Shown in pieces: positions 1-64,000 of a stretch of DNA of 64,000 nt. Under the pieces are notes generated by a model. That model ran no database searches. It was not told the DNA's origin and saw only the letters and a program-made list of their open reading frames with translations. Within the stretch, counting starts at the first letter, position 1, and each line of letters starts with the position of its first letter. Made by a program: the position numbers and the translations under genes. The stretch lies in the NCBI RefSeq assembly GCF_027571405.1, contig NZ_CP092968.1:3432001-3496000 (forward strand), in the 5' to 3' direction. Source of the stretch: Methylocystis parvus OBBP. Its GTDB lineage: Bacteria > Pseudomonadota > Alphaproteobacteria > Rhizobiales > Beijerinckiaceae.

Positions 1-1812
<1,812 letters not shown>

Positions 1813-1827
1813 CCGAAAGGGCGCCTT

Positions 1828-1854
1828 GCGCCTTCACAAAGGCGCCTTAAATTT
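1828..1854 (+). terminator. possible intrinsic terminator of the cobalamin operon
   Basis: GCGCCTT-CACA-AAGGCGC forms a 7-bp perfect stem with a 4-base loop, 15 bases after the bluB stop. It is followed by CTTAAATTT, a weak U tract. Placement fits the end of the operon, but the poor T run keeps confidence moderate. Confidence 0.5.
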
Positions 1855-1989
1855 CGGTAACAAATAATTCCGCGAACCGTCATTTGCCTGTCAACGACAT
1901 CTTAAGCGTCTGAAAAGATGCTGATTGAGTCGTGTGAGGAACGGATGGATAGTTCAATCGCTCCATGTTGGGAGCAGGAGACCCAGACC

Positions 1990-2277
1990 ATGGCGCCGGC
2001 GAATTTCGAACGTTATTTCGACAGAACCTTCCCGATCGCCAACAATACGATTCTGACGGTGACGGAAGTGCCCGAGCGCGAAGAGGAGCTTTTGCAGCTT
2101 CTGGAGCGCGCCATGCTGCGCGGCTTCGACAATCATGCGCGCCTCACCGAAATTCACCTGCCCATGGAGCGCTTCCCGCACATGAATTCAAAATTCTGGC
2201 ACGTCCCGATCGAAGATTGCGGCAAGGCGCAAGTCCTGCGCTTCTTCTTCGAACATCCGGAAACCGAGGCGCATTGA
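1990..2277 (+). CDS. conserved-looking small protein of unknown function
   Basis: A 95-residue soluble protein with no signal peptide or membrane segment; I do not recognise the family. It is rich in charged residues and contains a short acidic helix (EREEELLQLLERAML) followed by a mixed region with HLPMERFPHMNSKFWH. The start at 1990 is chosen because GGAG lies 9 bases upstream. ATGs at 1918 and 1945 are in frame and would add 24 or 15 residues. It is monocistronic, after the cobalamin operon, and ends before a strong terminator. Confidence 0.7.
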   Translation: MAPANFERYFDRTFPIANNTILTVTEVPEREEELLQLLERAMLRGFDNHARLTEIHLPMERFPHMNSKFWHVPIEDCGKAQVLRFFFEHPETEAH

Positions 2278-2306
2278 CGCGCCGCTCCCGCTGATTTGGC
2301 CAGGAT

Positions 2307-2342
2307 GAGCGCATTCTCCGCGGAATGCGCTCGATTGTTTTT
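2307..2342 (+). terminator. intrinsic terminator
   Basis: GAGCGCATTC and GAATGCGCTC form a perfect 10-bp stem around a 6-base loop, followed by GATTGTTTTT. It lies 30 bases after the small gene ending at 2277 and also separates it from the convergent efflux operon. Confidence 0.85.
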
Positions 2343-2356
2343 CGGGGGTTCCCGTC

Positions 2357-5300
2357 TCAGGCGTGCGCCGTCTCACCGTGCTGCGCCTCTTCCGCCTTCG
2401 GCTTGCGGCGCAGCTTGCTCATCAAAAGATAGATGACCGGAGTCGTATAGAGCGTCAGCGCCTGGCTGAGCAGCAGGCCGCCGATAATGGTGATTCCGAG
2501 CGGCCGGCGCAGCTCCGCCCCGATGCCGTTGGCGAAAGCGAGCGGCAGAGCGCCGAAAATCGCGGCGAGGGTGGTCATCACGATCGGCCTGAAGCGATCC
2601 CTGGCCGCCTCCAGCGCCGCGTCATGAGTCGACATGCCCCTGTCGCGCTCCGCGTGCAGCGCGAAGTCGACGAGCATGATGCCGTTCTTTTTCACGATGC
2701 CGATCAGCAGCAGGATGCCGATGAAGGCGATGACCGTAAATTCCGCGCCAAACAGTTCGAGCGAGAGGAGCGCGCCAAGGCCCGCCGAGGGCAGGGTTGA
2801 GATGATCGTGACGGGATGGACGAGGCTCTCATAGAGAATGCCGAGAATGATGTAGACGGCGAGCAGCGCGGCGAGAATGAGCGTCGCCATGCCCTTCGCG
2901 ACTTTACGGAAGTCGGCAGCGTCGCCCGCAAAGCCGGCATGCAGGCTGCTCGGCGGGTTCAATTCGGCGGCCGCCGTCTCGATGGCCGCGGTGGCGGCGT
3001 CGAGCGTCGAGCCCGGGGCCACATTGTAGGAGAGGGTGACCGCGGGCAGCACGCCCTGATGATTGACGACCAGCGGCATGGAGCTGCGCTCGATGCGCGC
3101 AAGCGCGGTGAGCGGCACCTGCTGTCCGCTGGAGCTCGACACGTAAACGCCCGCCAGGTCGCGAATGTCGCGCTGGCGCGCGGGCGGCGTCTCGAAGATC
3201 ACGCGATACTGGTTGCGCTGCGTATAGATGATCGTGTCCTGCCGCTGGCCGAAGGCGCTGTTGAGCGCGGCGTTGATGGCGGCGATCGGCACATTCATGC
3301 GCGAGGCGGCGTTGCGGTCGATGATGATCTGCGCGCGAAGACCGCCCTGCTCCTTGTCGGACGTGACGTCGACGAGCTGGGGCAATTGTTTGAGGCGCGT
3401 GAGGAATTTTTCGCGCCACTCCTCCAGCTCCTCGAGAGAGGCGTCCGACAGCGTGAACTGATATTGCGACTTGCTGACGCGCCCCCCGCTGCGAAGATCC
3501 TGGGACGGCACCATGAAGACGCTGACGCCGGGAATGCGCGCGAAGGATTTGCGCAGGCGGTTGATGACCTCCTTGCTCGACGCCTGACGCTCGCCGATCG
3601 ACTTCAGCGCGACGAAGAGACGGCCCTGATTGCCCGAAGAGGTGAGCTGCCCGGCGCCGATGAAGGAGCCGACATTGGCGACGTCCGGATCGGCCAGCAA
3701 CACTTCGTTGACGCGCCTTTGCAGCCGGCTCATCTCCTCGAAGGAGACGTCTGGCGACGCTTCCGTCGTACCGTTGATCAGGCCGATGTCGTCCTGCGGC
3801 AGATTGCCCTTTGGAATGGTGCGGTAAAGTTGAACGGTGCCGCCGACCGTCGCCAGGATGACGACGAGCGTGATCCAGGGATGGTCGACGACCGGCTGGA
3901 GCGTGCGCGTGTAAAATTCGACGATGCGGTCCAATCCGCCTTCGATCATACGATCGAACCAATTCTTTCCCTTCTCTTTCGGCACGGGCAGCCAGGCGCA
4001 GACCATCGGCGTCACGGTGAGCGAGACGACCGTCGAGATGATGATCGCGAAAGCCAGCGTGACCGAGAATTCGCGCAGGAGCCGCCCCATCACCCCTTCC
4101 ATGAAAAGGAGCGGGATGAAGACGGCGATAAGCGACAGGCTGATCGAGAGGACGGTGAAGCCGATCTGGCTGGAGCCTTCGAGCGCTGCCTCGATGCGCT
4201 TCATGCCGCGCTCGCGGTTCGCCTCGATATTCTCGATCATGACGATCGCGTCGTCGACGACGAAGCCCACGGAAATGGTGAGCGCCATCAGCGATAGATT
4301 GTCGATCGAGAAGCCGGCGAGCCACATGGCGGCGCAGGTGCCCACGAGCGAGAGAGGCACGGTCACGCCCGCGGCGATGACGGGCGTCGAGCGGCGCAGA
4401 AAGACGAAGACGACCATCATCACCAGCGCGATGGACACCGCCAGCGTAAACTGGATGTCGTGAATGCTGGCGCGGATCGTCTGGGTGCGGTCCGCAAGGA
4501 CGTTGATCTTCACGCCCGAAGGAATCCATTGCCGGAGCTGCGGCAGCAACGCTTTGATCTGGTCGACCGTCTCGACGACATTGGCGGCGGGCTGTTTGGT
4601 GACGATGACGAGCACCGCCGGTTTGCCATTGAACCAGCCCGCGGCGTTGCGGTTGCGGACGCCGCGCTCGACTGTCGCCACGTCGCCGAGCTTGACGATC
4701 GCGCCGTTGCGCGAGGCGACGACGATGTTGCGGTAATCTTCCGGCGTCGCGAGCTGGTCGGTCGTGCCGAGCGTGATTTCCTGCATGTCGCCCGCCAGCG
4801 CGCCCACGGCGGAATGCGCATTGGCGGCGGAAAGCGCCTTCGCGACTTCGTTCACCCCGATATTCATCGCCGCGAGACGGGCCGAGTCGACCTGCACGCG
4901 GATCGCGGGCTGCTCCGCGCCGGCGATGCGCGCCTCGGCGACGCCGGGAACCTGGGAGATGCGCTGCGCGATGACGGAGTCCGTCGCGTCGAAAATGGCG
5001 CTGGTCGGCAGCGTGTCCGAGGTCATCGCCAACACCAGGACGGGCACGGTGGACTGGCTGGCCTTGCGAAAGCTCGGCGCGCTCGGCAGGTCAGTCGGCA
5101 GATCGACGAGCGAGGCGTTGATGGCCGCCTGAACGTCGCGCGCGGCGGAGTCGAGATTTTTGTTGATGTCGAACTGCGCGATGATCTGCGTATTGCCGAG
5201 CGAACTTGTCGAGGTGAGTTCGTTCAGGCCGGCGATCCCCGAGAGGCGGCGCTCCAGCGGCGCGGCGACGGAGGCCGCCATGGTCTCGGGATCGGCTCCG

Positions 5301-5455
5301 GGCCGCGACGCGCTGACTCCGATAGCGGGAAAGTCCACCGCCGGGAGGCTGGCGACGGGCAGGAAGAAATAGGCGACGGCGCCAAGGAGAAAGAGCGCGG
5401 CGGCGAGCAGCGTCGTCCCGACGGGGCGGCGGACGAAGGGCTCGGAAACATTCAT
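2357..5455 (-). CDS. mdtC: RND multidrug efflux permease, MdtC-like subunit
   Basis: A 1032-residue HAE1-type RND pump subunit, a proton-driven inner-membrane exporter that feeds an adaptor and outer-membrane channel. It starts with MNVSEPFVRRPVGTTLL, the usual first transmembrane helix. It has two large periplasmic loops and the proton-relay helix GFVVDDAIVMIEN near residue 400 with the paired aspartates. Sequence features (PVASLPAVDFPAIGVSASRPGADPETMA, NAFGQRQ-type contacts) resemble E. coli MdtC. Its start overlaps the stop of the preceding pump gene by 4 bases (ATGA), so it is the last gene of a four-gene leftward operon. Two different pump subunits in tandem suggest an MdtB2C-type heterotrimer. 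Substrates cannot be read from sequence. Confidence 0.88.
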   Translation of the reverse strand: MNVSEPFVRRPVGTTLLAAALFLLGAVAYFFLPVASLPAVDFPAIGVSASRPGADPETMAASVAAPLERRLSGIAGLNELTSTSSLGNTQIIAQFDINKNLDSAARDVQAAINASLVDLPTDLPSAPSFRKASQSTVPVLVLAMTSDTLPTSAIFDATDSVIAQRISQVPGVAEARIAGAEQPAIRVQVDSARLAAMNIGVNEVAKALSAANAHSAVGALAGDMQEITLGTTDQLATPEDYRNIVVASRNGAIVKLGDVATVERGVRNRNAAGWFNGKPAVLVIVTKQPAANVVETVDQIKALLPQLRQWIPSGVKINVLADRTQTIRASIHDIQFTLAVSIALVMMVVFVFLRRSTPVIAAGVTVPLSLVGTCAAMWLAGFSIDNLSLMALTISVGFVVDDAIVMIENIEANRERGMKRIEAALEGSSQIGFTVLSISLSLIAVFIPLLFMEGVMGRLLREFSVTLAFAIIISTVVSLTVTPMVCAWLPVPKEKGKNWFDRMIEGGLDRIVEFYTRTLQPVVDHPWITLVVILATVGGTVQLYRTIPKGNLPQDDIGLINGTTEASPDVSFEEMSRLQRRVNEVLLADPDVANVGSFIGAGQLTSSGNQGRLFVALKSIGERQASSKEVINRLRKSFARIPGVSVFMVPSQDLRSGGRVSKSQYQFTLSDASLEELEEWREKFLTRLKQLPQLVDVTSDKEQGGLRAQIIIDRNAASRMNVPIAAINAALNSAFGQRQDTIIYTQRNQYRVIFETPPARQRDIRDLAGVYVSSSSGQQVPLTALARIERSSMPLVVNHQGVLPAVTLSYNVAPGSTLDAATAAIETAAAELNPPSSLHAGFAGDAADFRKVAKGMATLILAALLAVYIILGILYESLVHPVTIISTLPSAGLGALLSLELFGAEFTVIAFIGILLLIGIVKKNGIMLVDFALHAERDRGMSTHDAALEAARDRFRPIVMTTLAAIFGALPLAFANGIGAELRRPLGITIIGGLLLSQALTLYTTPVIYLLMSKLRRKPKAEEAQHGETAHA

Positions 5456-8400
5456 TCCGCCGCCTCCCTGTGCGGCGGCGCTTCCGAGACCGGCGCCTGC
5501 GCAGGCGCAACTTCGTCCTCATCCTGACGCAGCGGCTTGAAGAAGCGGCGGCGCAGCCGCTCGACCTGCAGATAGATGACCGGCGTGGTGTAGAGCGTCA
5601 GCGCCTGCGACAGCAGCAGGCCGCCAATGATGGAGACGCCGAGCGGAATGCGCAATTCGCTGCCCGGTCCATGCGCCAGCGCGAGCGGCAGGGCGCCGAA
5701 CAGCGCGGCGAGCGTCGTCATCATGATGGGACGAAAACGCATATGGGCGGCGCGAACGATGGAGTCGCGCGGCTCCAATCCGTCGAGCCGTTCCGCTTCG
5801 AGCGCGAAGTCGATCATCATAATCGCGTTCTTCTTCACGATGCCCATCAGCAGAACGACGCCGATCAGCGCAACGATCGAAAGATCGATGCGGAAGATCA
5901 TCAAGGCGAGAAGCGCGCCGACGCCAGCCGAGGGCAGGGTCGTCAGCACGGTGAAGGGATGCGCGAAGCTCTCATAGAGCACGCCCAGCACGACATAGAT
6001 GGCGATGACGGCGGCGAGGATCAGCCAGGGCTCGCTTGCAAGCGATTTGTTGAACTCGGCCGCGTCGGCGCTGAAAACGCCGATGATCGACGACGGCATG
6101 CCGATCGTTTTCTCCGCCTTCTCCACCGCTTTCACGGCGTCGCCGAGCGCCATGCCCTGCGAGAGATCAAAGCTGATGGTCGAGGCGGGGAACTGATCCT
6201 GATGCGCGACCGAGAGCGGCGCGGCGACGTTCTGCACGCTGACGAAGGTCGCAAGCGGCGTTTGCGGCCCGCCGCCGATGGGAGCCACATAGAGTTTCTC
6301 GAGCGCGGACATGTCGCGCAGATATTGCGGCGCCGCCTCGAGAATGACGCGATACTGGTTCGATTGCGTATAGATCGTCGAGATCTGGCGCTGGCCGAAG
6401 GCGTCGTTCAGCACATTGTCGACGTCCTGCGCCGAAATGCCGAGCCGGCCCATTTTCTCGCGATCGATCTTCATCAGACCGCGCAGGCCCCCGTCCTGCG
6501 TCTCCGCCGCGACGTTTCTGAGGCCCGGCGTGCGGCGCAACTGGTCGAGCAGGCGGTTGGACCAGCGCATCAGGTCGCCGGCGTCGGAGGAGGTGAGCGT
6601 ATATTGATATTGCGAACGGCTCGGACGCGTCGTGATCTGGATGTCCTGCACCGGTTCGACGAAGAGGGCGACGCCGGCGATCTTCTCGCCCTCGGTCTTC
6701 AGCCGGTCGGCGACGGCGTCGGCGCCGACGTCGCGCTCCTCGCGGCTGCGGAGCGTCACCGTCAGCCGGCCGACATTGGTCGTCGCGTTGAGCGGGCCGA
6801 CGCCGAGCACCGAGGTGACGCCGGTCACCTCCGGATCCTTGCGGAAGACCTCCGTCACCTTCGCCTGCAACGCCTCCATGCGATCGAAGGAGGCGTCGGG
6901 CGAGGCTTCCAGCACGACGCTGAGGACGCCCGTGTCCTGCCGGGGCAGGAAGCCTTTCGGGATGACGATATAGAGCCCGATCGTCAAAGCGAGCGTCGCC
7001 GCGGTCAGAGCGAGCATGAAGCCTTCGCGCTTCAGCGCCCAATCGAGCGAACGGTAGTAGAGGCGATCGAGCCAGAGGGAGACGATTTCCCAGGTGGAAT
7101 GGGGGCGTTCGCGCTCGACGCGAAGCATCACGGCGCAAAGCATCGGCGTCAGCGTCAGCGAGACGACGGCGGAGATCACGACCGCGATGGAGAGCGTCAG
7201 CGCGAATTCCCGGAACATGCGTCCGACGATTCCGGTCATGAACAGAAGCGGAATGAACACCGCGATGAGCGACACCGTCAGCGACACGACCGTGAAGCCG
7301 ATCTCCCTCGCGCCGTCGAGCGCCGCCTGAAGCGGCTTCTTGCCATGTTCGATATAGCGGACGATGTTTTCGATCATCACGATCGCGTCGTCCACGATGA
7401 AGCCGGTGCCGATGGTCAGCGCCATCAAGGACAGATTGTCGAGCGAGAAACCCGCCGCCCACATGACGAAGAAAGTGGCGATGATCGACAGCGGCAGGCT
7501 GACGCCGGCGATGAGCGTCGCGCGCCAGCTACGCAGGAAGAGCAGCACCACGGCGACGACGAGCCCCCCCGCGATGAGGAGCGTCATCTCGACTTCGTGG
7601 ATCGAGGCGCGGATCGTGTCGGTGCGGTCGTTGACGATGTCGAGGCTCATGCCGGCGGGTAGTTCGCCCCGCAGCTTCGGAAGCGCCTGTTTGACGAGTT
7701 CGACCGTCGCGATGATGTTCGCGCCCGGCTGACGCATCACGTCGAGCACGACCGATTGCTCGCCATTGTACCAGCCGCCGACGCGGGCGTTTTCGAGGCC
7801 GTCGACGACCTGGGCGAGATCGCGCAGCATCACCGGCGCATTGTTGCGCCAGGCGACGATGACCGTCTCATATTGCTTGGCTTGCAGGATCTGGTCGTTG
7901 GCGTCGAGCGTGTAGGATTGCCGTCTGCCGTCGAGCGAACCTTTGGCCCCGGCGTTGTTGGCGGCGGCGACGGCCTGACGCAGGTCCTCCATGCCGATGC
8001 GGTTCGCCGCGAGCCGCGCCAGATCGGCCTCGATGCGGATCGCCGGGCGCACGCCGCCCTGCACGGAAACGCGGCCGACGCCCGAAACCTGCGACAATTG
8101 CGGCGAAATAAGCGTATCGGCGAGGTCCGAGAGATCGCGCAAGGTCGCGGTCTTGGAGCGCAGCGTGAGCGTCAGCACCGGCGTATCGGCCGGGTTCACC
8201 TTGGCGTAGACCGGCGGATAGGGCAGATCGCGCGGCAAGGTCGAGGCGGCGGAGTTGATCGCGGCCTGCACGTCCTGCGCGGCGGCGTCGATGTCGCGGT
8301 CCAGTGCGAATTGCAGCGTGATCTGCGACAGGCCGAAGGAGCTCTGCGACGACATGCTGGTCAGGGACGGTATCTGTCCGAACTGACGCTCCAGCGAGGC

Positions 8401-8592
8401 CGTCACGAGAGAGGCGATCGTGTCGGGATTGGCGCCCGGAAGCTGCGTCGTGACCTGAATGGTGGGGAAGTCGACCTGCGGCAGCGGCGAGATCGACAGG
8501 CGCGAATAGCCGAGCAGGCCGAACAGAAGCGCGGCGAAGGCCATGAGCGAAGTCGCCACAGGCCTGTTGATGAAGGGCGCCGAAACGTTCAT
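5452..8592 (-). CDS. mdtB: RND multidrug efflux permease, MdtB-like subunit
   Basis: A 1046-residue HAE1-family RND subunit beginning MNVSAPFINRPVATSLMAF. The proton-relay helix reads GFIVDDAIVMIEN, with both aspartates intact. The second half repeats the first (duplicated six-helix plan) and ends in a charged cytoplasmic tail. It follows the adaptor gene by 11 bases and overlaps the second pump gene by 4 bases. It is clearly related to but distinct from the downstream pump, as expected for an MdtB/MdtC pair. Both retain the relay residues, so neither is obviously a dead subunit. Confidence 0.88.
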   Translation of the reverse strand: MNVSAPFINRPVATSLMAFAALLFGLLGYSRLSISPLPQVDFPTIQVTTQLPGANPDTIASLVTASLERQFGQIPSLTSMSSQSSFGLSQITLQFALDRDIDAAAQDVQAAINSAASTLPRDLPYPPVYAKVNPADTPVLTLTLRSKTATLRDLSDLADTLISPQLSQVSGVGRVSVQGGVRPAIRIEADLARLAANRIGMEDLRQAVAAANNAGAKGSLDGRRQSYTLDANDQILQAKQYETVIVAWRNNAPVMLRDLAQVVDGLENARVGGWYNGEQSVVLDVMRQPGANIIATVELVKQALPKLRGELPAGMSLDIVNDRTDTIRASIHEVEMTLLIAGGLVVAVVLLFLRSWRATLIAGVSLPLSIIATFFVMWAAGFSLDNLSLMALTIGTGFIVDDAIVMIENIVRYIEHGKKPLQAALDGAREIGFTVVSLTVSLIAVFIPLLFMTGIVGRMFREFALTLSIAVVISAVVSLTLTPMLCAVMLRVERERPHSTWEIVSLWLDRLYYRSLDWALKREGFMLALTAATLALTIGLYIVIPKGFLPRQDTGVLSVVLEASPDASFDRMEALQAKVTEVFRKDPEVTGVTSVLGVGPLNATTNVGRLTVTLRSREERDVGADAVADRLKTEGEKIAGVALFVEPVQDIQITTRPSRSQYQYTLTSSDAGDLMRWSNRLLDQLRRTPGLRNVAAETQDGGLRGLMKIDREKMGRLGISAQDVDNVLNDAFGQRQISTIYTQSNQYRVILEAAPQYLRDMSALEKLYVAPIGGGPQTPLATFVSVQNVAAPLSVAHQDQFPASTISFDLSQGMALGDAVKAVEKAEKTIGMPSSIIGVFSADAAEFNKSLASEPWLILAAVIAIYVVLGVLYESFAHPFTVLTTLPSAGVGALLALMIFRIDLSIVALIGVVLLMGIVKKNAIMMIDFALEAERLDGLEPRDSIVRAAHMRFRPIMMTTLAALFGALPLALAHGPGSELRIPLGVSIIGGLLLSQALTLYTTPVIYLQVERLRRRFFKPLRQDEDEVAPAQAPVSEAPPHREAAE

Positions 8593-8603
8593 GCCGCTTT
8601 ATG

Positions 8604-9872
8604 TCACCTCTCGGGAGGTCGTTCTCCCCTTGCGCCCCGCTCCCGTCGCGGCGCGCTTTCCCGGTTCGCTTCCTGCGGCGCGGCCGCTGAGGCCGAGCCG
8701 GGCTCCTCTGGATTGTTCACGCGCACCGGCGAACCATCCGCGATACGCGAGAACCCGCTCGTCACGATCGTCGTCCCGGGCTCGACGCCGGAGACGATCA
8801 CGACGATATTCTCGTCCTGCCGTCCCGTTGTGACGCTTCTCATATGGGCGGCCCCGTCATCGCCCAACACATAAACGAAAGCGCCGTTCGGTCCGCGCTG
8901 CACGGCGGGGCTCGGAGCCACCACGGCATGCGGTATGGTGTCGAGCATGAGCCGCACATTGACGAACTGGCCGGGCCAAAGCTTCAGGTCGGCGTTCCCA
9001 AAGGCGGCCTTCAGCTTCACCGTTCCCGTCAGCGGATCGATTTGATTGTCGACGACTTTCAAGTCGCCGCTTTCGATGACGGTCGAATTGTCGGTCCCGA
9101 GAGCCCGCACCTTGGCGACGCCCGCGGCCTGCGCCTTCTGGATGTCGGGAAGGGCCTGCTGCGGCAATGTGAAGACAATGTTGATCGGCCTCAACTGGGT
9201 GACGACGACGATGCCGTTTTGGTCCGACGGATGGAGAATATTGCCGACGTCCACGAGGCGGATGCCGACGCGGCCGTCGATCGGCGAGCGGATTGTCGCA
9301 TAATCCAGGGTCGTCTTGGCGTTGTCGATCGCGGCTTGGTCGGCGCGCGCCTGCGCCTCGAGCTGGGTCACCAGCGCCTTTTGCGTCGCATATTGCTGGT
9401 GGGACAGGAACTTGCCGGCGACGAGCTTCTCATATCTGATAAGGTCGACGCGGGCGTTGGCGAGATTGGCTTCGTCCTGAGCTTTCTTGGCGACCGCCTG
9501 ATCGTATTGCGCCTTGTAAAGCGCGGGGTCGATCTCCGCCAGAACCTCGCCCTTCTTGACGTCCTGCCCCTCGGTGAAGGCCAGATTCAGGAGGCGTCCG
9601 TCGACCTGGGTGCGGATCGTCACGCTGTTGAGCGCCTGCACCGTTCCCACGGCGTCGACCGTCACCGGAACGTCCTGCAGGCGCGTCTTCGCCACCGTCA
9701 CCGAAACCGGTCGGCTCTTCGCGCCGGGGGCGCCGGGAGCGTTATCGTCTTCGAGCGCGGCGTCCGGACGGCCGGCGCCCGGTATCATGCCGGCGCGATA
9801 GGCCGCGCCCGAGCCAAGGGCGAGTGCGAGCGCGCCGAGCGCCATGAGGATACGCCGGTCGGCGCGGATCAT
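8604..9872 (-). CDS. mdtA: RND efflux periplasmic adaptor subunit, MdtA-like
   Basis: A 422-residue membrane-fusion protein with an N-terminal membrane anchor (LMALGALALALGSGAAY). A lipoyl-type domain follows (VTIRTQVDGRLLNLAFTEG and its C-terminal partner TTLDYATIRSPIDGRVG), separated by an alpha-helical hairpin, then beta-barrel and membrane-proximal domains. It links the inner-membrane pump to the outer-membrane channel. The C-terminal 40 residues are a low-complexity Arg/Glu/Pro tail (RRERGARGERPPER) of unclear role. It overlaps the upstream outer-membrane-factor gene by 4 bases. Confidence 0.9.
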   Translation of the reverse strand: MIRADRRILMALGALALALGSGAAYRAGMIPGAGRPDAALEDDNAPGAPGAKSRPVSVTVAKTRLQDVPVTVDAVGTVQALNSVTIRTQVDGRLLNLAFTEGQDVKKGEVLAEIDPALYKAQYDQAVAKKAQDEANLANARVDLIRYEKLVAGKFLSHQQYATQKALVTQLEAQARADQAAIDNAKTTLDYATIRSPIDGRVGIRLVDVGNILHPSDQNGIVVVTQLRPINIVFTLPQQALPDIQKAQAAGVAKVRALGTDNSTVIESGDLKVVDNQIDPLTGTVKLKAAFGNADLKLWPGQFVNVRLMLDTIPHAVVAPSPAVQRGPNGAFVYVLGDDGAAHMRSVTTGRQDENIVVIVSGVEPGTTIVTSGFSRIADGSPVRVNNPEEPGSASAAAPQEANRESAPRRERGARGERPPER

Positions 9873-11434
9873 GGATGGAGCCCCTTATCCGCCTCGTAGG
9901 CGGCGTTTGCATGGGCGATTTCGGCGTCTCTCGTAGTGGGGGACCAGCCGCCGCCGAGAGCTTGATATAAGCTTGTCGCCGCTTGAAAGTAAGAGAGCCG
10001 CGCCAGAGCGACCTGATCCTGCGCCTGGAACAAGGTCGTCTGGGTGGTCGAAAGCGTGACGATGTCGATCGTGCCCTCCTGCAGCCGCATCTCGGCGGCC
10101 GTGAGCGCGCGCTGCGCGGCGGCGGCGGCGGCGATCTGCAGCTTGAGGGCCCGCTCCGTCTCCCGCACGGCGATCAGCGCGTTCTCGGTGTCGAGCAAGG
10201 CGGTCAAGATCTGCTTCTTGTAGAGAGCGGCGAGCTCGGCGTAGCGGCCTTTCTGCAGGTCGTATTGTCCCTGCAGATTGTAGCCGTCGAGGATCGGCTG
10301 GGTGAGCGTGCCCGCGAGCTGCCAGGCGACGGCCTCCGGCCGTCCCAGATTGCGCAGCAGAGCGGATTGGAGCCCGTACTGGCCGGTCAGCTGAATGGAC
10401 GGAAAGAAAGCGGCGCGCGCCTGAAGAACCGAGAATTCCTGCGAGGCGAGCTGCGCCTCGGCGTCCGCTACGTCCGGACGGCGCAGGAGCACTTCCGAGG
10501 GCAGTCCCGGCGTAATCCTCGGGAAGGAAAGCCTGGTCAGCGAACCGCCCTTCACGTCGACGCTTTCGGGCGGCTGGCCGATGAGCAGGGCGAGCTGGTT
10601 CCTGGTCTGGCCCAGGGTCTGCTCGAGCGGCGGGATGGTGGCGCGCGCCTGCGCGAGCACGGATTCCTGTTGCGCGGTGTCGAGCGCGCTCGCAATCCCG
10701 ACCTGGAAACGCGCCTGGATGGCGCGATTGACCCGATCGGCGATGGCGACGTTTTCGCGGGCGATGCGCAGCCGGTCCTGCGCCGTCAGCACCTGGAAAT
10801 AAGCGTTGATGACGGAGGCGACGGTGGAGATTTCCACCGTGTCGCGGTTGAAACGGCTGGCGTTGGCGAGAAGACGCGCGGCGTAAGAGGCGTCTTCGTT
10901 CTTGCCCCAGAAGTCGATTTCGTAGCTCGCCGTAAGGCCGAGCTGGAAGAAGCCGAAATGCCGGGCGTTGAAGCCGGATGACGATGACGACGATGAGGAG
11001 GACGAGCTGCTGGTCGTCGCCGGACTGAAGCCGCCGCTCGCCCCGCCGACATTCGTCGTCGTTCCGGGCGTGCGGGTGGTGCGGACGATGTCCTGCATGG
11101 CGATTGTCGGCCAGAGCGCGGAGCTGGAGACGCGGGCCTGGGCGTCGGCCTGCTGGATTCGCGCCACGGCGGCGGCGATGTCGAGATTGTCGCCGAGCGC
11201 CAGCTCGACCAACGCCGTCAGCTCCTTCGAGCCAAATTTCGTCGCGAAGCCGGGGCCGCGCGGTATCGGCGTCGTCGACGCCGCCTTGGCCTCGCGAAAG
11301 GCTTCCGGCGGCGGAGTCGCGAGGTCCGGCTTCTCCCAGTCCAGATTGCAGCTGGCGAGGCCGAGCGCTGTCCAGATGAGGACGACTCGGCGGCGCGCGC
11401 GGGCACAAAGGTGAGACGAATCGCCGGCCGTCAC
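9869..11434 (-). CDS. NodT-family outer membrane factor lipoprotein
   Basis: A 521-residue TolC/NodT-type outer membrane channel and the first gene of the efflux operon. A lipobox-like LASC occurs around residue 29 after a basic, hydrophobic N-terminus, as in NodT lipoproteins. Two outer-membrane-efflux repeats are present (ASYEIDFWGK and the second-half LRRPDVADAEAQLASQ). Around residue 150, just before the strand leading to SYEIDFWGK, there is an unusual insert: Gly/Thr-rich sequence followed by a run of about a dozen serines in mixed codons (AGC, TCG, TCC, TCA). This probably lies in a surface-exposed loop. The ATG at 11434 is the only start giving a complete signal. Confidence 0.9.
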   Translation of the reverse strand: MTAGDSSHLCARARRRVVLIWTALGLASCNLDWEKPDLATPPPEAFREAKAASTTPIPRGPGFATKFGSKELTALVELALGDNLDIAAAVARIQQADAQARVSSSALWPTIAMQDIVRTTRTPGTTTNVGGASGGFSPATTSSSSSSSSSSSSGFNARHFGFFQLGLTASYEIDFWGKNEDASYAARLLANASRFNRDTVEISTVASVINAYFQVLTAQDRLRIARENVAIADRVNRAIQARFQVGIASALDTAQQESVLAQARATIPPLEQTLGQTRNQLALLIGQPPESVDVKGGSLTRLSFPRITPGLPSEVLLRRPDVADAEAQLASQEFSVLQARAAFFPSIQLTGQYGLQSALLRNLGRPEAVAWQLAGTLTQPILDGYNLQGQYDLQKGRYAELAALYKKQILTALLDTENALIAVRETERALKLQIAAAAAAQRALTAAEMRLQEGTIDIVTLSTTQTTLFQAQDQVALARLSYFQAATSLYQALGGGWSPTTRDAEIAHANAAYEADKGLHP

Positions 11435-11641
11435 CTGAAAGTCGTCTCCTTATGCGTGCCGGACATCCTCTTGGGAAATTCGCGCCGCCGCTAAATGATA
11501 GAGTTTAGTAGGATTTCAAATTGACGCGCGCGCGACCGCCGGGGGATCGGCGCTGCGGCGCGTCAAAGAGAGCGGCGCGACGCTCGCTTACCGCGCTGCG
11601 TCCGTCAAGTTACCTATCGTTAACTTACCGCTACGCTTCGC

Positions 11642-12253
11642 TCACTGAGCGTCGTCGCCCGCCTTCGGCGCGGGTTTGGCGGTCGCCGGCTTCGCTGGCG
11701 CCGCGGGCTTCGCGTCGGCCGGCTTCGCCGGTTTCGACGCCTTGGCGTCCTGGCCGACGGCGGGCTTCGCCGCGGCGGCGCCCTTGTCGGCCGGCTTGTC
11801 GACCCCCGCCTTCGCGTCGGCGGCCGGAGCCTTGGCGCCGCCCTTTGCGTCGCTCTTCGCATCGGGCGCCGCCGGCTTTGTCGGCCCGGAGACGCGCGTC
11901 CATGTCTCGCTCTGGCAGAGGAAGGCGACGAGGCAGCCCGTCAGCGTGAGCTGATTGGGCGCTTCATAGGCGATCTTGCCCGTATAGGTCTTGCCGTCCT
12001 CGGGATTGAAAAGGTCGCCCTTCCAACTGTTCGGCCCCGTCTTGGCGGCGTGGCGCAGCACGAGGGGCGGCGGGCTGCCGTCGAGCATGGGCAGCACGCC
12101 CTTGGCGCAGAGCTTGCCCTGGCAATCGAAGAATTCGAGCTTGTCGGTCGGGTGCCCGTCGCGCACCCAGACGCCATAGATCTCGACGGCGGCGGCTACT
12201 TGAGGCGCACAGAGGGCCGTCGCGGCGACAATGCTCAGCAATAGTCTCTTCAT
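11642..12253 (-). CDS. secreted DUF2147 family protein with Ala/Lys/Pro-rich tail
   Basis: A 203-residue protein. MKRLLLSIVAATALCAPQVAAA is a clear signal peptide, and AAA|VEI the likely cleavage region. Residues about 22-120 match the DUF2147 pattern (GVWVRDGHPTDKLEFFDC, then GKTYTGKIAYE and LTGCL), a small periplasmic beta-barrel fold of unknown function. The last ~75 residues are low complexity (AKPA, KPAD, AAPA) and resemble histone-H1/alginate-regulator tails. The start at 12253 is chosen over 12286 because it opens the signal peptide and has AGAGG upstream. Confidence 0.8.
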   Translation of the reverse strand: MKRLLLSIVAATALCAPQVAAAVEIYGVWVRDGHPTDKLEFFDCQGKLCAKGVLPMLDGSPPPLVLRHAAKTGPNSWKGDLFNPEDGKTYTGKIAYEAPNQLTLTGCLVAFLCQSETWTRVSGPTKPAAPDAKSDAKGGAKAPAADAKAGVDKPADKGAAAAKPAVGQDAKASKPAKPADAKPAAPAKPATAKPAPKAGDDAQ

Positions 12254-12328
12254 AACGCCGGACCTCTGATTCGCGGTTGTTCCCAAAATATGACGTCCGG
12301 GTAGCGAAAGGCTGAACCGTCGCCGCCG

Positions 12329-14929
12329 TCAAGTCGCATCCGCGCCGCCGTCGGCCGCATGTCTGGGCGGACCCAGAAAGGCGGGAACGATGATGAAGGC
12401 CGCGAGAAGCGTGAAAAACAAGGAAATTGTGAGAAATTCGCCCATGCTCGCCGTGCCGGGATGACTTGAAAGAAACAGGCTTCCGAAGGCCGTTCCAGTC
12501 GTTAGCGAACTGAAGAAGATGGCGCGCGTAAGGCTTGAGGCCAGCATGTCGACGACGCCCTTCCGCCAGGCGATCACGTAATAGATGTGGAAGGCGACGC
12601 CTACGCCGAACATGAGCGGAAGCGCGATAATGTTCGCGAAATTCAACGACACGCCGAGCAGTTCCGCGGCCTGAAGGCTCATGATCCCCGCAAGGACGAG
12701 CGGGCCGAGGGTGAGCGCGACGTCGATCGGATTGCGCAGAGCGACGGCGAGAATGAGGAAAACCGCCGCGAAAGCGTAGAGACCGGCCTCGAGAAAAGCG
12801 CGCGTCACCGTTTTGCCGGCCTCGGAGATGATGACTGGCGCGCCGCTCGACTCCGGCGCGACCGTCAGCATCGCGTCGGCGAAGCGCGTCATGACGTCGA
12901 GATTGTTGCTGTCGCCCTTGGGCGTCGTTTCGAGCCGCACAAGCCCTTTGGCGGAAATCCAGTCGGAACGCAGCTCTTCCGGCATGGAGTCGGGCGTCAC
13001 GCGCCGCGCTTTCAACGCCTCGCGCAACTGGTCCATCATCTTCTCGAATCCGGTAAACGCCGCGGCGCGCGCTTTTGCCCGCGTTTCCGGGCTCGCTTTG
13101 GCGAGGCCATCGAGCGCGGCGGCGAAACGGGCGATTTGCGGCGTCGGCTTTCTGGCGGTCGCCGCGCGCAACGCTTTGACGGCGGCGTTGAGCGCCTTGA
13201 CCGTTTCGGCGTCCGTCGGCGTGGGCCTGGTCCTTGGATAGAGGGCCTCGCGCAGATCGTTCGAGGCGCGTTCGATCAGCGCAAGTTTATCGTCCTGGTC
13301 CGTGGGAATGAGCGAGTCGATCGAATCGACGTGATCCACCTCGGGCAGCGCCTCGATTTTCTGCTTGAGGTCGCGGGCGGCGGCGAGCGACGGCGCCAGC
13401 GTTTCGATCTTGTTGGGCGCGGTCTTGGGGTCCTTGGTCAGATCGAGGAAAGTCGCGACCGACTCCACCTTCTGGTCCCGAAGATTCATCGGATTCGAGT
13501 CGAAATGGGTGCGCAGCAGGGCGGGCATGCCGGCGAGCACGACGGCGGCCGTGGCCAGAAGGACGATGAGGCGGTGATGCGCAATCCAATGGTCGACCGC
13601 GGCCAGCGAATGGGTGGCGATCGGCACATGCTCCGCCGGCGGATGCAGGAGCTTGATTGCGGCGGGCAGGAAGGTGAGCGTCGCTATATAGGCGATGATC
13701 ATGCCGACGCCCGCGATCAGGCCCAGTTCCGCGACTCCGAGAAAGCTGGTCGGCAGGAAGCAGAAGAAGCCCGCGAGGAGGGAGACCGCCGCGAGCGTGA
13801 GCGAGCCGCCGATCTCATGGGTCGCTTTGGTCAGCGAGCGCTCCAGATCGCCATGGCCGTGGCGCTCCTCGCGATACCGCGTCGCGAACTGGATGCCGAA
13901 ATCGACGCCGAGGCCGATAAAGAGGGCGGCGAACGCCACGGAGATCAGGTTGAAGCGGCCGATGAGCAGGACGCCCATGCCCGAGGTGATGGCGAGGCCG
14001 GCCAGCAGGGTGGCGAGCACGGCCAGGATCAGCTTGGGCGAGCGCAGCGCCACGAACAGAATCAGCGAGACGATGACCAGCGTGCCGACCGTGTTCAGGG
14101 CCATATTTTCGGAAAGCGTGGCGAATTCCTCAGCCGCGAGCGGCACTTCGCCCGTGAGGCGCAGCGTGAAGCCCTTGTCCTTCGTGATTCCGAGCTCCGC
14201 GGCGGTCTTGCGGATGAACGCCATGGCGTCGGCGCCGGGCTGCAGCTCCGAGAAGTCGATCACCGGAGTGACCATGACGATGCGCCGCTTGTCGAGCGGC
14301 GGACCGGTGGGAGCGGCGTCGCCCTTGCCGCCGGAGAGAAGCTTTTCCCAATCGAGTTCGGCGCTGCGGCCGGCGAGCGTCGCTTCGAAGGTCTGGGAGA
14401 ATTCGTCGAGTCCGGCGAGATACAGCGCCGTCGTCCGCTCGCTGCCGGCGGCGCGCTTCTGATTGGCGACGAGGACGTTTGCGAGCCCGCGCAATGAGGG
14501 GTCCTCGGCGAGCGGGGTGAGAATGTCCCGCTGGCCGAGCAACATGCCGACCGTGCGCCGAAGGTCGTTGAGATCGAGATAGAGCAGGCCGTTCTTGACG
14601 AAGAAGGCGGGATCGTCCGGGCGCCAGACCCGCTGCATCAGCGGCTTGCCCCGCAGTTCGGCGTCGAGCCGCGCCGCCGCGTCGTCCGCCGCTTCGCCGG
14701 TCCCCGCGTCGATGACCACGACGATCGTATTTTCGAGCTGCGGAAAGGCGCGATAGAGCGCCATCTGGTTTTTCCGCCAGGCCATGTCCGGCGAGAAAAG
14801 ATTTGTCGTGTCAGTGTCGATCTGGAAACGCTCGACGGTCAGGTAAACGCCGCCGCCAGTCAACGCCAGAGTGAGAAGAACCACCGTCCAGGGCCAACGA
14901 AGACAGAAGGCCACAAGCTTTTCCAACAT
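12329..14929 (-). CDS. hpnN: hopanoid biosynthesis-associated RND transporter HpnN
   Basis: An 866-residue MMPL/RND-superfamily protein. HpnN moves hopanoids from the inner to the outer membrane. It starts with a transmembrane helix (FCLRWPWTVVLLTLALTGGGVYL), then a long periplasmic domain, a sterol-sensing-like bundle (ISVAFAALFIGLGVDFGIQFATRYREER), a second periplasmic domain and a second bundle ending in FHIYYVIAWR. The order and length match HpnN. It lies alone here, without squalene-hopene cyclase or other hpn genes in the window. The short intergenic gap to the DUF2147 gene (75 bases) may or may not indicate co-transcription. Confidence 0.88.
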   Translation of the reverse strand: MLEKLVAFCLRWPWTVVLLTLALTGGGVYLTVERFQIDTDTTNLFSPDMAWRKNQMALYRAFPQLENTIVVVIDAGTGEAADDAAARLDAELRGKPLMQRVWRPDDPAFFVKNGLLYLDLNDLRRTVGMLLGQRDILTPLAEDPSLRGLANVLVANQKRAAGSERTTALYLAGLDEFSQTFEATLAGRSAELDWEKLLSGGKGDAAPTGPPLDKRRIVMVTPVIDFSELQPGADAMAFIRKTAAELGITKDKGFTLRLTGEVPLAAEEFATLSENMALNTVGTLVIVSLILFVALRSPKLILAVLATLLAGLAITSGMGVLLIGRFNLISVAFAALFIGLGVDFGIQFATRYREERHGHGDLERSLTKATHEIGGSLTLAAVSLLAGFFCFLPTSFLGVAELGLIAGVGMIIAYIATLTFLPAAIKLLHPPAEHVPIATHSLAAVDHWIAHHRLIVLLATAAVVLAGMPALLRTHFDSNPMNLRDQKVESVATFLDLTKDPKTAPNKIETLAPSLAAARDLKQKIEALPEVDHVDSIDSLIPTDQDDKLALIERASNDLREALYPRTRPTPTDAETVKALNAAVKALRAATARKPTPQIARFAAALDGLAKASPETRAKARAAAFTGFEKMMDQLREALKARRVTPDSMPEELRSDWISAKGLVRLETTPKGDSNNLDVMTRFADAMLTVAPESSGAPVIISEAGKTVTRAFLEAGLYAFAAVFLILAVALRNPIDVALTLGPLVLAGIMSLQAAELLGVSLNFANIIALPLMFGVGVAFHIYYVIAWRKGVVDMLASSLTRAIFFSSLTTGTAFGSLFLSSHPGTASMGEFLTISLFFTLLAAFIIVPAFLGPPRHAADGGADAT

Positions 14930-15070
14930 TACCTAACCCCGGACATGTCATTGAGACGCTTTGCAAAGCGGAGGAACCGCGGCGCCTTTGATCCTCTATA
15001 CGCGCGCGGGGCGCGCCGACCAAGGCACCGCGGGCGAAGACGCGGCCAATTTGCTGTGAAGCGTTAAGAA

Positions 15071-16249
15071 TCAAAGATAACTAAGCCACCAGAGGTCGAC
15101 GCGGCGCCGCTTCACATCCGCAAACCAGCGGCATAGCGGGTAAAGCAGGATGAGAATAGTCAGCCAGGCGGCGTAGGCTCCCGCAAGTCCGGCGCCGAAG
15201 TCGGCGGGCGGCGCGCCGGAGGTCATGAAATTGGCGACGTCCTCGATCCTGTAGCCCTTGGCGTAAGCGAGGGCGATCGCGCCCGCGACGCCGACGTAAA
15301 GGTGCAGGACATAGAAGAACAGGGGCGTGCGTCCGAAAATCGCGAGCCAGCTCCCGACGCGGCCGCCAACCTTCGCCAGCAGCGGCAGAGCCAGGGCCGC
15401 CCCGCCCAGCGTGACGAGCAGGTAAAGGAGGGAGGGCGGGTATTTCGAGACGTTGAGGAAGGAAAGCAGGCTGAGGATCGGGTCCCGCTGCGTCGCCCAG
15501 GGATGCGGATCGCCATAGACGTTCCCGGCGCGCAGCAAGACGAAGACCGTCAAGGCACCCAGGCCGCCAAGGCGCAGAATTCGGTCCCGCTCGGCCGGCG
15601 CCTTTTGAAAGAGCGGTCCGATTCCGTAGCCCAGCGTCACCACCCCGATCCAGGGCAGCGCCGGGTAATGGACGGCGCCGGGCGCGCCGAAAGGCAGCGG
15701 GCCGCGCTCATGGATCATCGGCCAGAATGGTCCAAAGGCCCCCAAATCAGCGGGATGCACGCCATCGAGAAGATTGTGGCCGATGATGATGGCGGCGCCG
15801 ACGACGAGCGCCGCGCGCGCCGGAAGGAGAGACAGGACCGACAGGCAGAGCAGGCCGCTGCCGATCGCCCATAAGGTTTCCAGCGAAAAGCGTCCGGGTC
15901 CGACCCAAATCGGGCTGATGACGACGATGTCGAGCAGGATGAGCCAGAGGCCGCGGCTCGCGAGAAAGACGCTCAGGGCCTTCGGGTCCTGTCGGCGCGC
16001 GCCATAGAGATAGGCGCCGACGCCGGCCAGGAGAGCGAAGGTCGGGGCGCAGAAATGAGTGATGAAGCGCGTAAAGAAAAGGAAGGGATAAGTATGGTCG
16101 AGGTCGGTCGGGCTGAAGCGCATCGAGTCGGCGTCGAAGAAATCCCGCATATGGTCCAGCGCCATGATGACCATGACGAGCCCGCGCAGCCGGTCGATCT
16201 CCGGCAGGCGCGGATCGTTTGCGATCTCCACGCCGAGCGGCGCCGTCAT
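15071..16249 (-). CDS. DUF1624 / heparan-alpha-glucosaminide acetyltransferase-like membrane protein
   Basis: A 392-residue multi-pass protein. The N-terminal PEIDRLRGLVMVIMALDHMRDFF is the hallmark of DUF1624/YeiB-like acyltransferase membrane proteins (RxRGL..LDH). About ten hydrophobic segments follow. The enzymatic activity of bacterial members is not established; transmembrane acetyl transfer to a periplasmic substrate is an inference from the HGSNAT family. It overlaps ccdA by 4 bases (ATGA), so the two are translationally coupled. Confidence 0.75.
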   Translation of the reverse strand: MTAPLGVEIANDPRLPEIDRLRGLVMVIMALDHMRDFFDADSMRFSPTDLDHTYPFLFFTRFITHFCAPTFALLAGVGAYLYGARRQDPKALSVFLASRGLWLILLDIVVISPIWVGPGRFSLETLWAIGSGLLCLSVLSLLPARAALVVGAAIIIGHNLLDGVHPADLGAFGPFWPMIHERGPLPFGAPGAVHYPALPWIGVVTLGYGIGPLFQKAPAERDRILRLGGLGALTVFVLLRAGNVYGDPHPWATQRDPILSLLSFLNVSKYPPSLLYLLVTLGGAALALPLLAKVGGRVGSWLAIFGRTPLFFYVLHLYVGVAGAIALAYAKGYRIEDVANFMTSGAPPADFGAGLAGAYAAWLTILILLYPLCRWFADVKRRRVDLWWLSYL

Positions 16250-16977
16250 CCGAGCGTCGCCAGGCCGGGGAACATTTCAAGGAGCCAGAACGACATTTCC
16301 TGCACGCCGCCCGTGAGAAAGGCGACGCCTGTCACGATCAGCAGGACGCCGACGATTTTCTCCACCTTGCCGAAATGTTTGCGGAAACGGGCGACGAAGG
16401 CCAGAAACCGCCCGAGCGCGAAGCCGGCGCCGATAAAGGGCAGGCCGAGGCCGAGGGAATAGGTCGCGAGCAGCGCGGCGCCGCGAGCCACCGTGTCCTG
16501 CGTTCCCGCCACGGCGAGGATCGCCGCGAGGATCGGCCCGATGCAGGGCGTCCATCCGAAGGCGAAGGCGAGCCCCATCACATAGGACCCGAAGAGCCCC
16601 ATGGGCTTCGAGATTTCGGCCCGCTTCTCGCGATAGAGCAGCTCGACCTTCAAAACGCCGATGAAGTGCAGCCCCATCAGAATGATGACGCCCCCGGCGA
16701 TCCAGGAGAGAATTTGCAGATTGGCGCGAATGACCGCGCCGAACGCGCTGGCGGTCGCGCCGAGCGCCACGAAGACCGTCGTAAAGCCGAGGACGAAGAG
16801 AACGGCCGAGAAGAGGACGTCGCGCCGGGCCCGCGAACGGGTCTCGATCTCCAGGTCCTCCATGCTGACGCCGGCGAGATAGGTCAGATAAGGGGGCACC
16901 AGCGGTAGGACGCAGGGCGAGAGGAAAGAGAGCAGGCCCGCCGCCGCCGCTGCGGGAAATGTGACGTCCGCCGCCAT
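16246..16977 (-). CDS. ccdA: cytochrome c biogenesis / thiol-reductant transporter CcdA
   Basis: A 243-residue polytopic protein of the DsbD-beta/CcdA family, which carries electrons from cytoplasmic thioredoxin to periplasmic thiols. Both conserved cysteines are visible, in LSFLSPCVLPLVPPYL (N-terminal) and GWTPCIGPIL (central), within six hydrophobic segments. It would reduce apocytochrome cysteines or the Ccm thiol proteins; the ccm genes lie 9 kb and 43 kb away. It is transcribed first, with the DUF1624 gene immediately after. Confidence 0.88.
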   Translation of the reverse strand: MAADVTFPAAAAAGLLSFLSPCVLPLVPPYLTYLAGVSMEDLEIETRSRARRDVLFSAVLFVLGFTTVFVALGATASAFGAVIRANLQILSWIAGGVIILMGLHFIGVLKVELLYREKRAEISKPMGLFGSYVMGLAFAFGWTPCIGPILAAILAVAGTQDTVARGAALLATYSLGLGLPFIGAGFALGRFLAFVARFRKHFGKVEKIVGVLLIVTGVAFLTGGVQEMSFWLLEMFPGLATLG

Positions 16978-17129
16978 GATGCACCTTTTTTGATGGCCGG
17001 TGCGTATCTGCCACAGCCAGGGCGGTTGCGCAAAGTCGCGGCGTCGCCCGCCACGGCGAAGATCTGGTTAACCCTACATGAGGAATTCTGTGCAAGTCTC
17101 GCGCTGGTGAACAATTTGGTTCAGGCAGC

Positions 17130-17738
17130 ATGTCTCCGCAGACGGTTTATTTCGCAAATCCCCCTTTAGGGCGCATTCTCGGACCTGCGGTCGGCGTCGA
17201 CATTGCGGCCGCCATCAGTCTGCCGGACGGATCTGAACATGCGGTGCGCATCGTCGAGGCGTCCGCCGATGAATTGGCCCTCGCCGCGCCGCTCGAGCCT
17301 CTTTATGGGGACCATGTCGTCGTCTACGCCAGCGAACTCGGCCGTCTCGACGGCGACGTCGATCGGCTGACGAAGAACGGTTTCGTCATGACGCTCGAAC
17401 TTGGCGAAGCGCGCCGGCGCCGGCTCGCCGCCCAGCTCATCTGGTTCGCCAACCGTGACCGTTGCGGCCTCGTGGAGGCGCGCCGTCATCGCCGCTTCGT
17501 CCCCCGGACCCCGTGGACGCGGGTGCGTCTGCCCGGCGGAGCCGAGCAATTCGCGCAGATCGCCGACGTCTCCATCGCCGGCGTGCGCGTCGAGGCGGCG
17601 GCGGAGGTCTCTATCGGCGACCGCGTCGCTTTCGGGGTCAAGACGGCGGTGGTGGGCCGGGTTTTCAACGGCGGCTTCGTCGCTGAATTCGAGGAGCCCT
17701 TCGCGGAGGGCGAACTCTCGGAAATGACGCTTCTTTGA
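17130..17738 (+). CDS. PilZ-domain protein (two PilZ-like modules)
   Basis: A 202-residue soluble protein. The C-terminal half (from about residue 110) has the PilZ signature, a basic RRHRR stretch followed by DVSIAGVRV (D/NxSxxG), the c-di-GMP contact motifs. The N-terminal half looks like a degenerate PilZ barrel lacking the arginine motif. The output is unknown. Upstream of its ATG (16978-17129) is a divergent promoter region shared with ccdA. An EAL phosphodiesterase in the same window at 49.3 kb could act on the same messenger, but nothing links the two directly. Confidence 0.75.
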   Translation: MSPQTVYFANPPLGRILGPAVGVDIAAAISLPDGSEHAVRIVEASADELALAAPLEPLYGDHVVVYASELGRLDGDVDRLTKNGFVMTLELGEARRRRLAAQLIWFANRDRCGLVEARRHRRFVPRTPWTRVRLPGGAEQFAQIADVSIAGVRVEAAAEVSIGDRVAFGVKTAVVGRVFNGGFVAEFEEPFAEGELSEMTLL

Positions 17739-17931
17739 TGCGTATTTCGTAAATTGACGCCGCCGGCCGGCGCCGGAGCTGTGGCTGGAAGGTCACGCTT
17801 ACAAGAATAAACGCCTCGTTTAGATTCAGCCGGTTGCGCCGGAGCCGCCAGCTTGCGATAGCTTTTCGCTAAGGCTCGCCAGCGCTTTTGCTTTTGCCTT
17901 CCTGCCAAGCTGTGGGCCCGGGGCGCTTCCA

Positions 17932-19233
17932 ATGCATCGTCGCTTTCTTTCTTCCGTCATTCTTTTGGCTCTGTCGCTGCCCGCTTCAGCCGAGCAGTCG
18001 ATCGGCAATGCGGCTTCCGTCGAAAAAGACGTTCAGGGAACGACCGGCGGCCACAGCGCGCGTCTTTCCGCAGGCGACGGGGTTTACTTTGACGAAGTGC
18101 TGACGACCGGCGCGGACAGCCGCGCCAAGCTCGCTTTCGCCGATCGCACCACGATGCAGATGGGCCCCTCCTCGCGGGTCAAGCTCGACAGTTTCGTCTA
18201 TTCCGGGGGCTCGGGCGTCGGCTTCAACGCGGCCAAGGGCGCTTTCCGCTTCGTATCGTCCTCGGGTGAGCACAAGCCCTATGAGGTCAAGACGCCGACC
18301 GCGACCATCGGTGTGCGCGGCACAATCTTCGCGGCCCGCGTCCTTTCCGGCGGCCGCACCGACGCCGTCATCTATTCGGGCGCGATAGAGGTCTGCGACA
18401 CGGCGGGCGTCTGCCGCACGCTCGACAGGCCCTGCACCTTCGTCACCGTCACGAGCGCCGGCATTTCGGAAGCGAAGACGGTCGGCAAGAACGATTGGAG
18501 CTTCGACAAGGCCTGCAAGGGCGCGCCGCCGCCTTCCGATCAGGGCGCGCTGCCGCCCCCCGGCGGCCCGGTCCCGCCTCTCCCCGGCGGGAGCGAGGCC
18601 CCCTTCAACTGGGGCGGCCCGACGATCGGCATTACGTTTGGACCGACGATTGGCGACGGCAGCTTCGCCGATCCGGTGCCGATGAATGGCGCAGCCTTCG
18701 CGGGCGGACTCAAGCTCGGCTACATGCTGCCGATCTGGGCCAATATTGTCGGCGGCTTCGAGACCGATTTCCAATATCGCAGCGAGATCGGCGGCTCGAC
18801 CAACAGCCACGGGACGACCTCCGGCTCGCGCCCGGGCTATATCGGCACCGCGCGCGTGAAGCTCGGCTACGCCTTTGACCGTTTCCTCGTCTACGGCACG
18901 GGCGGTTTCGCCTATGGCCACATCGTCGCGCCGACAAGCTTCTCGGGTCCGAATGTGATCGGCCCGGCCTATTCCGTGGGGACGAGCGTCAACAACCCGT
19001 TCCTGCCGGGCTGGACCGTGGGCGCGGGCGTCAGCTATGCGCTGACCCGCAACATCTCGGTCAACGCCGAATATCTCTACATCAAGCTTGCGCACGACTA
19101 TCCGCTCTACAATACGAGCGCGGCGCTCTATTCGGTGCCGGTCTGCAATATCAGCGGGATGCACAGCATCCGCTTCGGCGTGAATCTGAGCTTCTCGCCG
19201 AGCGACATCCTGCCGGCCAATGGTGGGCGGTGA
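17932..19233 (+). CDS. FecR-domain / outer-membrane beta-barrel fusion protein
   Basis: A 433-residue secreted protein. Residues 1-22 are a signal peptide (FLSSVILLALSLPASA). Residues ~35-185 form a FecR domain with the classic PTATIGVRGT segment. Residues ~195-225 are a Pro/Gly linker (PPPGGPVPPLPGG). Residues ~230-433 form an Omp25/RopB-like eight-stranded barrel (YIGTARVKLGYAFDRFLVYGTGGFAYGH, ending in an aromatic-rich strand). FecR domains usually sit on anti-sigma factors or adhesin-like proteins, so fusion to a small outer-membrane barrel is unusual. No sigma factor or TonB receptor gene is adjacent. The single ATG at 17932 gives a full signal peptide. Confidence 0.8.
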   Translation: MHRRFLSSVILLALSLPASAEQSIGNAASVEKDVQGTTGGHSARLSAGDGVYFDEVLTTGADSRAKLAFADRTTMQMGPSSRVKLDSFVYSGGSGVGFNAAKGAFRFVSSSGEHKPYEVKTPTATIGVRGTIFAARVLSGGRTDAVIYSGAIEVCDTAGVCRTLDRPCTFVTVTSAGISEAKTVGKNDWSFDKACKGAPPPSDQGALPPPGGPVPPLPGGSEAPFNWGGPTIGITFGPTIGDGSFADPVPMNGAAFAGGLKLGYMLPIWANIVGGFETDFQYRSEIGGSTNSHGTTSGSRPGYIGTARVKLGYAFDRFLVYGTGGFAYGHIVAPTSFSGPNVIGPAYSVGTSVNNPFLPGWTVGAGVSYALTRNISVNAEYLYIKLAHDYPLYNTSAALYSVPVCNISGMHSIRFGVNLSFSPSDILPANGGR

Positions 19234-19271
19234 GGGGCTGCGAGGTCGCGCCGCGTTCGGGCGGAAACCGC

Positions 19272-20474
19272 CTAGACGCGGTTTCTTCTCACTCGCCGCG
19301 GGCTTTTCAGAAAAATCCCCGGGCGTAGCGCTGCGGGGGCGCGGGCTCTGACATGCGCTCTCTCCCGCGCGGAAAGCGAGGCGCGGAGCGTCGCGACTGA
19401 AAAAAGCGGCGCGCCGGCGCGCAGGGCTTTGGACCACTGATTGCCGAAGGCGACGATCTTCAATTCGAGCTGGAAAAGCAACAGGCAGAAGAGAAGCAGG
19501 CCGACCGTCAGCGCCGCCTGTTCGAAGACGCCGGCGCCGTTGAAGACCGGGCCGTTGATCAATTGCTGCCAGAGATAGATCGAATAGCTCGCCCGGCCGA
19601 GATAGGCGACCGGCCTGATCGACAAGGCGGCGCGAAGGGACGACCCCGCCGCGCCCGAGAGCAAAACCATCGCCGGGATCGCGGCGACATAGAGCAGTCG
19701 GTAATAGGCGATGAGCTCCGCTTTCGCCGCCTCGTCCGCGCCGAAAGACGCGACGACGCTGCGCGGCATGAAGACGACCGCCGCCGCGACGATCAGCGCC
19801 CGAAAGCGGTAGCGCCGCGACGCCTCCATGAGGCGCGCGCCATGTCTCGCCGCGGCATAGCCAGCGAAAAACAAGGCGTAAGCGATGAAAAAACCGGTCT
19901 TGCCGATCCACCAGATCGTGAAGACCAATGGAATGGCGGCGAAGATGAGAACCGCCGCCGCCACGGCCAAGCGCGGTCGCCCGCCGAGTTCGAGAAAAAC
20001 GAAGACGACCGGAAAGAGCCAGTAGAATTGCTCCTCGAAGGCGAGGCTCCATGTGTGGCCGACATACCAGTTGCAGGAGACGAGGGGGGCGGTGGAATTG
20101 CAGAGATAAAGAGAAGCGCTGAGGAAATTGTCGAGCGACACGTCGATGAAGCCGCCCGCCCCCAGAGCGAGGCACGAGGCGAGGTAGAGCATGAGCGGCG
20201 GCGCGATGCGGAAGAACCGCCTCGCATAGAAGGCCGGCGCCGAAAACGTCCCCGACGTCGCGACCTCGGCGAGGCAGGCGAGGCTCACCACATAGCCGCT
20301 GATGAAAAAGAAGATGAAGACGCCGGTCTCGCCATATTGGGACAGGACGCCGAACGGGCTCGCCTCGTAGAACGCGCCGATTGTCCGGTTCATGCCGAGA
20401 TGATCGAGAAACACGAGCGCGATGGCGACCACGCGCCAACCGTCTATATAAGCGAGCCTTTCAAGGGGGCGCAT
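19272..20474 (-). CDS. acyltransferase 3 (OafA/YrhL) family membrane protein
   Basis: A 400-residue protein with about ten hydrophobic segments. It starts LAYIDGWRVVAIALVFLDHLGMN, in which the family's R and the catalytic-type histidine are visible, and carries FFISGYV and RRFFRIAPPLMLYL. Members O-acetylate sugars, peptidoglycan or lipids from the cytoplasmic side. The start at 20474 opens directly at the conserved N-terminus; the frame continues to 20525 with a basic extension that is probably not used. It is convergent with the FecR-barrel gene. Substrate unknown. Confidence 0.82.
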   Translation of the reverse strand: MRPLERLAYIDGWRVVAIALVFLDHLGMNRTIGAFYEASPFGVLSQYGETGVFIFFFISGYVVSLACLAEVATSGTFSAPAFYARRFFRIAPPLMLYLASCLALGAGGFIDVSLDNFLSASLYLCNSTAPLVSCNWYVGHTWSLAFEEQFYWLFPVVFVFLELGGRPRLAVAAAVLIFAAIPLVFTIWWIGKTGFFIAYALFFAGYAAARHGARLMEASRRYRFRALIVAAAVVFMPRSVVASFGADEAAKAELIAYYRLLYVAAIPAMVLLSGAAGSSLRAALSIRPVAYLGRASYSIYLWQQLINGPVFNGAGVFEQAALTVGLLLFCLLLFQLELKIVAFGNQWSKALRAGAPLFSVATLRASLSARERAHVRARAPAALRPGIFLKSPRRVRRNRV

Positions 20475-20558
20475 GACAGGTCCACAGGCGCCCCGGGGAC
20501 GCGATTTGAGCCGCGGCCGGACCATTTCAGATTATGACGCTGAAGTGAAGCTTCCGCC

Positions 20559-21797
20559 TCAAAAGCGGTCGGCCCGATAGGGCGCCGGGTCGGTGAAAGG
20601 CGTTTCGGCGGTCATCAGCTCGGCGAGAAGCCGCCCCGAGACGGGTCCGAGCGTCAGGCCGTGATGGGCGTGGCCGAAATCGAACCACAGGCCCTTGTGG
20701 CGCGGGGCGGGGCCGAGCACGGGCAGCATATCGGGCAGGCAGGGCCGGGCGCCCTTCCAGGGCGCCGGGTCGAGCGCCGCGCCGAGAGGAAAAAGGTCCC
20801 GGGCGATCGGCTCGCAAAGCTCGATCTGCACGGGCGTCGGCGGCGCATCGCGCGTGGCGAATTCCGCGCCGCTGGTCAGGCGGACGCCTCTCGCCATCGG
20901 CGCAAGGAGGTAGCCATTATCCGCGTCGAGGATCGGATGGTTGAGCGTCGCGCCCGGCCCCGGCGCGTAATGCATGTGATAGCCGCGCTTGAAGCCGAAA
21001 GGCATCTCGTAGCCGTAGCGGCGGAAAATCTGGTCCGACCAGGGGCCGAGCGCGACGACGGCGTCGCGCGCGGCGATGCGCGCCCCATCGGGCCCCGCGA
21101 CGCTCCAGCGCCCGTCCGGCTCCTGTTCGAGGCTCAGCGCGTCGCCGCGAACGAAGCGCCCGCCGCGAGAGAGAAAGAGATCGGCATAGGCCTTGGCGAG
21201 CCCGCCCGGATCGCTGACCGAGGCGGTGTCGAGATAATGCGCGGCGCCCGCGACAGGGGCGAGAAAGGGCTCTCGCGCGGCGACGCCCGCCGCGTCGAGA
21301 ATGTCGATATGAAGGTCAAAGGCGCGCAGCTTTTCGGCGTCGGCGACGCCATGAGCGAGCGTCTCCTGCGTGCGAAAGAGCTTGATCCAGCCCGTGCGGC
21401 GGATGAGCGCCCCGGCCCCCGCCTGCTGGATCAAGGCTTCGTGCTCGACGAGGCTGTGCTCGATCAGCGGCCGGCGCGCGGCGACGCTCTTCGCCACCCG
21501 CTCCGGCGCGCTTTCCCGCCAGTAGCGCATGAGCCATGGCCCGACCGAGGGCAGGGCGGCGAGGTGGTAATGCGCCTCGGGCAGCAGGTTCAGCGCATAT
21601 TTGACGAGCCGGGCCGGGTCGCGCGGGAAGAGATAGGGGAAAATCGAGGAGCGCTCGATGAGCCCGGCATTGCCGAAGCTCGTCTCGAGCCCGGCGCCGC
21701 GGCGGTCCATCATGACGACGTCGCGTCCGCGCGCCTGAAGATGCAGGGCCGCCGAGACGCCGACCATGCCCGCGCCGAGAATGATCACATCCGCCAT
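20559..21797 (-). CDS. FAD-dependent oxidoreductase, D-amino acid dehydrogenase-like
   Basis: A 412-residue DAO/DadA-family flavoprotein. The Rossmann FAD motif is at the N-terminus (VIILGAGMVGVSAALHLQARG), followed by SFGNAGLIERSS. The C-terminal signature is LWFDFGHAHHGLTLGPVSGRLLAEL. The family oxidises D-amino acids to 2-oxo acids, passing electrons to the respiratory chain. No alanine racemase or regulator is adjacent, so the true substrate is open; N-acyl or cyclic amines are alternatives. Confidence 0.8.
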   Translation of the reverse strand: MADVIILGAGMVGVSAALHLQARGRDVVMMDRRGAGLETSFGNAGLIERSSIFPYLFPRDPARLVKYALNLLPEAHYHLAALPSVGPWLMRYWRESAPERVAKSVAARRPLIEHSLVEHEALIQQAGAGALIRRTGWIKLFRTQETLAHGVADAEKLRAFDLHIDILDAAGVAAREPFLAPVAGAAHYLDTASVSDPGGLAKAYADLFLSRGGRFVRGDALSLEQEPDGRWSVAGPDGARIAARDAVVALGPWSDQIFRRYGYEMPFGFKRGYHMHYAPGPGATLNHPILDADNGYLLAPMARGVRLTSGAEFATRDAPPTPVQIELCEPIARDLFPLGAALDPAPWKGARPCLPDMLPVLGPAPRHKGLWFDFGHAHHGLTLGPVSGRLLAELMTAETPFTDPAPYRADRF

Positions 21798-21884
21798 TCG
21801 CTTCTCCTGCCGCCATCTTCATATGGCCGGGCGTCCGCAAGATTACAGCCCAGCCAATGCAAGGCGCGTGCAATGGAGAACGCG

Positions 21885-22610
21885 TCAGCCGAAGAAGGAG
21901 GCGAGCCAATAGGCGGCGCCGGCGGCGAGTCCGCCGACCAGGAAGGTCTGCGCGCCGGATTTCAACGGATCGGCGCCCGTGAGCTTTCCCTTCACCGCGC
22001 CGAAGGACAGCAGCGCAACGCCGGTGACGATCGTCGAATGGACGAGCGCGTCTCTCACGTCGCCGCCGAGCATGTAGGGCGCGAGCGGAATCAGCCCGCC
22101 GACGAAATAGGCGGCGGCGATGGTGGCGGCGCTCACCGGCGCGCGTTTCGGATCGGGCTTTTCGAGCCCGAGCTCGAAGCGCATCATGAAGTCGACCCAG
22201 CGCTTTTTGTCCGCCGAGATCGCGGCGACGACCGAATCGGCTTCCCGGCCGCGCAGCCCATAATCGGCGAGAATTTCCCGGAGTTCGCGCCGCTCTTGTT
22301 CGGGAAGCTTCTCGACCTCGGCATATTCGCGCCGCTCTTCGGACTGGAAATGCTCATGATCGCTTTTCGCCGCGAGATAGCCGCCAAGCCCCATGGCGAT
22401 GGACCCCGCCACGATCTCGGCGAGCCCGGCCGTCACGACGAGGCGCGTCGAAGCGACGGCGGCCGTGACGCCGGCGGCGAGCGCGAAGGGAACGGTCAGC
22501 CCGTCCGCCATGCCGATGACGACGTCGCGGACGGTCTGGGAATTCAGGAAATGCCGCTCGACATGTTCGCCGGTTCCTGATTTGGCGCGGACCGCCCGCT
22601 CACCGCCCAT
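21885..22610 (-). CDS. VIT family protein (CCC1-like iron/manganese transporter)
   Basis: A 241-residue membrane protein. Hydrophobic segments flank a cytoplasmic helical domain rich in Glu/Arg (EERREYAEVEKLPEQERRE), as in VIT1-type transporters where that domain binds Fe2+. DVVIGMADGLTVPFALAAG matches the family's first helix, and PYMLGG and FLVGGLAAGAAYWLA are the last ones. The start at 22610 has GGGGAGG 6 bases upstream and gives family length, whereas the open frame to 22781 would overlap purB. Bacterial members export or store iron/manganese. It is divergent from purB. Confidence 0.85.
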   Translation of the reverse strand: MGGERAVRAKSGTGEHVERHFLNSQTVRDVVIGMADGLTVPFALAAGVTAAVASTRLVVTAGLAEIVAGSIAMGLGGYLAAKSDHEHFQSEERREYAEVEKLPEQERRELREILADYGLRGREADSVVAAISADKKRWVDFMMRFELGLEKPDPKRAPVSAATIAAAYFVGGLIPLAPYMLGGDVRDALVHSTIVTGVALLSFGAVKGKLTGADPLKSGAQTFLVGGLAAGAAYWLASFFG

Positions 22611-22779
22611 CCGATGCCTCCCCCAGGCGCCGCCCGAGACCTGTGGTAATGTTAGCGGCATTCCGCGCGACAAGCGATATGGGCGCCAGACGGCGCTCGC
22701 CGCCAGCTCGCGCTTTTGCGCTTTCCGCCTCGCCGTGCTAGCGCGAGCCCTCCCGATTGGAAGAGTCCCGAGACCGCCC

Positions 22780-24087
22780 ATGATCCCCCGCTATTCCCGA
22801 CCCGAGATGACGTCCATCTGGGAGCCGCAGACGCGCTTCCGCATCTGGTTCGAGATCGAGGCCTATGCCTGTGAGGCCCTGGCGGAGATCGGCGTCATTC
22901 CGAAGGAGAGCGCCAGAAATATCTGGGAGAAGGCGAAGGACGTCACCTTCGACGTCGCGCGCATCGACGAGATCGAGCGCGTCACGAAGCATGACGTCAT
23001 CGCCTTCCTCACCCATCTCGCCGAGTTCATTGGTCCGGATTCGCGTTTCGTGCATCAGGGGATGACGTCGTCGGACGTGCTCGACACCTGCCTCGCCGTG
23101 CAGCTCACGCGCGCGGCGGACCTGCTCATCGCCGACGTCGACAAATTGCTTGCGGCGATCAAGAAGCGGGCTCTCGAGCACAAATTCACGCCGACCATCG
23201 GCCGCTCGCACGGCATTCACGCCGAGCCCGTGACCTTCGGCCTCAAAATGGCGCAGGCCTATGCGGAGTTCATGCGCGCGCGGGAGCGTCTCGCGGCGGC
23301 GCGCAAGGAGGTCGCGACCTGCGCGATTTCGGGCGCCGTCGGCACTTTCGCCAATATTGATCCGCGCGTCGAAGAATATGTCGCGGAGAAACTCGGCCTC
23401 GTCCCGGAGCCCGTGTCGACGCAGGTCATACCGCGCGACCGCCACGCCGCCTTCTTCGCGACGCTCGGCGTCGTCGCCTCGTCGGTCGAGCGGCTCGCCA
23501 TCGAAGTGCGCCACCTGCAGCGCACCGAGGTGCTCGAAGCCGAGGAATATTTCTCGGCGGGGCAGAAGGGCTCCTCCGCCATGCCGCATAAGCGCAATCC
23601 GGTGCTCACCGAAAATCTCACCGGCCTCGCGCGTCTCGTGCGCGGCATGGCGATTCCGGCGATGGAGAATGTCGCGCTCTGGCACGAGCGCGACATTTCG
23701 CATTCCTCCGTCGAGCGCATGATCGGCCCCGACGCTACTGTGACGCTCGATTTTGCGCTGGCGCGCCTTGCCAACGTCATCGACAATCTGCTCGTTTACC
23801 CCGAGAACATGCAGAAGAATCTGGACCGGCTGGGCGGGCTCGTCCATTCGCAGCGCGTGCTGCTGGCGCTGACGCAAAAGGGCGTGTCGCGCGAGGACGC
23901 CTACGCCTTCGTGCAACGCAACGCCATGCCGGTCTGGCGCGGCGAAGGAGAATTCCGCACGCTGCTCGGCCAGGACAAGGACGTAAGCGCCAAACTGTCG
24001 CCCGCGGAGCTGGACGAGCTGTTCGACCTTTCGTACCATTTCAAGCATGTGGACACGATCTTCCGCCGGGTGTTCGGCGAGGGGTGA
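22780..24087 (+). CDS. purB: adenylosuccinate lyase
   Basis: A 435-residue fumarase/aspartase-superfamily enzyme that cleaves SAICAR and adenylosuccinate in purine synthesis. It starts MIPRYSRPEM, the common alphaproteobacterial N-terminus. The fumarate-lyase signature SAGQKGSSAMPHKRNP is present, as are the TSSDVLDT substrate segment and the catalytic GRSHGIHAEP histidine region. The open frame reaches back to 22393, but that part is a shadow of the VIT gene. purH lies 18 kb downstream and is not linked. Confidence 0.95.
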   Translation: MIPRYSRPEMTSIWEPQTRFRIWFEIEAYACEALAEIGVIPKESARNIWEKAKDVTFDVARIDEIERVTKHDVIAFLTHLAEFIGPDSRFVHQGMTSSDVLDTCLAVQLTRAADLLIADVDKLLAAIKKRALEHKFTPTIGRSHGIHAEPVTFGLKMAQAYAEFMRARERLAAARKEVATCAISGAVGTFANIDPRVEEYVAEKLGLVPEPVSTQVIPRDRHAAFFATLGVVASSVERLAIEVRHLQRTEVLEAEEYFSAGQKGSSAMPHKRNPVLTENLTGLARLVRGMAIPAMENVALWHERDISHSSVERMIGPDATVTLDFALARLANVIDNLLVYPENMQKNLDRLGGLVHSQRVLLALTQKGVSREDAYAFVQRNAMPVWRGEGEFRTLLGQDKDVSAKLSPAELDELFDLSYHFKHVDTIFRRVFGEG

Positions 24088-24096
24088 ACGAACGCG

Positions 24097-24582
24097 TCAG
24101 TCGATGCGCGGCGGAATGGGCTCCCGCCGCCATCTATGCTTTTTCATGAAGACGGCGTTGGCGTCGATCTCCGAATAGCCGAGACGCACTTCCTGCGCGA
24201 AGGCGATCAAGGCGCCGGTGAAGAGCGCCATGGCGATCACGAAGAGCGTCGCCGCGCCATATTCGTGGCGAAGCCGCATCAACGCCGATGCGAAGGCGAT
24301 GATGACGAGAACGCTCGTCACGACGCAGCTCGCCACGCCCCAATAGATCGAACGATGCACCAGCTTGGCGCGCCGCCGCAGGATCGGAAGTTCGATCTTG
24401 CGATGCGCCTGCGCATCCTCGTCGCTCAGTTCGGCGAGATCGCGCGAACGATCGACGAGGCGGTCGAGCCGCGACATCAGCACGCTCAAAAGCTGCGCCT
24501 CAGCGGCGAGGAGAAAGGCGGGTCCGGTGACCTGCGAGATGACGTTGGAGAGCTGTTCGATAGAGGGCGGTTCGATATACAT
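24097..24582 (-). CDS. DUF2721 domain membrane protein
   Basis: A 161-residue protein. It starts MYIEPPSIEQLSNVISQVTGP, and the body (GPAFLLAAEAQLLSVLMSRLDRLVDRSR) is typical of DUF2721, with two hydrophobic helices near residues 82-130. Function unknown in the family. The start at 24582 is preferred to 24636 because it opens at the conserved N-terminus, though no strong ribosome site is visible. It is convergent with purB, 10 bases from its stop, and downstream of the AAA ATPase on the same strand. Confidence 0.7.
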   Translation of the reverse strand: MYIEPPSIEQLSNVISQVTGPAFLLAAEAQLLSVLMSRLDRLVDRSRDLAELSDEDAQAHRKIELPILRRRAKLVHRSIYWGVASCVVTSVLVIIAFASALMRLRHEYGAATLFVIAMALFTGALIAFAQEVRLGYSEIDANAVFMKKHRWRREPIPPRID

Positions 24583-24639
24583 GGCGGGTCTCGCGCTGTT
24601 TGCGCATAGCAATGGCGTGGAGGCGGCCGCCGTCAAGCC

Positions 24640-25794
24640 TCAACGCGACGGCCAGACCCATTTCGGCTTGTCATGCGCGGGGGCGAGGGTCTCGCCCAGT
24701 TGTTTTTCCAGGGCGATCTCCACGCAGCGCTCGTCGTCGCCGAGCTCCGAGACGAGCTTCGCCGAATGGGAGACGACGACGAGCTGCGTATTCTTGGCGA
24801 CCCTGAGCATCAATCTGGCGAGCGGGCCGATGAGGCTCGGATGCAGGCTGGATTCGGGTTCGTTGAACACCATCAGGGGCGGCGGACGCGGCGTCAGAAG
24901 CGCGGCGACGAGCAGCAGATAACGCAGCGTGCCTTCGGAAAGCTCGGCCGCGCGCAAAGGGCGCAGGAGCCCATGCTGGCGCATGAGCGTTTCGAAATAG
25001 CCGGCCGTGGTTGAGAGATCGATCCTGCTCCCCGGAAAGGCGTCGCCGATCGTCTCGCGCAGCGCCTCCGCCTCGCCGATCTCCATGATGGTGGCGAGCG
25101 CCGCTGCGAGATCGGCGCCGTCATCGGCGAGCGCCGGCGTATAGGTGCCGATCTGCGGCCGTCGCGCCGGCGCCTCCCGGTCGGCGCGCAGATTGTCGTA
25201 GAAGCGCCAGCGCCGCATCGTCTCACGCAGAACGGCGAGATCGTAGGCGCTGCGTATATCCGCGCAATGCGTCATCATGCTGTCGACGCCGGCGAGCGAG
25301 GCCGCCGCCTGTCGCCAGCCGCCATTCTCGTCGCGGATGCGCACGCCGGGGCCGCGGCGTTCAGCGAAAAGATTGCTGCGGCCGAGATAGTCGCCAGTCC
25401 ATTGCGCCTCGACTTTTATTTCCGGATCGAGGCCGAAAACGCCGCCCTGAGTCGAACTCGGGCCGAGGTCGATCGCGTAGCCATATGCGTCCGAGGCGAA
25501 GCCGAGCTTCACGCCCTTGGGCGCTTGCCGCACCAGCCCCTGGATTTTTTCCTCGCCCGCCTTCATGGCGCGGGAAAATTTCTCCGGCCCCGCCCAAAGC
25601 GTCGAGTCGAGACCGCCCTCCAGCGCCAGCGACTGGACGATCCGCCCCTGCGCGACGTCGGCGAGAAGCCGCAAGGCGCGATAGAGGCTGGATTTGCCGG
25701 CGCCGTTGGCGCCAGTGACGATGGTCAGCGGCCCCGGCGCGAGGACCAGTTCGCGGATGGATCGATAACCTGAAATGGCGAGGCGGGTAATCAC
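24640..25794 (-). CDS. stand-alone AAA ATPase (RecF/SMC-like, AAA_21 type)
   Basis: A 384-residue ATPase with Walker A GANGAGKSS near residue 31, an ABC-type signature region ELSEGTLRYLLLVAALL, Walker B-like PLMVFNEPESSLHP and the switch histidine in LVVVSHSAKLV. It is a single-domain member with a short central insertion and no nuclease or TOPRIM domain, unlike OLD proteins. Similar proteins are found both as housekeeping genes of unknown role and in defence systems. Here no effector gene is adjacent, so no defence role is claimed. It is divergent from ccmI. Confidence 0.8.
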   Translation of the reverse strand: MITRLAISGYRSIRELVLAPGPLTIVTGANGAGKSSLYRALRLLADVAQGRIVQSLALEGGLDSTLWAGPEKFSRAMKAGEEKIQGLVRQAPKGVKLGFASDAYGYAIDLGPSSTQGGVFGLDPEIKVEAQWTGDYLGRSNLFAERRGPGVRIRDENGGWRQAAASLAGVDSMMTHCADIRSAYDLAVLRETMRRWRFYDNLRADREAPARRPQIGTYTPALADDGADLAAALATIMEIGEAEALRETIGDAFPGSRIDLSTTAGYFETLMRQHGLLRPLRAAELSEGTLRYLLLVAALLTPRPPPLMVFNEPESSLHPSLIGPLARLMLRVAKNTQLVVVSHSAKLVSELGDDERCVEIALEKQLGETLAPAHDKPKWVWPSR

Positions 25795-25896
25795 TGTTCC
25801 AAAAGCCTTTCGAACCGCTTTTATGCCAGCGATTCCATGCGTGACAAAGCGTGTGGCACTTCCAATAAGCTCCGCGAAGCCTTAAACAGCGCTCCC

Positions 25897-27042
25897 ATGA
25901 TCTGGCTTATCTTCGCCCTTTTGACCGGCGCCGCGGTTATGGCCGTTCTCCTGCCGCTGGCCGCGCGCGGCGAGGCGAAAGACGCCAACGCCGCCGACAT
26001 CGCCTTTTTCGAGGAGCAGATCGCCGAGATCGAGCGCGAGCGCGCCGAGGGCCGTCTCGACGCGGCGGAGGCCGAGGCCGCGAAGACGGAAGCCGCCCGC
26101 CGCCTGCTGCGCGCGGAGGCCGCTCCCAAGGCGGCCGCCCGAGGCTCTCGCAAGGCGGCGCTCGTGGCGGCGTTGAGCGCCATCGTCGTCATCCCTCTTG
26201 TCGCCGTCCCGCTCTATCTGAAGCTCGGCCGATCCAACGCGCCCGACATGCCGCTGACGGCGCGCCTCGAAGCCGCGCCCGAGCGCAACGACCTCTCCGG
26301 CGCCGTCGCCCGCATCGAGCAGCATTTGCGCGAGCATCCCGAGGACGGGCGCGGATTCGAGGTGGTCGCGCCTTATTATCTGCGCGCCGGCCGAGGCGAG
26401 GAAGCGATCGACGCCTACGCCAAGGCGCTGACATTGCTCGGCCCCACCGCCGAGCGCCACGCCAATCTCGGACAGGCGCGCATGATCGTCGCCGAGGGCA
26501 AGGTGACGGCGGAAGCGAAGAAGGATTTCGAGGCCGCGCTGGCGCTCGATCCGGCGAATGTCATGGCCGCCTATTATCTCGGGCTCGGCGCCGAGCAGGC
26601 GGGCGAGAAGGACAAGGCGATCGAGATTTTCGCGAGGCTCGAAGCCGATGCGCCGGCCGGGGCCGCCTATCTGCGCTCCGTGCGCCAACGCCTCGCCGAA
26701 CTGCGCGGCGAAAGCGCGTCCCGCCCGCCCTTCGCCTCGGCGCCTGCCGAACAGGAGACGGCTCAGGGGCCGTCGAGCGCGCAGGGCAAGGCTATCGCCG
26801 CCATGCCGGCCGATGAACGCGCGGCGATGATCCGCGGCATGGTGGAGAAACTCGCCGCACGGCTCGAAAGCAAGGGCGACGACGTCGAGGGCTGGTTGCG
26901 TCTCATTCGCGCCTATAGCGTTCTCGCGGAGCCGGAAAAGGCGAAGAAGGCCGTGGCCGACGCGCGCAAGGCGCTCGTGGGGAAAGAGACGGAAGCCGCC
27001 CGCGTCGAGGCGCTGGCGAAGGAATTGAACATCGGGGGGTGA
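25897..27042 (+). CDS. ccmI: c-type cytochrome biogenesis protein CcmI (CycH)
   Basis: A 381-residue membrane-anchored TPR protein that presents apocytochrome c to the CcmFH heme lyase. It begins with a transmembrane helix ([20 protein letters not shown]), then a leucine-zipper-like cytoplasmic segment rich in Glu/Arg, a second helix ([21 protein letters not shown]) and TPR repeats around residues 120-260. The frame is open from 25837, but the ATG at 25897 starts at the conserved helix. It is the first gene of a cycHJKL-type cluster. Confidence 0.9.
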
Positions 27043-27172
27043 GCCCCCTCCCTGTCCCTCCCCCGCCAAAGCGGGAGAGGGGACGTTCACGATCGACGTG
27101 AGCGGCTGTGTCAATGAAGGCCCGCGCCTCGCTCCTTCTCCCGCGAAGCGGGGGGAGGGTTGGGGAGGGGGC
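27043..27172 (+). repeat. nested palindromic repeat between ccmI and ccmE
   Basis: About 130 bases that start at the ccmI stop. Outer arms (CCCCCTCCCTGTCCCTC... and ...GGGTTGGGGAGGGGG) are imperfect inverted repeats. Each arm also holds its own hairpin (CCCCCGC-CAAA-GCGGGAG and TCTCCCGC-GAA-GCGGGGGGA). The same CCCTCCCC/GGGGAGGG theme recurs elsewhere in the window. The element ends 18 bases before the ccmE start and leaves no obvious ribosome site. Confidence 0.7.
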
Positions 27173-27190
27173 GAAACCGGCGAAACAAAA

Positions 27191-27628
27191 ATGACCCGCA
27201 AAGGCAAGAGACTCACGCTCATCATCGGCGCGCTGGCCATTCTCGGGCTCGCGGCGGGCCTCGTGCTGTTCGCGTTGCGCGACAATATCGTCTTTTTCTA
27301 CACGCCTTCGGAGCTGGCGCAGAAACAGATCGCGCCCGGCGCGCGGCTGCGGATCGGGGGGCTCGTGAAGGAAGGCAGCGTCGTGAAGAACGGCAAGGAC
27401 GTGACTTTCGCCGTCACCGACAAGACGAGGGATCTCGCCATCGCCTTTACGGGCCTCTTGCCCGATCTCTTCCGTGAAGGGCAGGGCGTCGTCGTCGACG
27501 GCGTGCTGGGCGCGGACGGCGCGTTCAAGGCCGACAGCGTCCTCGCCAAGCATGACGAGCGCTACATGCCCAAAGACGTCGCGGACAGACTGAAAGCGCA
27601 GGGCGTGTGGCAGGGAGAGAAGAAGTGA
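27191..27628 (+). CDS. ccmE: cytochrome c maturation heme chaperone CcmE (CycJ)
   Basis: A 145-residue periplasmic chaperone anchored by an N-terminal helix ([22 protein letters not shown]). It holds heme covalently on its histidine and passes it to CcmF/H. The heme-binding segment [11 protein letters not shown] near the C-terminus contains the conserved histidine and tyrosine. An OB-fold core ([20 protein letters not shown]) is visible. The ATG at 27191 is the first that gives the proper anchor. Second gene of the cluster, separated from both neighbours by repeats. Confidence 0.95.
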
Positions 27629-27635
27629 CGGTTCC

Positions 27636-27719
27636 CGTCATTGCGAGGAGCGCAAGCGACGAAGCAATCCAAGAGCGTCGTCGTGAAGCTGGATTGCTTC
27701 GCTTCGCTCGCAATGACGG
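27636..27719 (+). repeat. GTCATTGCGAG-family palindromic repeat (ccmE-ccmF junction)
   Basis: An inverted repeat. The left arm CGTCATTGCGAGGAGCGCAA...GAAGCAATCCA faces the right arm CTGGATTGCTTCGCTTCGCT...CAATGACG. The arms differ by a few bases, with a short asymmetrical centre. The same arm sequence occurs at 52.2-52.4 kb and 58.0 kb. It starts 7 bases after the ccmE stop and ends 18 bases before the ccmF start. Confidence 0.8.
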
Positions 27720-27737
27720 AGCCGAAAAGGTGGGCAT

Positions 27738-29714
27738 ATGATCGTCGAAACCGGACATTACGCGCTCGTTCTCGCGCTCGCCCTCGCGCTGATGCAGTTC
27801 GCCATTCCGCTCGCCGGCGCGCGGATGAACGACGTCGCGCTGATGCGCGTCGCGCGGCCGACCGCCATCGCGCAATTTCTCTTCATCGCCTTCTCCTACG
27901 GCGCGCTGACCTATGCGCATGTCGTCTCCGACTTCTCGCTCGTCAACGTCATCGAGAATTCGCACTCGCTGAAGCCCTTCATCTATAAAATCTCGGGCGT
28001 GTGGGGGAATCATGAAGGCTCCATGCTCCTTTGGGTGCTGGTGCTCTCGCTCTGCGGCGCGCTGATCGCGATCTTCTCGTCGGCCATGCCCGACAAATTA
28101 CGCGCCGACGCGCTCGCCGTGCAGGGTCTGCTCGGCGCGGCCTTTCTGCTTTTCATCCTGCTGACCTCGAATCCCTTCGCGCGCGTCGATCAGCCGCCAT
28201 GGGAGGGCCGCGACCTCAATCCGATCCTTCAGGACCCCGGCCTCGCGATCCACCCGCCGCTGCTTTATCTCGGCTATGTCGGCTTCTCGATCGTCTTCTC
28301 CTTCGCAGCGGCGGCGCTTATCGGCGGGCGCATCGACGCCGCCTGGGCGCGCTTCGCCCGGCCCTGGACGCTTTTCGCCTGGGTGGCGCTGACGCTCGGC
28401 ATCGCCATGGGCTCCTACTGGGCCTATTACACGCTGGGCTGGGGCGGCTTCTGGTTCTGGGACCCGGTCGAGAACGCCTCCCTCATGCCCTGGATCGCCG
28501 GTACGGCGCTCCTCCACAGCGCGGCGGTGATGGAGAAGCGCGAGGCGCTGAAGGTCTGGACGATCTTCCTGTCGATTCTGGCCTTCTCGCTCTCTCTGCT
28601 CGGCACCTTCCTCGTGCGTTCCGGCGTGCTGACCTCCGTGCACGCCTTTGCGAGCGATCCCGAGCGCGGCGTGTTCATTCTCGCCATCCTCGTCTTCTTC
28701 ATCGGCGGCGCGCTGGCGCTCTTCGCCGTGCGCGCGGGGTCGCTTCCCGTGGGCGGGCTCTTCTCGCCCATCTCGCGCGAGGGCGCGCTGGTCCTTAACA
28801 ACCTGCTTCTTTCCGCGAGCTGCGCGACGGTCGTCATCGGCACGCTCTATCCGCTGGCGCTCGAGGCGCTGACGGGCGAGAAGATTTCGGTCGGCGCGCC
28901 CTTCTTCAACACGGTGCTGATCCCGATCGCGCTGCCGCTCGCTTTGCTCATGCCCGTCGGCCAGATGCTCGCCTGGAAGCGCGGCGATTTGCCGGCTGCG
29001 CTTCAGCGCCTGCGCGCGGCCTTCGCCGTCGGCGTCTTCGCGGCGGCGCTGTTCGGCGCGATGTACGGAACGCCTTTCCTCTCCATCGTCACGGGAGGCC
29101 TCGCGGTCTATCTCGTCATTGGCGGCGTGAGCGACATCGCCCAGCGCGCGACCTTCCGCGCCTCCTCGGCGGGCGCCGTCTTCGCGCGCCTCGCCGGCCT
29201 GCCGCTTTCCGCCTGGGGCACGTCGATCTCGCATGCGGGCATGGGGCTGACATTGCTCGGCCTCGCCGCGACGGGTTGGGGCGTCGAGAACATTCTCGCC
29301 ATGAAGCCCGGCGAATATCACGACGTCGGTCCCTACAAGCTCGCGATCGAGGAGCTCTCGCCGCGCCAGGGCCCGAACTATTCGGAAATCTACGCCGCGA
29401 TGGACGTGCGTTCGGGCGGACGGACAATCGCGAAGATCGAACCCGCCAAGCGCTATTATCAGGCGCGCAAGATGCAGCGCTCCGAGGCCGGCATTGCGAC
29501 GCTCGGACTGGGGCAGATCTACGCCGCCATCGGCGAATCGCATCCGGACGGGACGATCGACGCGCGGCTTTACTGGAAGCCCTTCGTGACGCTGATCTGG
29601 ATCGGCGCGCTGGTCATGGCGCTGGGCGGCGCTTGCTCGCTGGCGGACCGGCGCCTGCGCATCGGCGTGGCGCGGCGGGCGAAGGTTGCAGCGATGCCGG
29701 AGGCGGCGGAATGA
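27738..29714 (+). CDS. ccmF: heme lyase subunit CcmF (CycK)
   Basis: A 658-residue polytopic protein that, with CcmH and CcmI, attaches heme to apocytochrome c. The tryptophan-rich heme-handling WWD motif is present (GWGGFWFWDPVENAS), along with conserved periplasmic histidines and about fifteen transmembrane helices. AAGG lies 7 bases before the ATG at 27738. Its stop overlaps an ATG (ATGA at 29711) that is in frame with ccmH 450 bases further on, a likely relic of direct coupling to ccmH. Confidence 0.95.
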   Translation: MIVETGHYALVLALALALMQFAIPLAGARMNDVALMRVARPTAIAQFLFIAFSYGALTYAHVVSDFSLVNVIENSHSLKPFIYKISGVWGNHEGSMLLWVLVLSLCGALIAIFSSAMPDKLRADALAVQGLLGAAFLLFILLTSNPFARVDQPPWEGRDLNPILQDPGLAIHPPLLYLGYVGFSIVFSFAAAALIGGRIDAAWARFARPWTLFAWVALTLGIAMGSYWAYYTLGWGGFWFWDPVENASLMPWIAGTALLHSAAVMEKREALKVWTIFLSILAFSLSLLGTFLVRSGVLTSVHAFASDPERGVFILAILVFFIGGALALFAVRAGSLPVGGLFSPISREGALVLNNLLLSASCATVVIGTLYPLALEALTGEKISVGAPFFNTVLIPIALPLALLMPVGQMLAWKRGDLPAALQRLRAAFAVGVFAAALFGAMYGTPFLSIVTGGLAVYLVIGGVSDIAQRATFRASSAGAVFARLAGLPLSAWGTSISHAGMGLTLLGLAATGWGVENILAMKPGEYHDVGPYKLAIEELSPRQGPNYSEIYAAMDVRSGGRTIAKIEPAKRYYQARKMQRSEAGIATLGLGQIYAAIGESHPDGTIDARLYWKPFVTLIWIGALVMALGGACSLADRRLRIGVARRAKVAAMPEAAE

Positions 29715-29821
29715 GGGACAGAAACGCCCAGCTCCAAGATATTCCTGCCGATTTGGGGGCCGCCGCGGCGACCCCCACCCTTGATCCCCCCCTGCAAGGG
29801 GAAGGGAGGCGGCCCGGAGGG

Positions 29822-30017
29822 CAATCGGGTGAACAACCATATTGGACGTTAGCCGCCCAATACCTCCCCTTTACGGGGAGGTCGGCGGTCGAAGACCGCC
29901 GGGTGGGGTTCGCGCCGCATTACATTGATAGAGCTTTACCCCACCCGGCCCTGCTTCGCAGGGCCACCCTCCCCGTAAAGGGGAGGGATGGGCTCATGCT
30001 CAGCGTTCATCCGATTG
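29822..30017 (+). mobile_element. MITE-like element copy A (196 bp)
   Basis: The termini are CAATCGGGTGAAC and its near-perfect inverse GTTCATCCGATTG. Inside are a GTTAGCCGCCC segment, a hairpin CCTCCCC-TTTA-CGGGGAGG, a second hairpin CGGCGGTC-GAA-GACCGCCG, GGTGGGG...CCCCACC arms, and a final CCCTCCCC-GTAA-AGGGGAGGG. Copies B (56355-56554) and C (57802-57999) share this order and orientation. It codes for nothing convincing. The 29715-29821 and 30018-30184 flanks contain only further GC-rich hairpins (for example CCTCCCC...GGGGAGG at 30084-30107), so the whole 470-base junction lacks an independent gene. Confidence 0.75.
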
Positions 30018-30184
30018 CCCTGAGGCGGCTCGTTTCCGAGATTCTCGGTGTCGGTCGCCAGTTACGGATGACGCCGCTTCATTCCTCCCCCGCGAAGCGC
30101 GGGGAGGGGCAGGGGCGGTTCGGCCGCGATAATCCTGGTCGTGACGCTCGCAAGCCCGTCATCTCGAACCGAGGCAAGGCAGGG

Positions 30185-30661
30185 TTGGGGGCGCTGGCCC
30201 TGGCGGCGATGTTGCTCATCATCCCCGCTCACGCCGTCACGCCGGGCGAAATTCTCCCCGACCCGGCGATGGAGGCCCGCGCCCGCGCCATCACCGGCGA
30301 ATTGCGATGCCTCGTCTGCCAGAATCAGTCGGTCGACGATTCCGACGCCTCGCTCGCCAGGGACCTGCGCGTCCTCGTGCGAGAGAAGCTGAAAGAAGGC
30401 ATGAGCGACGCGCAGGTGAAGGAATATGTGCACGCCCGCTACGGCGATTTCGTCCTGCTGCGCCCGCCGGTCAAGCCCGGCACAATCCTGCTCTGGACGG
30501 CGCCGCTGCTTGCGCTTCTCGCGGGCGGCGCGGCGGTGTGGTCGGCGGCGCGGCGTCGGCGGGCTCCGGCGGAAACCGTCGAACTGACCGGGGAAGAGCG
30601 GGACCGACTCGCGGCGCTTGGCGTAAGCCAGGGAAATGATTCGGGTCTTGCCGATTCTTGA
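30185..30661 (+). CDS. ccmH: cytochrome c maturation protein CcmH (CycL)
   Basis: A thiol-redox subunit of the heme lyase complex. The catalytic motif LRCLVCQNQS is intact, followed by the three-helix domain (DLRVLVREKLKEGMSDAQVKEYVHARYGDFVLL) and a C-terminal membrane anchor (GTILLWTAPLLALLAGGAAVW). The start is uncertain. TTG at 30185 opens a plausible signal peptide (GALALAAMLLIIPAHA). ATGs at 30209 and 30068 are in frame. The frame is also continuously open back to the ATG overlapping the ccmF stop at 29711, which would add 158 residues translated through a MITE-like element. No CcmG/DsbE gene is present, as in rhizobial cycHJKL clusters. Confidence 0.88.
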   Translation: MGALALAAMLLIIPAHAVTPGEILPDPAMEARARAITGELRCLVCQNQSVDDSDASLARDLRVLVREKLKEGMSDAQVKEYVHARYGDFVLLRPPVKPGTILLWTAPLLALLAGGAAVWSAARRRRAPAETVELTGEERDRLAALGVSQGNDSGLADS

Positions 30662-30725
30662 ATTGTCACGTTAGGGTTATTCAAATCCTGTTGATTTGGG
30701 GCCTCCGTTAAGAAGAGGCTCCCTC

Positions 30726-32363
30726 ATGACATCCGTTACTTCAGGCGTCGAATTTTCACCCGGCCACGAGCCGGCGGGTCCGAAGCCAAAGCTCGATCAC
30801 GCCTTCGATATTCGCGGCCTGCTGGTCTTTCTCGGCGTCATCGCCTGCGGCCTCGGCTATACGGCTTTCAGCATCTGGGCCGATCTCAAGGACGCCGGCG
30901 CGCCCGTCGTCACCTATCTGCCCTTCGTCCTCCTCGGCGTCGCGCTGCTGATCGCGCTGGGCTTCGAATTCGTCAACGGCTTCCATGACACGGCCAACGC
31001 CGTCGCGACGGTCATTTACACCCACTCCATGCCGGCCAATATCGCCGTGATCTGGTCGGGTTTCTTCAATTTTCTCGGCGTGCTGTTCTCGACGGGCGCG
31101 GTCGCCTTCGGCATCGTGTCGCTGCTCCCGGTCGAACTGATCCTGCAAGTCGGCTCCAGCGCCGGCTTCGCCATGGTCTTCGCCCTGCTCATCGCGGCGA
31201 TCGTCTGGAACCTCGGCACCTGGTGGCTGGGCCTGCCGGCCTCCTCGTCGCACACGCTCATCGGCTCGATCATCGGCGTCGGCATCGCCAACGCCCTGAT
31301 GCGCGGCCGCGACGGCACGTCGGGCGTCGACTGGGGCAAGGCGACGGAGATCGGCTATTCGCTGCTGCTCTCCCCGATCGTCGGCTTCACGGCGGCCGCT
31401 CTGCTGCTGCTGCTCATGAAATTCGTCGTCCGCAAGGCCGAGCTCTACAAGGAGCCGCAGGGCCAGAACCCGCCGCCGTGGTGGATCCGCGGCCTGCTGA
31501 TCCTGACCTGCACCGGCGTCTCCTTCGCGCATGGTTCGAATGACGGCCAGAAGGGCATGGGCCTCATCATGCTGATCCTGATCGGCACGGTGCCGACGGC
31601 CTATGCGCTGAACCGCGCGCTGCCGCCGAGCCATATCGCCGCCTTCACCAAGGTTTCGGCGGAAGCTTCCAAGGTCGTGGAAGGCAAGGCGGCGGGCTAT
31701 AATGTGCTCGGCGACCCGCGCCCGGCGGTGACCAACTATATCTCGCGTCACGAGCTCACCGAGGGCACCTATCCCTCTCTCGCGGCCCTGATGCGCGAAA
31801 TCTCCCAGGAGATTCAGACCTACGGCGCGATCTCCAAGATCCCCTTCGCCGCCGTCGGCAATACCCGTAATGACATCTATCTCGCCTCCGAGGCGCTCCG
31901 CTTCCTCGCCAAGGACAAGGAAGCGGCGCTGACCGAAGGCGACAAGAAGACGCTGAAGGCCTATAAGGACGAGATCGACAAGGCGACGAAGTTCATCCCG
32001 ACCTGGGTGAAGGTCGCCGTCGCCATTGCGCTCGGCCTTGGCACCATGATCGGCTGGAAGCGCATTGTGGTCACGGTGGGCGAGAAGATCGGCAAGGAGC
32101 ATCTGACCTATGGGCAGGGCGCGTCGGCCGAAATCGTCGCCATGAGCACCATCGCCGCGGCCGACATATACGGCCTTCCGGTCTCGACCACCCATGTGCT
32201 GTCGTCCGGCGTCGCCGGCACGATGGCGGCGAACGGCTCGGGCGTGCAGATGGGCACGATCCGCAATCTGCTGATGGCCTGGGTGCTGACGCTTCCCTGC
32301 GCCATCCTGCTCTCGGGCTCGCTCTACTTCATCCTCAGCCATGTGCTGAAGCTGGCCGTTTGA
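30726..32363 (+). CDS. pit: inorganic phosphate transporter, PiT family
   Basis: A 545-residue low-affinity phosphate:cation symporter. Both halves carry the PiT signatures: GFEFVNGFHDTANAVATVIYT near the N-terminus, and VSFAHGSNDGQKGMG with later YGLPVSTTHVLSSGVAGTM. Between the halves is a ~130-residue cytoplasmic insert (from AFTKVSAEASKVVEG to KFIPTWVK) of charged helices. The ATG at 30726 has AGAGG 8 bases upstream. It stands alone, closed by a strong terminator. No clear two-part Pho box could be seen upstream. Confidence 0.93.
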   Translation: MTSVTSGVEFSPGHEPAGPKPKLDHAFDIRGLLVFLGVIACGLGYTAFSIWADLKDAGAPVVTYLPFVLLGVALLIALGFEFVNGFHDTANAVATVIYTHSMPANIAVIWSGFFNFLGVLFSTGAVAFGIVSLLPVELILQVGSSAGFAMVFALLIAAIVWNLGTWWLGLPASSSHTLIGSIIGVGIANALMRGRDGTSGVDWGKATEIGYSLLLSPIVGFTAAALLLLLMKFVVRKAELYKEPQGQNPPPWWIRGLLILTCTGVSFAHGSNDGQKGMGLIMLILIGTVPTAYALNRALPPSHIAAFTKVSAEASKVVEGKAAGYNVLGDPRPAVTNYISRHELTEGTYPSLAALMREISQEIQTYGAISKIPFAAVGNTRNDIYLASEALRFLAKDKEAALTEGDKKTLKAYKDEIDKATKFIPTWVKVAVAIALGLGTMIGWKRIVVTVGEKIGKEHLTYGQGASAEIVAMSTIAAADIYGLPVSTTHVLSSGVAGTMAANGSGVQMGTIRNLLMAWVLTLPCAILLSGSLYFILSHVLKLAV

Positions 32364-32386
32364 GACCGCGCCGATAAGCCGACAGA

Positions 32387-32417
32387 GGCCGCCGGAACGC
32401 CGGCGGCCTTATTTTTT
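32387..32417 (+). terminator. intrinsic terminator after the phosphate transporter
   Basis: GGCCGCCGG-AACG-CCGGCGGCC is a perfect 9-bp stem with a tetraloop, followed by TTATTTTTT. It lies 23 bases past the pit stop, and its T run overlaps the last codons of the convergent LysR gene. Confidence 0.93.
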
Positions 32418-33314
32418 CGACGACAACCTTCCGCGCAGCAGGGGCGTCGCCCATTCGATGAAGGCGCGAAGCCGCGCGGACTGCTTGCCCGGTTGCGGGA
32501 AGACGAGCGAAAGCGGCTCCGGAACCGGACGCGCCTCGGGAAGGATTTCGATCAGCGACCCCGAGGCGAGTTGCTCCTCGACGTCGTAAGCGGGAACCTG
32601 AATGACGCCGAGTCCGGCTTCCGCGCAGGCGATGTAGGTTTCCGCATTATTGACGGAGACCCGCGCGCGCATCGCGATCTTCATGACGCCGTCTTTCGTC
32701 TGAAAGTCGAATTTCGACGCATGTCGTTCCGGCGACGCCGCGTAATTGATCGCATAATGGTCGGACAGGTCTCGAACCGAGCGCGGCGCGCCATGGCGTT
32801 CGAGATAGGCCGGACTGGCGCAGGTCAGCATGTCGACCTCACACAGGCGCCGGGCGCCGAGCCGCGAATCCTTCAGGTCGCCGACCCGGATCGCGCAATC
32901 GACGCCGTCGCGGGCGAGGTCGATCTGGCGGTCGGCCACGGTCAGATACAGGTCGAGCGCCGGGTGCCGCGTCAGAAATGCAGGAAGGGCGGGCGCGATC
33001 ACCAGGCGGCCGATACGGGTCGGCGCGTCGATCCGCAGGCCGCCGGAGATCGCCGCGGCGGGCCTGAACATCTCCCGCATGTCGTCGAGCTCGGCCAGCA
33101 ACTGGCGGCATTTCTCGAGGTAAAGCGCGCCGTCGGCGGTCAGCGAGACCTGGCGCGTGGTGCGGTTGAGAAGGCGGGCGCCCAGATGCGCCTCGAGATC
33201 GCGAACCGCCGTCGAGACGCTCGATCGCGGCAGAGACATCGAGGCGGCGGCGGCGGTGAAGCTGCCGCGCCGCGCGACGGCGGCGAAAACGCGCATCATC
33301 GTGATGACTTCCAT
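32409..33314 (-). CDS. LysR-type transcriptional regulator
   Basis: A 301-residue regulator. The N-terminal winged helix-turn-helix (FAAVARRGSFTAAAASMSLPRSSVSTAVRDLEAHLGARLLNRTTRQVSLT) is typical of the CrgA/AaeR-like branch. A periplasmic-binding-like effector domain follows (LRIDAPTRIGRLVIAPALPAF). It is divergent from the SDR gene with a 114-base gap, the standard arrangement for a LysR protein controlling its neighbour. The inducer is unknown. Confidence 0.9.
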   Translation of the reverse strand: MEVITMMRVFAAVARRGSFTAAAASMSLPRSSVSTAVRDLEAHLGARLLNRTTRQVSLTADGALYLEKCRQLLAELDDMREMFRPAAAISGGLRIDAPTRIGRLVIAPALPAFLTRHPALDLYLTVADRQIDLARDGVDCAIRVGDLKDSRLGARRLCEVDMLTCASPAYLERHGAPRSVRDLSDHYAINYAASPERHASKFDFQTKDGVMKIAMRARVSVNNAETYIACAEAGLGVIQVPAYDVEEQLASGSLIEILPEARPVPEPLSLVFPQPGKQSARLRAFIEWATPLLRGRLSSKK

Positions 33315-33329
33315 GAACGCTCCGCATTG

Positions 33330-33345
33330 TTCGCCAGATCACGAA
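33330..33345. promoter_or_regulatory. possible LysR operator in the divergent promoter
   Basis: TTCG-N8-CGAA, an inverted repeat with the spacing and T-N11-A character of LysR sites, lies 15 bases upstream of the regulator start in the region shared with the SDR gene. The arms are short, so this is only suggestive. Confidence 0.3.
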
Positions 33346-33428
33346 TAATAATGTCAGGATTGTGCGCTTTATCCCGGCGATTGGAAGACCGAGTTTCCAC
33401 GCCGCAATCTTTCAGAGGAGCGGCGTCG

Positions 33429-34202
33429 ATGTTGGATCATTCGTTGAAGGGCAAATTCGTGATTGTCGCCGGCGGCGCGAAAAATCTCGGCGGACTGATT
33501 TCCCGAGACCTTGCGGCGCAGGGGGCCGCGGGCGTGCTCGTCCATTACAACAGCGCGGCGACGAAAGCCGCCGCCGAGGACACTGTGGCCGCCGTCCAAC
33601 GCGCCGGGGCGTCCGCCTTCGCGCGCCAGGCCGACCTCACTCGCGTTTCCGAGGTCGCGGATCTTTTCGCGGAGGCGAAGAGCTGCTTCGGCCGGATCGA
33701 CATCGCGGTCAACACCGTCGGCATGGTGATCAAGAAGCCGATCCTCGACGTGCGCGAGGAGGATTACGACGCCATTTTCGCGATCAACGCCAAGGCCGCC
33801 TTCTTCTTCATCCAGGAGGCTGGCCGGACGCTTTCCGAGGGCGGCAAGATCTGCACGATCGTCACCTCCCTGCTCGGCGCCTTCACGGGGCTCTATTCCA
33901 TTTACGCCGGCAGCAAGGCTCCCGTGGAGCATTTCACGCGCGCGGCGTCGAAAGAATTCGGACCGCGCGGCATATCCGTGACCGCCGTGGCGCCCGGTCC
34001 GATGGAGACGCCCTTCTTTTACGGGCAGGAGACGCCGGAATCGGCGGCCTACAACCAGGCGGCCGCCGATCTGTCGAGATTTACCGCGACCGGCCTGACC
34101 GATCCGGCCGACATCGCGCCGCTCGTGCGCTTCCTCGTTTCCGAAGGCTGGTGGGTGACGGGACAGACGATCCTGGCGAATGGCGGCTATACGACGAAGT
34201 AG
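33429..34202 (+). CDS. short-chain dehydrogenase/reductase
   Basis: A 257-residue classical SDR. The cofactor motif near the N-terminus is GGAKNLGG rather than the usual TGxxxGxG, the structural NTVGMV replaces NNAG, and the catalytic YAGSK gives Tyr and Lys, with Ser in VTSLLGAF. The C-terminal WVTGQTILANGGYTTK is normal. NAD(P)-dependent reduction of a keto or hydroxy substrate is expected; the substrate is unknown. It is divergent from and probably regulated by the LysR gene. The long upstream open frame is a shadow of that regulator. Confidence 0.87.
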   Translation: MLDHSLKGKFVIVAGGAKNLGGLISRDLAAQGAAGVLVHYNSAATKAAAEDTVAAVQRAGASAFARQADLTRVSEVADLFAEAKSCFGRIDIAVNTVGMVIKKPILDVREEDYDAIFAINAKAAFFFIQEAGRTLSEGGKICTIVTSLLGAFTGLYSIYAGSKAPVEHFTRAASKEFGPRGISVTAVAPGPMETPFFYGQETPESAAYNQAAADLSRFTATGLTDPADIAPLVRFLVSEGWWVTGQTILANGGYTTK

Positions 34203-34308
34203 ACGGACGGACGGGGGCGCGACGCCCCCTATCCAATTTCCGCGCGCTGCAATATAGGGGGCGTGAGCGATCCCGAGCCGCCCCGCGGCGTCACTTGAAG
34301 AGCGGACC

Positions 34309-34554
34309 ATGAGCGAACATTCCACGCCCCATTTCCACAACTCGCCCGGCGTCGCGGAGATTCGCGTGGGGGCGAAGGAATTCATGTGCATCGGCGCGCT
34401 GCCGCCCTTCGACCATCCGCATGTCTATATCGACATGGGCGCGGAAAATCAGGCGGTCTGCCCCTATTGCTCGACGCTCTATGTCTATGACGCCTCGCTC
34501 CATGGCGGCGCCGATCCGGCGGAATGCGTCTATCACGCTGAAGAGCCGGCTTGA
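34309..34554 (+). CDS. small zinc-finger protein (NDUFS6/zf-CHCC type)
   Basis: An 81-residue protein. The CHCC zinc-binding pattern is seen in VCPYCSTLYVYD preceded by a histidine-rich HPHVYIDMG segment, matching the family of the mitochondrial complex I subunit NDUFS6. Alphaproteobacterial homologues associate with complex I or are orphan, and here no nuo genes are near. Monocistronic. Confidence 0.82.
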   Translation: MSEHSTPHFHNSPGVAEIRVGAKEFMCIGALPPFDHPHVYIDMGAENQAVCPYCSTLYVYDASLHGGADPAECVYHAEEPA

Positions 34555-34575
34555 GCCGATCGGCGAGACGATCAA

Positions 34576-34642
34576 GAATTTTAAATTCCGTTGACTTAGG
34601 GAACGGGACGGGGTCATATGTCGCGTGTCGCATGACACGCGA
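34576..34642 (+). promoter_or_regulatory. promoter and operator of the higBA locus
   Basis: A 13-base palindrome GAATTTTAAATTC (34576-34588) abuts a -35-like TTGACT (34591-34596). A weak -10 candidate (TCATAT, 34614-34619) follows with 17-base spacing. Directly after is a perfect inverted repeat TCGCGTGTC-GCAT-GACACGCGA (34621-34642), placed over or just after the expected transcription start. HigA-type antitoxins autorepress by binding such palindromes. The arrangement is seen directly; the assignment to HigA is inferred. Confidence 0.55.
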
Positions 34643-34675
34643 CGGCGTTCCTATTTTAGAAAGGAGTAAGCGGCA

Positions 34676-34693
34676 ATGAAGGGAGTTGTATGA
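34676..34693 (+). other. five-codon leader reading frame (MKGVV) overlapping the higB start
   Basis: AAGGAG lies 9 bases before ATG at 34676. The frame reads Met-Lys-Gly-Val-Val-stop, and its TGA overlaps the higB ATG as ATGA. The GGGAG within it also serves as the higB ribosome site. It could couple or throttle toxin translation, or it could be chance. Confidence 0.4.
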
Positions 34694-34968
34694 TAAAATC
34701 ATTCAAAAACAAGTATTTGGAGGAATTTTTTCAGACCGGAAAGTCAGCAAAAATAGCCAAAGAATTCCACGAGCGGCTTGTTCGGAGGTTAGACGCGCTC
34801 GAAGCAGCAAGAAAGCCAGGCGATATGCGCATTCCAGGGTTCGATTTTCATCCGTTGAACGGATTTAATCCTCCCCGGTATTCGGTTCATGTAAATGGCC
34901 CGTGGTGCGTTACTTTTGAATTCGATGGCCAGGATGCGTCGCAAGTGGACTTTGAACAATATCACTAG
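34690..34968 (+). CDS. higB: HigB-type toxin (RelE/ParE superfamily)
   Basis: A 92-residue basic protein of the plasmid-maintenance killer family, mRNA interferases that cut translated mRNA on the ribosome. It starts MIKSFKNKYLEEFFQTG. The core RLVRRLDALEAARKPGDMRIPG, HPLNG and the C-terminal YSVHVNGPWCVTFEF are typical of HigB, including the RYSVxVNxxWRITF-like strand, although the usual Arg of that strand is Cys-Val here. Base composition is clearly more AT-rich than the neighbours, suggesting acquisition. It precedes its antitoxin, as usual for hig loci. Confidence 0.88.
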   Translation: MIKSFKNKYLEEFFQTGKSAKIAKEFHERLVRRLDALEAARKPGDMRIPGFDFHPLNGFNPPRYSVHVNGPWCVTFEFDGQDASQVDFEQYH

Positions 34969-34977
34969 TGACTTTTC

Positions 34978-35000
34978 GAGGAGCGCCTTTGGCGCTCCTC
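34978..35000 (+). other. perfect hairpin between toxin and antitoxin genes
   Basis: GAGGAGCGCC-TTT-GGCGCTCCTC gives a 10-bp perfect stem 10 bases after the higB stop. No T run follows, so it is not a clean terminator. It could slow readthrough, stabilise the toxin mRNA 3' end or set the toxin:antitoxin ratio. Confidence 0.6.
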
Positions 35001-35030
35001 TCCCGCTAAATGGCGCTAACGAGACGAGAA

Positions 35031-35351
35031 ATGACTGAAGTTTTTGTAACGAGGCGAGGTGAGCGAGAACCGACCCATCCGGGCGCGATCCTTCGCGATG
35101 ACGTCTTGCCTGCCCTCAACGTCACTGTCACTGACCTAGCTAAGATGCTGGATGTCGGACGCCAGCAACTGCACCGAATTCTCTCTGGCGAGTCGAGCAT
35201 CTCTCCGGAAATGGCTCTGAAGCTGGGCAAACTTTGTGGAAATGGGCCTGAAATTTGGATCAATATGCAGGTTGCCGTCGACCTTTGGCGTGCTCGAAAG
35301 GCTTTGGGGGCGCGACTAGATTCTATCAAAGAAATCCAGCCTTGCGCCTAG
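35031..35351 (+). CDS. higA: HigA-type antitoxin (helix-turn-helix)
   Basis: A 106-residue XRE-family antitoxin. REPTHPGAILRDDVLPAL is the conserved HigA N-terminus. The helix-turn-helix spans LNVTVTDLAKMLDVGRQQLHRILSGESSISPEMALKLGKL, and the C-terminal helix contains NMQVAVDLWRARK. It neutralises the upstream toxin and represses the locus. The start at 35031 is preferred over 35010 because it places the conserved motif at the usual distance and has GAGACGAGA before it. Confidence 0.88.
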   Translation: MTEVFVTRRGEREPTHPGAILRDDVLPALNVTVTDLAKMLDVGRQQLHRILSGESSISPEMALKLGKLCGNGPEIWINMQVAVDLWRARKALGARLDSIKEIQPCA

Positions 35352-35397
35352 CCGCTTTTCCACCGGTCTTCGTCATCAACGATTTTGAGCAGAGAGC

Positions 35398-36582
35398 GTG
35401 AGCGCCCCGATCGTCATTGCGGGCGCTGGCATTGGCGGGCTTTCCGCCGCGCTCGCGCTCGCCCGCGCGGGCAAACGCGTCATCATCCTGGAGCGCGCGG
35501 CGAAGATCGAGGAAGTCGGGGCCGGGTTGCAGATTGCGCCCAACGCCGGACGCATTCTCGCCGGTCTCGGGCTCGAAAGCGCGCTCGCCGCGGTGGCGCT
35601 GGAGCCGCAGGCGATCAATATCCGCCGCGGGCGCGACGGCTCCGTTCTGGCGCGGCTCGATCTTTCCGATTCAGGGAGCCGCTGGGGCGCGCCCTTCAGG
35701 GTTTTCCACCGCGCCGATCTGCAGCAGGCTTTGTTGCAGGCGGCCCTCGCCCATGAGGCGATCGAGATTCGCACCAGCGCGCGCGTCGGCGATTTCACTG
35801 AACGTTCCGGACGCCTGTCGCTGCGGGCCCATGGCGAGGGCGGCGTCGAGGAAATCGACGCCTCCGGCCTTGTCGGCGCCGACGGACAGCGCTCCGCCGT
35901 GCGCGCCCATCTCTTCCCGACGGAACGCGACGCGCCCTATTATTCCGGCCTTACGGCGTGGCGCGCGCTGGTTCCCGCCGAGCTGGCCCCGGCGGCGCTG
36001 CGCGCCCGCGAGAGCAATCTCTGGATGCTGCCCGGCGCCCATGTCGTTCACTATCCGCTGCGCGACGGCTCCATCATCAATGTCGTCGTGATCGTCGCCG
36101 AGGAGCCCCGCGCGGCGGACGGCGCCGCCATCCTCGCGCTCGAGGGGCCGGAACTCGCGCGTCTGCTCGCGCCCAAAGGCCCCGGGGCCGATCTCCTCTC
36201 CCTCGTCCAGGCCGGCGCTTCCTGGCGGCATTGGCCGCTTTTCGCCCGGCCCCCGCTTTCGAAATGGAGCAGGGGCGCCGTCACGCTGCTGGGCGACGCC
36301 GCGCATCCGATGCTCCCCTTCCTGGCGCAAGGCGCGGCGCAGGCGATCGAGGACGCCGCCGCGCTGGGAACCGCCTTTCTGCGGCTCGGCGTCGGCGTCG
36401 AGGCCGCCTTCGCGGATTATGAGAGGAGCCGGATCGCCCGCGCCTCGCGCATCGTTCGCGCCTCGCGACGCCAGGGCGATTATTTTCATATAAGCGGGCC
36501 GGCTTCGGTCGCGCGCGATTTCGCCATCAGGGCGCTCGGCGGCCGGGGAATGCTCGCGCGCAATGCCTGGCTCTACCGATAG
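35398..36582 (+). CDS. FAD-dependent aromatic monooxygenase (salicylate hydroxylase-like)
   Basis: A 394-residue group A flavin monooxygenase. The FAD motif VIAGAGIGGLSAALALARAGKRVIILE is at the N-terminus, and the DG motif (GLVGADGQRSAVR) and GD motif (LGDAAHPMLPFLAQGAAQAIEDA) are intact. The start is GTG at 35398. Members hydroxylate salicylate-like or ubiquinone-precursor rings with NAD(P)H and oxygen. No catabolic neighbours are present, so the substrate is unknown. Confidence 0.87.
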   Translation: MSAPIVIAGAGIGGLSAALALARAGKRVIILERAAKIEEVGAGLQIAPNAGRILAGLGLESALAAVALEPQAINIRRGRDGSVLARLDLSDSGSRWGAPFRVFHRADLQQALLQAALAHEAIEIRTSARVGDFTERSGRLSLRAHGEGGVEEIDASGLVGADGQRSAVRAHLFPTERDAPYYSGLTAWRALVPAELAPAALRARESNLWMLPGAHVVHYPLRDGSIINVVVIVAEEPRAADGAAILALEGPELARLLAPKGPGADLLSLVQAGASWRHWPLFARPPLSKWSRGAVTLLGDAAHPMLPFLAQGAAQAIEDAAALGTAFLRLGVGVEAAFADYERSRIARASRIVRASRRQGDYFHISGPASVARDFAIRALGGRGMLARNAWLYR

Positions 36583-36695
36583 GCGATCGCCGGGGACCGC
36601 CCGCCGGGAATTTTGTGCGCATCGTGGCTAGGTCCCTTTGCGCGCCACCATGCTGACGTTTTAGCCCGGCAAATAGTGGCCAGCCGCCCGCCGGG

Positions 36696-37598
36696 TTGTT
36701 AAAGAAGCGTCAAGAAACGCGTCTCAAAGGGCAGTTTTTGTTGCGAATCACAGCGCTGAGAACCCTGATTTCGGCTTTTACAGTCGTGCTTTGTGCGCCG
36801 ATCTCCGGCGGCGCGGCGGAACTGATTCCTCCGCCCAAGACCGACTCGAAGGGCTGGATCGTCACGGTCAGCGTGATCGGCGCGGTCTCCCCGAGCTTTC
36901 CGGGGTCAGGGCAGATGCGGCCCTATCCCTTCCCGGCGGTGGCGGTGCGCAGGGTGGGCGAACCCGAAACCTTCTCGACGCCGGACGAGGGTTTCGGCTT
37001 CCCGGTTTTCGATTATGGCGGGCTGCGGGTCGGCCCTGTCGCCAACTTCGTCTTCCAGCGCGGACAGCGCGACGGGCTTTTCGGCCTGCGCCGCGTGGCG
37101 CTGACCCATGAGATCGGCGGCTTCGTCGAGTATCATCCCTTCGATCATTTCCGCATGCGCGCCGAGATGCGCCAGGGAATCGACGGCCATGAGGGCTTCG
37201 TCGCGGCCTTTTATGCGGACGCCTATGAGTCCGTCGGCCGTTTCCGCCTCTCGGTCGGCCCGCGCATCAATTTCGGCGACAATAATTACGCCAACGCCTA
37301 TTTCTCGGTGACGCCGTTCGAGGCGCTGGTGAACGGCCGGCTGCTTCCCTACACGGCGACCGGCGGATTCACGTCGGCCGGCGGCATGGCGACGATCCGC
37401 TACAATTTCACCGACGAAACGGCCGTCTCCGTCTATGGCGGCGGGCAGCGATTGCTCGGCAGCGTGGGCTCCAGCCCCATTCCCAACCTCATTGGCTCGC
37501 GCAATCAGTTCAACGCGGGTCTGGCGCTGTCCTATTCATTCGTCGTCGCGGACCCGCTGCAATATCTGCCCGAGCCCCTGACGTCCCTCAAGCCGTAG
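36696..37598 (+). CDS. MipA/OmpV family outer membrane protein
   Basis: A protein of about 285-300 residues with a signal peptide (TLISAFTVVLCAPISGGAAE) and beta-strand alternation typical of MipA/OmpV (SVIGAVSPSFPGSGQMRPYPFPAVAV, RVGPVANFVFQRGQ, GGGQRLLGSVGSSPI). Family members are porin-like or scaffold murein hydrolases. The start is unclear: TTG codons at 36696, 36738 and 36741 are in frame, and the last two sit just before the signal peptide with AAAGGG upstream. There is no ATG before the mature part. Confidence 0.82.
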   Translation: MLKKRQETRLKGQFLLRITALRTLISAFTVVLCAPISGGAAELIPPPKTDSKGWIVTVSVIGAVSPSFPGSGQMRPYPFPAVAVRRVGEPETFSTPDEGFGFPVFDYGGLRVGPVANFVFQRGQRDGLFGLRRVALTHEIGGFVEYHPFDHFRMRAEMRQGIDGHEGFVAAFYADAYESVGRFRLSVGPRINFGDNNYANAYFSVTPFEALVNGRLLPYTATGGFTSAGGMATIRYNFTDETAVSVYGGGQRLLGSVGSSPIPNLIGSRNQFNAGLALSYSFVVADPLQYLPEPLTSLKP

Positions 37599-38032
37599 CG
37601 CCCCGATGCCGGATAATTGCGGCGAAATCCCGTATCGCGCAGGCGGCGCTGAAATCTGCAAGCGACTGAAAATGCGGGCGCAGCATGCCTCCCGCGCCGG
37701 GACCGCAAATTCCGCCGCCGCATATTCGACATAAAAATTACGGCTCCCCGCGGCCCGTTAACCCCCTCCCGCGCACGCCGTTAAGAGTCGGCCCCCTCAA
37801 GTTGATCGTCCCATGAGCCCCCGGAGCGAGGGGCGTTCTGTCATGCGCAGATAAATCAACAAAATCATTGTTATAGACAACTCATTCGAATTTTATCGGT
37901 TTCGGTCGCAAAAGATTATACTTACCTCTCCGGCCTGAAAATCTAAATGCGTTCGCGTAAAATGCGGGAGAAATACTTTGAAGGACGGCAAAACAAGAAA
38001 CCTATTCTCGTCTCATCGAAAGGGGACGGGAA
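37599..38032 (+). other. 434-base intergenic region without a gene
   Basis: No credible coding region. The right half (about 37840-37930) is notably AT-rich and probably carries the promoter of the following peptidase gene; the rest shows no clear repeat or RNA. Confidence 0.6.
37893..37922 (+). promoter_or_regulatory. candidate promoter of the first C93 peptidase gene
   Basis: TATACT (37917-37922) is a good -10, with a weak TTATCG -35 18 bases upstream, in the AT-rich patch. It would give a leader of about 100 bases before the ATG at 38033. Confidence 0.35.
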
Positions 38033-38659
38033 ATGGTCGGCATCATCGGCAAAACGATTGTGGCTCTCGGTCTTGCGGGCGCGGGTCTCGTGGCGGTCGC
38101 CGCGACGAGCCTTGCAGGTTCGGAAGCGCCGAATTTCGCCCCGGTCGGCGCCGAGACCAGCGTGCCCTACGGGTGGGTCGAGTTTTGCCAGCGCAATCGG
38201 GCGGAGTGCGACGACGAGGCTGGCGTTCCGACGGAGATCAAGCTCGACGCGGCGGCCTATAACAAGATCGCCCGCATCAACGCCTGGGTGAACAAGCATA
38301 TCGATCCTATCGCCGACGCGGATCACTGGGGCGCGATCGATCAATGGGACTATCCTTCGGACGGTAAGGGCGACTGCGAAGATTATGCGCTGCTGAAGCG
38401 CCGCATGCTCATCGATCAAGGGTTCCCGCGCGAGGCTCTGCTCCTGACCGTGGTGAAGGAAAAAAATGGCGACGGCCATTCCGTGCTTACGGTCCGCACC
38501 AATCGCGGGGAATTCATCCTCGACAATCTCGCCGATCAGGTGAAGCTCTGGAAGAAGACGCCCTATCGCTTCGTGAAGCGGCAGTCCCAGCACAATCAGA
38601 ATGTCTGGGTCGCGATCGGCGAACCCACGGCCGCCCCGGCCTATGTCTCGAACCAGTGA
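38033..38659 (+). CDS. bacterial transglutaminase-like cysteine peptidase (C93), copy 1
   Basis: A 208-residue exported protein of the BTLCP/LapG-like family. The N-terminal hydrophobic stretch (VALGLAGAGLVAVAATSLAG) is a signal peptide. The catalytic triad is visible: Cys115 in GKGDCEDYA, His149 in GDGHSVL and Asp164 in FILDNL. LapG, the best-known relative, cleaves surface adhesins in the periplasm under c-di-GMP control, but most alphaproteobacterial members are uncharacterised and no LapD or adhesin gene is next to it. GGGGAC precedes the ATG. A close paralogue follows 272 bases downstream. Confidence 0.87.
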   Translation: MVGIIGKTIVALGLAGAGLVAVAATSLAGSEAPNFAPVGAETSVPYGWVEFCQRNRAECDDEAGVPTEIKLDAAAYNKIARINAWVNKHIDPIADADHWGAIDQWDYPSDGKGDCEDYALLKRRMLIDQGFPREALLLTVVKEKNGDGHSVLTVRTNRGEFILDNLADQVKLWKKTPYRFVKRQSQHNQNVWVAIGEPTAAPAYVSNQ

Positions 38660-38843
38660 GACCGACCCCGGGCGGGTTGATCCTTAACCATTAACGATTG
38701 TGGCGGCTTTGGACGCGCGGCCTCGCTTGTTCAAGGCCGCCCCTGTCTTGTGCGAAAAAAATTAAATGACTGATCTCATTTGATTTATCCTATTTGCCCA
38801 ACGAGCGCCGACCCTGGCGGGAGGCTTTGCCGTAAACCATAAG

Positions 38844-38858
38844 TTAAAGCGGTCTTAA
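38844..38858. promoter_or_regulatory. CtrA-type binding site upstream of the second C93 peptidase
   Basis: A perfect TTAA-N7-TTAA match, the full recognition sequence of the alphaproteobacterial cell-cycle regulator CtrA. It lies 74 bases upstream of the ATG at 38932. A second cluster, TTAACCATTAA at 38684-38694, has the wrong spacing. No equivalent full site was seen upstream of copy 1. Confidence 0.55.
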
Positions 38859-38931
38859 CGCACATCTTGGCAAACCGGCCACAATCGTAAATGATTTCTT
38901 AACGGTCGGTTGGCGAGTAGGGTTTCGTTAA

Positions 38932-39558
38932 ATGCGTATCGCGGGTCGCGTTCTCAAAAGTCTGGCTCTCGCTCTCGCCGCTCTGGGCCTCTCGGCTCTT
39001 CCGGCCATGGCCGGAGCCAAATTGCCGACCGCCACGCTCTCGCCGCTCGGCCCCGAGACCAGCGTGCCCTTCGGCTGGGTCGATTTCTGCCAGCGCTACA
39101 GCGCTGAATGCGATGACGGCGACCGCGCCCCGCAGGCTATCGACCTGACCCCGGCGGCGATGCGCAAGATCGAAGGCGTCAACGCCCTGGTCAACAACAA
39201 GATCGAGCCCGTCTCCGACGCGGAGCACGCCGGTGCGCCCGACGCCTGGGACTATCCGACCGACGGCAAGGGCGACTGCGAGGACTATGCGCTGCTCAAG
39301 CGCCGCGTGTTGATGGAAGCCGGCTTTCCGCGCGCCGCTCTGCTGCTCGCCGTCGTGAAGGACGAGCATGGCGACGGCCATGCGGTGCTGATGGCGCGCA
39401 CCAATCGCGGCGACTTCGTTCTCGACAATCTCGCCGACGAGGTAAAGCCCTGGTCGCAGACGTCCTATCGCTTCGTGAAGCGGCAGTCGCAGGAAAATCA
39501 GAATGTGTGGGTGGCGGTCGGCGCGCCGACCAGCGCGCCGATGTATGTCGCGAAGTGA
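38932..39558 (+). CDS. bacterial transglutaminase-like cysteine peptidase (C93), copy 2
   Basis: A 208-residue paralogue of the upstream peptidase. It has a signal peptide (LALALAALGLSALPAMAGA) and triad Cys116, His150 and Asp165 in the same motifs (GKGDCEDYALLKRR, HGDGHAVL, VLDNL). The two mature proteins are clearly homologous along their whole length, including the C-terminal SYRFVKRQSQENQNVWVA. It differs from copy 1 in having an upstream CtrA-like site, so the two may be expressed at different times. Confidence 0.87.
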   Translation: MRIAGRVLKSLALALAALGLSALPAMAGAKLPTATLSPLGPETSVPFGWVDFCQRYSAECDDGDRAPQAIDLTPAAMRKIEGVNALVNNKIEPVSDAEHAGAPDAWDYPTDGKGDCEDYALLKRRVLMEAGFPRAALLLAVVKDEHGDGHAVLMARTNRGDFVLDNLADEVKPWSQTSYRFVKRQSQENQNVWVAVGAPTSAPMYVAK

Positions 39559-39562
39559 GGCT

Positions 39563-40096
39563 TCAGCCTTCGATCCCGGCAAGCCCTTTCAGGTAGCGCT
39601 GGCCGTTCTCCACATAGTGCTTCGCCGACTCGAGGAACGTCGCGCGCGAGTCTTCGCCAAGCTCCCGGATGACCTTCGCCGGCGCGCCGACAATGAGCGA
39701 ATTGTCGGGAAACTCCTTGCCTTCCGTCACCAGCGCATTGGCGCCGACAAGGCAGTTCTTCCCGATCTTGGCGCCGTTGAGAATCGTCGCGCCCATGCCG
39801 ATGAGCGCGCCGTCGCCGATCGTGCAGCCATGCAAGATGACATTGTGGCCGATGGTGCAGTCGGCGCCGATCGTCAGCGGATAGCCCATATCGGTGTGGA
39901 GGACGCTATTGTCCTGGATATTGGTCCGCGCGCCGATCGTGATCCACTCATTGTCGCCACGCAGCACGCAGTTGAACCAGACATTGGCGTCTTCCTGAAG
40001 CTCGACGCGGCCGATGAGATGCGCGCCGGGCGCCACGAAATAGCGACCCTCGGCCGGCAGGCGCGGCGCAATTCCATCGAGCGTGTAGAGCGGCAT
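39563..40096 (-). CDS. gamma carbonic anhydrase family protein
   Basis: A 177-residue left-handed beta-helix protein with repeated hexapeptides (IGARTNIQDNSVLH, IGADCTIGHNVILHGCTIGDGALIGMG). The three zinc-type histidines are in VLHTD and GHNVILHG, as in gamma-CA/YrdA proteins. The family ends with GAPAKVIRELG, seen here. Activity varies in the family, and some are only structural or acyl-carnitine-linked. It is convergent with the second peptidase gene (4 bases apart). Confidence 0.92.
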   Translation of the reverse strand: MPLYTLDGIAPRLPAEGRYFVAPGAHLIGRVELQEDANVWFNCVLRGDNEWITIGARTNIQDNSVLHTDMGYPLTIGADCTIGHNVILHGCTIGDGALIGMGATILNGAKIGKNCLVGANALVTEGKEFPDNSLIVGAPAKVIRELGEDSRATFLESAKHYVENGQRYLKGLAGIEG

Positions 40097-40408
40097 TCAA
40101 AGACCTCCTGTTGATCGCGCTGCAAGCGAGCGTCCCGGCCCATCGCAGAAAACGCGATCAATGGCAAAGTTCGGACGCGCGGCGCGCGCCGGGATAAAGC
40201 TCGCTGGGACATTGCCATTTCCCACGGGCCGCGAAAAGCGCCGCGTTTTTGCGGGGGACAGCCGCGGGCGCGATTGCGCGGCAAATGTCAAAATAGTGTA
40301 TAAACAATTGCGGGCGCTTCGCTCTTAGCCGTTGGGCGGGCAATCGCCGGATTTCTTCGCCCGAAAAGGGCGTTTCGGCGAATCGGAGGACGAGACCTGA
40401 ACGGCGGC
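40097..40408 (+). other. 312-base divergent promoter region without a gene
   Basis: Separates the carbonic anhydrase gene from the heparinase-like gene. A possible rightward promoter has TTGCGC (40274-40279) and TATAAA (40299-40304), with a long 19-base spacing. A strong GGAGGA (40385-40390) marks the ribosome site of the next gene. No repeat of the window's families and no RNA gene is visible. Confidence 0.5.
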
Positions 40409-42079
40409 TTGCGTGACCGGATGCGGATAGCCGGCGCCTTCGCGGCGAAGGTTTTCGCGCGCAGCGCGGCCACGCCCTATCATGTCGTAAAATCCATGGC
40501 GATCGCCCCGCCGGAGCGGCTGCGCGTCGCGCCGCCCGATATCCGCACCGCCGATCCGACGGTCGCGGATGAAATTTATGCGGGCTATTTTTCCTTCGCC
40601 GGCAAGACTCTGCAAAGCTACGGCGCCTCTCCCTTCACCCTCACGCCGCCGTCTCCCGCCTGGCGGCGGGCGCTTGCGGGCTTTTCCTGGCTGCGCCATC
40701 TGCGCGCCGCCGACAAGACTCTTGCGCAGGCCAACGCCCAGGCGCTTGTCGGCGATTTTCTCGCGCTGAAGAAGCTCCCCGCCGAAGACCCGGCGATGGA
40801 GCCCGCCGTCGTCGCAAGGCGGCTTCTTTCCTTTTTCGCCCAGTCGCCCGTTCTGCTCGACGGCGCGGACGCCGATTTCTACGACGCTTTCATGATGTCC
40901 CTCGCCAAGAGCGCGCGGTTGATCTGGCGGGCGCTCGCCACCGGTCAGGCGCAGGGGGCGGACCGGGCGCTTTGCGCTATCGCGCTTGCGGAGTTCGCAG
41001 TTTGCGCCGACACCGGCCGCAAGATCGCGCCGCAGATCTCGCGGACCCTGTCGGCGGAGCTCGACCGGCAAATCTTGAGCGACGGCGGTCATATCAGCCG
41101 CAATCCGCAAGTCGCGGTCGATCTGCTGCTCGATCTTCTGCCGCTGCGTCAGGTGCTCGCGGCGCGAGGCCTGCAAACGCCGGCCTCCATGCTGCGCGCG
41201 GTTGACCGCATGATGCCGACATTGCGCATGTTGCAGCATGGCGACGGTTCGCTCGCGCTCTTCAACGGCATGGGCGCGACGGAGCTGGATCGCGTCGCGA
41301 ACGTTCTCGCCAATGAGGATACGCGCGGCGCCGCGCCGCTGAAGGCGCCCTATGTCGGCTATCAGCGGCTCGAGGCGCGGGACGCGGTCGTTCTCGTCGA
41401 GGCCGGGGGGCCGCCGCCTTTCGAATTTTCCTCGAGCGCCCATGCGGGCTTTCTCTCCTTCGAATATTCGCTGGGCATGGAGCGGGTCGTCGTGAATTGC
41501 GGCGCGCCCGCGCCGCAGCACGAGGAGCTTCGGGAAATGGCGCGCGCCACCGCCGCGCATTCGACGCTCGTCATCGACGACCGTTCCTCCGCGCGCATTG
41601 CAAGGAAAGATGCGGGCCGCTGGCGCGCGGGCCGCATTCTCGAGGGACCGGGCCATGTCACGGTGGAGCGCCTCGAGGCGCCGGGCGCGACGACGCTTTC
41701 GCTCTCTCACGACGGCTACGCCAAGAGCTTCGGCCTGATCCACGCCCGGGAGCTCATCCTCGCCGCGGACGGCATGGCGCTGGCCGGGCGCGACCGGCTG
41801 CTGGCGGCCGAGGGCGCCGCCGCCGGAGCGGCCGGCCCCGATTTCGCCGTGCGCTTCCATCTTCATCCCCGTATTCGCGCGGTCGAGCTGGGAGAGGCGA
41901 TCGAGCTGCAGCTCGCGACGGGCGAGACGATGATTTTCGAAGCGGACGGCGTCTGGCCGCAGATCGAGGAAAGCATATTTTTCGCGGCGCCCGGCGGCGC
42001 GCGCAAATGCGTTCAGATCGTGCTGCGCGGAAAGGCCGCGCCGGACGCCGAGCTGCGCTGGTCTTTCCAGCGGGGGTGA
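40409..42079 (+). CDS. heparinase II/III family protein
   Basis: A protein of about 556 residues with an alpha-helical toroid N-terminal half and a C-terminal beta-sandwich (SSSAHAGFLSFEYSLGMERVVVNCG, then ATAAHSTLVIDDRSSARI), the alphaproteobacterial heparinase II/III-like architecture. Members degrade acidic polysaccharides by lyase chemistry; the substrate is unknown. TTG at 40409 and ATG at 40421 are in frame, but the best-spaced ribosome site (GGAGGA, 6 bases before) points to CTG at 40397, reading MNGGLRDRMRIAG. It sits just upstream of purH. Confidence 0.85.
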   Translation: MRDRMRIAGAFAAKVFARSAATPYHVVKSMAIAPPERLRVAPPDIRTADPTVADEIYAGYFSFAGKTLQSYGASPFTLTPPSPAWRRALAGFSWLRHLRAADKTLAQANAQALVGDFLALKKLPAEDPAMEPAVVARRLLSFFAQSPVLLDGADADFYDAFMMSLAKSARLIWRALATGQAQGADRALCAIALAEFAVCADTGRKIAPQISRTLSAELDRQILSDGGHISRNPQVAVDLLLDLLPLRQVLAARGLQTPASMLRAVDRMMPTLRMLQHGDGSLALFNGMGATELDRVANVLANEDTRGAAPLKAPYVGYQRLEARDAVVLVEAGGPPPFEFSSSAHAGFLSFEYSLGMERVVVNCGAPAPQHEELREMARATAAHSTLVIDDRSSARIARKDAGRWRAGRILEGPGHVTVERLEAPGATTLSLSHDGYAKSFGLIHARELILAADGMALAGRDRLLAAEGAAAGAAGPDFAVRFHLHPRIRAVELGEAIELQLATGETMIFEADGVWPQIEESIFFAAPGGARKCVQIVLRGKAAPDAELRWSFQRG

Positions 42080-42145
42080 CGGTTCCGCGCCTCGGAGATG
42101 TATGATAAGCGCGGCGCGAACATCCCCAAGGAGGATTTTGAGCCC

Positions 42146-43735
42146 ATGCCGGTCGATCAGCGTAAAGTCGCGCGCGCCCTTCTCTCCGTCTCCGACAAGA
42201 CGGGCCTCGTCGATTTCGCGCGCGCGCTCGCCGGCCATGGCGTGGAGCTCGTCTCGACCGGCGGCACCCGCAAGGCGCTCAGCGAGGCCGGCCTCGCCGT
42301 GAAGGACATTTCCGACCTCACGCATTTTCCCGAGATGATGGACGGCCGTCTGAAGACGCTGCATCCCAAGGTGCATGGCGGCCTGCTCGCGATCCGCGAG
42401 AACCCGGAGCATGAGGCGGCGATGCTCGCCCATGACATCCGGCCGATCGACCTTCTCGTCGTCAATCTCTATCCCTTCGAGGCGACGCTCGCGAAAGGCG
42501 CGCCCTTTGAGGAATGCGTCGAGAATATCGACATTGGCGGGCCGGCGATGATCCGCGCCGCCTCCAAAAATCACGATGACGTCGCAGTGGTGGTCGATCC
42601 GTCCGATTACGCCGCGGTGATCGACGAGATGGCGGCGACCGGCGGCGCGACGCTCATCGCCACGCGCCGGCGTCTGGCGCAGAAGGCTTTCGCGCGCACC
42701 GCGGCCTATGACGCGGCGATCTCCAACTGGCTGGCGGAAGAACTCGGCGAAGCCGCGCCGCCCGTCCGCGCCTTTGGCGGAAAACTCTCCGAGCCGATGC
42801 GCTATGGCGAAAACCCGCATCAGGCGGCGGGTTTTTATCTGACCGGGGAAGCGCGGCCCGGCGTCGCGACGGCGCGGCAGGCTCAGGGCAAGCAGCTCTC
42901 CTACAACAATGTCAACGACACGGACGCGGCCTTCGAATGCGTCGCGGAGTTCGATCCCGGACATGCGGCGGTCGTCATCGTCAAGCACGCCAACCCCTGC
43001 GGCGCGGCGGAAGGCGCGACGCTGGAGGAGGCCTATCTCAAGGCGCTGCGCTGCGACCCGGTTTCGGCCTTCGGCGGCATCGTCGCGCTCAACCGCAAGC
43101 TCGACGCGGCCGCCGCGCGCGAGATCGTGAAGGTCTTCACCGAGGTCATCATCGCGCCGGAGGCCGAAGACGAAGCGATGGACATCATCGCGGCGAAGAA
43201 GAATTTGCGCTTGCTGCTGACGGGGGGCTTGCCCGATCCCCGCGCGCGCGGCGTGACGTTCCGCAGCGTCGCGGGCGGCTTCCTCGCGCAGACGCGCGAC
43301 AACGCCGTCGTCGACGACATGGAGCTGAAGGTCGTGACGAAACGCGCGCCGACGCCACACGAGCTTGCGGACCTCAAATTCGCCTATCGCGTCGTCAAGC
43401 ATGTGAAGTCCAACGCGATCGTCTACGCCAAGGACCTTGCGACGGTCGGGATCGGCGCCGGACAGATGTCGCGCGTGGATTCCTCTCGCACCGCGGCGCA
43501 TAAGGCCGGCGAGGCGGCGCGGGCGGCGGGCCTCGCGGAAAGCCTCGCCAAGGGCTCTGTCGTCGCGTCGGACGCTTTCTTTCCTTTCCCGGACGGGCTG
43601 CTCGCGGCGGCGGCGGCGGGCGCCTCTGCGGTCATTCAGCCGGGCGGCTCCGTGAATGATAAGGACGTCATCGCGGCCGCGGACGAGCAGGGCCTCGCCA
43701 TGGTCTTCACCGGCGTGCGCCACTTCCGGCACTAG
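42146..43735 (+). CDS. purH: bifunctional AICAR transformylase / IMP cyclohydrolase
   Basis: A 529-residue enzyme catalysing the last two steps of IMP synthesis. The N-terminal cyclohydrolase domain begins [23 protein letters not shown] and has [13 protein letters not shown]. The C-terminal transformylase shows [35 protein letters not shown] and [31 protein letters not shown]. The start at 42146 is the conserved N-terminus, with AAGGAGG upstream, and the frame back to 42098 is not needed. Confidence 0.96.
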
Positions 43736-43797
43736 CGCTGATTCATGCGCCTAAGCTAAGGTCGTTCAACTCTACCGTAAGTTTCATGGAGTGCAGC

Positions 43798-44112
43798 ATG
43801 CGTCGCGCCTTTACGCTTTCTCTCGGCCTCGCTCTGGCCTTCGCCCTCGTCGCGAGCGACGCTCTGGCCAAGTCGCGAAAAGCCGCGCCGGCGCAACAGC
43901 CCGACTCGGGAAGCGACGAGTTCGCGATTCCATTGCCCAAAGATTTGACGACGAATAAGGACTGGCTCGACGACGGCGCCGGCAATCCCGCATCCGGCAC
44001 GCTGCAGCCCAATGCGCATGCGAATGACAATTATTTCACGCAGCAGCAGCAGTTCTGGCGCAACGATCCGACCCGCAACACCGAAGCGGGCCAGCTCTTC
44101 GATGGCTTTTAA
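43798..44112 (+). CDS. small secreted protein of unknown function
   Basis: A 104-residue protein with a strong signal peptide (MRRAFTLSLGLALAFALVASDALA). The mature part is about 80 residues, rich in Asn, Asp, Gln and Pro (GTLQPNAHANDNYFTQQQQFWRN), with no cysteine. I do not recognise the family. GGAG lies 6 bases before the ATG at 43798; an ATG four codons earlier is possible. Confidence 0.7.
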   Translation: MRRAFTLSLGLALAFALVASDALAKSRKAAPAQQPDSGSDEFAIPLPKDLTTNKDWLDDGAGNPASGTLQPNAHANDNYFTQQQQFWRNDPTRNTEAGQLFDGF

Positions 44113-44222
44113 ACGGATACGGCGACGAAGCGGTCCAGGCGCGTCATGCCGCTCTGGATTGCTTTGTCGCATTTTTCGAAGTCGGGTATACCCGACTTCG
44201 CCATATGCGCTTCGCAATGACG
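44113..44222 (+). repeat. diverged GTCATTGCGAG-type repeat interrupted by a 24-bp palindrome
   Basis: CTGGATTGCTTTGTCGC (about 44152-44170) and GCGCTTCGCAATGACGG look like the two ends of the arm CTGGATTGCTTCG...CGCAATGACGG found elsewhere in the window. Between them is an extra segment holding a perfect 24-base palindrome at 44177-44200 centred on GTATAC (half-site CGAAGTCGGGTA). No T run follows on either strand in the right place, so it is not a normal terminator. Confidence 0.55.
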
Positions 44223-44238
44223 GTCGAACGCGAACTTT

Positions 44239-44508
44239 CTAGTCGCCGCATCCCATGCGGCGCTCTTCGGCGACGATGTCGCGCACCGCGGCGCGTTGGC
44301 GCGCCGAAAGGGGAACGTCGTTGATGTCGTCATAGCTGCAGCCGGCATTGCCGAAGGCGCGAATGGCGCGCGCGGTTTTGAAGCAGTAGCCCGCATCCTT
44401 GTAGATCTGATTGCGCTCCGACCAGAGGCTGGCGCAGGAGGCCTGCGCGACGGAAGGGGCGGCGGCGCCCGCCATGAGCGCGGCGAATATGAAAGCGGAC
44501 TTCTTCAT
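44239..44508 (-). CDS. small secreted cysteine-containing protein (YARHG-like)
   Basis: An 89-residue protein with a signal peptide (AFIFAALMAGAAAPSVAQA). The mature region CASLWSERNQIYKDAGYCFKTARAIRAFGNAGC contains four spaced cysteines and resembles the YARHG-type domain common in small rhizobial exported proteins. Function unknown. It is the last of three small secreted-protein genes on this strand. Confidence 0.75.
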   Translation of the reverse strand: MKKSAFIFAALMAGAAAPSVAQASCASLWSERNQIYKDAGYCFKTARAIRAFGNAGCSYDDINDVPLSARQRAAVRDIVAEERRMGCGD

Positions 44509-44589
44509 CTAGATCTCCCCAGCCCTCGCCGGTTGTTCCGGCGGCGAAGGGTCAGTCCTTTATGGCTGACCCTCATTGTCGTGCGCTCA

Positions 44590-44862
44590 TCAGTCGCAAA
44601 CGCTCACGCGGCGGAAGCCGACGACGTCGCCCCACGGATTATAAACCGGACGGCGGGACATGTAGCAATCATGATAATAATGGCGCCCGTAGCCGCCGCC
44701 CATGCCGCCGGCGGCCATCGCGCCGACCGCGAAGGCGCCAACCCCGATCGCGGCGGCGGCGCCGTCGCTGACCCAGGCGGCGGCTGGGGCGGTGGTGGAG
44801 ACGATCGCGACGCTGGACAGGCTGGCGACCAGGATGGTGGTGGCGGCGATTTTCTTGAACAT
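44590..44862 (-). CDS. small Gly/Ala-rich exported protein, tandem copy 1
   Basis: A 90-residue protein. The signal peptide (TILVASLSSVAIVSTTAPAAA) is followed by a hydrophobic Gly/Ala stretch (GAAAAIGVGAFAVGAMAAGG), a Gly-Tyr-His patch (GGGYGRHYYHDCY) and a short C-terminal domain with two cysteines. The first 67 residues are identical to the gene at 45112-45384 and only the last ~23 differ, so this is a recent duplication with a diverged C-terminus. Two hairpins follow it (44549-44572 and 44527-44543) but lack T runs. Function unknown. Confidence 0.75.
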   Translation of the reverse strand: MFKKIAATTILVASLSSVAIVSTTAPAAAWVSDGAAAAIGVGAFAVGAMAAGGMGGGYGRHYYHDCYMSRRPVYNPWGDVVGFRRVSVCD

Positions 44863-44997
44863 GACACGCTCTCCTCTTCTTTAGCGCTCGCAATCTGTTT
44901 TGCGATGATTGAAGCCTATCGCGGTTCTTTCGGAATGTTCGTGCGCTCGCGCACGCGAAGCGCGCCCCGTGGAAATTCAAAAAGCCCAAAATGAAGA

Positions 44998-45018
44998 GGG
45001 CCGGCGCAAGGCCGGCCC
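44998..45018 (-). terminator. possible terminator after small exported protein copy 2
   Basis: On the minus strand, GGGCCGGC-CTTGC-GCCGGCCC is an 8-bp perfect stem about 95 bases after the gene ending at 45112, followed by TCTTCATTTT and later CTTTTT. The distance and the imperfect T run keep confidence modest. Confidence 0.5.
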
Positions 45019-45111
45019 CTTCTGTTCGACTGGCGCCTAACGGCGCATCTTGGCGAAGACTGAAAATTGCTTCGGCTGGAACGAATGGTCGAAAATAGGA
45101 TCGTCCTCAAT

Positions 45112-45384
45112 TCAGTCGCAAACGCTTACACGGCGGTAGCCCACGAAGTCGCCCCAATTGTTATAAACCGGACGGCGGGCCGAATAGCAGTCGTGGTAAT
45201 AATGGCGCCCGTAGCCGCCTCCCATGCCGCCGGCGGCCATCGCGCCGACCGCGAAGGCGCCCACGCCGATCGCGGCGGCGGCGCCGTCGCTGACCCAGGC
45301 GGCGGCCGGGGCGGTGGTGGAGACGATCGCGACACTGGACAGGCTGGCGACCAGGATGGTGGTGGCGGCGATTTTCTTGAACAT
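45112..45384 (-). CDS. small Gly/Ala-rich exported protein, tandem copy 2
   Basis: A 90-residue protein whose first 67 residues are identical to the copy at 44590-44862. The C-terminus here reads SARRPVYNNWGDFVGYRRVSVCD against MSRRPVYNPWGDVVGFRRVSVCD in the other copy. The immediate upstream bases (GAGGAGAGCGTGTC on the coding strand) are also conserved, so the duplication included the ribosome-binding region. It is separated from prfA by 114 bases. Function unknown. Confidence 0.75.
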   Translation of the reverse strand: MFKKIAATTILVASLSSVAIVSTTAPAAAWVSDGAAAAIGVGAFAVGAMAAGGMGGGYGRHYYHDCYSARRPVYNNWGDFVGYRRVSVCD

Positions 45385-45498
45385 GACACGCTCTCCTCTT
45401 CTATTGGTTTCGCAATTCGTTTTGCGATGAGGAGAAGCTATCCCGGCGCGGAAACATTGTGCGTGCGCCGGCGCACAGGACGAAAACAGGAGCGGCGT

Positions 45499-46569
45499 TC
45501 AGGCGTCGCTCTGCGCCAGAAGCTTCTGCTGATGGTCGGTGATGAGCGCGTCGAGGATTTCGTCGAACTCGCCTTCCATCACGCGGTCGAGCTTGTAGAG
45601 CGTCAGGTTGATGCGATGGTCGGTGACGCGACCTTGCGGAAAATTATAGGTGCGGATGCGTTCCGAGCGGTCGCCTGAGCCGACCTGACTCTTGCGGTCG
45701 GCGGAGCGCTCCTTGTCGAGGCGCTGGCGCTCCGCGTCATAGAGGCGCGAGCGCAGCACGTTCATCGCCTTAGCCTTGTTGCGGTGCTGGGAGCGCTCCT
45801 CCTGCATCATCACCACGATGCCGCTTGGAATATGCGTGATGCGGATCGCCGATTCGGTTTTGTTGACGTGCTGGCCGCCCGCGCCCTGAGAGCGCATCGT
45901 GTCGATCTGCAGATCCTTCTCGTCGATCGTCACGTCGACGTCTTCCGCCTGCGGCAACACGGCGACCGTCGCCGCCGACGTATGGATGCGTCCCTGCGTT
46001 TCCGTCTCCGGCACGCGCTGCACCCGATGCACGCCGGACTCGAATTTCAGCCGGCCATAGACGCCGCGTCCCGTAATCTCCGCGACGATTTCCTTGAAGC
46101 CGCCGAGCGCGCCCGGGCTCTCGGAAACGAGTTCGACGCGCCAGCCCTGGAGCGTCGCGTATTTCTGATAGGCGCGGAAGAGGTCGCCGGCGAAGAGCGC
46201 GGCCTCGTCGCCGCCCGTGCCGGCGCGCACTTCGAGGATGACGCCTTTTTCGTCGGCCTCGTCCTTGGGCAGCAGGGCGAGCTGCAGCGTCTTCTCCGTC
46301 TCTTCGAGGCGCGCGCGCGCCTCGTCGACTTCCGCCTCGGCGAGTTCGCGCATGTCCTTGTCGAGGGACGCATCGGCGAGCATGGCGGCGAGATCGTCGG
46401 CTTCGCGTTCCGCGGCGCGATAGGCGCGGATCGCCTCCACCACCTCGTCGAGCGTCGCGCGCTCGCGGGACAGCGCGACGAAGGCCTGCCCGTCGGCGCC
46501 GCTGGCGAGCTTTTCGCCGATCTCTTCGTAACGGCGCAAAATGAGGTCGAGCTTGTCTTGAGCGAACAT
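45499..46569 (-). CDS. prfA: peptide chain release factor 1
   Basis: A 356-residue class I release factor recognising UAA and UAG. The GGQ motif that triggers peptide release is in [19 protein letters not shown]. The stop-codon recognition region and the [14 protein letters not shown] segment match RF1. The usual downstream partner prmC, which methylates the GGQ glutamine, is not adjacent. It is preceded by ptsP on the same strand with a 54-base gap. Confidence 0.97.
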
Positions 46570-46623
46570 AAGGATTTCGTTGTCTGGAAGAAGGCCGGAT
46601 GATGAGCGAGGGCGGAGGCGTCG

Positions 46624-48888
46624 CTACAGCGGAATGTTGCGCGTCAGCGCGAAGTCGCGCAGCTTCTCCCGCAGCGAGGGCGCGCCGTCATTCTCCGTCA
46701 GCAAGGCGCTCAGATAGGCCTGCGTTTCGGCGAGATCGACGCCGAGGATCATGGATTTCACCGGACCGATCGCCGAGGGCGACATTGAGAGCGAGCGGTA
46801 GCCGATTCCGAGCAGGGCGAGCGCCTCGAGCGGTCGGCCGCCCATCTCGCCGCACAGCGTCACAGGCGTTCCGGCGCGGCGTCCCGCGTCGGCGATGCGC
46901 TCCAGCGCGCGCAGCACGGGCGGGGAAAGATTGTCGTAGCGCTTCGAGACGCGCGTATTGTCGCGGTCGGCCGCATACATGTATTGCACGAGATCGTTCG
47001 ACCCGACCGAGAGGAAATCCGCGCGCTCGGCGATGAGCTCGAGCTCCCACAGCAGCGAGGGCACTTCGACCATCGCCCCGAGATGCAGCGAACTCGGCTC
47101 GAGATAGCCGTGGCGCCTGACATGGTCGAGTTCGCGCAGCGCGATGGACTTCGCCGCCTCGAATTCCGCGACATTGGCGATCATGGGGAACATGACGCGC
47201 AGATTGCGTCCGGCGCCCGCCTTCAGCATGGCGCGGAGCTGCATGCGCAACAGGCCCGGCCGGTCGAGCCCGATACGGATCGCGCGCCAGCCCAGCGCCG
47301 GATTCTCCTCGTCGATCTTCGCCATATAGGGAAGGATCTTGTCGGAGCCGATGTCGAGCGTGCGGAACGTGACGGGACGATCCGGCACCGCGTCCATCAC
47401 GCCCTTGTAGAAGCGATATTGCTCGTCCATCCGCGGAAAGCGCGGGGCGAGCATGAATTGCAGCTCGGTGCGGAAAAGGCCGATCGATTGCGCGCCCGTT
47501 TCGTGCACATGCGGCACGTCGATGGCGAGGCCCGCATTCATATGCAGCGCGATCTGCACGCCGTCGGTCGTGACGGCGGGCACGTCGCGCAGCTTGGCGT
47601 ATTGCTCCTGCCGGCGCGCGCGCAGGCGGGCCTTTTCGGCGTAGGCGCTCTGCACGTCGGGCTGCGGACGCACATGCACTTCGCCGGTCGAGCCGTCGAT
47701 GATGATCGGGTCGCCCGTCTCGACGAGGTCGATGACGCCCGCGACGAGGCCGACGGTCGCGATGCCGAGCGCGCGCGCGACGATCGCGACATGGCTCGAG
47801 GGGCCGCCTTCCTCCAGCACCAGCCCGCGCAGCCGCGCGCGGTCATAGTCGAGCAGCGCCGCGGGGCCCATGGTGCGCGCGACGATGATGGCGTTTTCCG
47901 GCACGCTGTCGCGATCGGCGACATAGCTCTGGCCGGTGAGCTGATGCAGCAGCCGATTGGCGATGTCGTCGAGATCGTGCAGGCGGTCGCGCAGATAGGG
48001 GTCGGTCTGGCGCTGCATGCGCGCGCGCGCGTCGCTCTGGACGCGCTCCACCGCGGCTTCCGCTGTCAGGCCGGATTTCACCGCTTCGCGCAGCCGGCGC
48101 ACCCAGCCGCGATCATAGGCGACCATGCGGACGGTTTCGAGAACGTCGCGATGTTCGCCCGCGCCCATGCGGTCGCCATGCGCGACGAGCTCGTCGATCG
48201 AGGCGCGCATGGCGTCTACCGCCTGCTCCAGACGGGTCAATTCGCGGGAAAGGTCCTCGGCGACGAGCTGCTTCACGACGACGCGCGGCTCGTGCAGGAG
48301 AACATGGCCGAGCCCGACCCCGTCGCACATGGCGGCGCCCCGTAAGGAGGCGGGGCGGTAAAGGGCGAGGTCGCGTGGGTCCTCTATCGCCTGCAGCTCG
48401 CCGGATGCGATGAGCTCCGCGAGCAGCATGGCGGTCGTTTGAAGGGCCTCGACCTCCTCCTCGGAATAGACGCGCCGGACTTTGTTCTGGACGACGAGGA
48501 CGCCGAGCGTCGAGCCGCCGCGCAGGATCGGCACGCCCAGGAAGGAATGATAGGCGTCCTCGCCCGTCTCCGGCTTATAGGCGAAGGCGGGGTGGTCATG
48601 CGCCTCGGAGAGGGCGAGGGGCTCGGCGCTGCGCGCGATGAGGCCGACGAGACCTTCGCCGGCATGCATGGTCGTCTGGTGGACCGCCTCCCGGTTGAGG
48701 CCCTCGGTGGCGTAGAGTTCGAGACGCGAATCGGCCCGCAGCACATAGACGGAGCAGACCTCGGCGACCATGTTGGCGGCGATCTGCACGACGATCTTGT
48801 CGAGACGCGTCTGCGCGCTCACCGGCTCCGCGCTGATCTCGCGCAGCCGGCGCAGCAGCAGGCGGGGACCGCCAAGAGCGCTACGCAT
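46624..48888 (-). CDS. ptsP: phosphoenolpyruvate-protein phosphotransferase, nitrogen PTS (PtsP)
   Basis: A 754-residue enzyme I(Ntr). An N-terminal GAF domain (residues ~1-160, VCSVYVLRADSRLELYATEGLN) is followed by the EI domains with the phosphorylated histidine at residue 366 in EEGGPSSHVAIVARALG, and a C-terminal PEP-binding barrel (FLSVGSNDLVQYMYAADRDN, VTLCGEMGG). It passes phosphate from PEP to NPr and EIIA(Ntr), a regulatory rather than sugar-uptake system. The start at 48888 (MRSALGGPRLLLRRLREI) is the rhizobial consensus; the frame runs on to 48951. Confidence 0.93.
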   Translation of the reverse strand: MRSALGGPRLLLRRLREISAEPVSAQTRLDKIVVQIAANMVAEVCSVYVLRADSRLELYATEGLNREAVHQTTMHAGEGLVGLIARSAEPLALSEAHDHPAFAYKPETGEDAYHSFLGVPILRGGSTLGVLVVQNKVRRVYSEEEVEALQTTAMLLAELIASGELQAIEDPRDLALYRPASLRGAAMCDGVGLGHVLLHEPRVVVKQLVAEDLSRELTRLEQAVDAMRASIDELVAHGDRMGAGEHRDVLETVRMVAYDRGWVRRLREAVKSGLTAEAAVERVQSDARARMQRQTDPYLRDRLHDLDDIANRLLHQLTGQSYVADRDSVPENAIIVARTMGPAALLDYDRARLRGLVLEEGGPSSHVAIVARALGIATVGLVAGVIDLVETGDPIIIDGSTGEVHVRPQPDVQSAYAEKARLRARRQEQYAKLRDVPAVTTDGVQIALHMNAGLAIDVPHVHETGAQSIGLFRTELQFMLAPRFPRMDEQYRFYKGVMDAVPDRPVTFRTLDIGSDKILPYMAKIDEENPALGWRAIRIGLDRPGLLRMQLRAMLKAGAGRNLRVMFPMIANVAEFEAAKSIALRELDHVRRHGYLEPSSLHLGAMVEVPSLLWELELIAERADFLSVGSNDLVQYMYAADRDNTRVSKRYDNLSPPVLRALERIADAGRRAGTPVTLCGEMGGRPLEALALLGIGYRSLSMSPSAIGPVKSMILGVDLAETQAYLSALLTENDGAPSLREKLRDFALTRNIPL

Positions 48889-49317
48889 CCGATCCATTCC
48901 CATCCACAGCGCGACGCCCGCGGCGGAGCCGTCGCGAAAATAGAATTTCACCCGTTTTGGAAATCCGCGCGCGCGCCGCGTCGCTGACGTCCCTCAAGCG
49001 TATATTGACGGCTTCCGCCATCCGCAAGCGCAGCCGAACTCCTCTCGCAAGGACCATACCGCTATTTGAGCCAGGTTTGAATCGACTTGCGGAACGCGGC
49101 CGGAGGCTCTACTGATTTTAACAGAAGCTTCAACGATTGCGGCGCCTCTGGGGCGCGGCGCAAGCTTTCGTCGAAAGTTTCCGGCATCCGGCGCGCTGGA
49201 CAGCCGCAAGTTGCATTTTCTGGCCCAGCAATTGTCGCGCCGTAGCCGCGATCAGAGAATAATGACGGCCGCTCGCGAGGTCGAGCGCCGAATGGCAGGC
49301 CTGCAGCCGAGAAGAGA
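48889..49317 (+). other. 429-base divergent region without a gene
   Basis: Lies between ptsP (leftward) and the EAL protein (rightward). The small ORFs in it have no start signals or recognisable content. No member of the window's repeat families and no clear hairpin was seen. Confidence 0.5.
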
Positions 49318-52191
49318 ATGCGTCTCCAAAAGCTTCTGATCGCCTTTTTCGTCCTCCTGGTCTCGACCGCCTCGGCTCTGGCCGTGGAATCGATCCGCGT
49401 CCCCAAAGGCGCGCGGGCCATCGACCTCACCCATGTGGTTGAAAAGCATTATTCCCAGAGCGACCGCCTGCAGGTCTCCACCGCGCCGGGCTCGGACGGC
49501 ATTGTGCGCCGCATCGAAGTCGGCGCCCGCGAGGCGGGCAGCCGTCCGAACTGGATCGTCTTCGCGCTGACGAACGATACGGACGAGCAGATCGAGCGTC
49601 TTATCGTCGCGCCGCATTTCCGCCTTCAGGGTTCCGGCGTGATCTGGCCGGATCTCGGCTCCACCCGCATCTCGGCGATCACCGCGAGCCAGGGCTTCCC
49701 GCCCGAGGCCGAGGACTCCGCCGACGCCGACGTCTTCCGCCTCACGCTCGATCCCGGCACGACCATCACCTATGTCGCCGAGCTGCGCACGCCCAACCTT
49801 CCGCAGCTCTATCTGTGGGAGCCCGAGGCCTATAAGGACAAGGTGACGAGCCTCACGCTCTACAAGGGCATCGTCATCGGCATCGCCGGCCTGCTCGCGC
49901 TCTTTCTCACCATCGTCTTCGTGGTGAAGGGCGCCGTCATCTTCCCGGCGGCGGCGGCCCTCGCCTGGGCGGTGCTCGCTTATGTCTGCATCGATTTCGG
50001 CTTCTGGGACAAGATTTTCGGCGCCGGGGCCGACGCCGACCGCATCTGGCGCGCCGGCGCCGAGACGGTGCTCTCCGCGACGCTGGTCGTCTTCCTCTTC
50101 GCCTATCTCAATCTCAATCGATGGCATGTGCGCGCCTGGCACGTCGTCGCGCTGTGGCTGCTGATTCTGCTCGATCTCGTCGGCCTCGCGGTGTTCGACG
50201 CGCCGGTCGCGGCGGGCGTCGCGCGCATCTCCCTCGCGACGGTCGCCGTCGTCGGCTTCGTTCTCGTGCTCTATCTCGCCTCGCACGGATTCGACCGTGC
50301 GATCATGCTGATCCCGACCTGGTTCCTGCTCGTGGTCTGGGTCGCGACCGCGGGCTTCGCGGTCGCCGGCTGGATGACGAACGACCTCGTCTCGCCGGCC
50401 CTTGTCGGCGGCCTCGTGCTTATCGTCATGCTGATCGGCTTCACGGTGATGCAGAACGCCTTTGCGACGGGCGGACTCTCACATGGCGCGATCAGCGACG
50501 TGGAGCGCAAGGCGCTGGCCATGACCGGCGCCAATGAAATCGTCTTCGACTGGGACGTGCCCTCCGACCATATCTATGTGAGCCCGGAGATCGAGGCGGC
50601 GCTCGGCCTCGACCGCGGCGGGCTCGAAGGCGCGGCCTCCTCCTGGCTGGATCTGCTGCATCCCTTCGAGCAGGACCGCTACCGCGCCTGTCTCGACGCG
50701 CTGCTGGAGCAGCGTCGGGGACGAATCAATCAGGAATTCCGCCTGCGCGCCGCTGACGGCCATTATCTGGCCTATCGCCTGCGCGCGCGGCCTGTGGTTG
50801 GACCGGACGGCGAGGTGATCCGCGTCGTCGGCACGCTCACCGACGTCACCGACGAGCGCAACGCGCAGGAGCGGCTGCTGCACGACGCCGTGCACGACAA
50901 TCTCACGGGCCTGCCGAATCGCGAGCTGTTCTTCGACCGTCTGGAAGCGGCGCTCGTCTTCGCGCGCATGGAGAAGGACGTGCGGCCCACGGTGCTCGTC
51001 ATCGACATTGACCGCTTCAAACAGATCAACGAGCAGGTCGGCATCGCCATGGGCGACAGCATCCTGCTGACGGTCGCGCACCGCCTCACGCGTCTGTTGC
51101 AGCCGCAGGACACGCTGGCCCGCCTCAATGGCGATACATTCGCGATTATCCTCGCCTCCGAAACGCATGCCGACCATGTGATCAATCTCGCTGATTCCGT
51201 CCGCCGTTCGCTCGCGACGCCGGTGCGCTTCACGGATCGCGAGATTGCGCTCTTCGCCTCCATCGGCATTGCGCTCTACGATCAGCAGATGCATCCGGGC
51301 GCGGAGGACATGGTCGAGGACGCGGAGATCGCCATGCGCTACGCCAAGCGCACGGGCGGCAACCGCATTGAGGTCTTCCGCCCGTCGATGCGCGCGCAGC
51401 GCTCGGATCGCCTGACGCTGGAAGCCGACATGCGCCGGGCGCTGGAGCGCGGCGAGGTGAAGGTCTTCTTCCAGCCCATCGTGCGGCTCGAAGACCGCAC
51501 CATCGCCGGCTTCGAGGCGCTGCTGCGCTGGGATCATCCGAGGCTCGGCCGGCTCGAACCCGCCAACTTCATTCCGATCGCCGAGCAGACGGGCCTCATC
51601 ATCGATTTCGGCCTGCTGGCGCTCGAACGCACGGCGCGTGAGCTCGCCGCCTGGCAGCGCGCCCTCGCCGTCGACCCGCCGATCTTCGCTTCGGTCAATG
51701 TCTCCTCGCGGCAATTGCTTCGGCACGATTTGCTGCGCGACGTGAAGAGCGTGCTTCTTCGCCACGACGTGACGAAGGGCAGCCTCAAGCTGGAGCTGAC
51801 CGAAAGCCTCGTGATGGAGAATCCGGAATACGCCGCTCAGATGCTGACCCGCATCAAGGAGCTCGGCGCGGGCCTCTCGCTGGATGATTTCGGCACGGGC
51901 TATTCCTCGCTCGCCTATTTGCAGCGCTTCCCTTTCGACACGATCAAGATCGACCGCAGCTTCGTGAAGCAGAGCGGCAAGGGCGCGCGCCCCGTCATCC
52001 TGCGCTCGATCGTCGCCCTCGCGCAGGATCTCGGCATGGACGTCGTGGCGGAAGGCGCGGAGACCGAGGCCGACGCGATCGAGCTTTACCAGCTCGGCTG
52101 CGGCTATGCGCAGGGCTACGCCTTCGGCCGTCCCATCAGCGCGCAGGAAGCGCGGCGGCTTGTGGGCGCGGCGCCGGAGGCGGCGGCATAG
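49318..52191 (+). CDS. membrane PAS-GGDEF-EAL protein, likely c-di-GMP phosphodiesterase
   Basis: A 957-residue signalling protein. It has a signal peptide ([16 protein letters not shown]), a periplasmic sensory domain (~25-180), a seven-helix membrane region (~185-385), a PAS domain (~400-525), then GGDEF (~530-690) and EAL (~700-950). The GGDEF active site reads NGDTF (residues 604-608), with the first glycine and the catalytic glutamate replaced, so cyclase activity is probably lost. The EAL domain keeps E733-[19 protein letters not shown] and VAEGAET, so it should hydrolyse c-di-GMP. The N-terminal layout resembles 7TMR-DISM receptors. The ligand is unknown. Confidence 0.9.
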
Positions 52192-52247
52192 GGCCTCGCG
52201 GCGGCGCGCGGAAAGAGATAGGCTGCGCGCGAACGCTTCGTTTTCCA

Positions 52248-54544
<2,297 letters not shown>

Positions 54545-54686
54545 CCTCTCCCCGCTTGCGGGGAGAGGTCGAGCGAAGCGAGGGTGAGGGGCAAGGCGAC
54601 AATCGCGATGGCGGCGCCGGCCACGACCTCATTGAATATCGCTTTGCCCCTCACCCCAACCCTCTCCCCGCCTGCGGGGAGAGGGA
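54545..54686 (+). repeat. nested palindromic repeat between convergent ligA and hydroxylase genes
   Basis: Starts at the ligA stop with a hairpin CCTCTCCCCGC-TT-GCGGGGAGAGG, and ends 1 base before the hydroxylase stop with CCCTCTCCCCGC-CT-GCGGGGAGAGGG. Outer arms GGTGAGGGGCAAGGCGA and TCGCTTTGCCCCTCACC pair with one mismatch. It could act as a bidirectional transcription stop. Confidence 0.8.
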
Positions 54687-54687
54687 G

Positions 54688-55332
54688 TCACACCGCCTTC
54701 GACCCCGGCGTATCGCCCTTCTGATAGGCCGTGCCAAACACATAATCCCACCAGATGGCGTGGACGCCGAAACCCTTCTCCGCGTCGCGGAAATGGTGGA
54801 GCATGTGGAGCCGCTTCACCATCTTGCCGAGGTCGGAGGTCGGCTGGCCGTGATGCGTCCAGTAATGCACGCCGTCATAGATCACATAGCCGGCCATGAA
54901 GCCCGCCAGCACCGCCCAACCAAAGGTCGCGCCGAAGATGAGGCGAATGATCGTCAGCGCGATCAGCATGATCGGCGCCGACAGCAGCGGCGGCATGACG
55001 AGCCGCAGCGGATCGTTGGGATAGATGTGATGCACGCCGTGGATCAGGAACTGAAAGCGCGGGCCGAGGCCGAAGGGCAGCGGAAACACCGTGTGGAACA
55101 GATAGCGGTGCCCGAAATATTCCGTGAGCGTCCAGCCGACATAGCCGATGACGAGGCCGAGGAGCAGCAGGCCGAGGCCGACTTCCGACAGCGAGTAGAA
55201 GGCAAGGCCCAGAATGATCGGCGTATAGACGACGACCGGCGTGAGGTGATGCACGCGCGAAAGCTTGTCGAGAAGATCGTTCTCGAAAAGGCGCGGCGAG
55301 GCGTCGAGCGCTTCGGTTCTTTCCTGCGACAT
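54688..55332 (-). CDS. fatty acid hydroxylase, FA2H/Scs7-like (candidate ceramide hydroxylase)
   Basis: A 214-residue integral membrane di-iron enzyme. Histidine motifs are H75xxxxH80 (HRYLFH), H98xxHH (HGVHH), H156xxxHH (HYWTHH) and H176xxHH (HMLHH). The C-terminal HHFRDAEKGFGVHAIWWDYVFGT closely follows the HHYKNYELGFG...WDKVFGT region of yeast Scs7 and FA2H, which 2-hydroxylate the N-acyl chain of ceramides. It lacks their N-terminal cytochrome b5 domain. The start at 55332 sits 4 bases after the desaturase stop, so the two are one transcription unit. Sterol or carotenoid hydroxylases share the fold and are the alternatives. Confidence 0.75.
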   Translation of the reverse strand: MSQERTEALDASPRLFENDLLDKLSRVHHLTPVVVYTPIILGLAFYSLSEVGLGLLLLGLVIGYVGWTLTEYFGHRYLFHTVFPLPFGLGPRFQFLIHGVHHIYPNDPLRLVMPPLLSAPIMLIALTIIRLIFGATFGWAVLAGFMAGYVIYDGVHYWTHHGQPTSDLGKMVKRLHMLHHFRDAEKGFGVHAIWWDYVFGTAYQKGDTPGSKAV

Positions 55333-55336
55333 GGAT

Positions 55337-56329
55337 TTACTCCGCGGGCGCTGCGACGGGCGCGGTGCGCGCCGCTTGCGCGACGTTCTCCGAACGCGTG
55401 CCGAGCGAATAGGTCGGATCGAAGATGAAGGTGACGAGCAGCGCGAACCAGGAACGGTGGCAGCGCAGATCGTCATAGAATTCCGGCGCCATGGCTTTCA
55501 GATCGGGCAGGCGCGTCCACGGGATCTCGTGAAAATCGTGATGCTCGTTGTGATAGCCGATATTGAGCGCGACCTTGTTGAGCGGGCCGTAATAGTCGAA
55601 CGTGCCCTGGTCGGGCGCGAAGGCGAAATGCTCCTGCAGCCAGCGCGCGCTCAAGGGATGCAGGCCGCCGACCGAGAACCAGAAGGAGAAGAAGAGATAG
55701 AGCAGGGCGTTCGGGCCGAAGGCCCAGAGCACGAAAAGATCGAAAGCGGCGATCACGGCGATGTTGATATAGGTCCATTTGCCCATGATCGGCACCGTGC
55801 CCTTCAGCCGCGACAGGCGCGCGAGCTGGATGGCGGGAAAGCCGAAGAGCCACACGGCCTTGCGCCACCCGCTATTGCCGACCCACTCCACTTCCCACCG
55901 GCTCGGAACGTCGGCGTCATAGTCATAGGCCGAGAGATGCGAGTGGTGCTTGATGTGGTAGCAGCGGAAGCCCATCGCGGTGGGGAAGGCGTTGGGGAGA
56001 TCCGCCAGAATCGCCGTCCATTTATTGGCGAGCGGGCTTTCGAAGACGCAATTGTGAATCGCGTCGTGGATGATGACGAAATTGGCGTGATTGGCGAAAG
56101 CGCCCACGCAGATGGCGAGGATGAGCGACAGCCACCAATAAGAGAGGCCGAGCCAGCCCATCCATGCGGCGATGAGGAGCTGGCCGACAAAGATGCCGGC
56201 GGTGATCTTGAAAGTCACCGGGTCTCTGCCGAAGAGGTCGCGCACCTGCGGATATTTTTCGAGGATCAGTCGGCGCCGCTCGACATGCGAGCGATCCGCG
56301 CCCTGGGCGGTGACCGAAATGCCGTTCAT
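55337..56329 (-). CDS. dihydroceramide delta-4 desaturase-like (DEGS1-type) fatty acid desaturase
   Basis: A 330-residue membrane desaturase. The three histidine boxes are HDAIH (88-92), HIKHH (125-129) and HNEHH (260-264), spaced almost exactly as I recall them in human DEGS1 (89-93, 128-132, 259-263). Shared segments include ERRRLILEKYP near the N-terminus, GLHPLSARWLQEH, YYGPLN and GYHNEHHDF. DEGS1 puts the 4,5-trans double bond into dihydroceramide. Its start lies 25 bases from a MITE-like element that separates it from the GNAT gene, and the hydroxylase follows directly. A generic acyl-lipid desaturase is the alternative, but the GYHNEHHDF and HVERRR context argues for sphingolipid type. 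Confidence 0.8.
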   Translation of the reverse strand: MNGISVTAQGADRSHVERRRLILEKYPQVRDLFGRDPVTFKITAGIFVGQLLIAAWMGWLGLSYWWLSLILAICVGAFANHANFVIIHDAIHNCVFESPLANKWTAILADLPNAFPTAMGFRCYHIKHHSHLSAYDYDADVPSRWEVEWVGNSGWRKAVWLFGFPAIQLARLSRLKGTVPIMGKWTYINIAVIAAFDLFVLWAFGPNALLYLFFSFWFSVGGLHPLSARWLQEHFAFAPDQGTFDYYGPLNKVALNIGYHNEHHDFHEIPWTRLPDLKAMAPEFYDDLRCHRSWFALLVTFIFDPTYSLGTRSENVAQAARTAPVAAPAE

Positions 56330-56354
56330 GGCCTTTGCTTCCTTCCGGTTGGAG

Positions 56355-56554
56355 GGTGGTCGGGTCGAAGGCGCTCTGGCGTCGTTGCCTCAAATACCTC
56401 CCCTTTACGGGGAGGTCGGCGGCCAAAGGCCGCCGGGTGGGGTCTCCGCCGCAGCGGCGGCGGCGCGGCTTTACCCCACCCGACCCCGCTTATGCGGGGC
56501 CACCCTCCCCGTAAAGGGGAGGGATTGGATCACGGCCCAGCCTTCATGCGATTG
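56355..56554 (+). mobile_element. MITE-like element copy B (200 bp, diverged ends)
   Basis: The core (ATACCTCCCCTTTACGGGGA...GTAAAGGGGAGGGATTGG) matches copies A and C. Its flanks are recognisable but degenerate: TGGTCGGGTCGAA against CAATCGGGTGAAC on the left, and TTCATGCGATTG against TTCATCCGATTG on the right. Total length is 200 bases, equal to the other copies within 4. It sits between the GNAT gene and the desaturase gene. Confidence 0.7.
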
Positions 56555-56568
56555 CTCCGAGCTTGCAC

Positions 56569-57708
56569 TCAACCAAAACGCTTCTCGTAAATGCGGTGAA
56601 CCTTGTCGATCTTGCCGCCGAACATCTCGATCGGCTTGCGCATGGCGAGATTGTCTTCGAGCACCCAGCCGGCTTCGAAAGCGTCGATCGTCGCGCCCTT
56701 GCCGCGGCGGCGCATCTCCTCGACCATCGAGAAGAAGACGACGCCGCCCGTCGCGCTGTTCTGCAGCTTCTTGCGCGTGCCGAGCAGCACGATGCGGGCG
56801 CTCTTGAATTTGTGGCTCTTCATGCGCGCGATGAGCTTGAGCGGGCCGAAAAAGCCCAGTCTTCCGTCGAAATCGGTGATGATCTCGAAGAGATTGGGCA
56901 AAGCGACGACGAAACTTTGCGGTTTGCCGTCAAGCTCCGCGACGATGCCGAATTCAGGCGGCATCACCAAATTGAGCGCGTCGGCCATGGAGTCGAATTC
57001 GGCCTTGGTGAAGGGCACATATGCCCAATTGCCGCTCCACGCGTCGTTGAACAGCTCCTCCATCAACGCCGTCTCGCCGCTTTTGAGCTTCGATTTGTCG
57101 ATCGGGCGCAGATTCAACCGCTCACGCCATTCCTTGCGGGTCGAGATACGCGGCTTTTCGTCAAGATCGAAATCCCCCATCGAGAAACGGTAGGAAATCA
57201 GATCCTTGGCTTTTTCATAACCTAGCGCTTCGAGATGACGCGAGAGATAGGGCGGATGCCAGGGCATCAAGAACATGGGCGTCGCGTCGAAGCCTTCGAT
57301 CAATACGCCGCATTCATGGTTGACGGTCGGCGAGAAGGGGCCGTTGATCCGCGTCGCGCCTTTTTCCTTCAGCCAGGCTTCCGCGGCTTGCGTCAGGGCG
57401 CGCACGACTTCGATATCGTCCACGGCGTCGAGCGCGCCGAATTGCGCCGGGCTCGCGCCGACCGGCGTCACATCCTTATAGACATGGGCGCAAATGCGCC
57501 CGACCCATTCGCCGTCCCGCCGCGCCAGAAACTTCTGATCCTCGACGAGCTTGTAATGCGGGTTGAGCATATGGGCGAAAGTCGTCCAGCGCTCAATGTC
57601 GAGCGGCGGCGCGAAGCCCGTCGCGCCCTTGTAGAGAAGGCGCGGCAGCTTGCAGAAGGTCGTAAAGCGCGACAGCCCTGCGACCGGTACGATCTCGATT
57701 CGCGCCAT
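56569..57708 (-). CDS. GNAT-fold acyltransferase, candidate bacterial ceramide synthase
   Basis: A 379-residue protein starting MARIEIVPVAGLSRFTTFCKLP. The fold is GNAT-like: the N-terminal lobe has the WVGRICAHV strand, the middle has GATRINGPFSPTVNHECGVLIEGF, and the C-terminal lobe has the VFFSMVEEMRRRGKGATIDAFEAGWVLEDN acyl-CoA-site-like segment. Its size and position next to a serine-palmitoyltransferase-like gene match the Caulobacter ceramide N-acyltransferase (bCerS, CC_1154/CCNA_01212), which N-acylates the long-chain base. The open frame back to 57819 is not used. The link to bCerS is from memory of the family and context; a soluble acetyltransferase is the alternative. Confidence 0.7.
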   Translation of the reverse strand: MARIEIVPVAGLSRFTTFCKLPRLLYKGATGFAPPLDIERWTTFAHMLNPHYKLVEDQKFLARRDGEWVGRICAHVYKDVTPVGASPAQFGALDAVDDIEVVRALTQAAEAWLKEKGATRINGPFSPTVNHECGVLIEGFDATPMFLMPWHPPYLSRHLEALGYEKAKDLISYRFSMGDFDLDEKPRISTRKEWRERLNLRPIDKSKLKSGETALMEELFNDAWSGNWAYVPFTKAEFDSMADALNLVMPPEFGIVAELDGKPQSFVVALPNLFEIITDFDGRLGFFGPLKLIARMKSHKFKSARIVLLGTRKKLQNSATGGVVFFSMVEEMRRRGKGATIDAFEAGWVLEDNLAMRKPIEMFGGKIDKVHRIYEKRFG

Positions 57709-57801
57709 GCTCAAATCCTTAAGCCTCCGGAGAGGCCATGCGAAAGCGTCATGATGACGCGGCCTATCGAGCCGCAGCCCTGCACGAGCGTCCCGGCTCC
57801 C

Positions 57802-57999
57802 CAATCGGGCGAACAACAATCTTGGACGTTAGCCGCCCCATACCTCCCCTTTACGGGGAGGTCGGCGGTCGAAGACCGCCGGGTGGGGCGCGCGCCGCAA
57901 TAAATTTGGTGGGGGTTTAATCCCACCCGGCCCTGCTCCACAGGGCCACCCTCCCCGTAAAGGGGAGGGATTGGCTCATGCCCAGCGTTCGCCCGATTG
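57802..57999 (+). mobile_element. MITE-like element copy C (198 bp, intact inverted termini)
   Basis: The ends CAATCGGGCGAAC and GTTCGCCCGATTG are perfect 13-base inverted repeats. The interior has the same ordered segments as copy A: GGACGTTAGCCGCCC, CCTCCCC-TTTA-CGGGGAGG, CGGCGGTC-GAA-GACCGCCG, GGTGGGG/CCCACC and CCCTCCCC-GTAA-AGGGGAGGG, then GGCTCATGC. It codes for nothing. Together with the next repeat it fills most of the 434-base gap between the serine-palmitoyltransferase-like gene and the GNAT gene; the remaining bases (57709-57801) show nothing distinctive. Confidence 0.85.
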
Positions 58000-58007
58000 T
58001 CCTCTCT

Positions 58008-58080
58008 GTCATTGCGAGGAGCGTAGCGACGAAGCAATCCAGCAGCGACCTGGATTGCTTCGCTTCGCTCGCAATGACGG
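58008..58080 (+). repeat. GTCATTGCGAG-family palindromic repeat
   Basis: The left arm GTCATTGCGAGGAGCGTAGC...GAAGCAATCCAG and right arm CTGGATTGCTTCGCTTCGCT...GCAATGAC enclose a 7-base centre. The arms mismatch at a few positions. It is adjacent to MITE copy C and about 60 bases after the end of the serine-palmitoyltransferase-like gene. Confidence 0.8.
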
Positions 58081-58142
58081 GCGGCCGCGATTACCATGTG
58101 CATCAATGCGCTATTCTCATGCGCCTCTGTTTCCTCTGACGA

Positions 58143-59387
58143 TCAGGCCGCAGCGCCGGCCATGGCGGCGGCCACGATGCGCTGCGCCTCCTCCGAGACA
58201 GGCGGCATGTCGCGCAACGCCTGTATGACGCCGCGAATTTCCGCCTCGGTGTGATTCGCCGAGAAGAAGAAGCGCAGGCGGGGGCCGTCCTTCGGAACGC
58301 CGATGCGCACCACGGGCGGCACGTAATAGCCCTTTTCGAGCAGATGCCGCGCGGCCCACATGGTCTCGAGATCGCTCTCGAAGAGGATGGGCACGACGCC
58401 GCGGCCGATGGCGGGGCCGGTGGAGAAGCCGTTTTCATGCGCGACCTGACGGAACAGCTCCGCGTTCTGTGCGAGCTTGCCGATGCGCCAGGTCTCTTCC
58501 TGCATGAGCTGGAGCGCGGTGCGCGCCGCCGCGAGAATGACGGGCGAAAAGCCCACGCTGTAAACGAAGCCCGGCAGCGTGAAGCGGAACCACTCGATCA
58601 CTTCCTTGCTGGCGCAGATATAGCCGCCGCAGGAGGCCAGCGATTTCGACAGCGTGCCGATGATGAGGTCGATGCGCCGCGGATCGACGCCCTGATGCTC
58701 GGCGAGGCCTCGGCCCGTCGCGCCCAGCACGCCCAGCGAATGGGCTTCGTCGACCATCAGCCAGATCTTGTATTTGTCCTTGATTTCACAGAGACGCGGC
58801 AGATCGGCCGTGTCGCCGTCCATGCTGTAGACGCCTTCGACCACGACGAGGACGTTGCGATATTCCTCCCGGTGCCGGGCGAGCAGATGGTCAAGATGGT
58901 CCATGTCGTTATGGCGGAACTTGATGACATGGGCCGGCGCGCCCTCGGCGCCGTAGACGATCGAGTTGTGCGCGAGTTCGTCGATGAAAATGGCGTCGCG
59001 CTTGCCGTTCATCAGATAGGAAATGGTGGTGACGTTGGAGAGATAGCCGGAGACGAGCGCCAGCGCGCTCTCCATGCCGATGAATTTGGCGATCTCCGCC
59101 TCGAACTGCGTGTGCGTCGTGCGCTCGCCGCCGACGAGCCGCGACGCCAGCGCCCCGACGCCGAGCCCGTCGACCTCGCGCTTGGCCTCCTCGCGGATGC
59201 GCGGATGGTTGGCGAGGCCGAGATAGTCATAATTGGCGAAGCTGACGAAATGCACGCCCTGCGCCTCGAAATCCGCCTTGAGCTTGTCGATCTGGGCGAA
59301 GAAGGGGTTGCTGAATTCGAGAAGGGCGTTGCCGGCGAAGCGGAATCTCCGCGAGGCGTAGTCCGGGAGGCTTCTGTGTCTCGTCAC
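58143..59387 (-). CDS. spt: serine palmitoyltransferase-like alpha-oxoamine synthase
   Basis: A 414-residue PLP enzyme of the alpha-oxoamine synthase family. Motifs are FANYDYLGLANHPR (~50-63), His140 in DELAHNS (cofactor stacking), DEAHSLG (213-219, Asp for the PLP nitrogen) and the Schiff-base Lys248 in GTLSKSLASCGGYI. That last motif, with the neighbouring ceramide-synthase-like, desaturase and hydroxylase genes, points to serine palmitoyltransferase, which condenses serine with an acyl thioester to 3-ketodihydrosphingosine. It lacks the membrane anchor of eukaryotic enzymes, as do soluble bacterial SPTs. 5-aminolevulinate synthase, KBL and BioF are the family alternatives; context disfavours them. 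Confidence 0.8.
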   Translation of the reverse strand: MTRHRSLPDYASRRFRFAGNALLEFSNPFFAQIDKLKADFEAQGVHFVSFANYDYLGLANHPRIREEAKREVDGLGVGALASRLVGGERTTHTQFEAEIAKFIGMESALALVSGYLSNVTTISYLMNGKRDAIFIDELAHNSIVYGAEGAPAHVIKFRHNDMDHLDHLLARHREEYRNVLVVVEGVYSMDGDTADLPRLCEIKDKYKIWLMVDEAHSLGVLGATGRGLAEHQGVDPRRIDLIIGTLSKSLASCGGYICASKEVIEWFRFTLPGFVYSVGFSPVILAAARTALQLMQEETWRIGKLAQNAELFRQVAHENGFSTGPAIGRGVVPILFESDLETMWAARHLLEKGYYVPPVVRIGVPKDGPRLRFFFSANHTEAEIRGVIQALRDMPPVSEEAQRIVAAAMAGAAA

Positions 59388-59590
59388 TGAATTCGCTGTC
59401 CCTAAAGGCCGGGGCGCGCCGCGCGCACTTGGTTCACGAAGAATCAGGGCGCCGTTGCGGCGCCCGAGGAGTGATCGCGTCCCTTATCATCCCGAGCCCC
59501 TGCGCGCCAGTGCGCCCATGCCCGCGGCGGGCGGGCGCGGCCTCGCGCCGCTATGGCGCTTCCGCCCGGCATTCTTTATTGGCTAGCGCC

Positions 59591-60253
59591 ATGGAAGAGA
59601 CGCCGCATCGACCCCATGCCGACCTTCGTTCCGCTCTGCGGCTGCGGGTGGAGAATCTCGCCGTCGCGCGCGGCGGCCGGCCGGTGCTGCAGAGTGTGGG
59701 CTTTACCGTTTCCGGCGGCGAGGCGCTGGTGGTGACGGGCCGCAACGGCGCCGGAAAATCGACCCTGCTGCGCGCTATTGCGGGGCTCCTGCCCCACGCC
59801 GAGGGGCGGATCGCGCTGGAGGGCGCGGGCGAGGAGGCGGAGCCGCCTCAATATGCGCATTACCTCGCCCATGCGGACGGCATGAAGGCGGCGCTCACCG
59901 TCGAAGAGAATCTCGACTTCTGGTCGGGATATCTCGCCCGCGAGCCCGACGGCCGCAGCCGCTCCGTCCCGGACGCTTTGGCGGTCGTCGGCCTCGGCCA
60001 TGCGCTGCTCGCGCCTTTCGGAGCCCTGTCGGCGGGGCAGAAGCGCCGCGCCGCCCTGGCGCGGCTGCTCGTCGCCTTCCGGCCCATCTGGCTCCTCGAC
60101 GAGCCCCTCACCGCTCTCGACAAGGCCTCCCGCGGCAAATTCGCGGCGGCGATGCGGGATCATTGCGCTCTCGGCGGGATCGTCGTCGCCGCGACGCATG
60201 AGCCGCTGGGCCTGGAAGAAGCCGCGGAGCTGGCCTTGGGAGGCGCGAGATGA
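59591..60253 (+). CDS. ccmA: heme exporter ATP-binding protein CcmA
   Basis: A 220-residue ABC ATPase. Walker A is GRNGAGKST, the signature region LSAGQKRRAALARLL and Walker B IWLLDEPLTALD. With CcmB and CcmC it powers release of holo-CcmE in cytochrome c maturation. The ATG at 59591 begins shortly before the conserved VENLAVARGG; the open frame starts at 59429. ccmB overlaps its end by 4 bases. Confidence 0.92.
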   Translation: MEETPHRPHADLRSALRLRVENLAVARGGRPVLQSVGFTVSGGEALVVTGRNGAGKSTLLRAIAGLLPHAEGRIALEGAGEEAEPPQYAHYLAHADGMKAALTVEENLDFWSGYLAREPDGRSRSVPDALAVVGLGHALLAPFGALSAGQKRRAALARLLVAFRPIWLLDEPLTALDKASRGKFAAAMRDHCALGGIVVAATHEPLGLEEAAELALGGAR

Positions 60254-60921
60254 GTTCGCCGCTGGCGGCGCTTTTTCTGCGCGAATGGCGCATCGCCCGC
60301 CGCGTCGGCGGCTCGGGCGCCATGGGCGTGGTGTTTTTCCTCACCCTCGTGACCATCGTGCCCTTCGCGGTGGGGCCGGACCCCAACCTGTTGGGGCGCA
60401 TCGGGCCGGCGATCCTGTGGATCGCGGCGCTGCTCGCGAGCCTCCTCGCTTTCGACCGGCTGTTCCAGGCCGACGCCGAGGACGGCTCGCTCGATCTGCT
60501 GCATCTCTCGCAGACTCCCCTGGAGCTGGCGGTGCTGGTCAAATGCGCGGCCCATTGGGCGGCGACCGGCCTGCCGCTCATCCTCGCCGCGCCTTTTCTG
60601 GGGCTGATGCTGCAGCAGGAGACGATGGCGCTCGTCGGCGTCGTCGCGACGCTTCTCGTCGGCACGCCGGCTCTGACCCTCATCGGCGCCATCGGCGCGG
60701 CGGCGACGGTGACCGTGCGGCGCGGCGGCCTGCTCATGGCGCTCCTTGTCCTGCCGCTGACGATCCCCGTGCTGATCTTCGGCGTCTCGGCGTCGCAGGC
60801 GGCGACGGGCGGAACGGTGCCGTTTTTGTCGCCCTTCTCGATCCTCTGCGCCATCACGCTGGTCGCGCTGGCGCTCTGTCCCTTCGCGGCGGCGGCGGCG
60901 CTGCGGCATTTAGGGGAGTAG
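60250..60921 (+). CDS. ccmB: heme exporter permease CcmB
   Basis: A 223-residue six-helix membrane protein. LAALFLREWRIARRVGGSGAMGVVFFLTLVTIVPFAVGPD is the standard CcmB N-terminus, and DRLFQADAEDGSLDLL is the conserved loop. It is coupled to ccmA by ATGA. ccmC, ccmD and ccmG, which usually follow, are absent. Instead the next genes, convergent, are a DUF5615/DUF433 module, so the system I genes are scattered (ccmAB here, ccmIEFH at 26-30 kb). Confidence 0.93.
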   Translation: MSSPLAALFLREWRIARRVGGSGAMGVVFFLTLVTIVPFAVGPDPNLLGRIGPAILWIAALLASLLAFDRLFQADAEDGSLDLLHLSQTPLELAVLVKCAAHWAATGLPLILAAPFLGLMLQQETMALVGVVATLLVGTPALTLIGAIGAAATVTVRRGGLLMALLVLPLTIPVLIFGVSASQAATGGTVPFLSPFSILCAITLVALALCPFAAAAALRHLGE

Positions 60922-60923
60922 GG

Positions 60924-61286
60924 TTAGCTGCGTTCTCGGATACGCACGCGACCCGGTTCGACGATCCAGAGCTCACGATCGATAGGCCGAACGCGTAACA
61001 GCGCCGCCAATTCGGTCATTCGCGCAGTAATCGCCTGCGGTGTGAGACGTCCGGGGCTTTCCAAAATCACGATTCCGGCCACGGCTTCCGGCGGGAAGCG
61101 CAGCACATGCCCGAAATCGTGATCGAGCGTAACGAGGACGCGGTCTTCATCGCGGCATACCCGGTAAAGCAAATCGTCTGGCGACCCGCTAAGCTTTTGT
61201 TCCGCCACGGTCATTACGTCATGGCCATCGGCTTCCAATACGCTTTTCCCGAGCGAGCCTATGTTTTCGTCGAGCTTGAATTTCAT
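60924..61286 (-). CDS. DUF5615 family PIN-like protein (putative toxin)
   Basis: A 120-residue protein. FKLDENIG at the N-terminus and RVLVTLDHDFGHVLRFPP supply the acidic residues of a PIN-like nuclease (Asp-Glu-Asn, Asp-His-Asp). IVILESPGRLTPQAI and LWIVEPGRVRIRER complete the DUF5615 pattern. Such proteins pair with DUF433 partners as putative type II toxin-antitoxin systems. Its start overlaps the DUF433 stop by 4 bases. Confidence 0.85.
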   Translation of the reverse strand: MKFKLDENIGSLGKSVLEADGHDVMTVAEQKLSGSPDDLLYRVCRDEDRVLVTLDHDFGHVLRFPPEAVAGIVILESPGRLTPQAITARMTELAALLRVRPIDRELWIVEPGRVRIRERS

Positions 61287-61525
61287 TCCGCCGCCGAAAG
61301 CGGAACCGGGATAATCTTTTCACGCGCCATCTCCGCGCCGTAAGCGAGCGCCGCGCGCACGTCGTCCACCGTCAATTCCGGATAGTGAGATAGAATATCC
61401 GCAACGCTCTCGCCGTTCGCCAGGAAGTCAAGGATCAAAGAGACCCAGATGCGCGTCCCCCTGATGCGTGGTTTTCCACCGCATATATTTGGATCGATCG
61501 ATATGCGCTCGAGAGGATGTGTCAT
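61283..61525 (-). CDS. DUF433 family protein (putative antitoxin)
   Basis: An 80-residue protein. RISIDPNICGGKPRIRGTRIWVSLILDFLANGESVADILSHYPELTVDDVRAAL is a canonical DUF433 helix-turn-helix-like domain. It is cotranscribed with and precedes the DUF5615 gene. No Shine-Dalgarno is obvious before the ATG at 61525. Confidence 0.88.
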   Translation of the reverse strand: MTHPLERISIDPNICGGKPRIRGTRIWVSLILDFLANGESVADILSHYPELTVDDVRAALAYGAEMAREKIIPVPLSAAE

Positions 61526-61570
61526 AGGAGCAACCTAACAGAACTTCATTGTCCGTCCAAAGTTCATAGA

Positions 61571-62362
61571 TTACTTTTCAGGCCAGTGCGGCGCGCGCTT
61601 CTCCAAAAACGCCGCGATCCCCTCCTTGGCGTCCTCCGCCAGCATATTCTCCGCCATCACGGCGCTCGCCATCTCATAGGCTTCGGCGAGCGGCTTCTCA
61701 CGCTGGGCGTAGAAGGCGCGCTTGCCGAAGCGGATCGCCTGCGGCGACTTGCGCGCAATCTCTTCGGCGAGCGTCCGCGCGCCGGTTCGCGCGCCCTCGA
61801 CCTCCACCCGATTGACGAGGCCGATGCGCAACGCCGCCTCGGCGCCGATCGGAACGCCCGTCAGCAGCATCTCCATCGCATGTTTGGGCGCGACATTGCG
61901 CGAGAGCGCCACCGCCGGGGTCGAGCAGAAGAGGCCGATATCGACGCCCGGCGTGCAGAAACGCGCGTGAGGCCCCGCGACGGCGAGATCGCAGCTCGCG
62001 ACGAGCTGGCAGCCGGCGGCGGTCGCCATCTCATCCACCGCCGCGATCACGGGGATGGGCAGGCTCACAATCTGCTGCATGACGGAAGAGCAGGCGCGCA
62101 TCGTCGTCTCGAAAAAGGCGCGGCCGCGGTCGGGGTCGTTGCGATGCGCGGTCAGCTCCTTGAGGTCGTGTCCGGCGCAGAAGGCCGGCCCCTCGGCCTG
62201 GAGAATGACGACGCGAATATCGTCCTGCGCAGCCAGTTCTCGAAGATTGGCGGAAAGCGCTCCGAGCAGTTGGAGCGACAGCGCATTGCGCGAGGCCGGG
62301 CTGTTGAGCGTCAGCGTCGCGACCTGCTCGCTTTTCTCGCACAAAACCAGGTCGGCGGTCAT
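61571..62362 (-). CDS. crotonase-family protein, ECHDC3-like, lacking catalytic glutamates
   Basis: A 263-residue crotonase fold. The oxyanion-hole segment FCAGHDLKEL and AAVDEMATAAGCQLVASCDLAVA are present. In true enoyl-CoA hydratases two glutamates, in GGGCEL and in the PE motif, do the chemistry. Here they are Gln (GCQL) and Gly (TPGVDIGLFCSTPAVALSR). That substitution pattern and the following VALSR match the ECHDC3 branch, whose reaction is not established. It should not be read as a working hydratase. It is followed on the same strand by a terminator and a PBP1A gene further left in transcription order only by coordinate, not by operon. Confidence 0.82.
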   Translation of the reverse strand: MTADLVLCEKSEQVATLTLNSPASRNALSLQLLGALSANLRELAAQDDIRVVILQAEGPAFCAGHDLKELTAHRNDPDRGRAFFETTMRACSSVMQQIVSLPIPVIAAVDEMATAAGCQLVASCDLAVAGPHARFCTPGVDIGLFCSTPAVALSRNVAPKHAMEMLLTGVPIGAEAALRIGLVNRVEVEGARTGARTLAEEIARKSPQAIRFGKRAFYAQREKPLAEAYEMASAVMAENMLAEDAKEGIAAFLEKRAPHWPEK

Positions 62363-62390
62363 GAGATTCTATTCGGATGGAGCGACCACG

Positions 62391-62430
62391 TTAAAAATAG
62401 AGCGGCCGGAAACTCTCGTCTCCGGCCGCT
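62391..62430 (-). terminator. intrinsic terminator of the PBP1A gene
   Basis: On the minus strand, AGCGGCCGGA and TCCGGCCGCT arms (10-bp perfect stem, 10-base loop) are followed by CTATTTTTAAC, just past the PBP stop at 62443. Confidence 0.9.
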
Positions 62431-62442
62431 GAAACAAATGGC

Positions 62443-64000
62443 TCAGTAAAGTCCGCCCGTCCCCGTTCCGACGCGCTGATCGGCGTCGTGCTGGTTGTTG
62501 AGCTGACGGGGACCGTCGCCGCCGCCGCCGCCGGAATAGGATTCGGGCGGGGCCGTGCCGGGTTTGAAAGCCCAGAGTTCGCCGCCATTGGCGCGCAGGC
62601 CGCTGCCCGGATTCACGGAAATCAGCTTGATGCCCGGCGGCACGCGGAACGGGGTGTCGGGCTTGTCCTTCAGCGCCGCCGTCATGAAGTCGCGGAAAAT
62701 CGGCGCGGCGAACAACGCGGCCTGGGCGTGGCTGCCCATGGAGCGCGGCCGGTCATAGCCGATATAGACGCCGACGGCGAGATCGGGGGAGTAGCCGACG
62801 AACCAGAGATCCTTGGCGTCGTTGGTCGTGCCCGTCTTGCCGGCGAGGTGCTTGCCGACGGATTTGATCGAGACGCCCGTGCCGCGCTGGATGACATGCT
62901 CCATGATGGAGGTGATCTGATAGGCGGTGAGCGGGTCGAGCACCTGCTCGCGCTTGTCGATCAGCTTGGGCTCGTTCTGATTGTCCCATTTCGCCGCGTC
63001 GCAGCCCAGGCACTGGCGCTCGTCATGGCGGAAAATGGTCTTGCCCCAGCGGTCCTGCACGCGGTCGATCAGCGTCGGCTTGATGCGCTTGCCGCCATTG
63101 GCGAACATCGAATAGCCCGTCACCATCTTGAGCAGCGTCGTCTCGCCCGCGCCGAGCGAGAGCGAGAGATAGGGGCCCATATCGTCATAGACGCCGAAGC
63201 GCTTGGCGTATTCCGCGATGAGCGGCATGCCGACGTCCTTGGCGAGGCGCACCGTCATCATGTTCTTGGAGTGCACGACGCCGTGGTCCAGCGGATGCGC
63301 GCCGGTGCCGTGGCCGCCTTCGAAGTTTTCGGGCGTCCAATAGCTGCCGTCCGCCTGCTGGATCGAGACCGGCTCGTCGAGGATCGAGGATGAGGGCGTA
63401 TAGCCGTTGTCGAGCGCCGTCGCATAAACGAAAGGCTTGAAGGACGAGCCAGGCTGGCGCAGCGCCTGCGTCGCGCGGTTGAATTCCGACTGGTCGAAGG
63501 AGAAGCCGCCGATCATGGAGAAGACGCGGCCCGTATAGGGATCCATCGCCACCATGGCGCCGGAGATTTCCGGAATCTGGCGCAGGCGGAAGCGGCCCGG
63601 ATTGCCGGCCATGGGCTCGACATAGATCACGTCGCCGACCGAGAGCGCGCTGCGTGGGCTGCGGCCCGTCCAGCGCATGCCCTCCGCCGTGAGGAGGCCG
63701 GTCTCGCGTTCGCGGGCGACGTCGCCCGAGGCCTCGCGGCCGGGCTGCAGGCCGATGCGGGCGCCGGCGTCGCCCGCGTCGAGCACGACGGCGAGCCGCC
63801 AGGGCTTGATGTCGCCGAGCGCGGGAATATTGGCGAGCGGAACGCCCCAGTCGGACGAAATGTCGATATGGTTCATCGCGCCGCGGAAGCCATGCGCCTC
63901 GTCGAAGCGCACGAGGCCGTCGGCGAGCGCCTTGCGGGTCCAGGCCTGCATCTTGGGATCGAGCGTCGTGCGCACCGACAGGCCGCCCTCATAAAGGCCC
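62443..64000 (-). CDS. mrcA: penicillin-binding protein 1A, C-terminal part
   Basis: About 519 residues run off the right edge. The visible part is the transpeptidase half of a bifunctional class A PBP. The catalytic serine is in PGSSFKPFVYA (SxxK), SKN is in HSKNMMTVR, and KTGTT is in AGKTGTTNDAKDLWF, with an OB-like insertion before it (WTGRSPRSALSVGDVIYVEP). The glycosyltransferase domain lies outside the window. The C-terminal tail is Gly-rich and low complexity. It would polymerise and cross-link septal or lateral peptidoglycan. Confidence 0.9.
   Translation of the reverse strand, partial: GLYEGGLSVRTTLDPKMQAWTRKALADGLVRFDEAHGFRGAMNHIDISSDWGVPLANIPALGDIKPWRLAVVLDAGDAGARIGLQPGREASGDVARERETGLLTAEGMRWTGRSPRSALSVGDVIYVEPMAGNPGRFRLRQIPEISGAMVAMDPYTGRVFSMIGGFSFDQSEFNRATQALRQPGSSFKPFVYATALDNGYTPSSSILDEPVSIQQADGSYWTPENFEGGHGTGAHPLDHGVVHSKNMMTVRLAKDVGMPLIAEYAKRFGVYDDMGPYLSLSLGAGETTLLKMVTGYSMFANGGKRIKPTLIDRVQDRWGKTIFRHDERQCLGCDAAKWDNQNEPKLIDKREQVLDPLTAYQITSIMEHVIQRGTGVSIKSVGKHLAGKTGTTNDAKDLWFVGYSPDLAVGVYIGYDRPRSMGSHAQAALFAAPIFRDFMTAALKDKPDTPFRVPPGIKLISVNPGSGLRANGGELWAFKPGTAPPESYSGGGGGDGPRQLNNQHDADQRVGTGTGGLY

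Follow-up and report, generated by a model that had tools for sequence, protein, structure and literature searches.

A predicted sphingolipid operon with DEGS- and FA2H-type genes in a Methylocystis methanotroph

In the genome of a Methylocystis, a type II methanotroph, four neighbouring genes probably form a dedicated sphingolipid operon whose products, judging from the encoded protein families, would be Δ4-unsaturated, 2-hydroxylated and probably glycosylated ceramides; a double bond and a hydroxyl group are also how animals, plants and fungi modify these lipids. To our knowledge, the characterised bacterial ceramide pathways make dihydroceramides, and the open-access literature that we searched contained no account of a bacterial gene cluster that includes a DEGS-type Δ4-desaturase. 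A sequence-only reading of the window, the whole stretch of 64,000 nucleotides analysed here, had described four leftward open reading frames, and all of them are present in the sequence (Table 1). The four-gene set is not due to chance, as its order and sequence are kept across a genus and a family and the four gene families form a cluster in another phylum as well.

Table 1. Predicted genes and intergenic gaps of the operon (positions in the window)
Feature	Position	Strand	Remarks
SPT-like alpha-oxoamine synthase P0001	58143..59387	(-)	414 aa; first operon gene
GNAT-type N-acyltransferase P0002, bCerS/YghO family	56569..57708	(-)	379 aa from ATG
DEGS-family sphingolipid desaturase P0003	55337..56329	(-)	330 aa
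FA2H/Scs7-type fatty-acid (ceramide) 2-hydroxylase, predicted	54688..55332	(-)	probable 214 aa; ORF start possible at 55476
SPT-bCerS intergenic gap	57709..58142	.	palindromic repeat 57840-57983; direct repeats D2/D3 and inverted repeats
bCerS-DES intergenic gap	56330..56568	.	further copy of the palindromic repeat in the SPT-bCerS gap, 56394-56537

Protein families of the four genes

P0001 is a putative serine palmitoyltransferase (SPT) of a lineage other than that of the Caulobacter SPT. It matched PF00155 in Pfam (169 bits), and its best PDB matches were the serine palmitoyltransferases 3a2b and 8guh (E 9e-63). The PLP lysine and the stacking histidine of alpha-oxoamine synthases (AONS) are both in place, with K248 and the motifs DELAHNS and VDEAHS aligning with known AONS enzymes; the lysine of GTLSKS is indeed residue 248, as had been read from the sequence. 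P0001 remained below every NCBIfam SPT equivalog cut-off (290.7, 284.5 and 202.2 bits vs 500, 640 and 670), and its top NCBIfam score was to the bioF model (337.3 bits vs a cut-off of 426.45). In an AONS tree, it fell into a clade with Acidisoma and locus L114 (100/98), outside BioF and BioF's in-genome relative (96/92). The suggested phylogenetic check of the PLP enzyme gave a divided answer: P0001 stands apart from E. coli KBL and BioF and from the two further AONS proteins of the genome, and support is weak for the deep forks, among them those that separate the SPT lineages from KBL. A plain BioF or ALAS was considered for P0001 and rejected; of the two other AONS proteins of the genome, L008 joins E. 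coli BioF in the tree and L002 looks ALAS-like in the alignment.

P0002 itself matched no Pfam or NCBIfam model. The earlier GNAT assignment of this protein gains support through a verrucomicrobial relative (L110, 31% identical to P0002), which matched Acetyltransf_1 (PF00583) with 41.4 bits at a cut-off of 20.7. Over 99% of its length, P0002 is 37–39% identical to proteins in records of Roseomonas marmotae (38.7%), E. coli and Pseudomonas veronii. The homologues of Roseomonas marmotae and E. coli adjoin genes for SPT, ACP, an epimerase-type reductase and a fatty acyl-AMP ligase; the one of Pseudomonas veronii adjoins an AONS gene and unannotated partners. This homology, along the whole protein, to the GNAT member of clusters with SPT, ACP, reductase and acyl-AMP ligase genes, with the Roseomonas, E. 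coli and Pseudomonas cluster proteins standing in for the Caulobacter protein itself, points to P0002 as a predicted member of the bacterial ceramide synthase (bCerS) family.

P0003 matched FA_desaturase (PF00487, 82.9 bits) and exceeded the cut-off of 23 for Lipid_DES (PF08557) with 35.6 bits. Both models were matched by all 49 aligned desaturases, P0003 among them. The three boxes contain eight histidines, seven of them invariant in this alignment and one nearly so. Identity to a hand-entered sequence of human DEGS1 is 34% over 309 columns, nearly end to end. P0003 is the only Lipid_DES match in the whole genome, which has three FA_desaturase proteins, and 14 control genomes gave none. In the desaturase tree, P0003 separated from the genome's two other desaturases (97/94) on very long branches (4.1 for human DEGS1, 10 for the two paralogues), and because of these lengths the placement of DEGS1 within the tree was not used. 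An ordinary acyl-lipid desaturase, a placement that would have counted against the sequence-only reading, was rejected on the Lipid_DES match and the tree. The DEGS-type desaturase with histidine boxes described before thus holds as a family assignment, and P0003 is predicted to act as a sphingolipid Δ4-desaturase.

The longest frame of the fourth gene (54688–55476, 262 aa) begins inside the desaturase gene, with an overlap of 140 nt. A protein of 214 aa is likelier, since an in-frame ATG at 55332, directly past the desaturase stop, fits the 215–218 aa of the orthologous frames in L037, L038, L045, L047 and L058. The hydroxylase matched PF04116 (58 bits) and no other Pfam domain, and its sole PDB relatives at E <= 0.01 were two Scs7 sequences (E 7e-25). 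Eleven histidines of the four motifs are identical in the alignment with Scs7, the Scs7 stretches RLVMPP and GFGV...WD.VFGT are present, and in a tree the protein grouped with Scs7, apart from three paralogues (100/99). The PDB match, the motif histidines and the tree therefore all agree with the Scs7/FA2H signature noticed earlier, and the enzyme is of the FA2H/Scs7 type with a predicted 2-hydroxylase activity.

Conservation of the operon and a second locus

In 35 of 37 Beijerinckiaceae-type loci, the SPT, bCerS and desaturase genes share a single stretch; contig ends cut the remaining two, and the hydroxylase adjoins the three genes in 22 of the 37. Genes of all four families are also clustered in 17 of 29 loci labelled Verrucomicrobiota or Acidobacteria; among the remaining 12, L113 is without the hydroxylase and 11 are truncated by a contig end. 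The four verrucomicrobial/acidobacterial loci that were read have the order desaturase, hydroxylase, SPT, CDP-alcohol transferase, GNAT, with Pfam support coming from L110. Plasmid records held no desaturase of this kind at E <= 1e-5. The families conserved beside the cluster are annotated in part, and capsule-export genes may be among them.

At a distance of 53 kb, unlinked to the operon in this genome, a second locus encodes an ACP, KAS, MaoC dehydratases, an SDR, a GT21 and a GT2 (Pfam). Among 149 family genomes, the desaturase occurred in 36 and the GT2 in 35, such that the GT2 was found in 35/36 genomes with the desaturase and in 0/113 without it. A bCerS of at least 54% identity was present in exactly those 35 genomes that have both. 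Desaturase and GT2 genes lie no more than 5 kb apart in 11 of these 35, and in 12 of the 37 loci the module adjoins the desaturase, in full or up to where the contig stops. One or two in-frame stops were seen in 7/36 desaturase and 7/35 GT2 matches. The second locus is likely the other half of the pathway.

The only PDB matches of the second-locus GT21 at E <= 0.1 were ceramide glucosyltransferases (best 26qf, E 1.1e-33, which we take to be the human enzyme, UGCG). A stand-alone GT21 elsewhere in the genome gave a better ceramide glucosyltransferase match (E 3.8e-40), and the two better GT21 proteins of the genome both stay below the cut-off of 310 bits for the hopanoid enzyme HpnI, a possible alternative identity (172.7 and 159 bits). 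Compared with the ACPs of the sphingolipid-type clusters, the second-locus ACP is 25–31% identical to those of E. coli and Pseudomonas (E about 3e-4) and had no match to the one of Roseomonas. The SDR (G000:C1:3546464) is generic by family and has a 50% identical paralogue at C1:3401872, which is a second, less favoured candidate; as the former lies inside the conserved module, it is the preferred and most likely candidate for the reductase. Reductase, dedicated ACP and acyl-ACP ligase had been placed outside the window; candidates for the first two are found 53 kb away, and a stand-alone ligase orthologue was not found in the genome.

Proposed pathway and alternative readings

From the gene families, their order and the co-occurrence of operon and second locus, we infer the following reactions, step order and head group. 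SPT would form a 3-keto base by condensation of serine and an activated long-chain acyl group, and a reductase, most likely the second-locus SDR, would convert this base to the dihydro form. The second acyl chain would then be attached by the GNAT enzyme, a 4,5 double bond introduced by the DEGS-family enzyme, and C-2 of the amide-linked chain hydroxylated by the FA2H-like enzyme. The second-locus ACP, ketosynthase and dehydratases may serve the acyl chains, and the two glycosyltransferases, one of them a GT21 like ceramide glucosyltransferase, would probably yield a glycosylated ceramide.

Other products can be derived from the same genes. Some eukaryotic DEGS members are bifunctional, and P0003 might hydroxylate ceramides, at C4 of the base or on the acyl chain, to give phytoceramide-like or polyhydroxylated lipids. 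Membership of a desaturase family is no proof of desaturation, since Caulobacter CC_0202, of the DesA desaturase/hydroxylase family, reportedly hydroxylates the amide-linked acyl group of ceramide (PMC11324152, section 9). We nonetheless consider such a role for P0003 unlikely: the Caulobacter vibrioides control genome has no Lipid_DES match, so CC_0202 is not of the DEGS family by this model, and an FA2H-type hydroxylase is already in the operon. The PLP enzyme could likewise use glycine, alanine or another amino acid in place of serine and lead to deoxy-type or other amide lipids, as P0001 reaches no SPT cut-off and we met no characterised member of its lineage. Its best PDB matches are, however, SPTs, the active-site motifs are shared, and the known substrates of DEGS-type desaturation are bases with a hydroxyl at C1, which leaves a non-serine base rather improbable.

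Equally improbable, in our view, is a lipid anchor for a surface polysaccharide, rather than a free membrane ceramide, that AONS and SDR would build in the manner of capsule loci and the GT2 would extend. Plasmid relatives of the P0001 lineage include capsule-lipid PKS-AONS loci, and the three examined (42–43% identity) have as neighbours type I PKS or similar large genes together with capsule/polysaccharide-export genes, two of them also with an SDR. The second-locus GT2 has a likeness to the model for the cellulose-synthase catalytic subunit, with a score well under the cut-off. Moreover, a lipidome of Methylosinus trichosporium OB3b at 4 mM phosphate contained only PG, PE, MMPE and DMPE, with no sphingolipid reported (PMC9239053), which also speaks against the preferred reading; Methylosinus sporium, of the same genus, carries the cluster genes. 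Against an anchor stands the combination of bCerS, desaturase and FA2H, which is expected for ceramides and is unannotated in the plasmid capsule loci. That the neighbours are not one pathway, with desaturase and hydroxylase acting on ordinary acyl lipids, is strongly disfavoured and very improbable. Here the gaps upstream of bCerS (434 nt) and of the desaturase (239 nt) are wide, and in 15 of 37 related loci no hydroxylase gene was seen next to that of the desaturase; however, the gaps contain repeats and are tight in a sister species (in Methylocystis sp. B8, L037, the first is 58 nt and the bCerS and desaturase frames overlap by 4 nt), co-occurrence is nearly perfect, and the same four families cluster in another phylum.

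If the preferred reading, a ceramide operon with Δ4-desaturation and 2-hydroxylation, is right, it provides genes through which unsaturated ceramides in bacteria can be tested, and a bacterial relative that bears on the origin of DEGS and FA2H. For an SPT lineage that has neither CerR nor a stand-alone AasR, it would further offer a glycosylation module and a candidate reductase. It also suggests a membrane lipid so far unseen in methane oxidisers. More tentatively, and with somewhat less than even confidence, type II methanotrophs and Beijerinckiaceae relatives may make cerebroside-like glycosphingolipids by a near-whole eukaryote-type pathway (SPT, SDR-type reductase, ceramide synthase, Δ4-desaturase, FA2H, ceramide glucosyltransferase), and Udaeobacter-type Verrucomicrobiota may combine the same four families with phospho-head-group enzymes. 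Then 4,5-unsaturated, 2-hydroxy ceramides would be no eukaryotic signature in soils and wetlands, and lipid surveys that read them as eukaryotic would call for caution.

Comparison with known systems

The initial interpretation as a sphingolipid cluster is partly supported: it stands for the SPT-like, bCerS, DEGS and FA2H families, and the likeness to Caulobacter does not extend beyond bCerS. Like the Caulobacter-type cluster (spt, acpR, cerR, aasR, bCerS), the Methylocystis genes include an SPT-family enzyme and a GNAT-type bCerS; unlike it, they add DEGS, FA2H and the second-locus glycosyltransferases. Judged by its genes, the pathway is not of the Caulobacter type beyond bCerS, because no orthologue of CerR or of a stand-alone AasR was found and P0001 belongs to a different SPT lineage. 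Queries were taken from the Roseomonas marmotae cluster, which is annotated by product only, so that the names CerR and AasR are applied by analogy. The CerR query found no orthologue in the genome (best own match E 3.6e-7, 31%); in the four related genomes searched, partial CerR-like matches reached 31–37% (E 1e-20 to 1e-22), those of Methylosinus, Methylocapsa and Methylocella lying in frames of 335–338 aa. With the AasR query, no stand-alone acyl-ACP ligase was found in the genome: the best own match (E 2.4e-84, 35%) lies inside a 1001-aa open frame and the remaining ones are partial. Beside spt there is no short ACP frame.

A plasmid cluster of Acidisoma (L119) is similar in its SPT (53%), its bCerS (37%), an FA_hydroxylase in the Scs7 group and an adjoining SDR; it differs in showing no DEGS-type desaturase at E <= 1e-5, and from the second module only the SDR was matched in that stretch. 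The second-locus GT21 is like UGCG, and ceramide would be its putative acceptor. P0003 shares the Lipid_DES domain and the histidine boxes with eukaryotic DEGS1, but is bacterial, shares its operon with the SPT and bCerS genes, and has a predicted activity. Unlike Scs7/FA2H, the Methylocystis hydroxylase is short, aligns to the catalytic part only and is linked to desaturase and SPT genes; functional bacterial FA2H-like homologues are reported, in a review, from myxobacteria.

Enzyme families of the four-gene operon

A sequence-only reading of this DNA from the Methylocystis parvus OBBP genome (4.53 Mb, three contigs) had proposed a sphingolipid cluster of four leftward genes, and ORFs for an SPT-like PLP enzyme (P0001), a GNAT-like protein (P0002), a desaturase (DES) and a hydroxylase (HYD) were indeed found there. 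DES matched Pfam FA_desaturase together with a short N-terminal Lipid_DES (35.6 bits, cut-off 23), HYD matched FA_hydroxylase, and no model matched P0002 in the family search. As several orthologous ORFs start just 3' of the desaturase stop, the start of HYD is probably 55332 rather than 55476.

Assignment of P0001 to the SPTs, as originally proposed, holds in part: its top PDB matches were SPTs (E 9e-63), but it fell below every SPT cut-off of NCBIfam, where its top score was bioF. In a tree of the alpha-oxoamine synthase family, P0001 grouped with the SPT of an Acidisoma plasmid (branch supports 100/99) and then with L114, a stretch holding SPT and DES (100/98). SPTs of Roseomonas, E. coli and Pseudomonas clusters grouped with a Sphingobacterium SPT (94/95), apart from P0001, with weak forks between lineages. 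Among plasmid records, the nearest P0001 relative was that of Acidisoma (53%), the next listed reaching 40–44%; the three of the latter that were examined (42–43%) adjoin capsule/polysaccharide-export genes and type I PKS or comparably large genes, with an SDR in two of the three.

For P0002, the GNAT-type ceramide synthase candidate (bCerS), records of Roseomonas, E. coli and Pseudomonas veronii contain proteins of 37–39% identity over 99%. The first two also hold SPT, ACP, an epimerase-type reductase and a fatty acyl-AMP ligase, the gene setting described for Caulobacter ceramide synthesis in the available text of PMC11324152, PMC9386255 and PMC11087976; in the P. veronii record most partner genes are annotated 'hypothetical'. 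Lipid_DES was matched by all 49 aligned desaturase sequences, and was detected in one of 289 sampled genomes of the class (that of M. parvus OBBP) and none of 14 control genomes. DES aligned with human DEGS1 at approximately 34%. Two further desaturases of the genome split from DES at 97/94 on very long branches, setting DES apart from ordinary desaturases, as anticipated. The Scs7/FA2H signature noticed in HYD was likewise borne out: Scs7 entries were its sole matches in the PDB (E 7e-25), the 11 motif histidines are identical, and HYD split from three paralogues at 100/99.

Coordinates of the operon, its surroundings and related loci
Feature	Sequence	Position	Remark
P0001, SPT-like	window	58143-59387	leftward
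P0002, bCerS	window	56569-57708	leftward
DES	window	55337-56329	leftward
Palindromic repeat, ~145 nt	window	56394-56537, 57840-57983	the operon's two intergenic gaps
Second repeat family, 31-32 nt core	window	52248-52405	upstream of ligA
Second repeat family, 31-32 nt core	window	58050-58080	SPT-bCerS gap
ccmA and ccmB, haem-exporter genes	window	59429-60921	divergent from operon
DUF5615 (PIN-like) and DUF433 pair	window	60924-61525	
SPT gene start	G000:C1 (own genome)	3491387	
Second locus	G000:C1	about 3543898-3549715	
SDR of second locus	G000:C1	3546464	
Stand-alone GT21 paralogue	G000:C1 (L172)	1912184-1913293	
Verrucomicrobial cluster	L110	13080-17943	
Desaturase relative, another family of the order	L029	9296-10288	
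Acidisoma plasmid cluster	L119	7089-11134	

Distribution and gene order

At least 548 desaturase relatives were confirmed, and neighbourhoods of the best 80 of these were searched with the four operon proteins. The best 80 start with Methylocystis, Methylosinus, Methylocapsa, Methylocella, Methylovirgula, Rhodoblastus and Beijerinckia, and many come from metagenome assemblies; loci named Methylocystis showed 89–92% identity, and DES was present in 36 of 37 same-genus genomes, M. parvus OBBP included. SPT, bCerS and DES occurred together in 35 of the 37 Beijerinckiaceae-type loci among these 80 (L037–L073); in L052 SPT is truncated by the contig end, and the two exceptions, L051 and L069, start within or at DES. 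HYD lay near the operon in 22 of the 37, with L057 carrying it on the opposite strand. Genome G055, from a different family of the order, has a desaturase relative at 51%. A 50–51% relative in L029 is flanked by an efflux pump and an acyl-CoA-dehydrogenase-like ORF, both identified by eye, with no SPT, GNAT or HYD match beside it in that stretch.

The other 43 of the best 80 (L074–L116) include 29 loci, all from metagenome assemblies, labelled Verrucomicrobiota (or its classes or genera) or, once, Acidobacteria. All four families were present in 17 of the 29; 11 of the remaining 12 end at a contig edge, and the last, L113, had no HYD match in the searched stretch. That these families cluster again in another phylum argues most strongly for their acting together. 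Verrucomicrobial SPTs form a separate lineage, with 33–38% identity to P0001, and the gene order in L077, L095, L098 and L110 is DES-HYD-SPT-CDP-alcohol transferase-GNAT (by Pfam for L110 only). The 'Acidobacteria' locus, L098, is possibly mis-binned, because trees place it so close to L110. Of the four families, only DES was found in the stretches of the 13 Bacteroidota loci among the best 80. Next to DES-HYD-SPT-GNAT, Pfam identifies in L110 two CDP-alcohol phosphatidyltransferases together with one NTP transferase and one SDR (NTP transferase and SDR likewise in L077, by eye), which suggests a phospho head group for the verrucomicrobial cluster.

A second locus and the predicted pathway

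The sequence-only reading had noted that the reductase, dedicated ACP and acyl-ACP ligase are missing from the window. A candidate SDR and ACP lie beyond it; no orthologue of the Caulobacter ligase AasR was found in the genome (best match E 2.4e-84, but within a 1001-aa frame), nor one of the reductase CerR (best match E 3.6e-7). Four related genomes gave partial CerR matches (E 1e-20 to 1e-22); such matches lie in 335–338-aa ORFs of Methylosinus, Methylocapsa and Methylocella (L125, L127, L128), none that strong being seen in M. parvus OBBP. The candidate SDR, whose family matches are generic, was found by way of the SDR adjoining the Acidisoma SPT. On that plasmid SPT, SDR, bCerS and an FA2H-like gene are present as in the operon and second locus, whereas the desaturase is absent. 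Around the SDR are an ACP, a KAS, a dehydratase-like protein (no Pfam match), MaoC, GT21 and GT2, a module 53 kb from the SPT gene start and 48 kb past the window. DES and GT2 starts are 61 kb apart here and 46–80 kb apart in four further same-genus genomes.

The module, whole or to the contig end, shared a stretch with DES in 12 of the 37 Beijerinckiaceae-type loci of the best 80 (L052, L053, L055, L060, L061, L064–L067, L069, L070, L073), DES being the sole operon gene seen beside it in L069. Scoring the module by GT2 alone (E <= 1e-60) and DES at E <= 1e-20 in 149 family genomes, requested as >=90% complete, we found DES in 36, GT2 in 35, both in 35 and GT2 without DES in none; one or two in-frame stops interrupt 7 of 36 DES and 7 of 35 GT2 matches. 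The one DES-bearing genome without GT2, G491, has a divergent DES (54%) and a bCerS relative at 32%. bCerS at >=54% occurred in exactly the same 35 genomes, and 12 further family genomes, G491 included, had relatives at 25–40% only. In 11 of the 35, DES and GT2 starts are 1–5 kb apart (16 pairs computed, the remainder read off match positions). Fisher's p for the association, 2.5e-33, is an overstatement, given the relatedness of the genomes and the confinement of the 36 DES-bearing ones to 10 of 41 genera.

The only PDB matches of the module's GT21 were ceramide glucosyltransferase (E 1.1e-33). As the stand-alone paralogue matches that enzyme better (E 3.8e-40), our assignment of GT21 holds at family level and does not extend to a reaction. 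It could be the glucosyltransferase for glucosyl-diacylglycerol, which Methylosinus trichosporium OB3b makes at low phosphate with glucuronosyl-diacylglycerol and ornithine lipids, and whose enzyme the authors leave unassigned in the available text of PMC9239053. GT21 goes together with HYD in readable modules: both are present in L052, L053, L055, Methylosinus (L167) and M. parvus OBBP, and GT21 was not found in nine other linked modules, Methylocella (L168) or Methylocapsa palsarum (L170), where no HYD was found next to DES. M. acidiphila (L057) has GT21 placed between DES and HYD.

At sequence level, gene families, order, co-occurrence, conserved histidines and the PLP lysine describe a conserved two-part predicted sphingolipid system with candidate reductase, ACP and glycosylation module, close to the cluster proposed by the sequence-only reading, but with another SPT lineage and without detected Caulobacter CerR and AasR orthologues. 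The route would run from SPT through SDR, bCerS, DES and FA2H to the glycosyltransferases. For Caulobacter, one group places reduction after acylation, in the periplasm (PMC11087976, available text); if the SDR is cytosolic, reduction would come first, in the eukaryotic manner, so that a desaturase on the cytosolic side could act on dihydroceramide.

In the open-access literature we found no sphingolipid report for these methanotroph genera. Unsaturated long-chain bases may have been described in Aureispira (Bacteroidota), for which our open-access search found no report. Nor did that search, including the available text of PMC12322946, PMC11765627 and PMC5037126, find a bacterial Δ4-desaturase cluster or methanotroph sphingolipid. 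At 4 mM phosphate the OB3b lipidome comprised only PG, PE, MMPE and DMPE, in a survey that, from its available text, appears not to have been aimed at ceramides (PMC9239053). As far as the available texts go, a Caulobacter desaturase-family protein reportedly hydroxylates ceramides (PMC11324152), and working FA2H-like enzymes are reported from myxobacteria (PMC10002949), so a bacterial FA2H-like enzyme alone is not new. Bacterial ceramides with unsaturation or glycosylation are in themselves not new either, since Black Sea ceramides of varied unsaturation were ascribed to bacteria, with no desaturase named in the main text available (PMC11334938), and single-hexose ceramides in serpentinite fluids correlated with Verrucomicrobiota among others (PMC10667739, available text).

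Repeats and neighbouring genes

Two copies of a palindromic repeat occupy the operon's intergenic gaps, and a sister species has the operon without the gaps that hold it. A second repeat family occurs in direct and inverted copies. Beyond the ccm genes, the DUF5615/DUF433 pair resembles a small toxin-antitoxin system.
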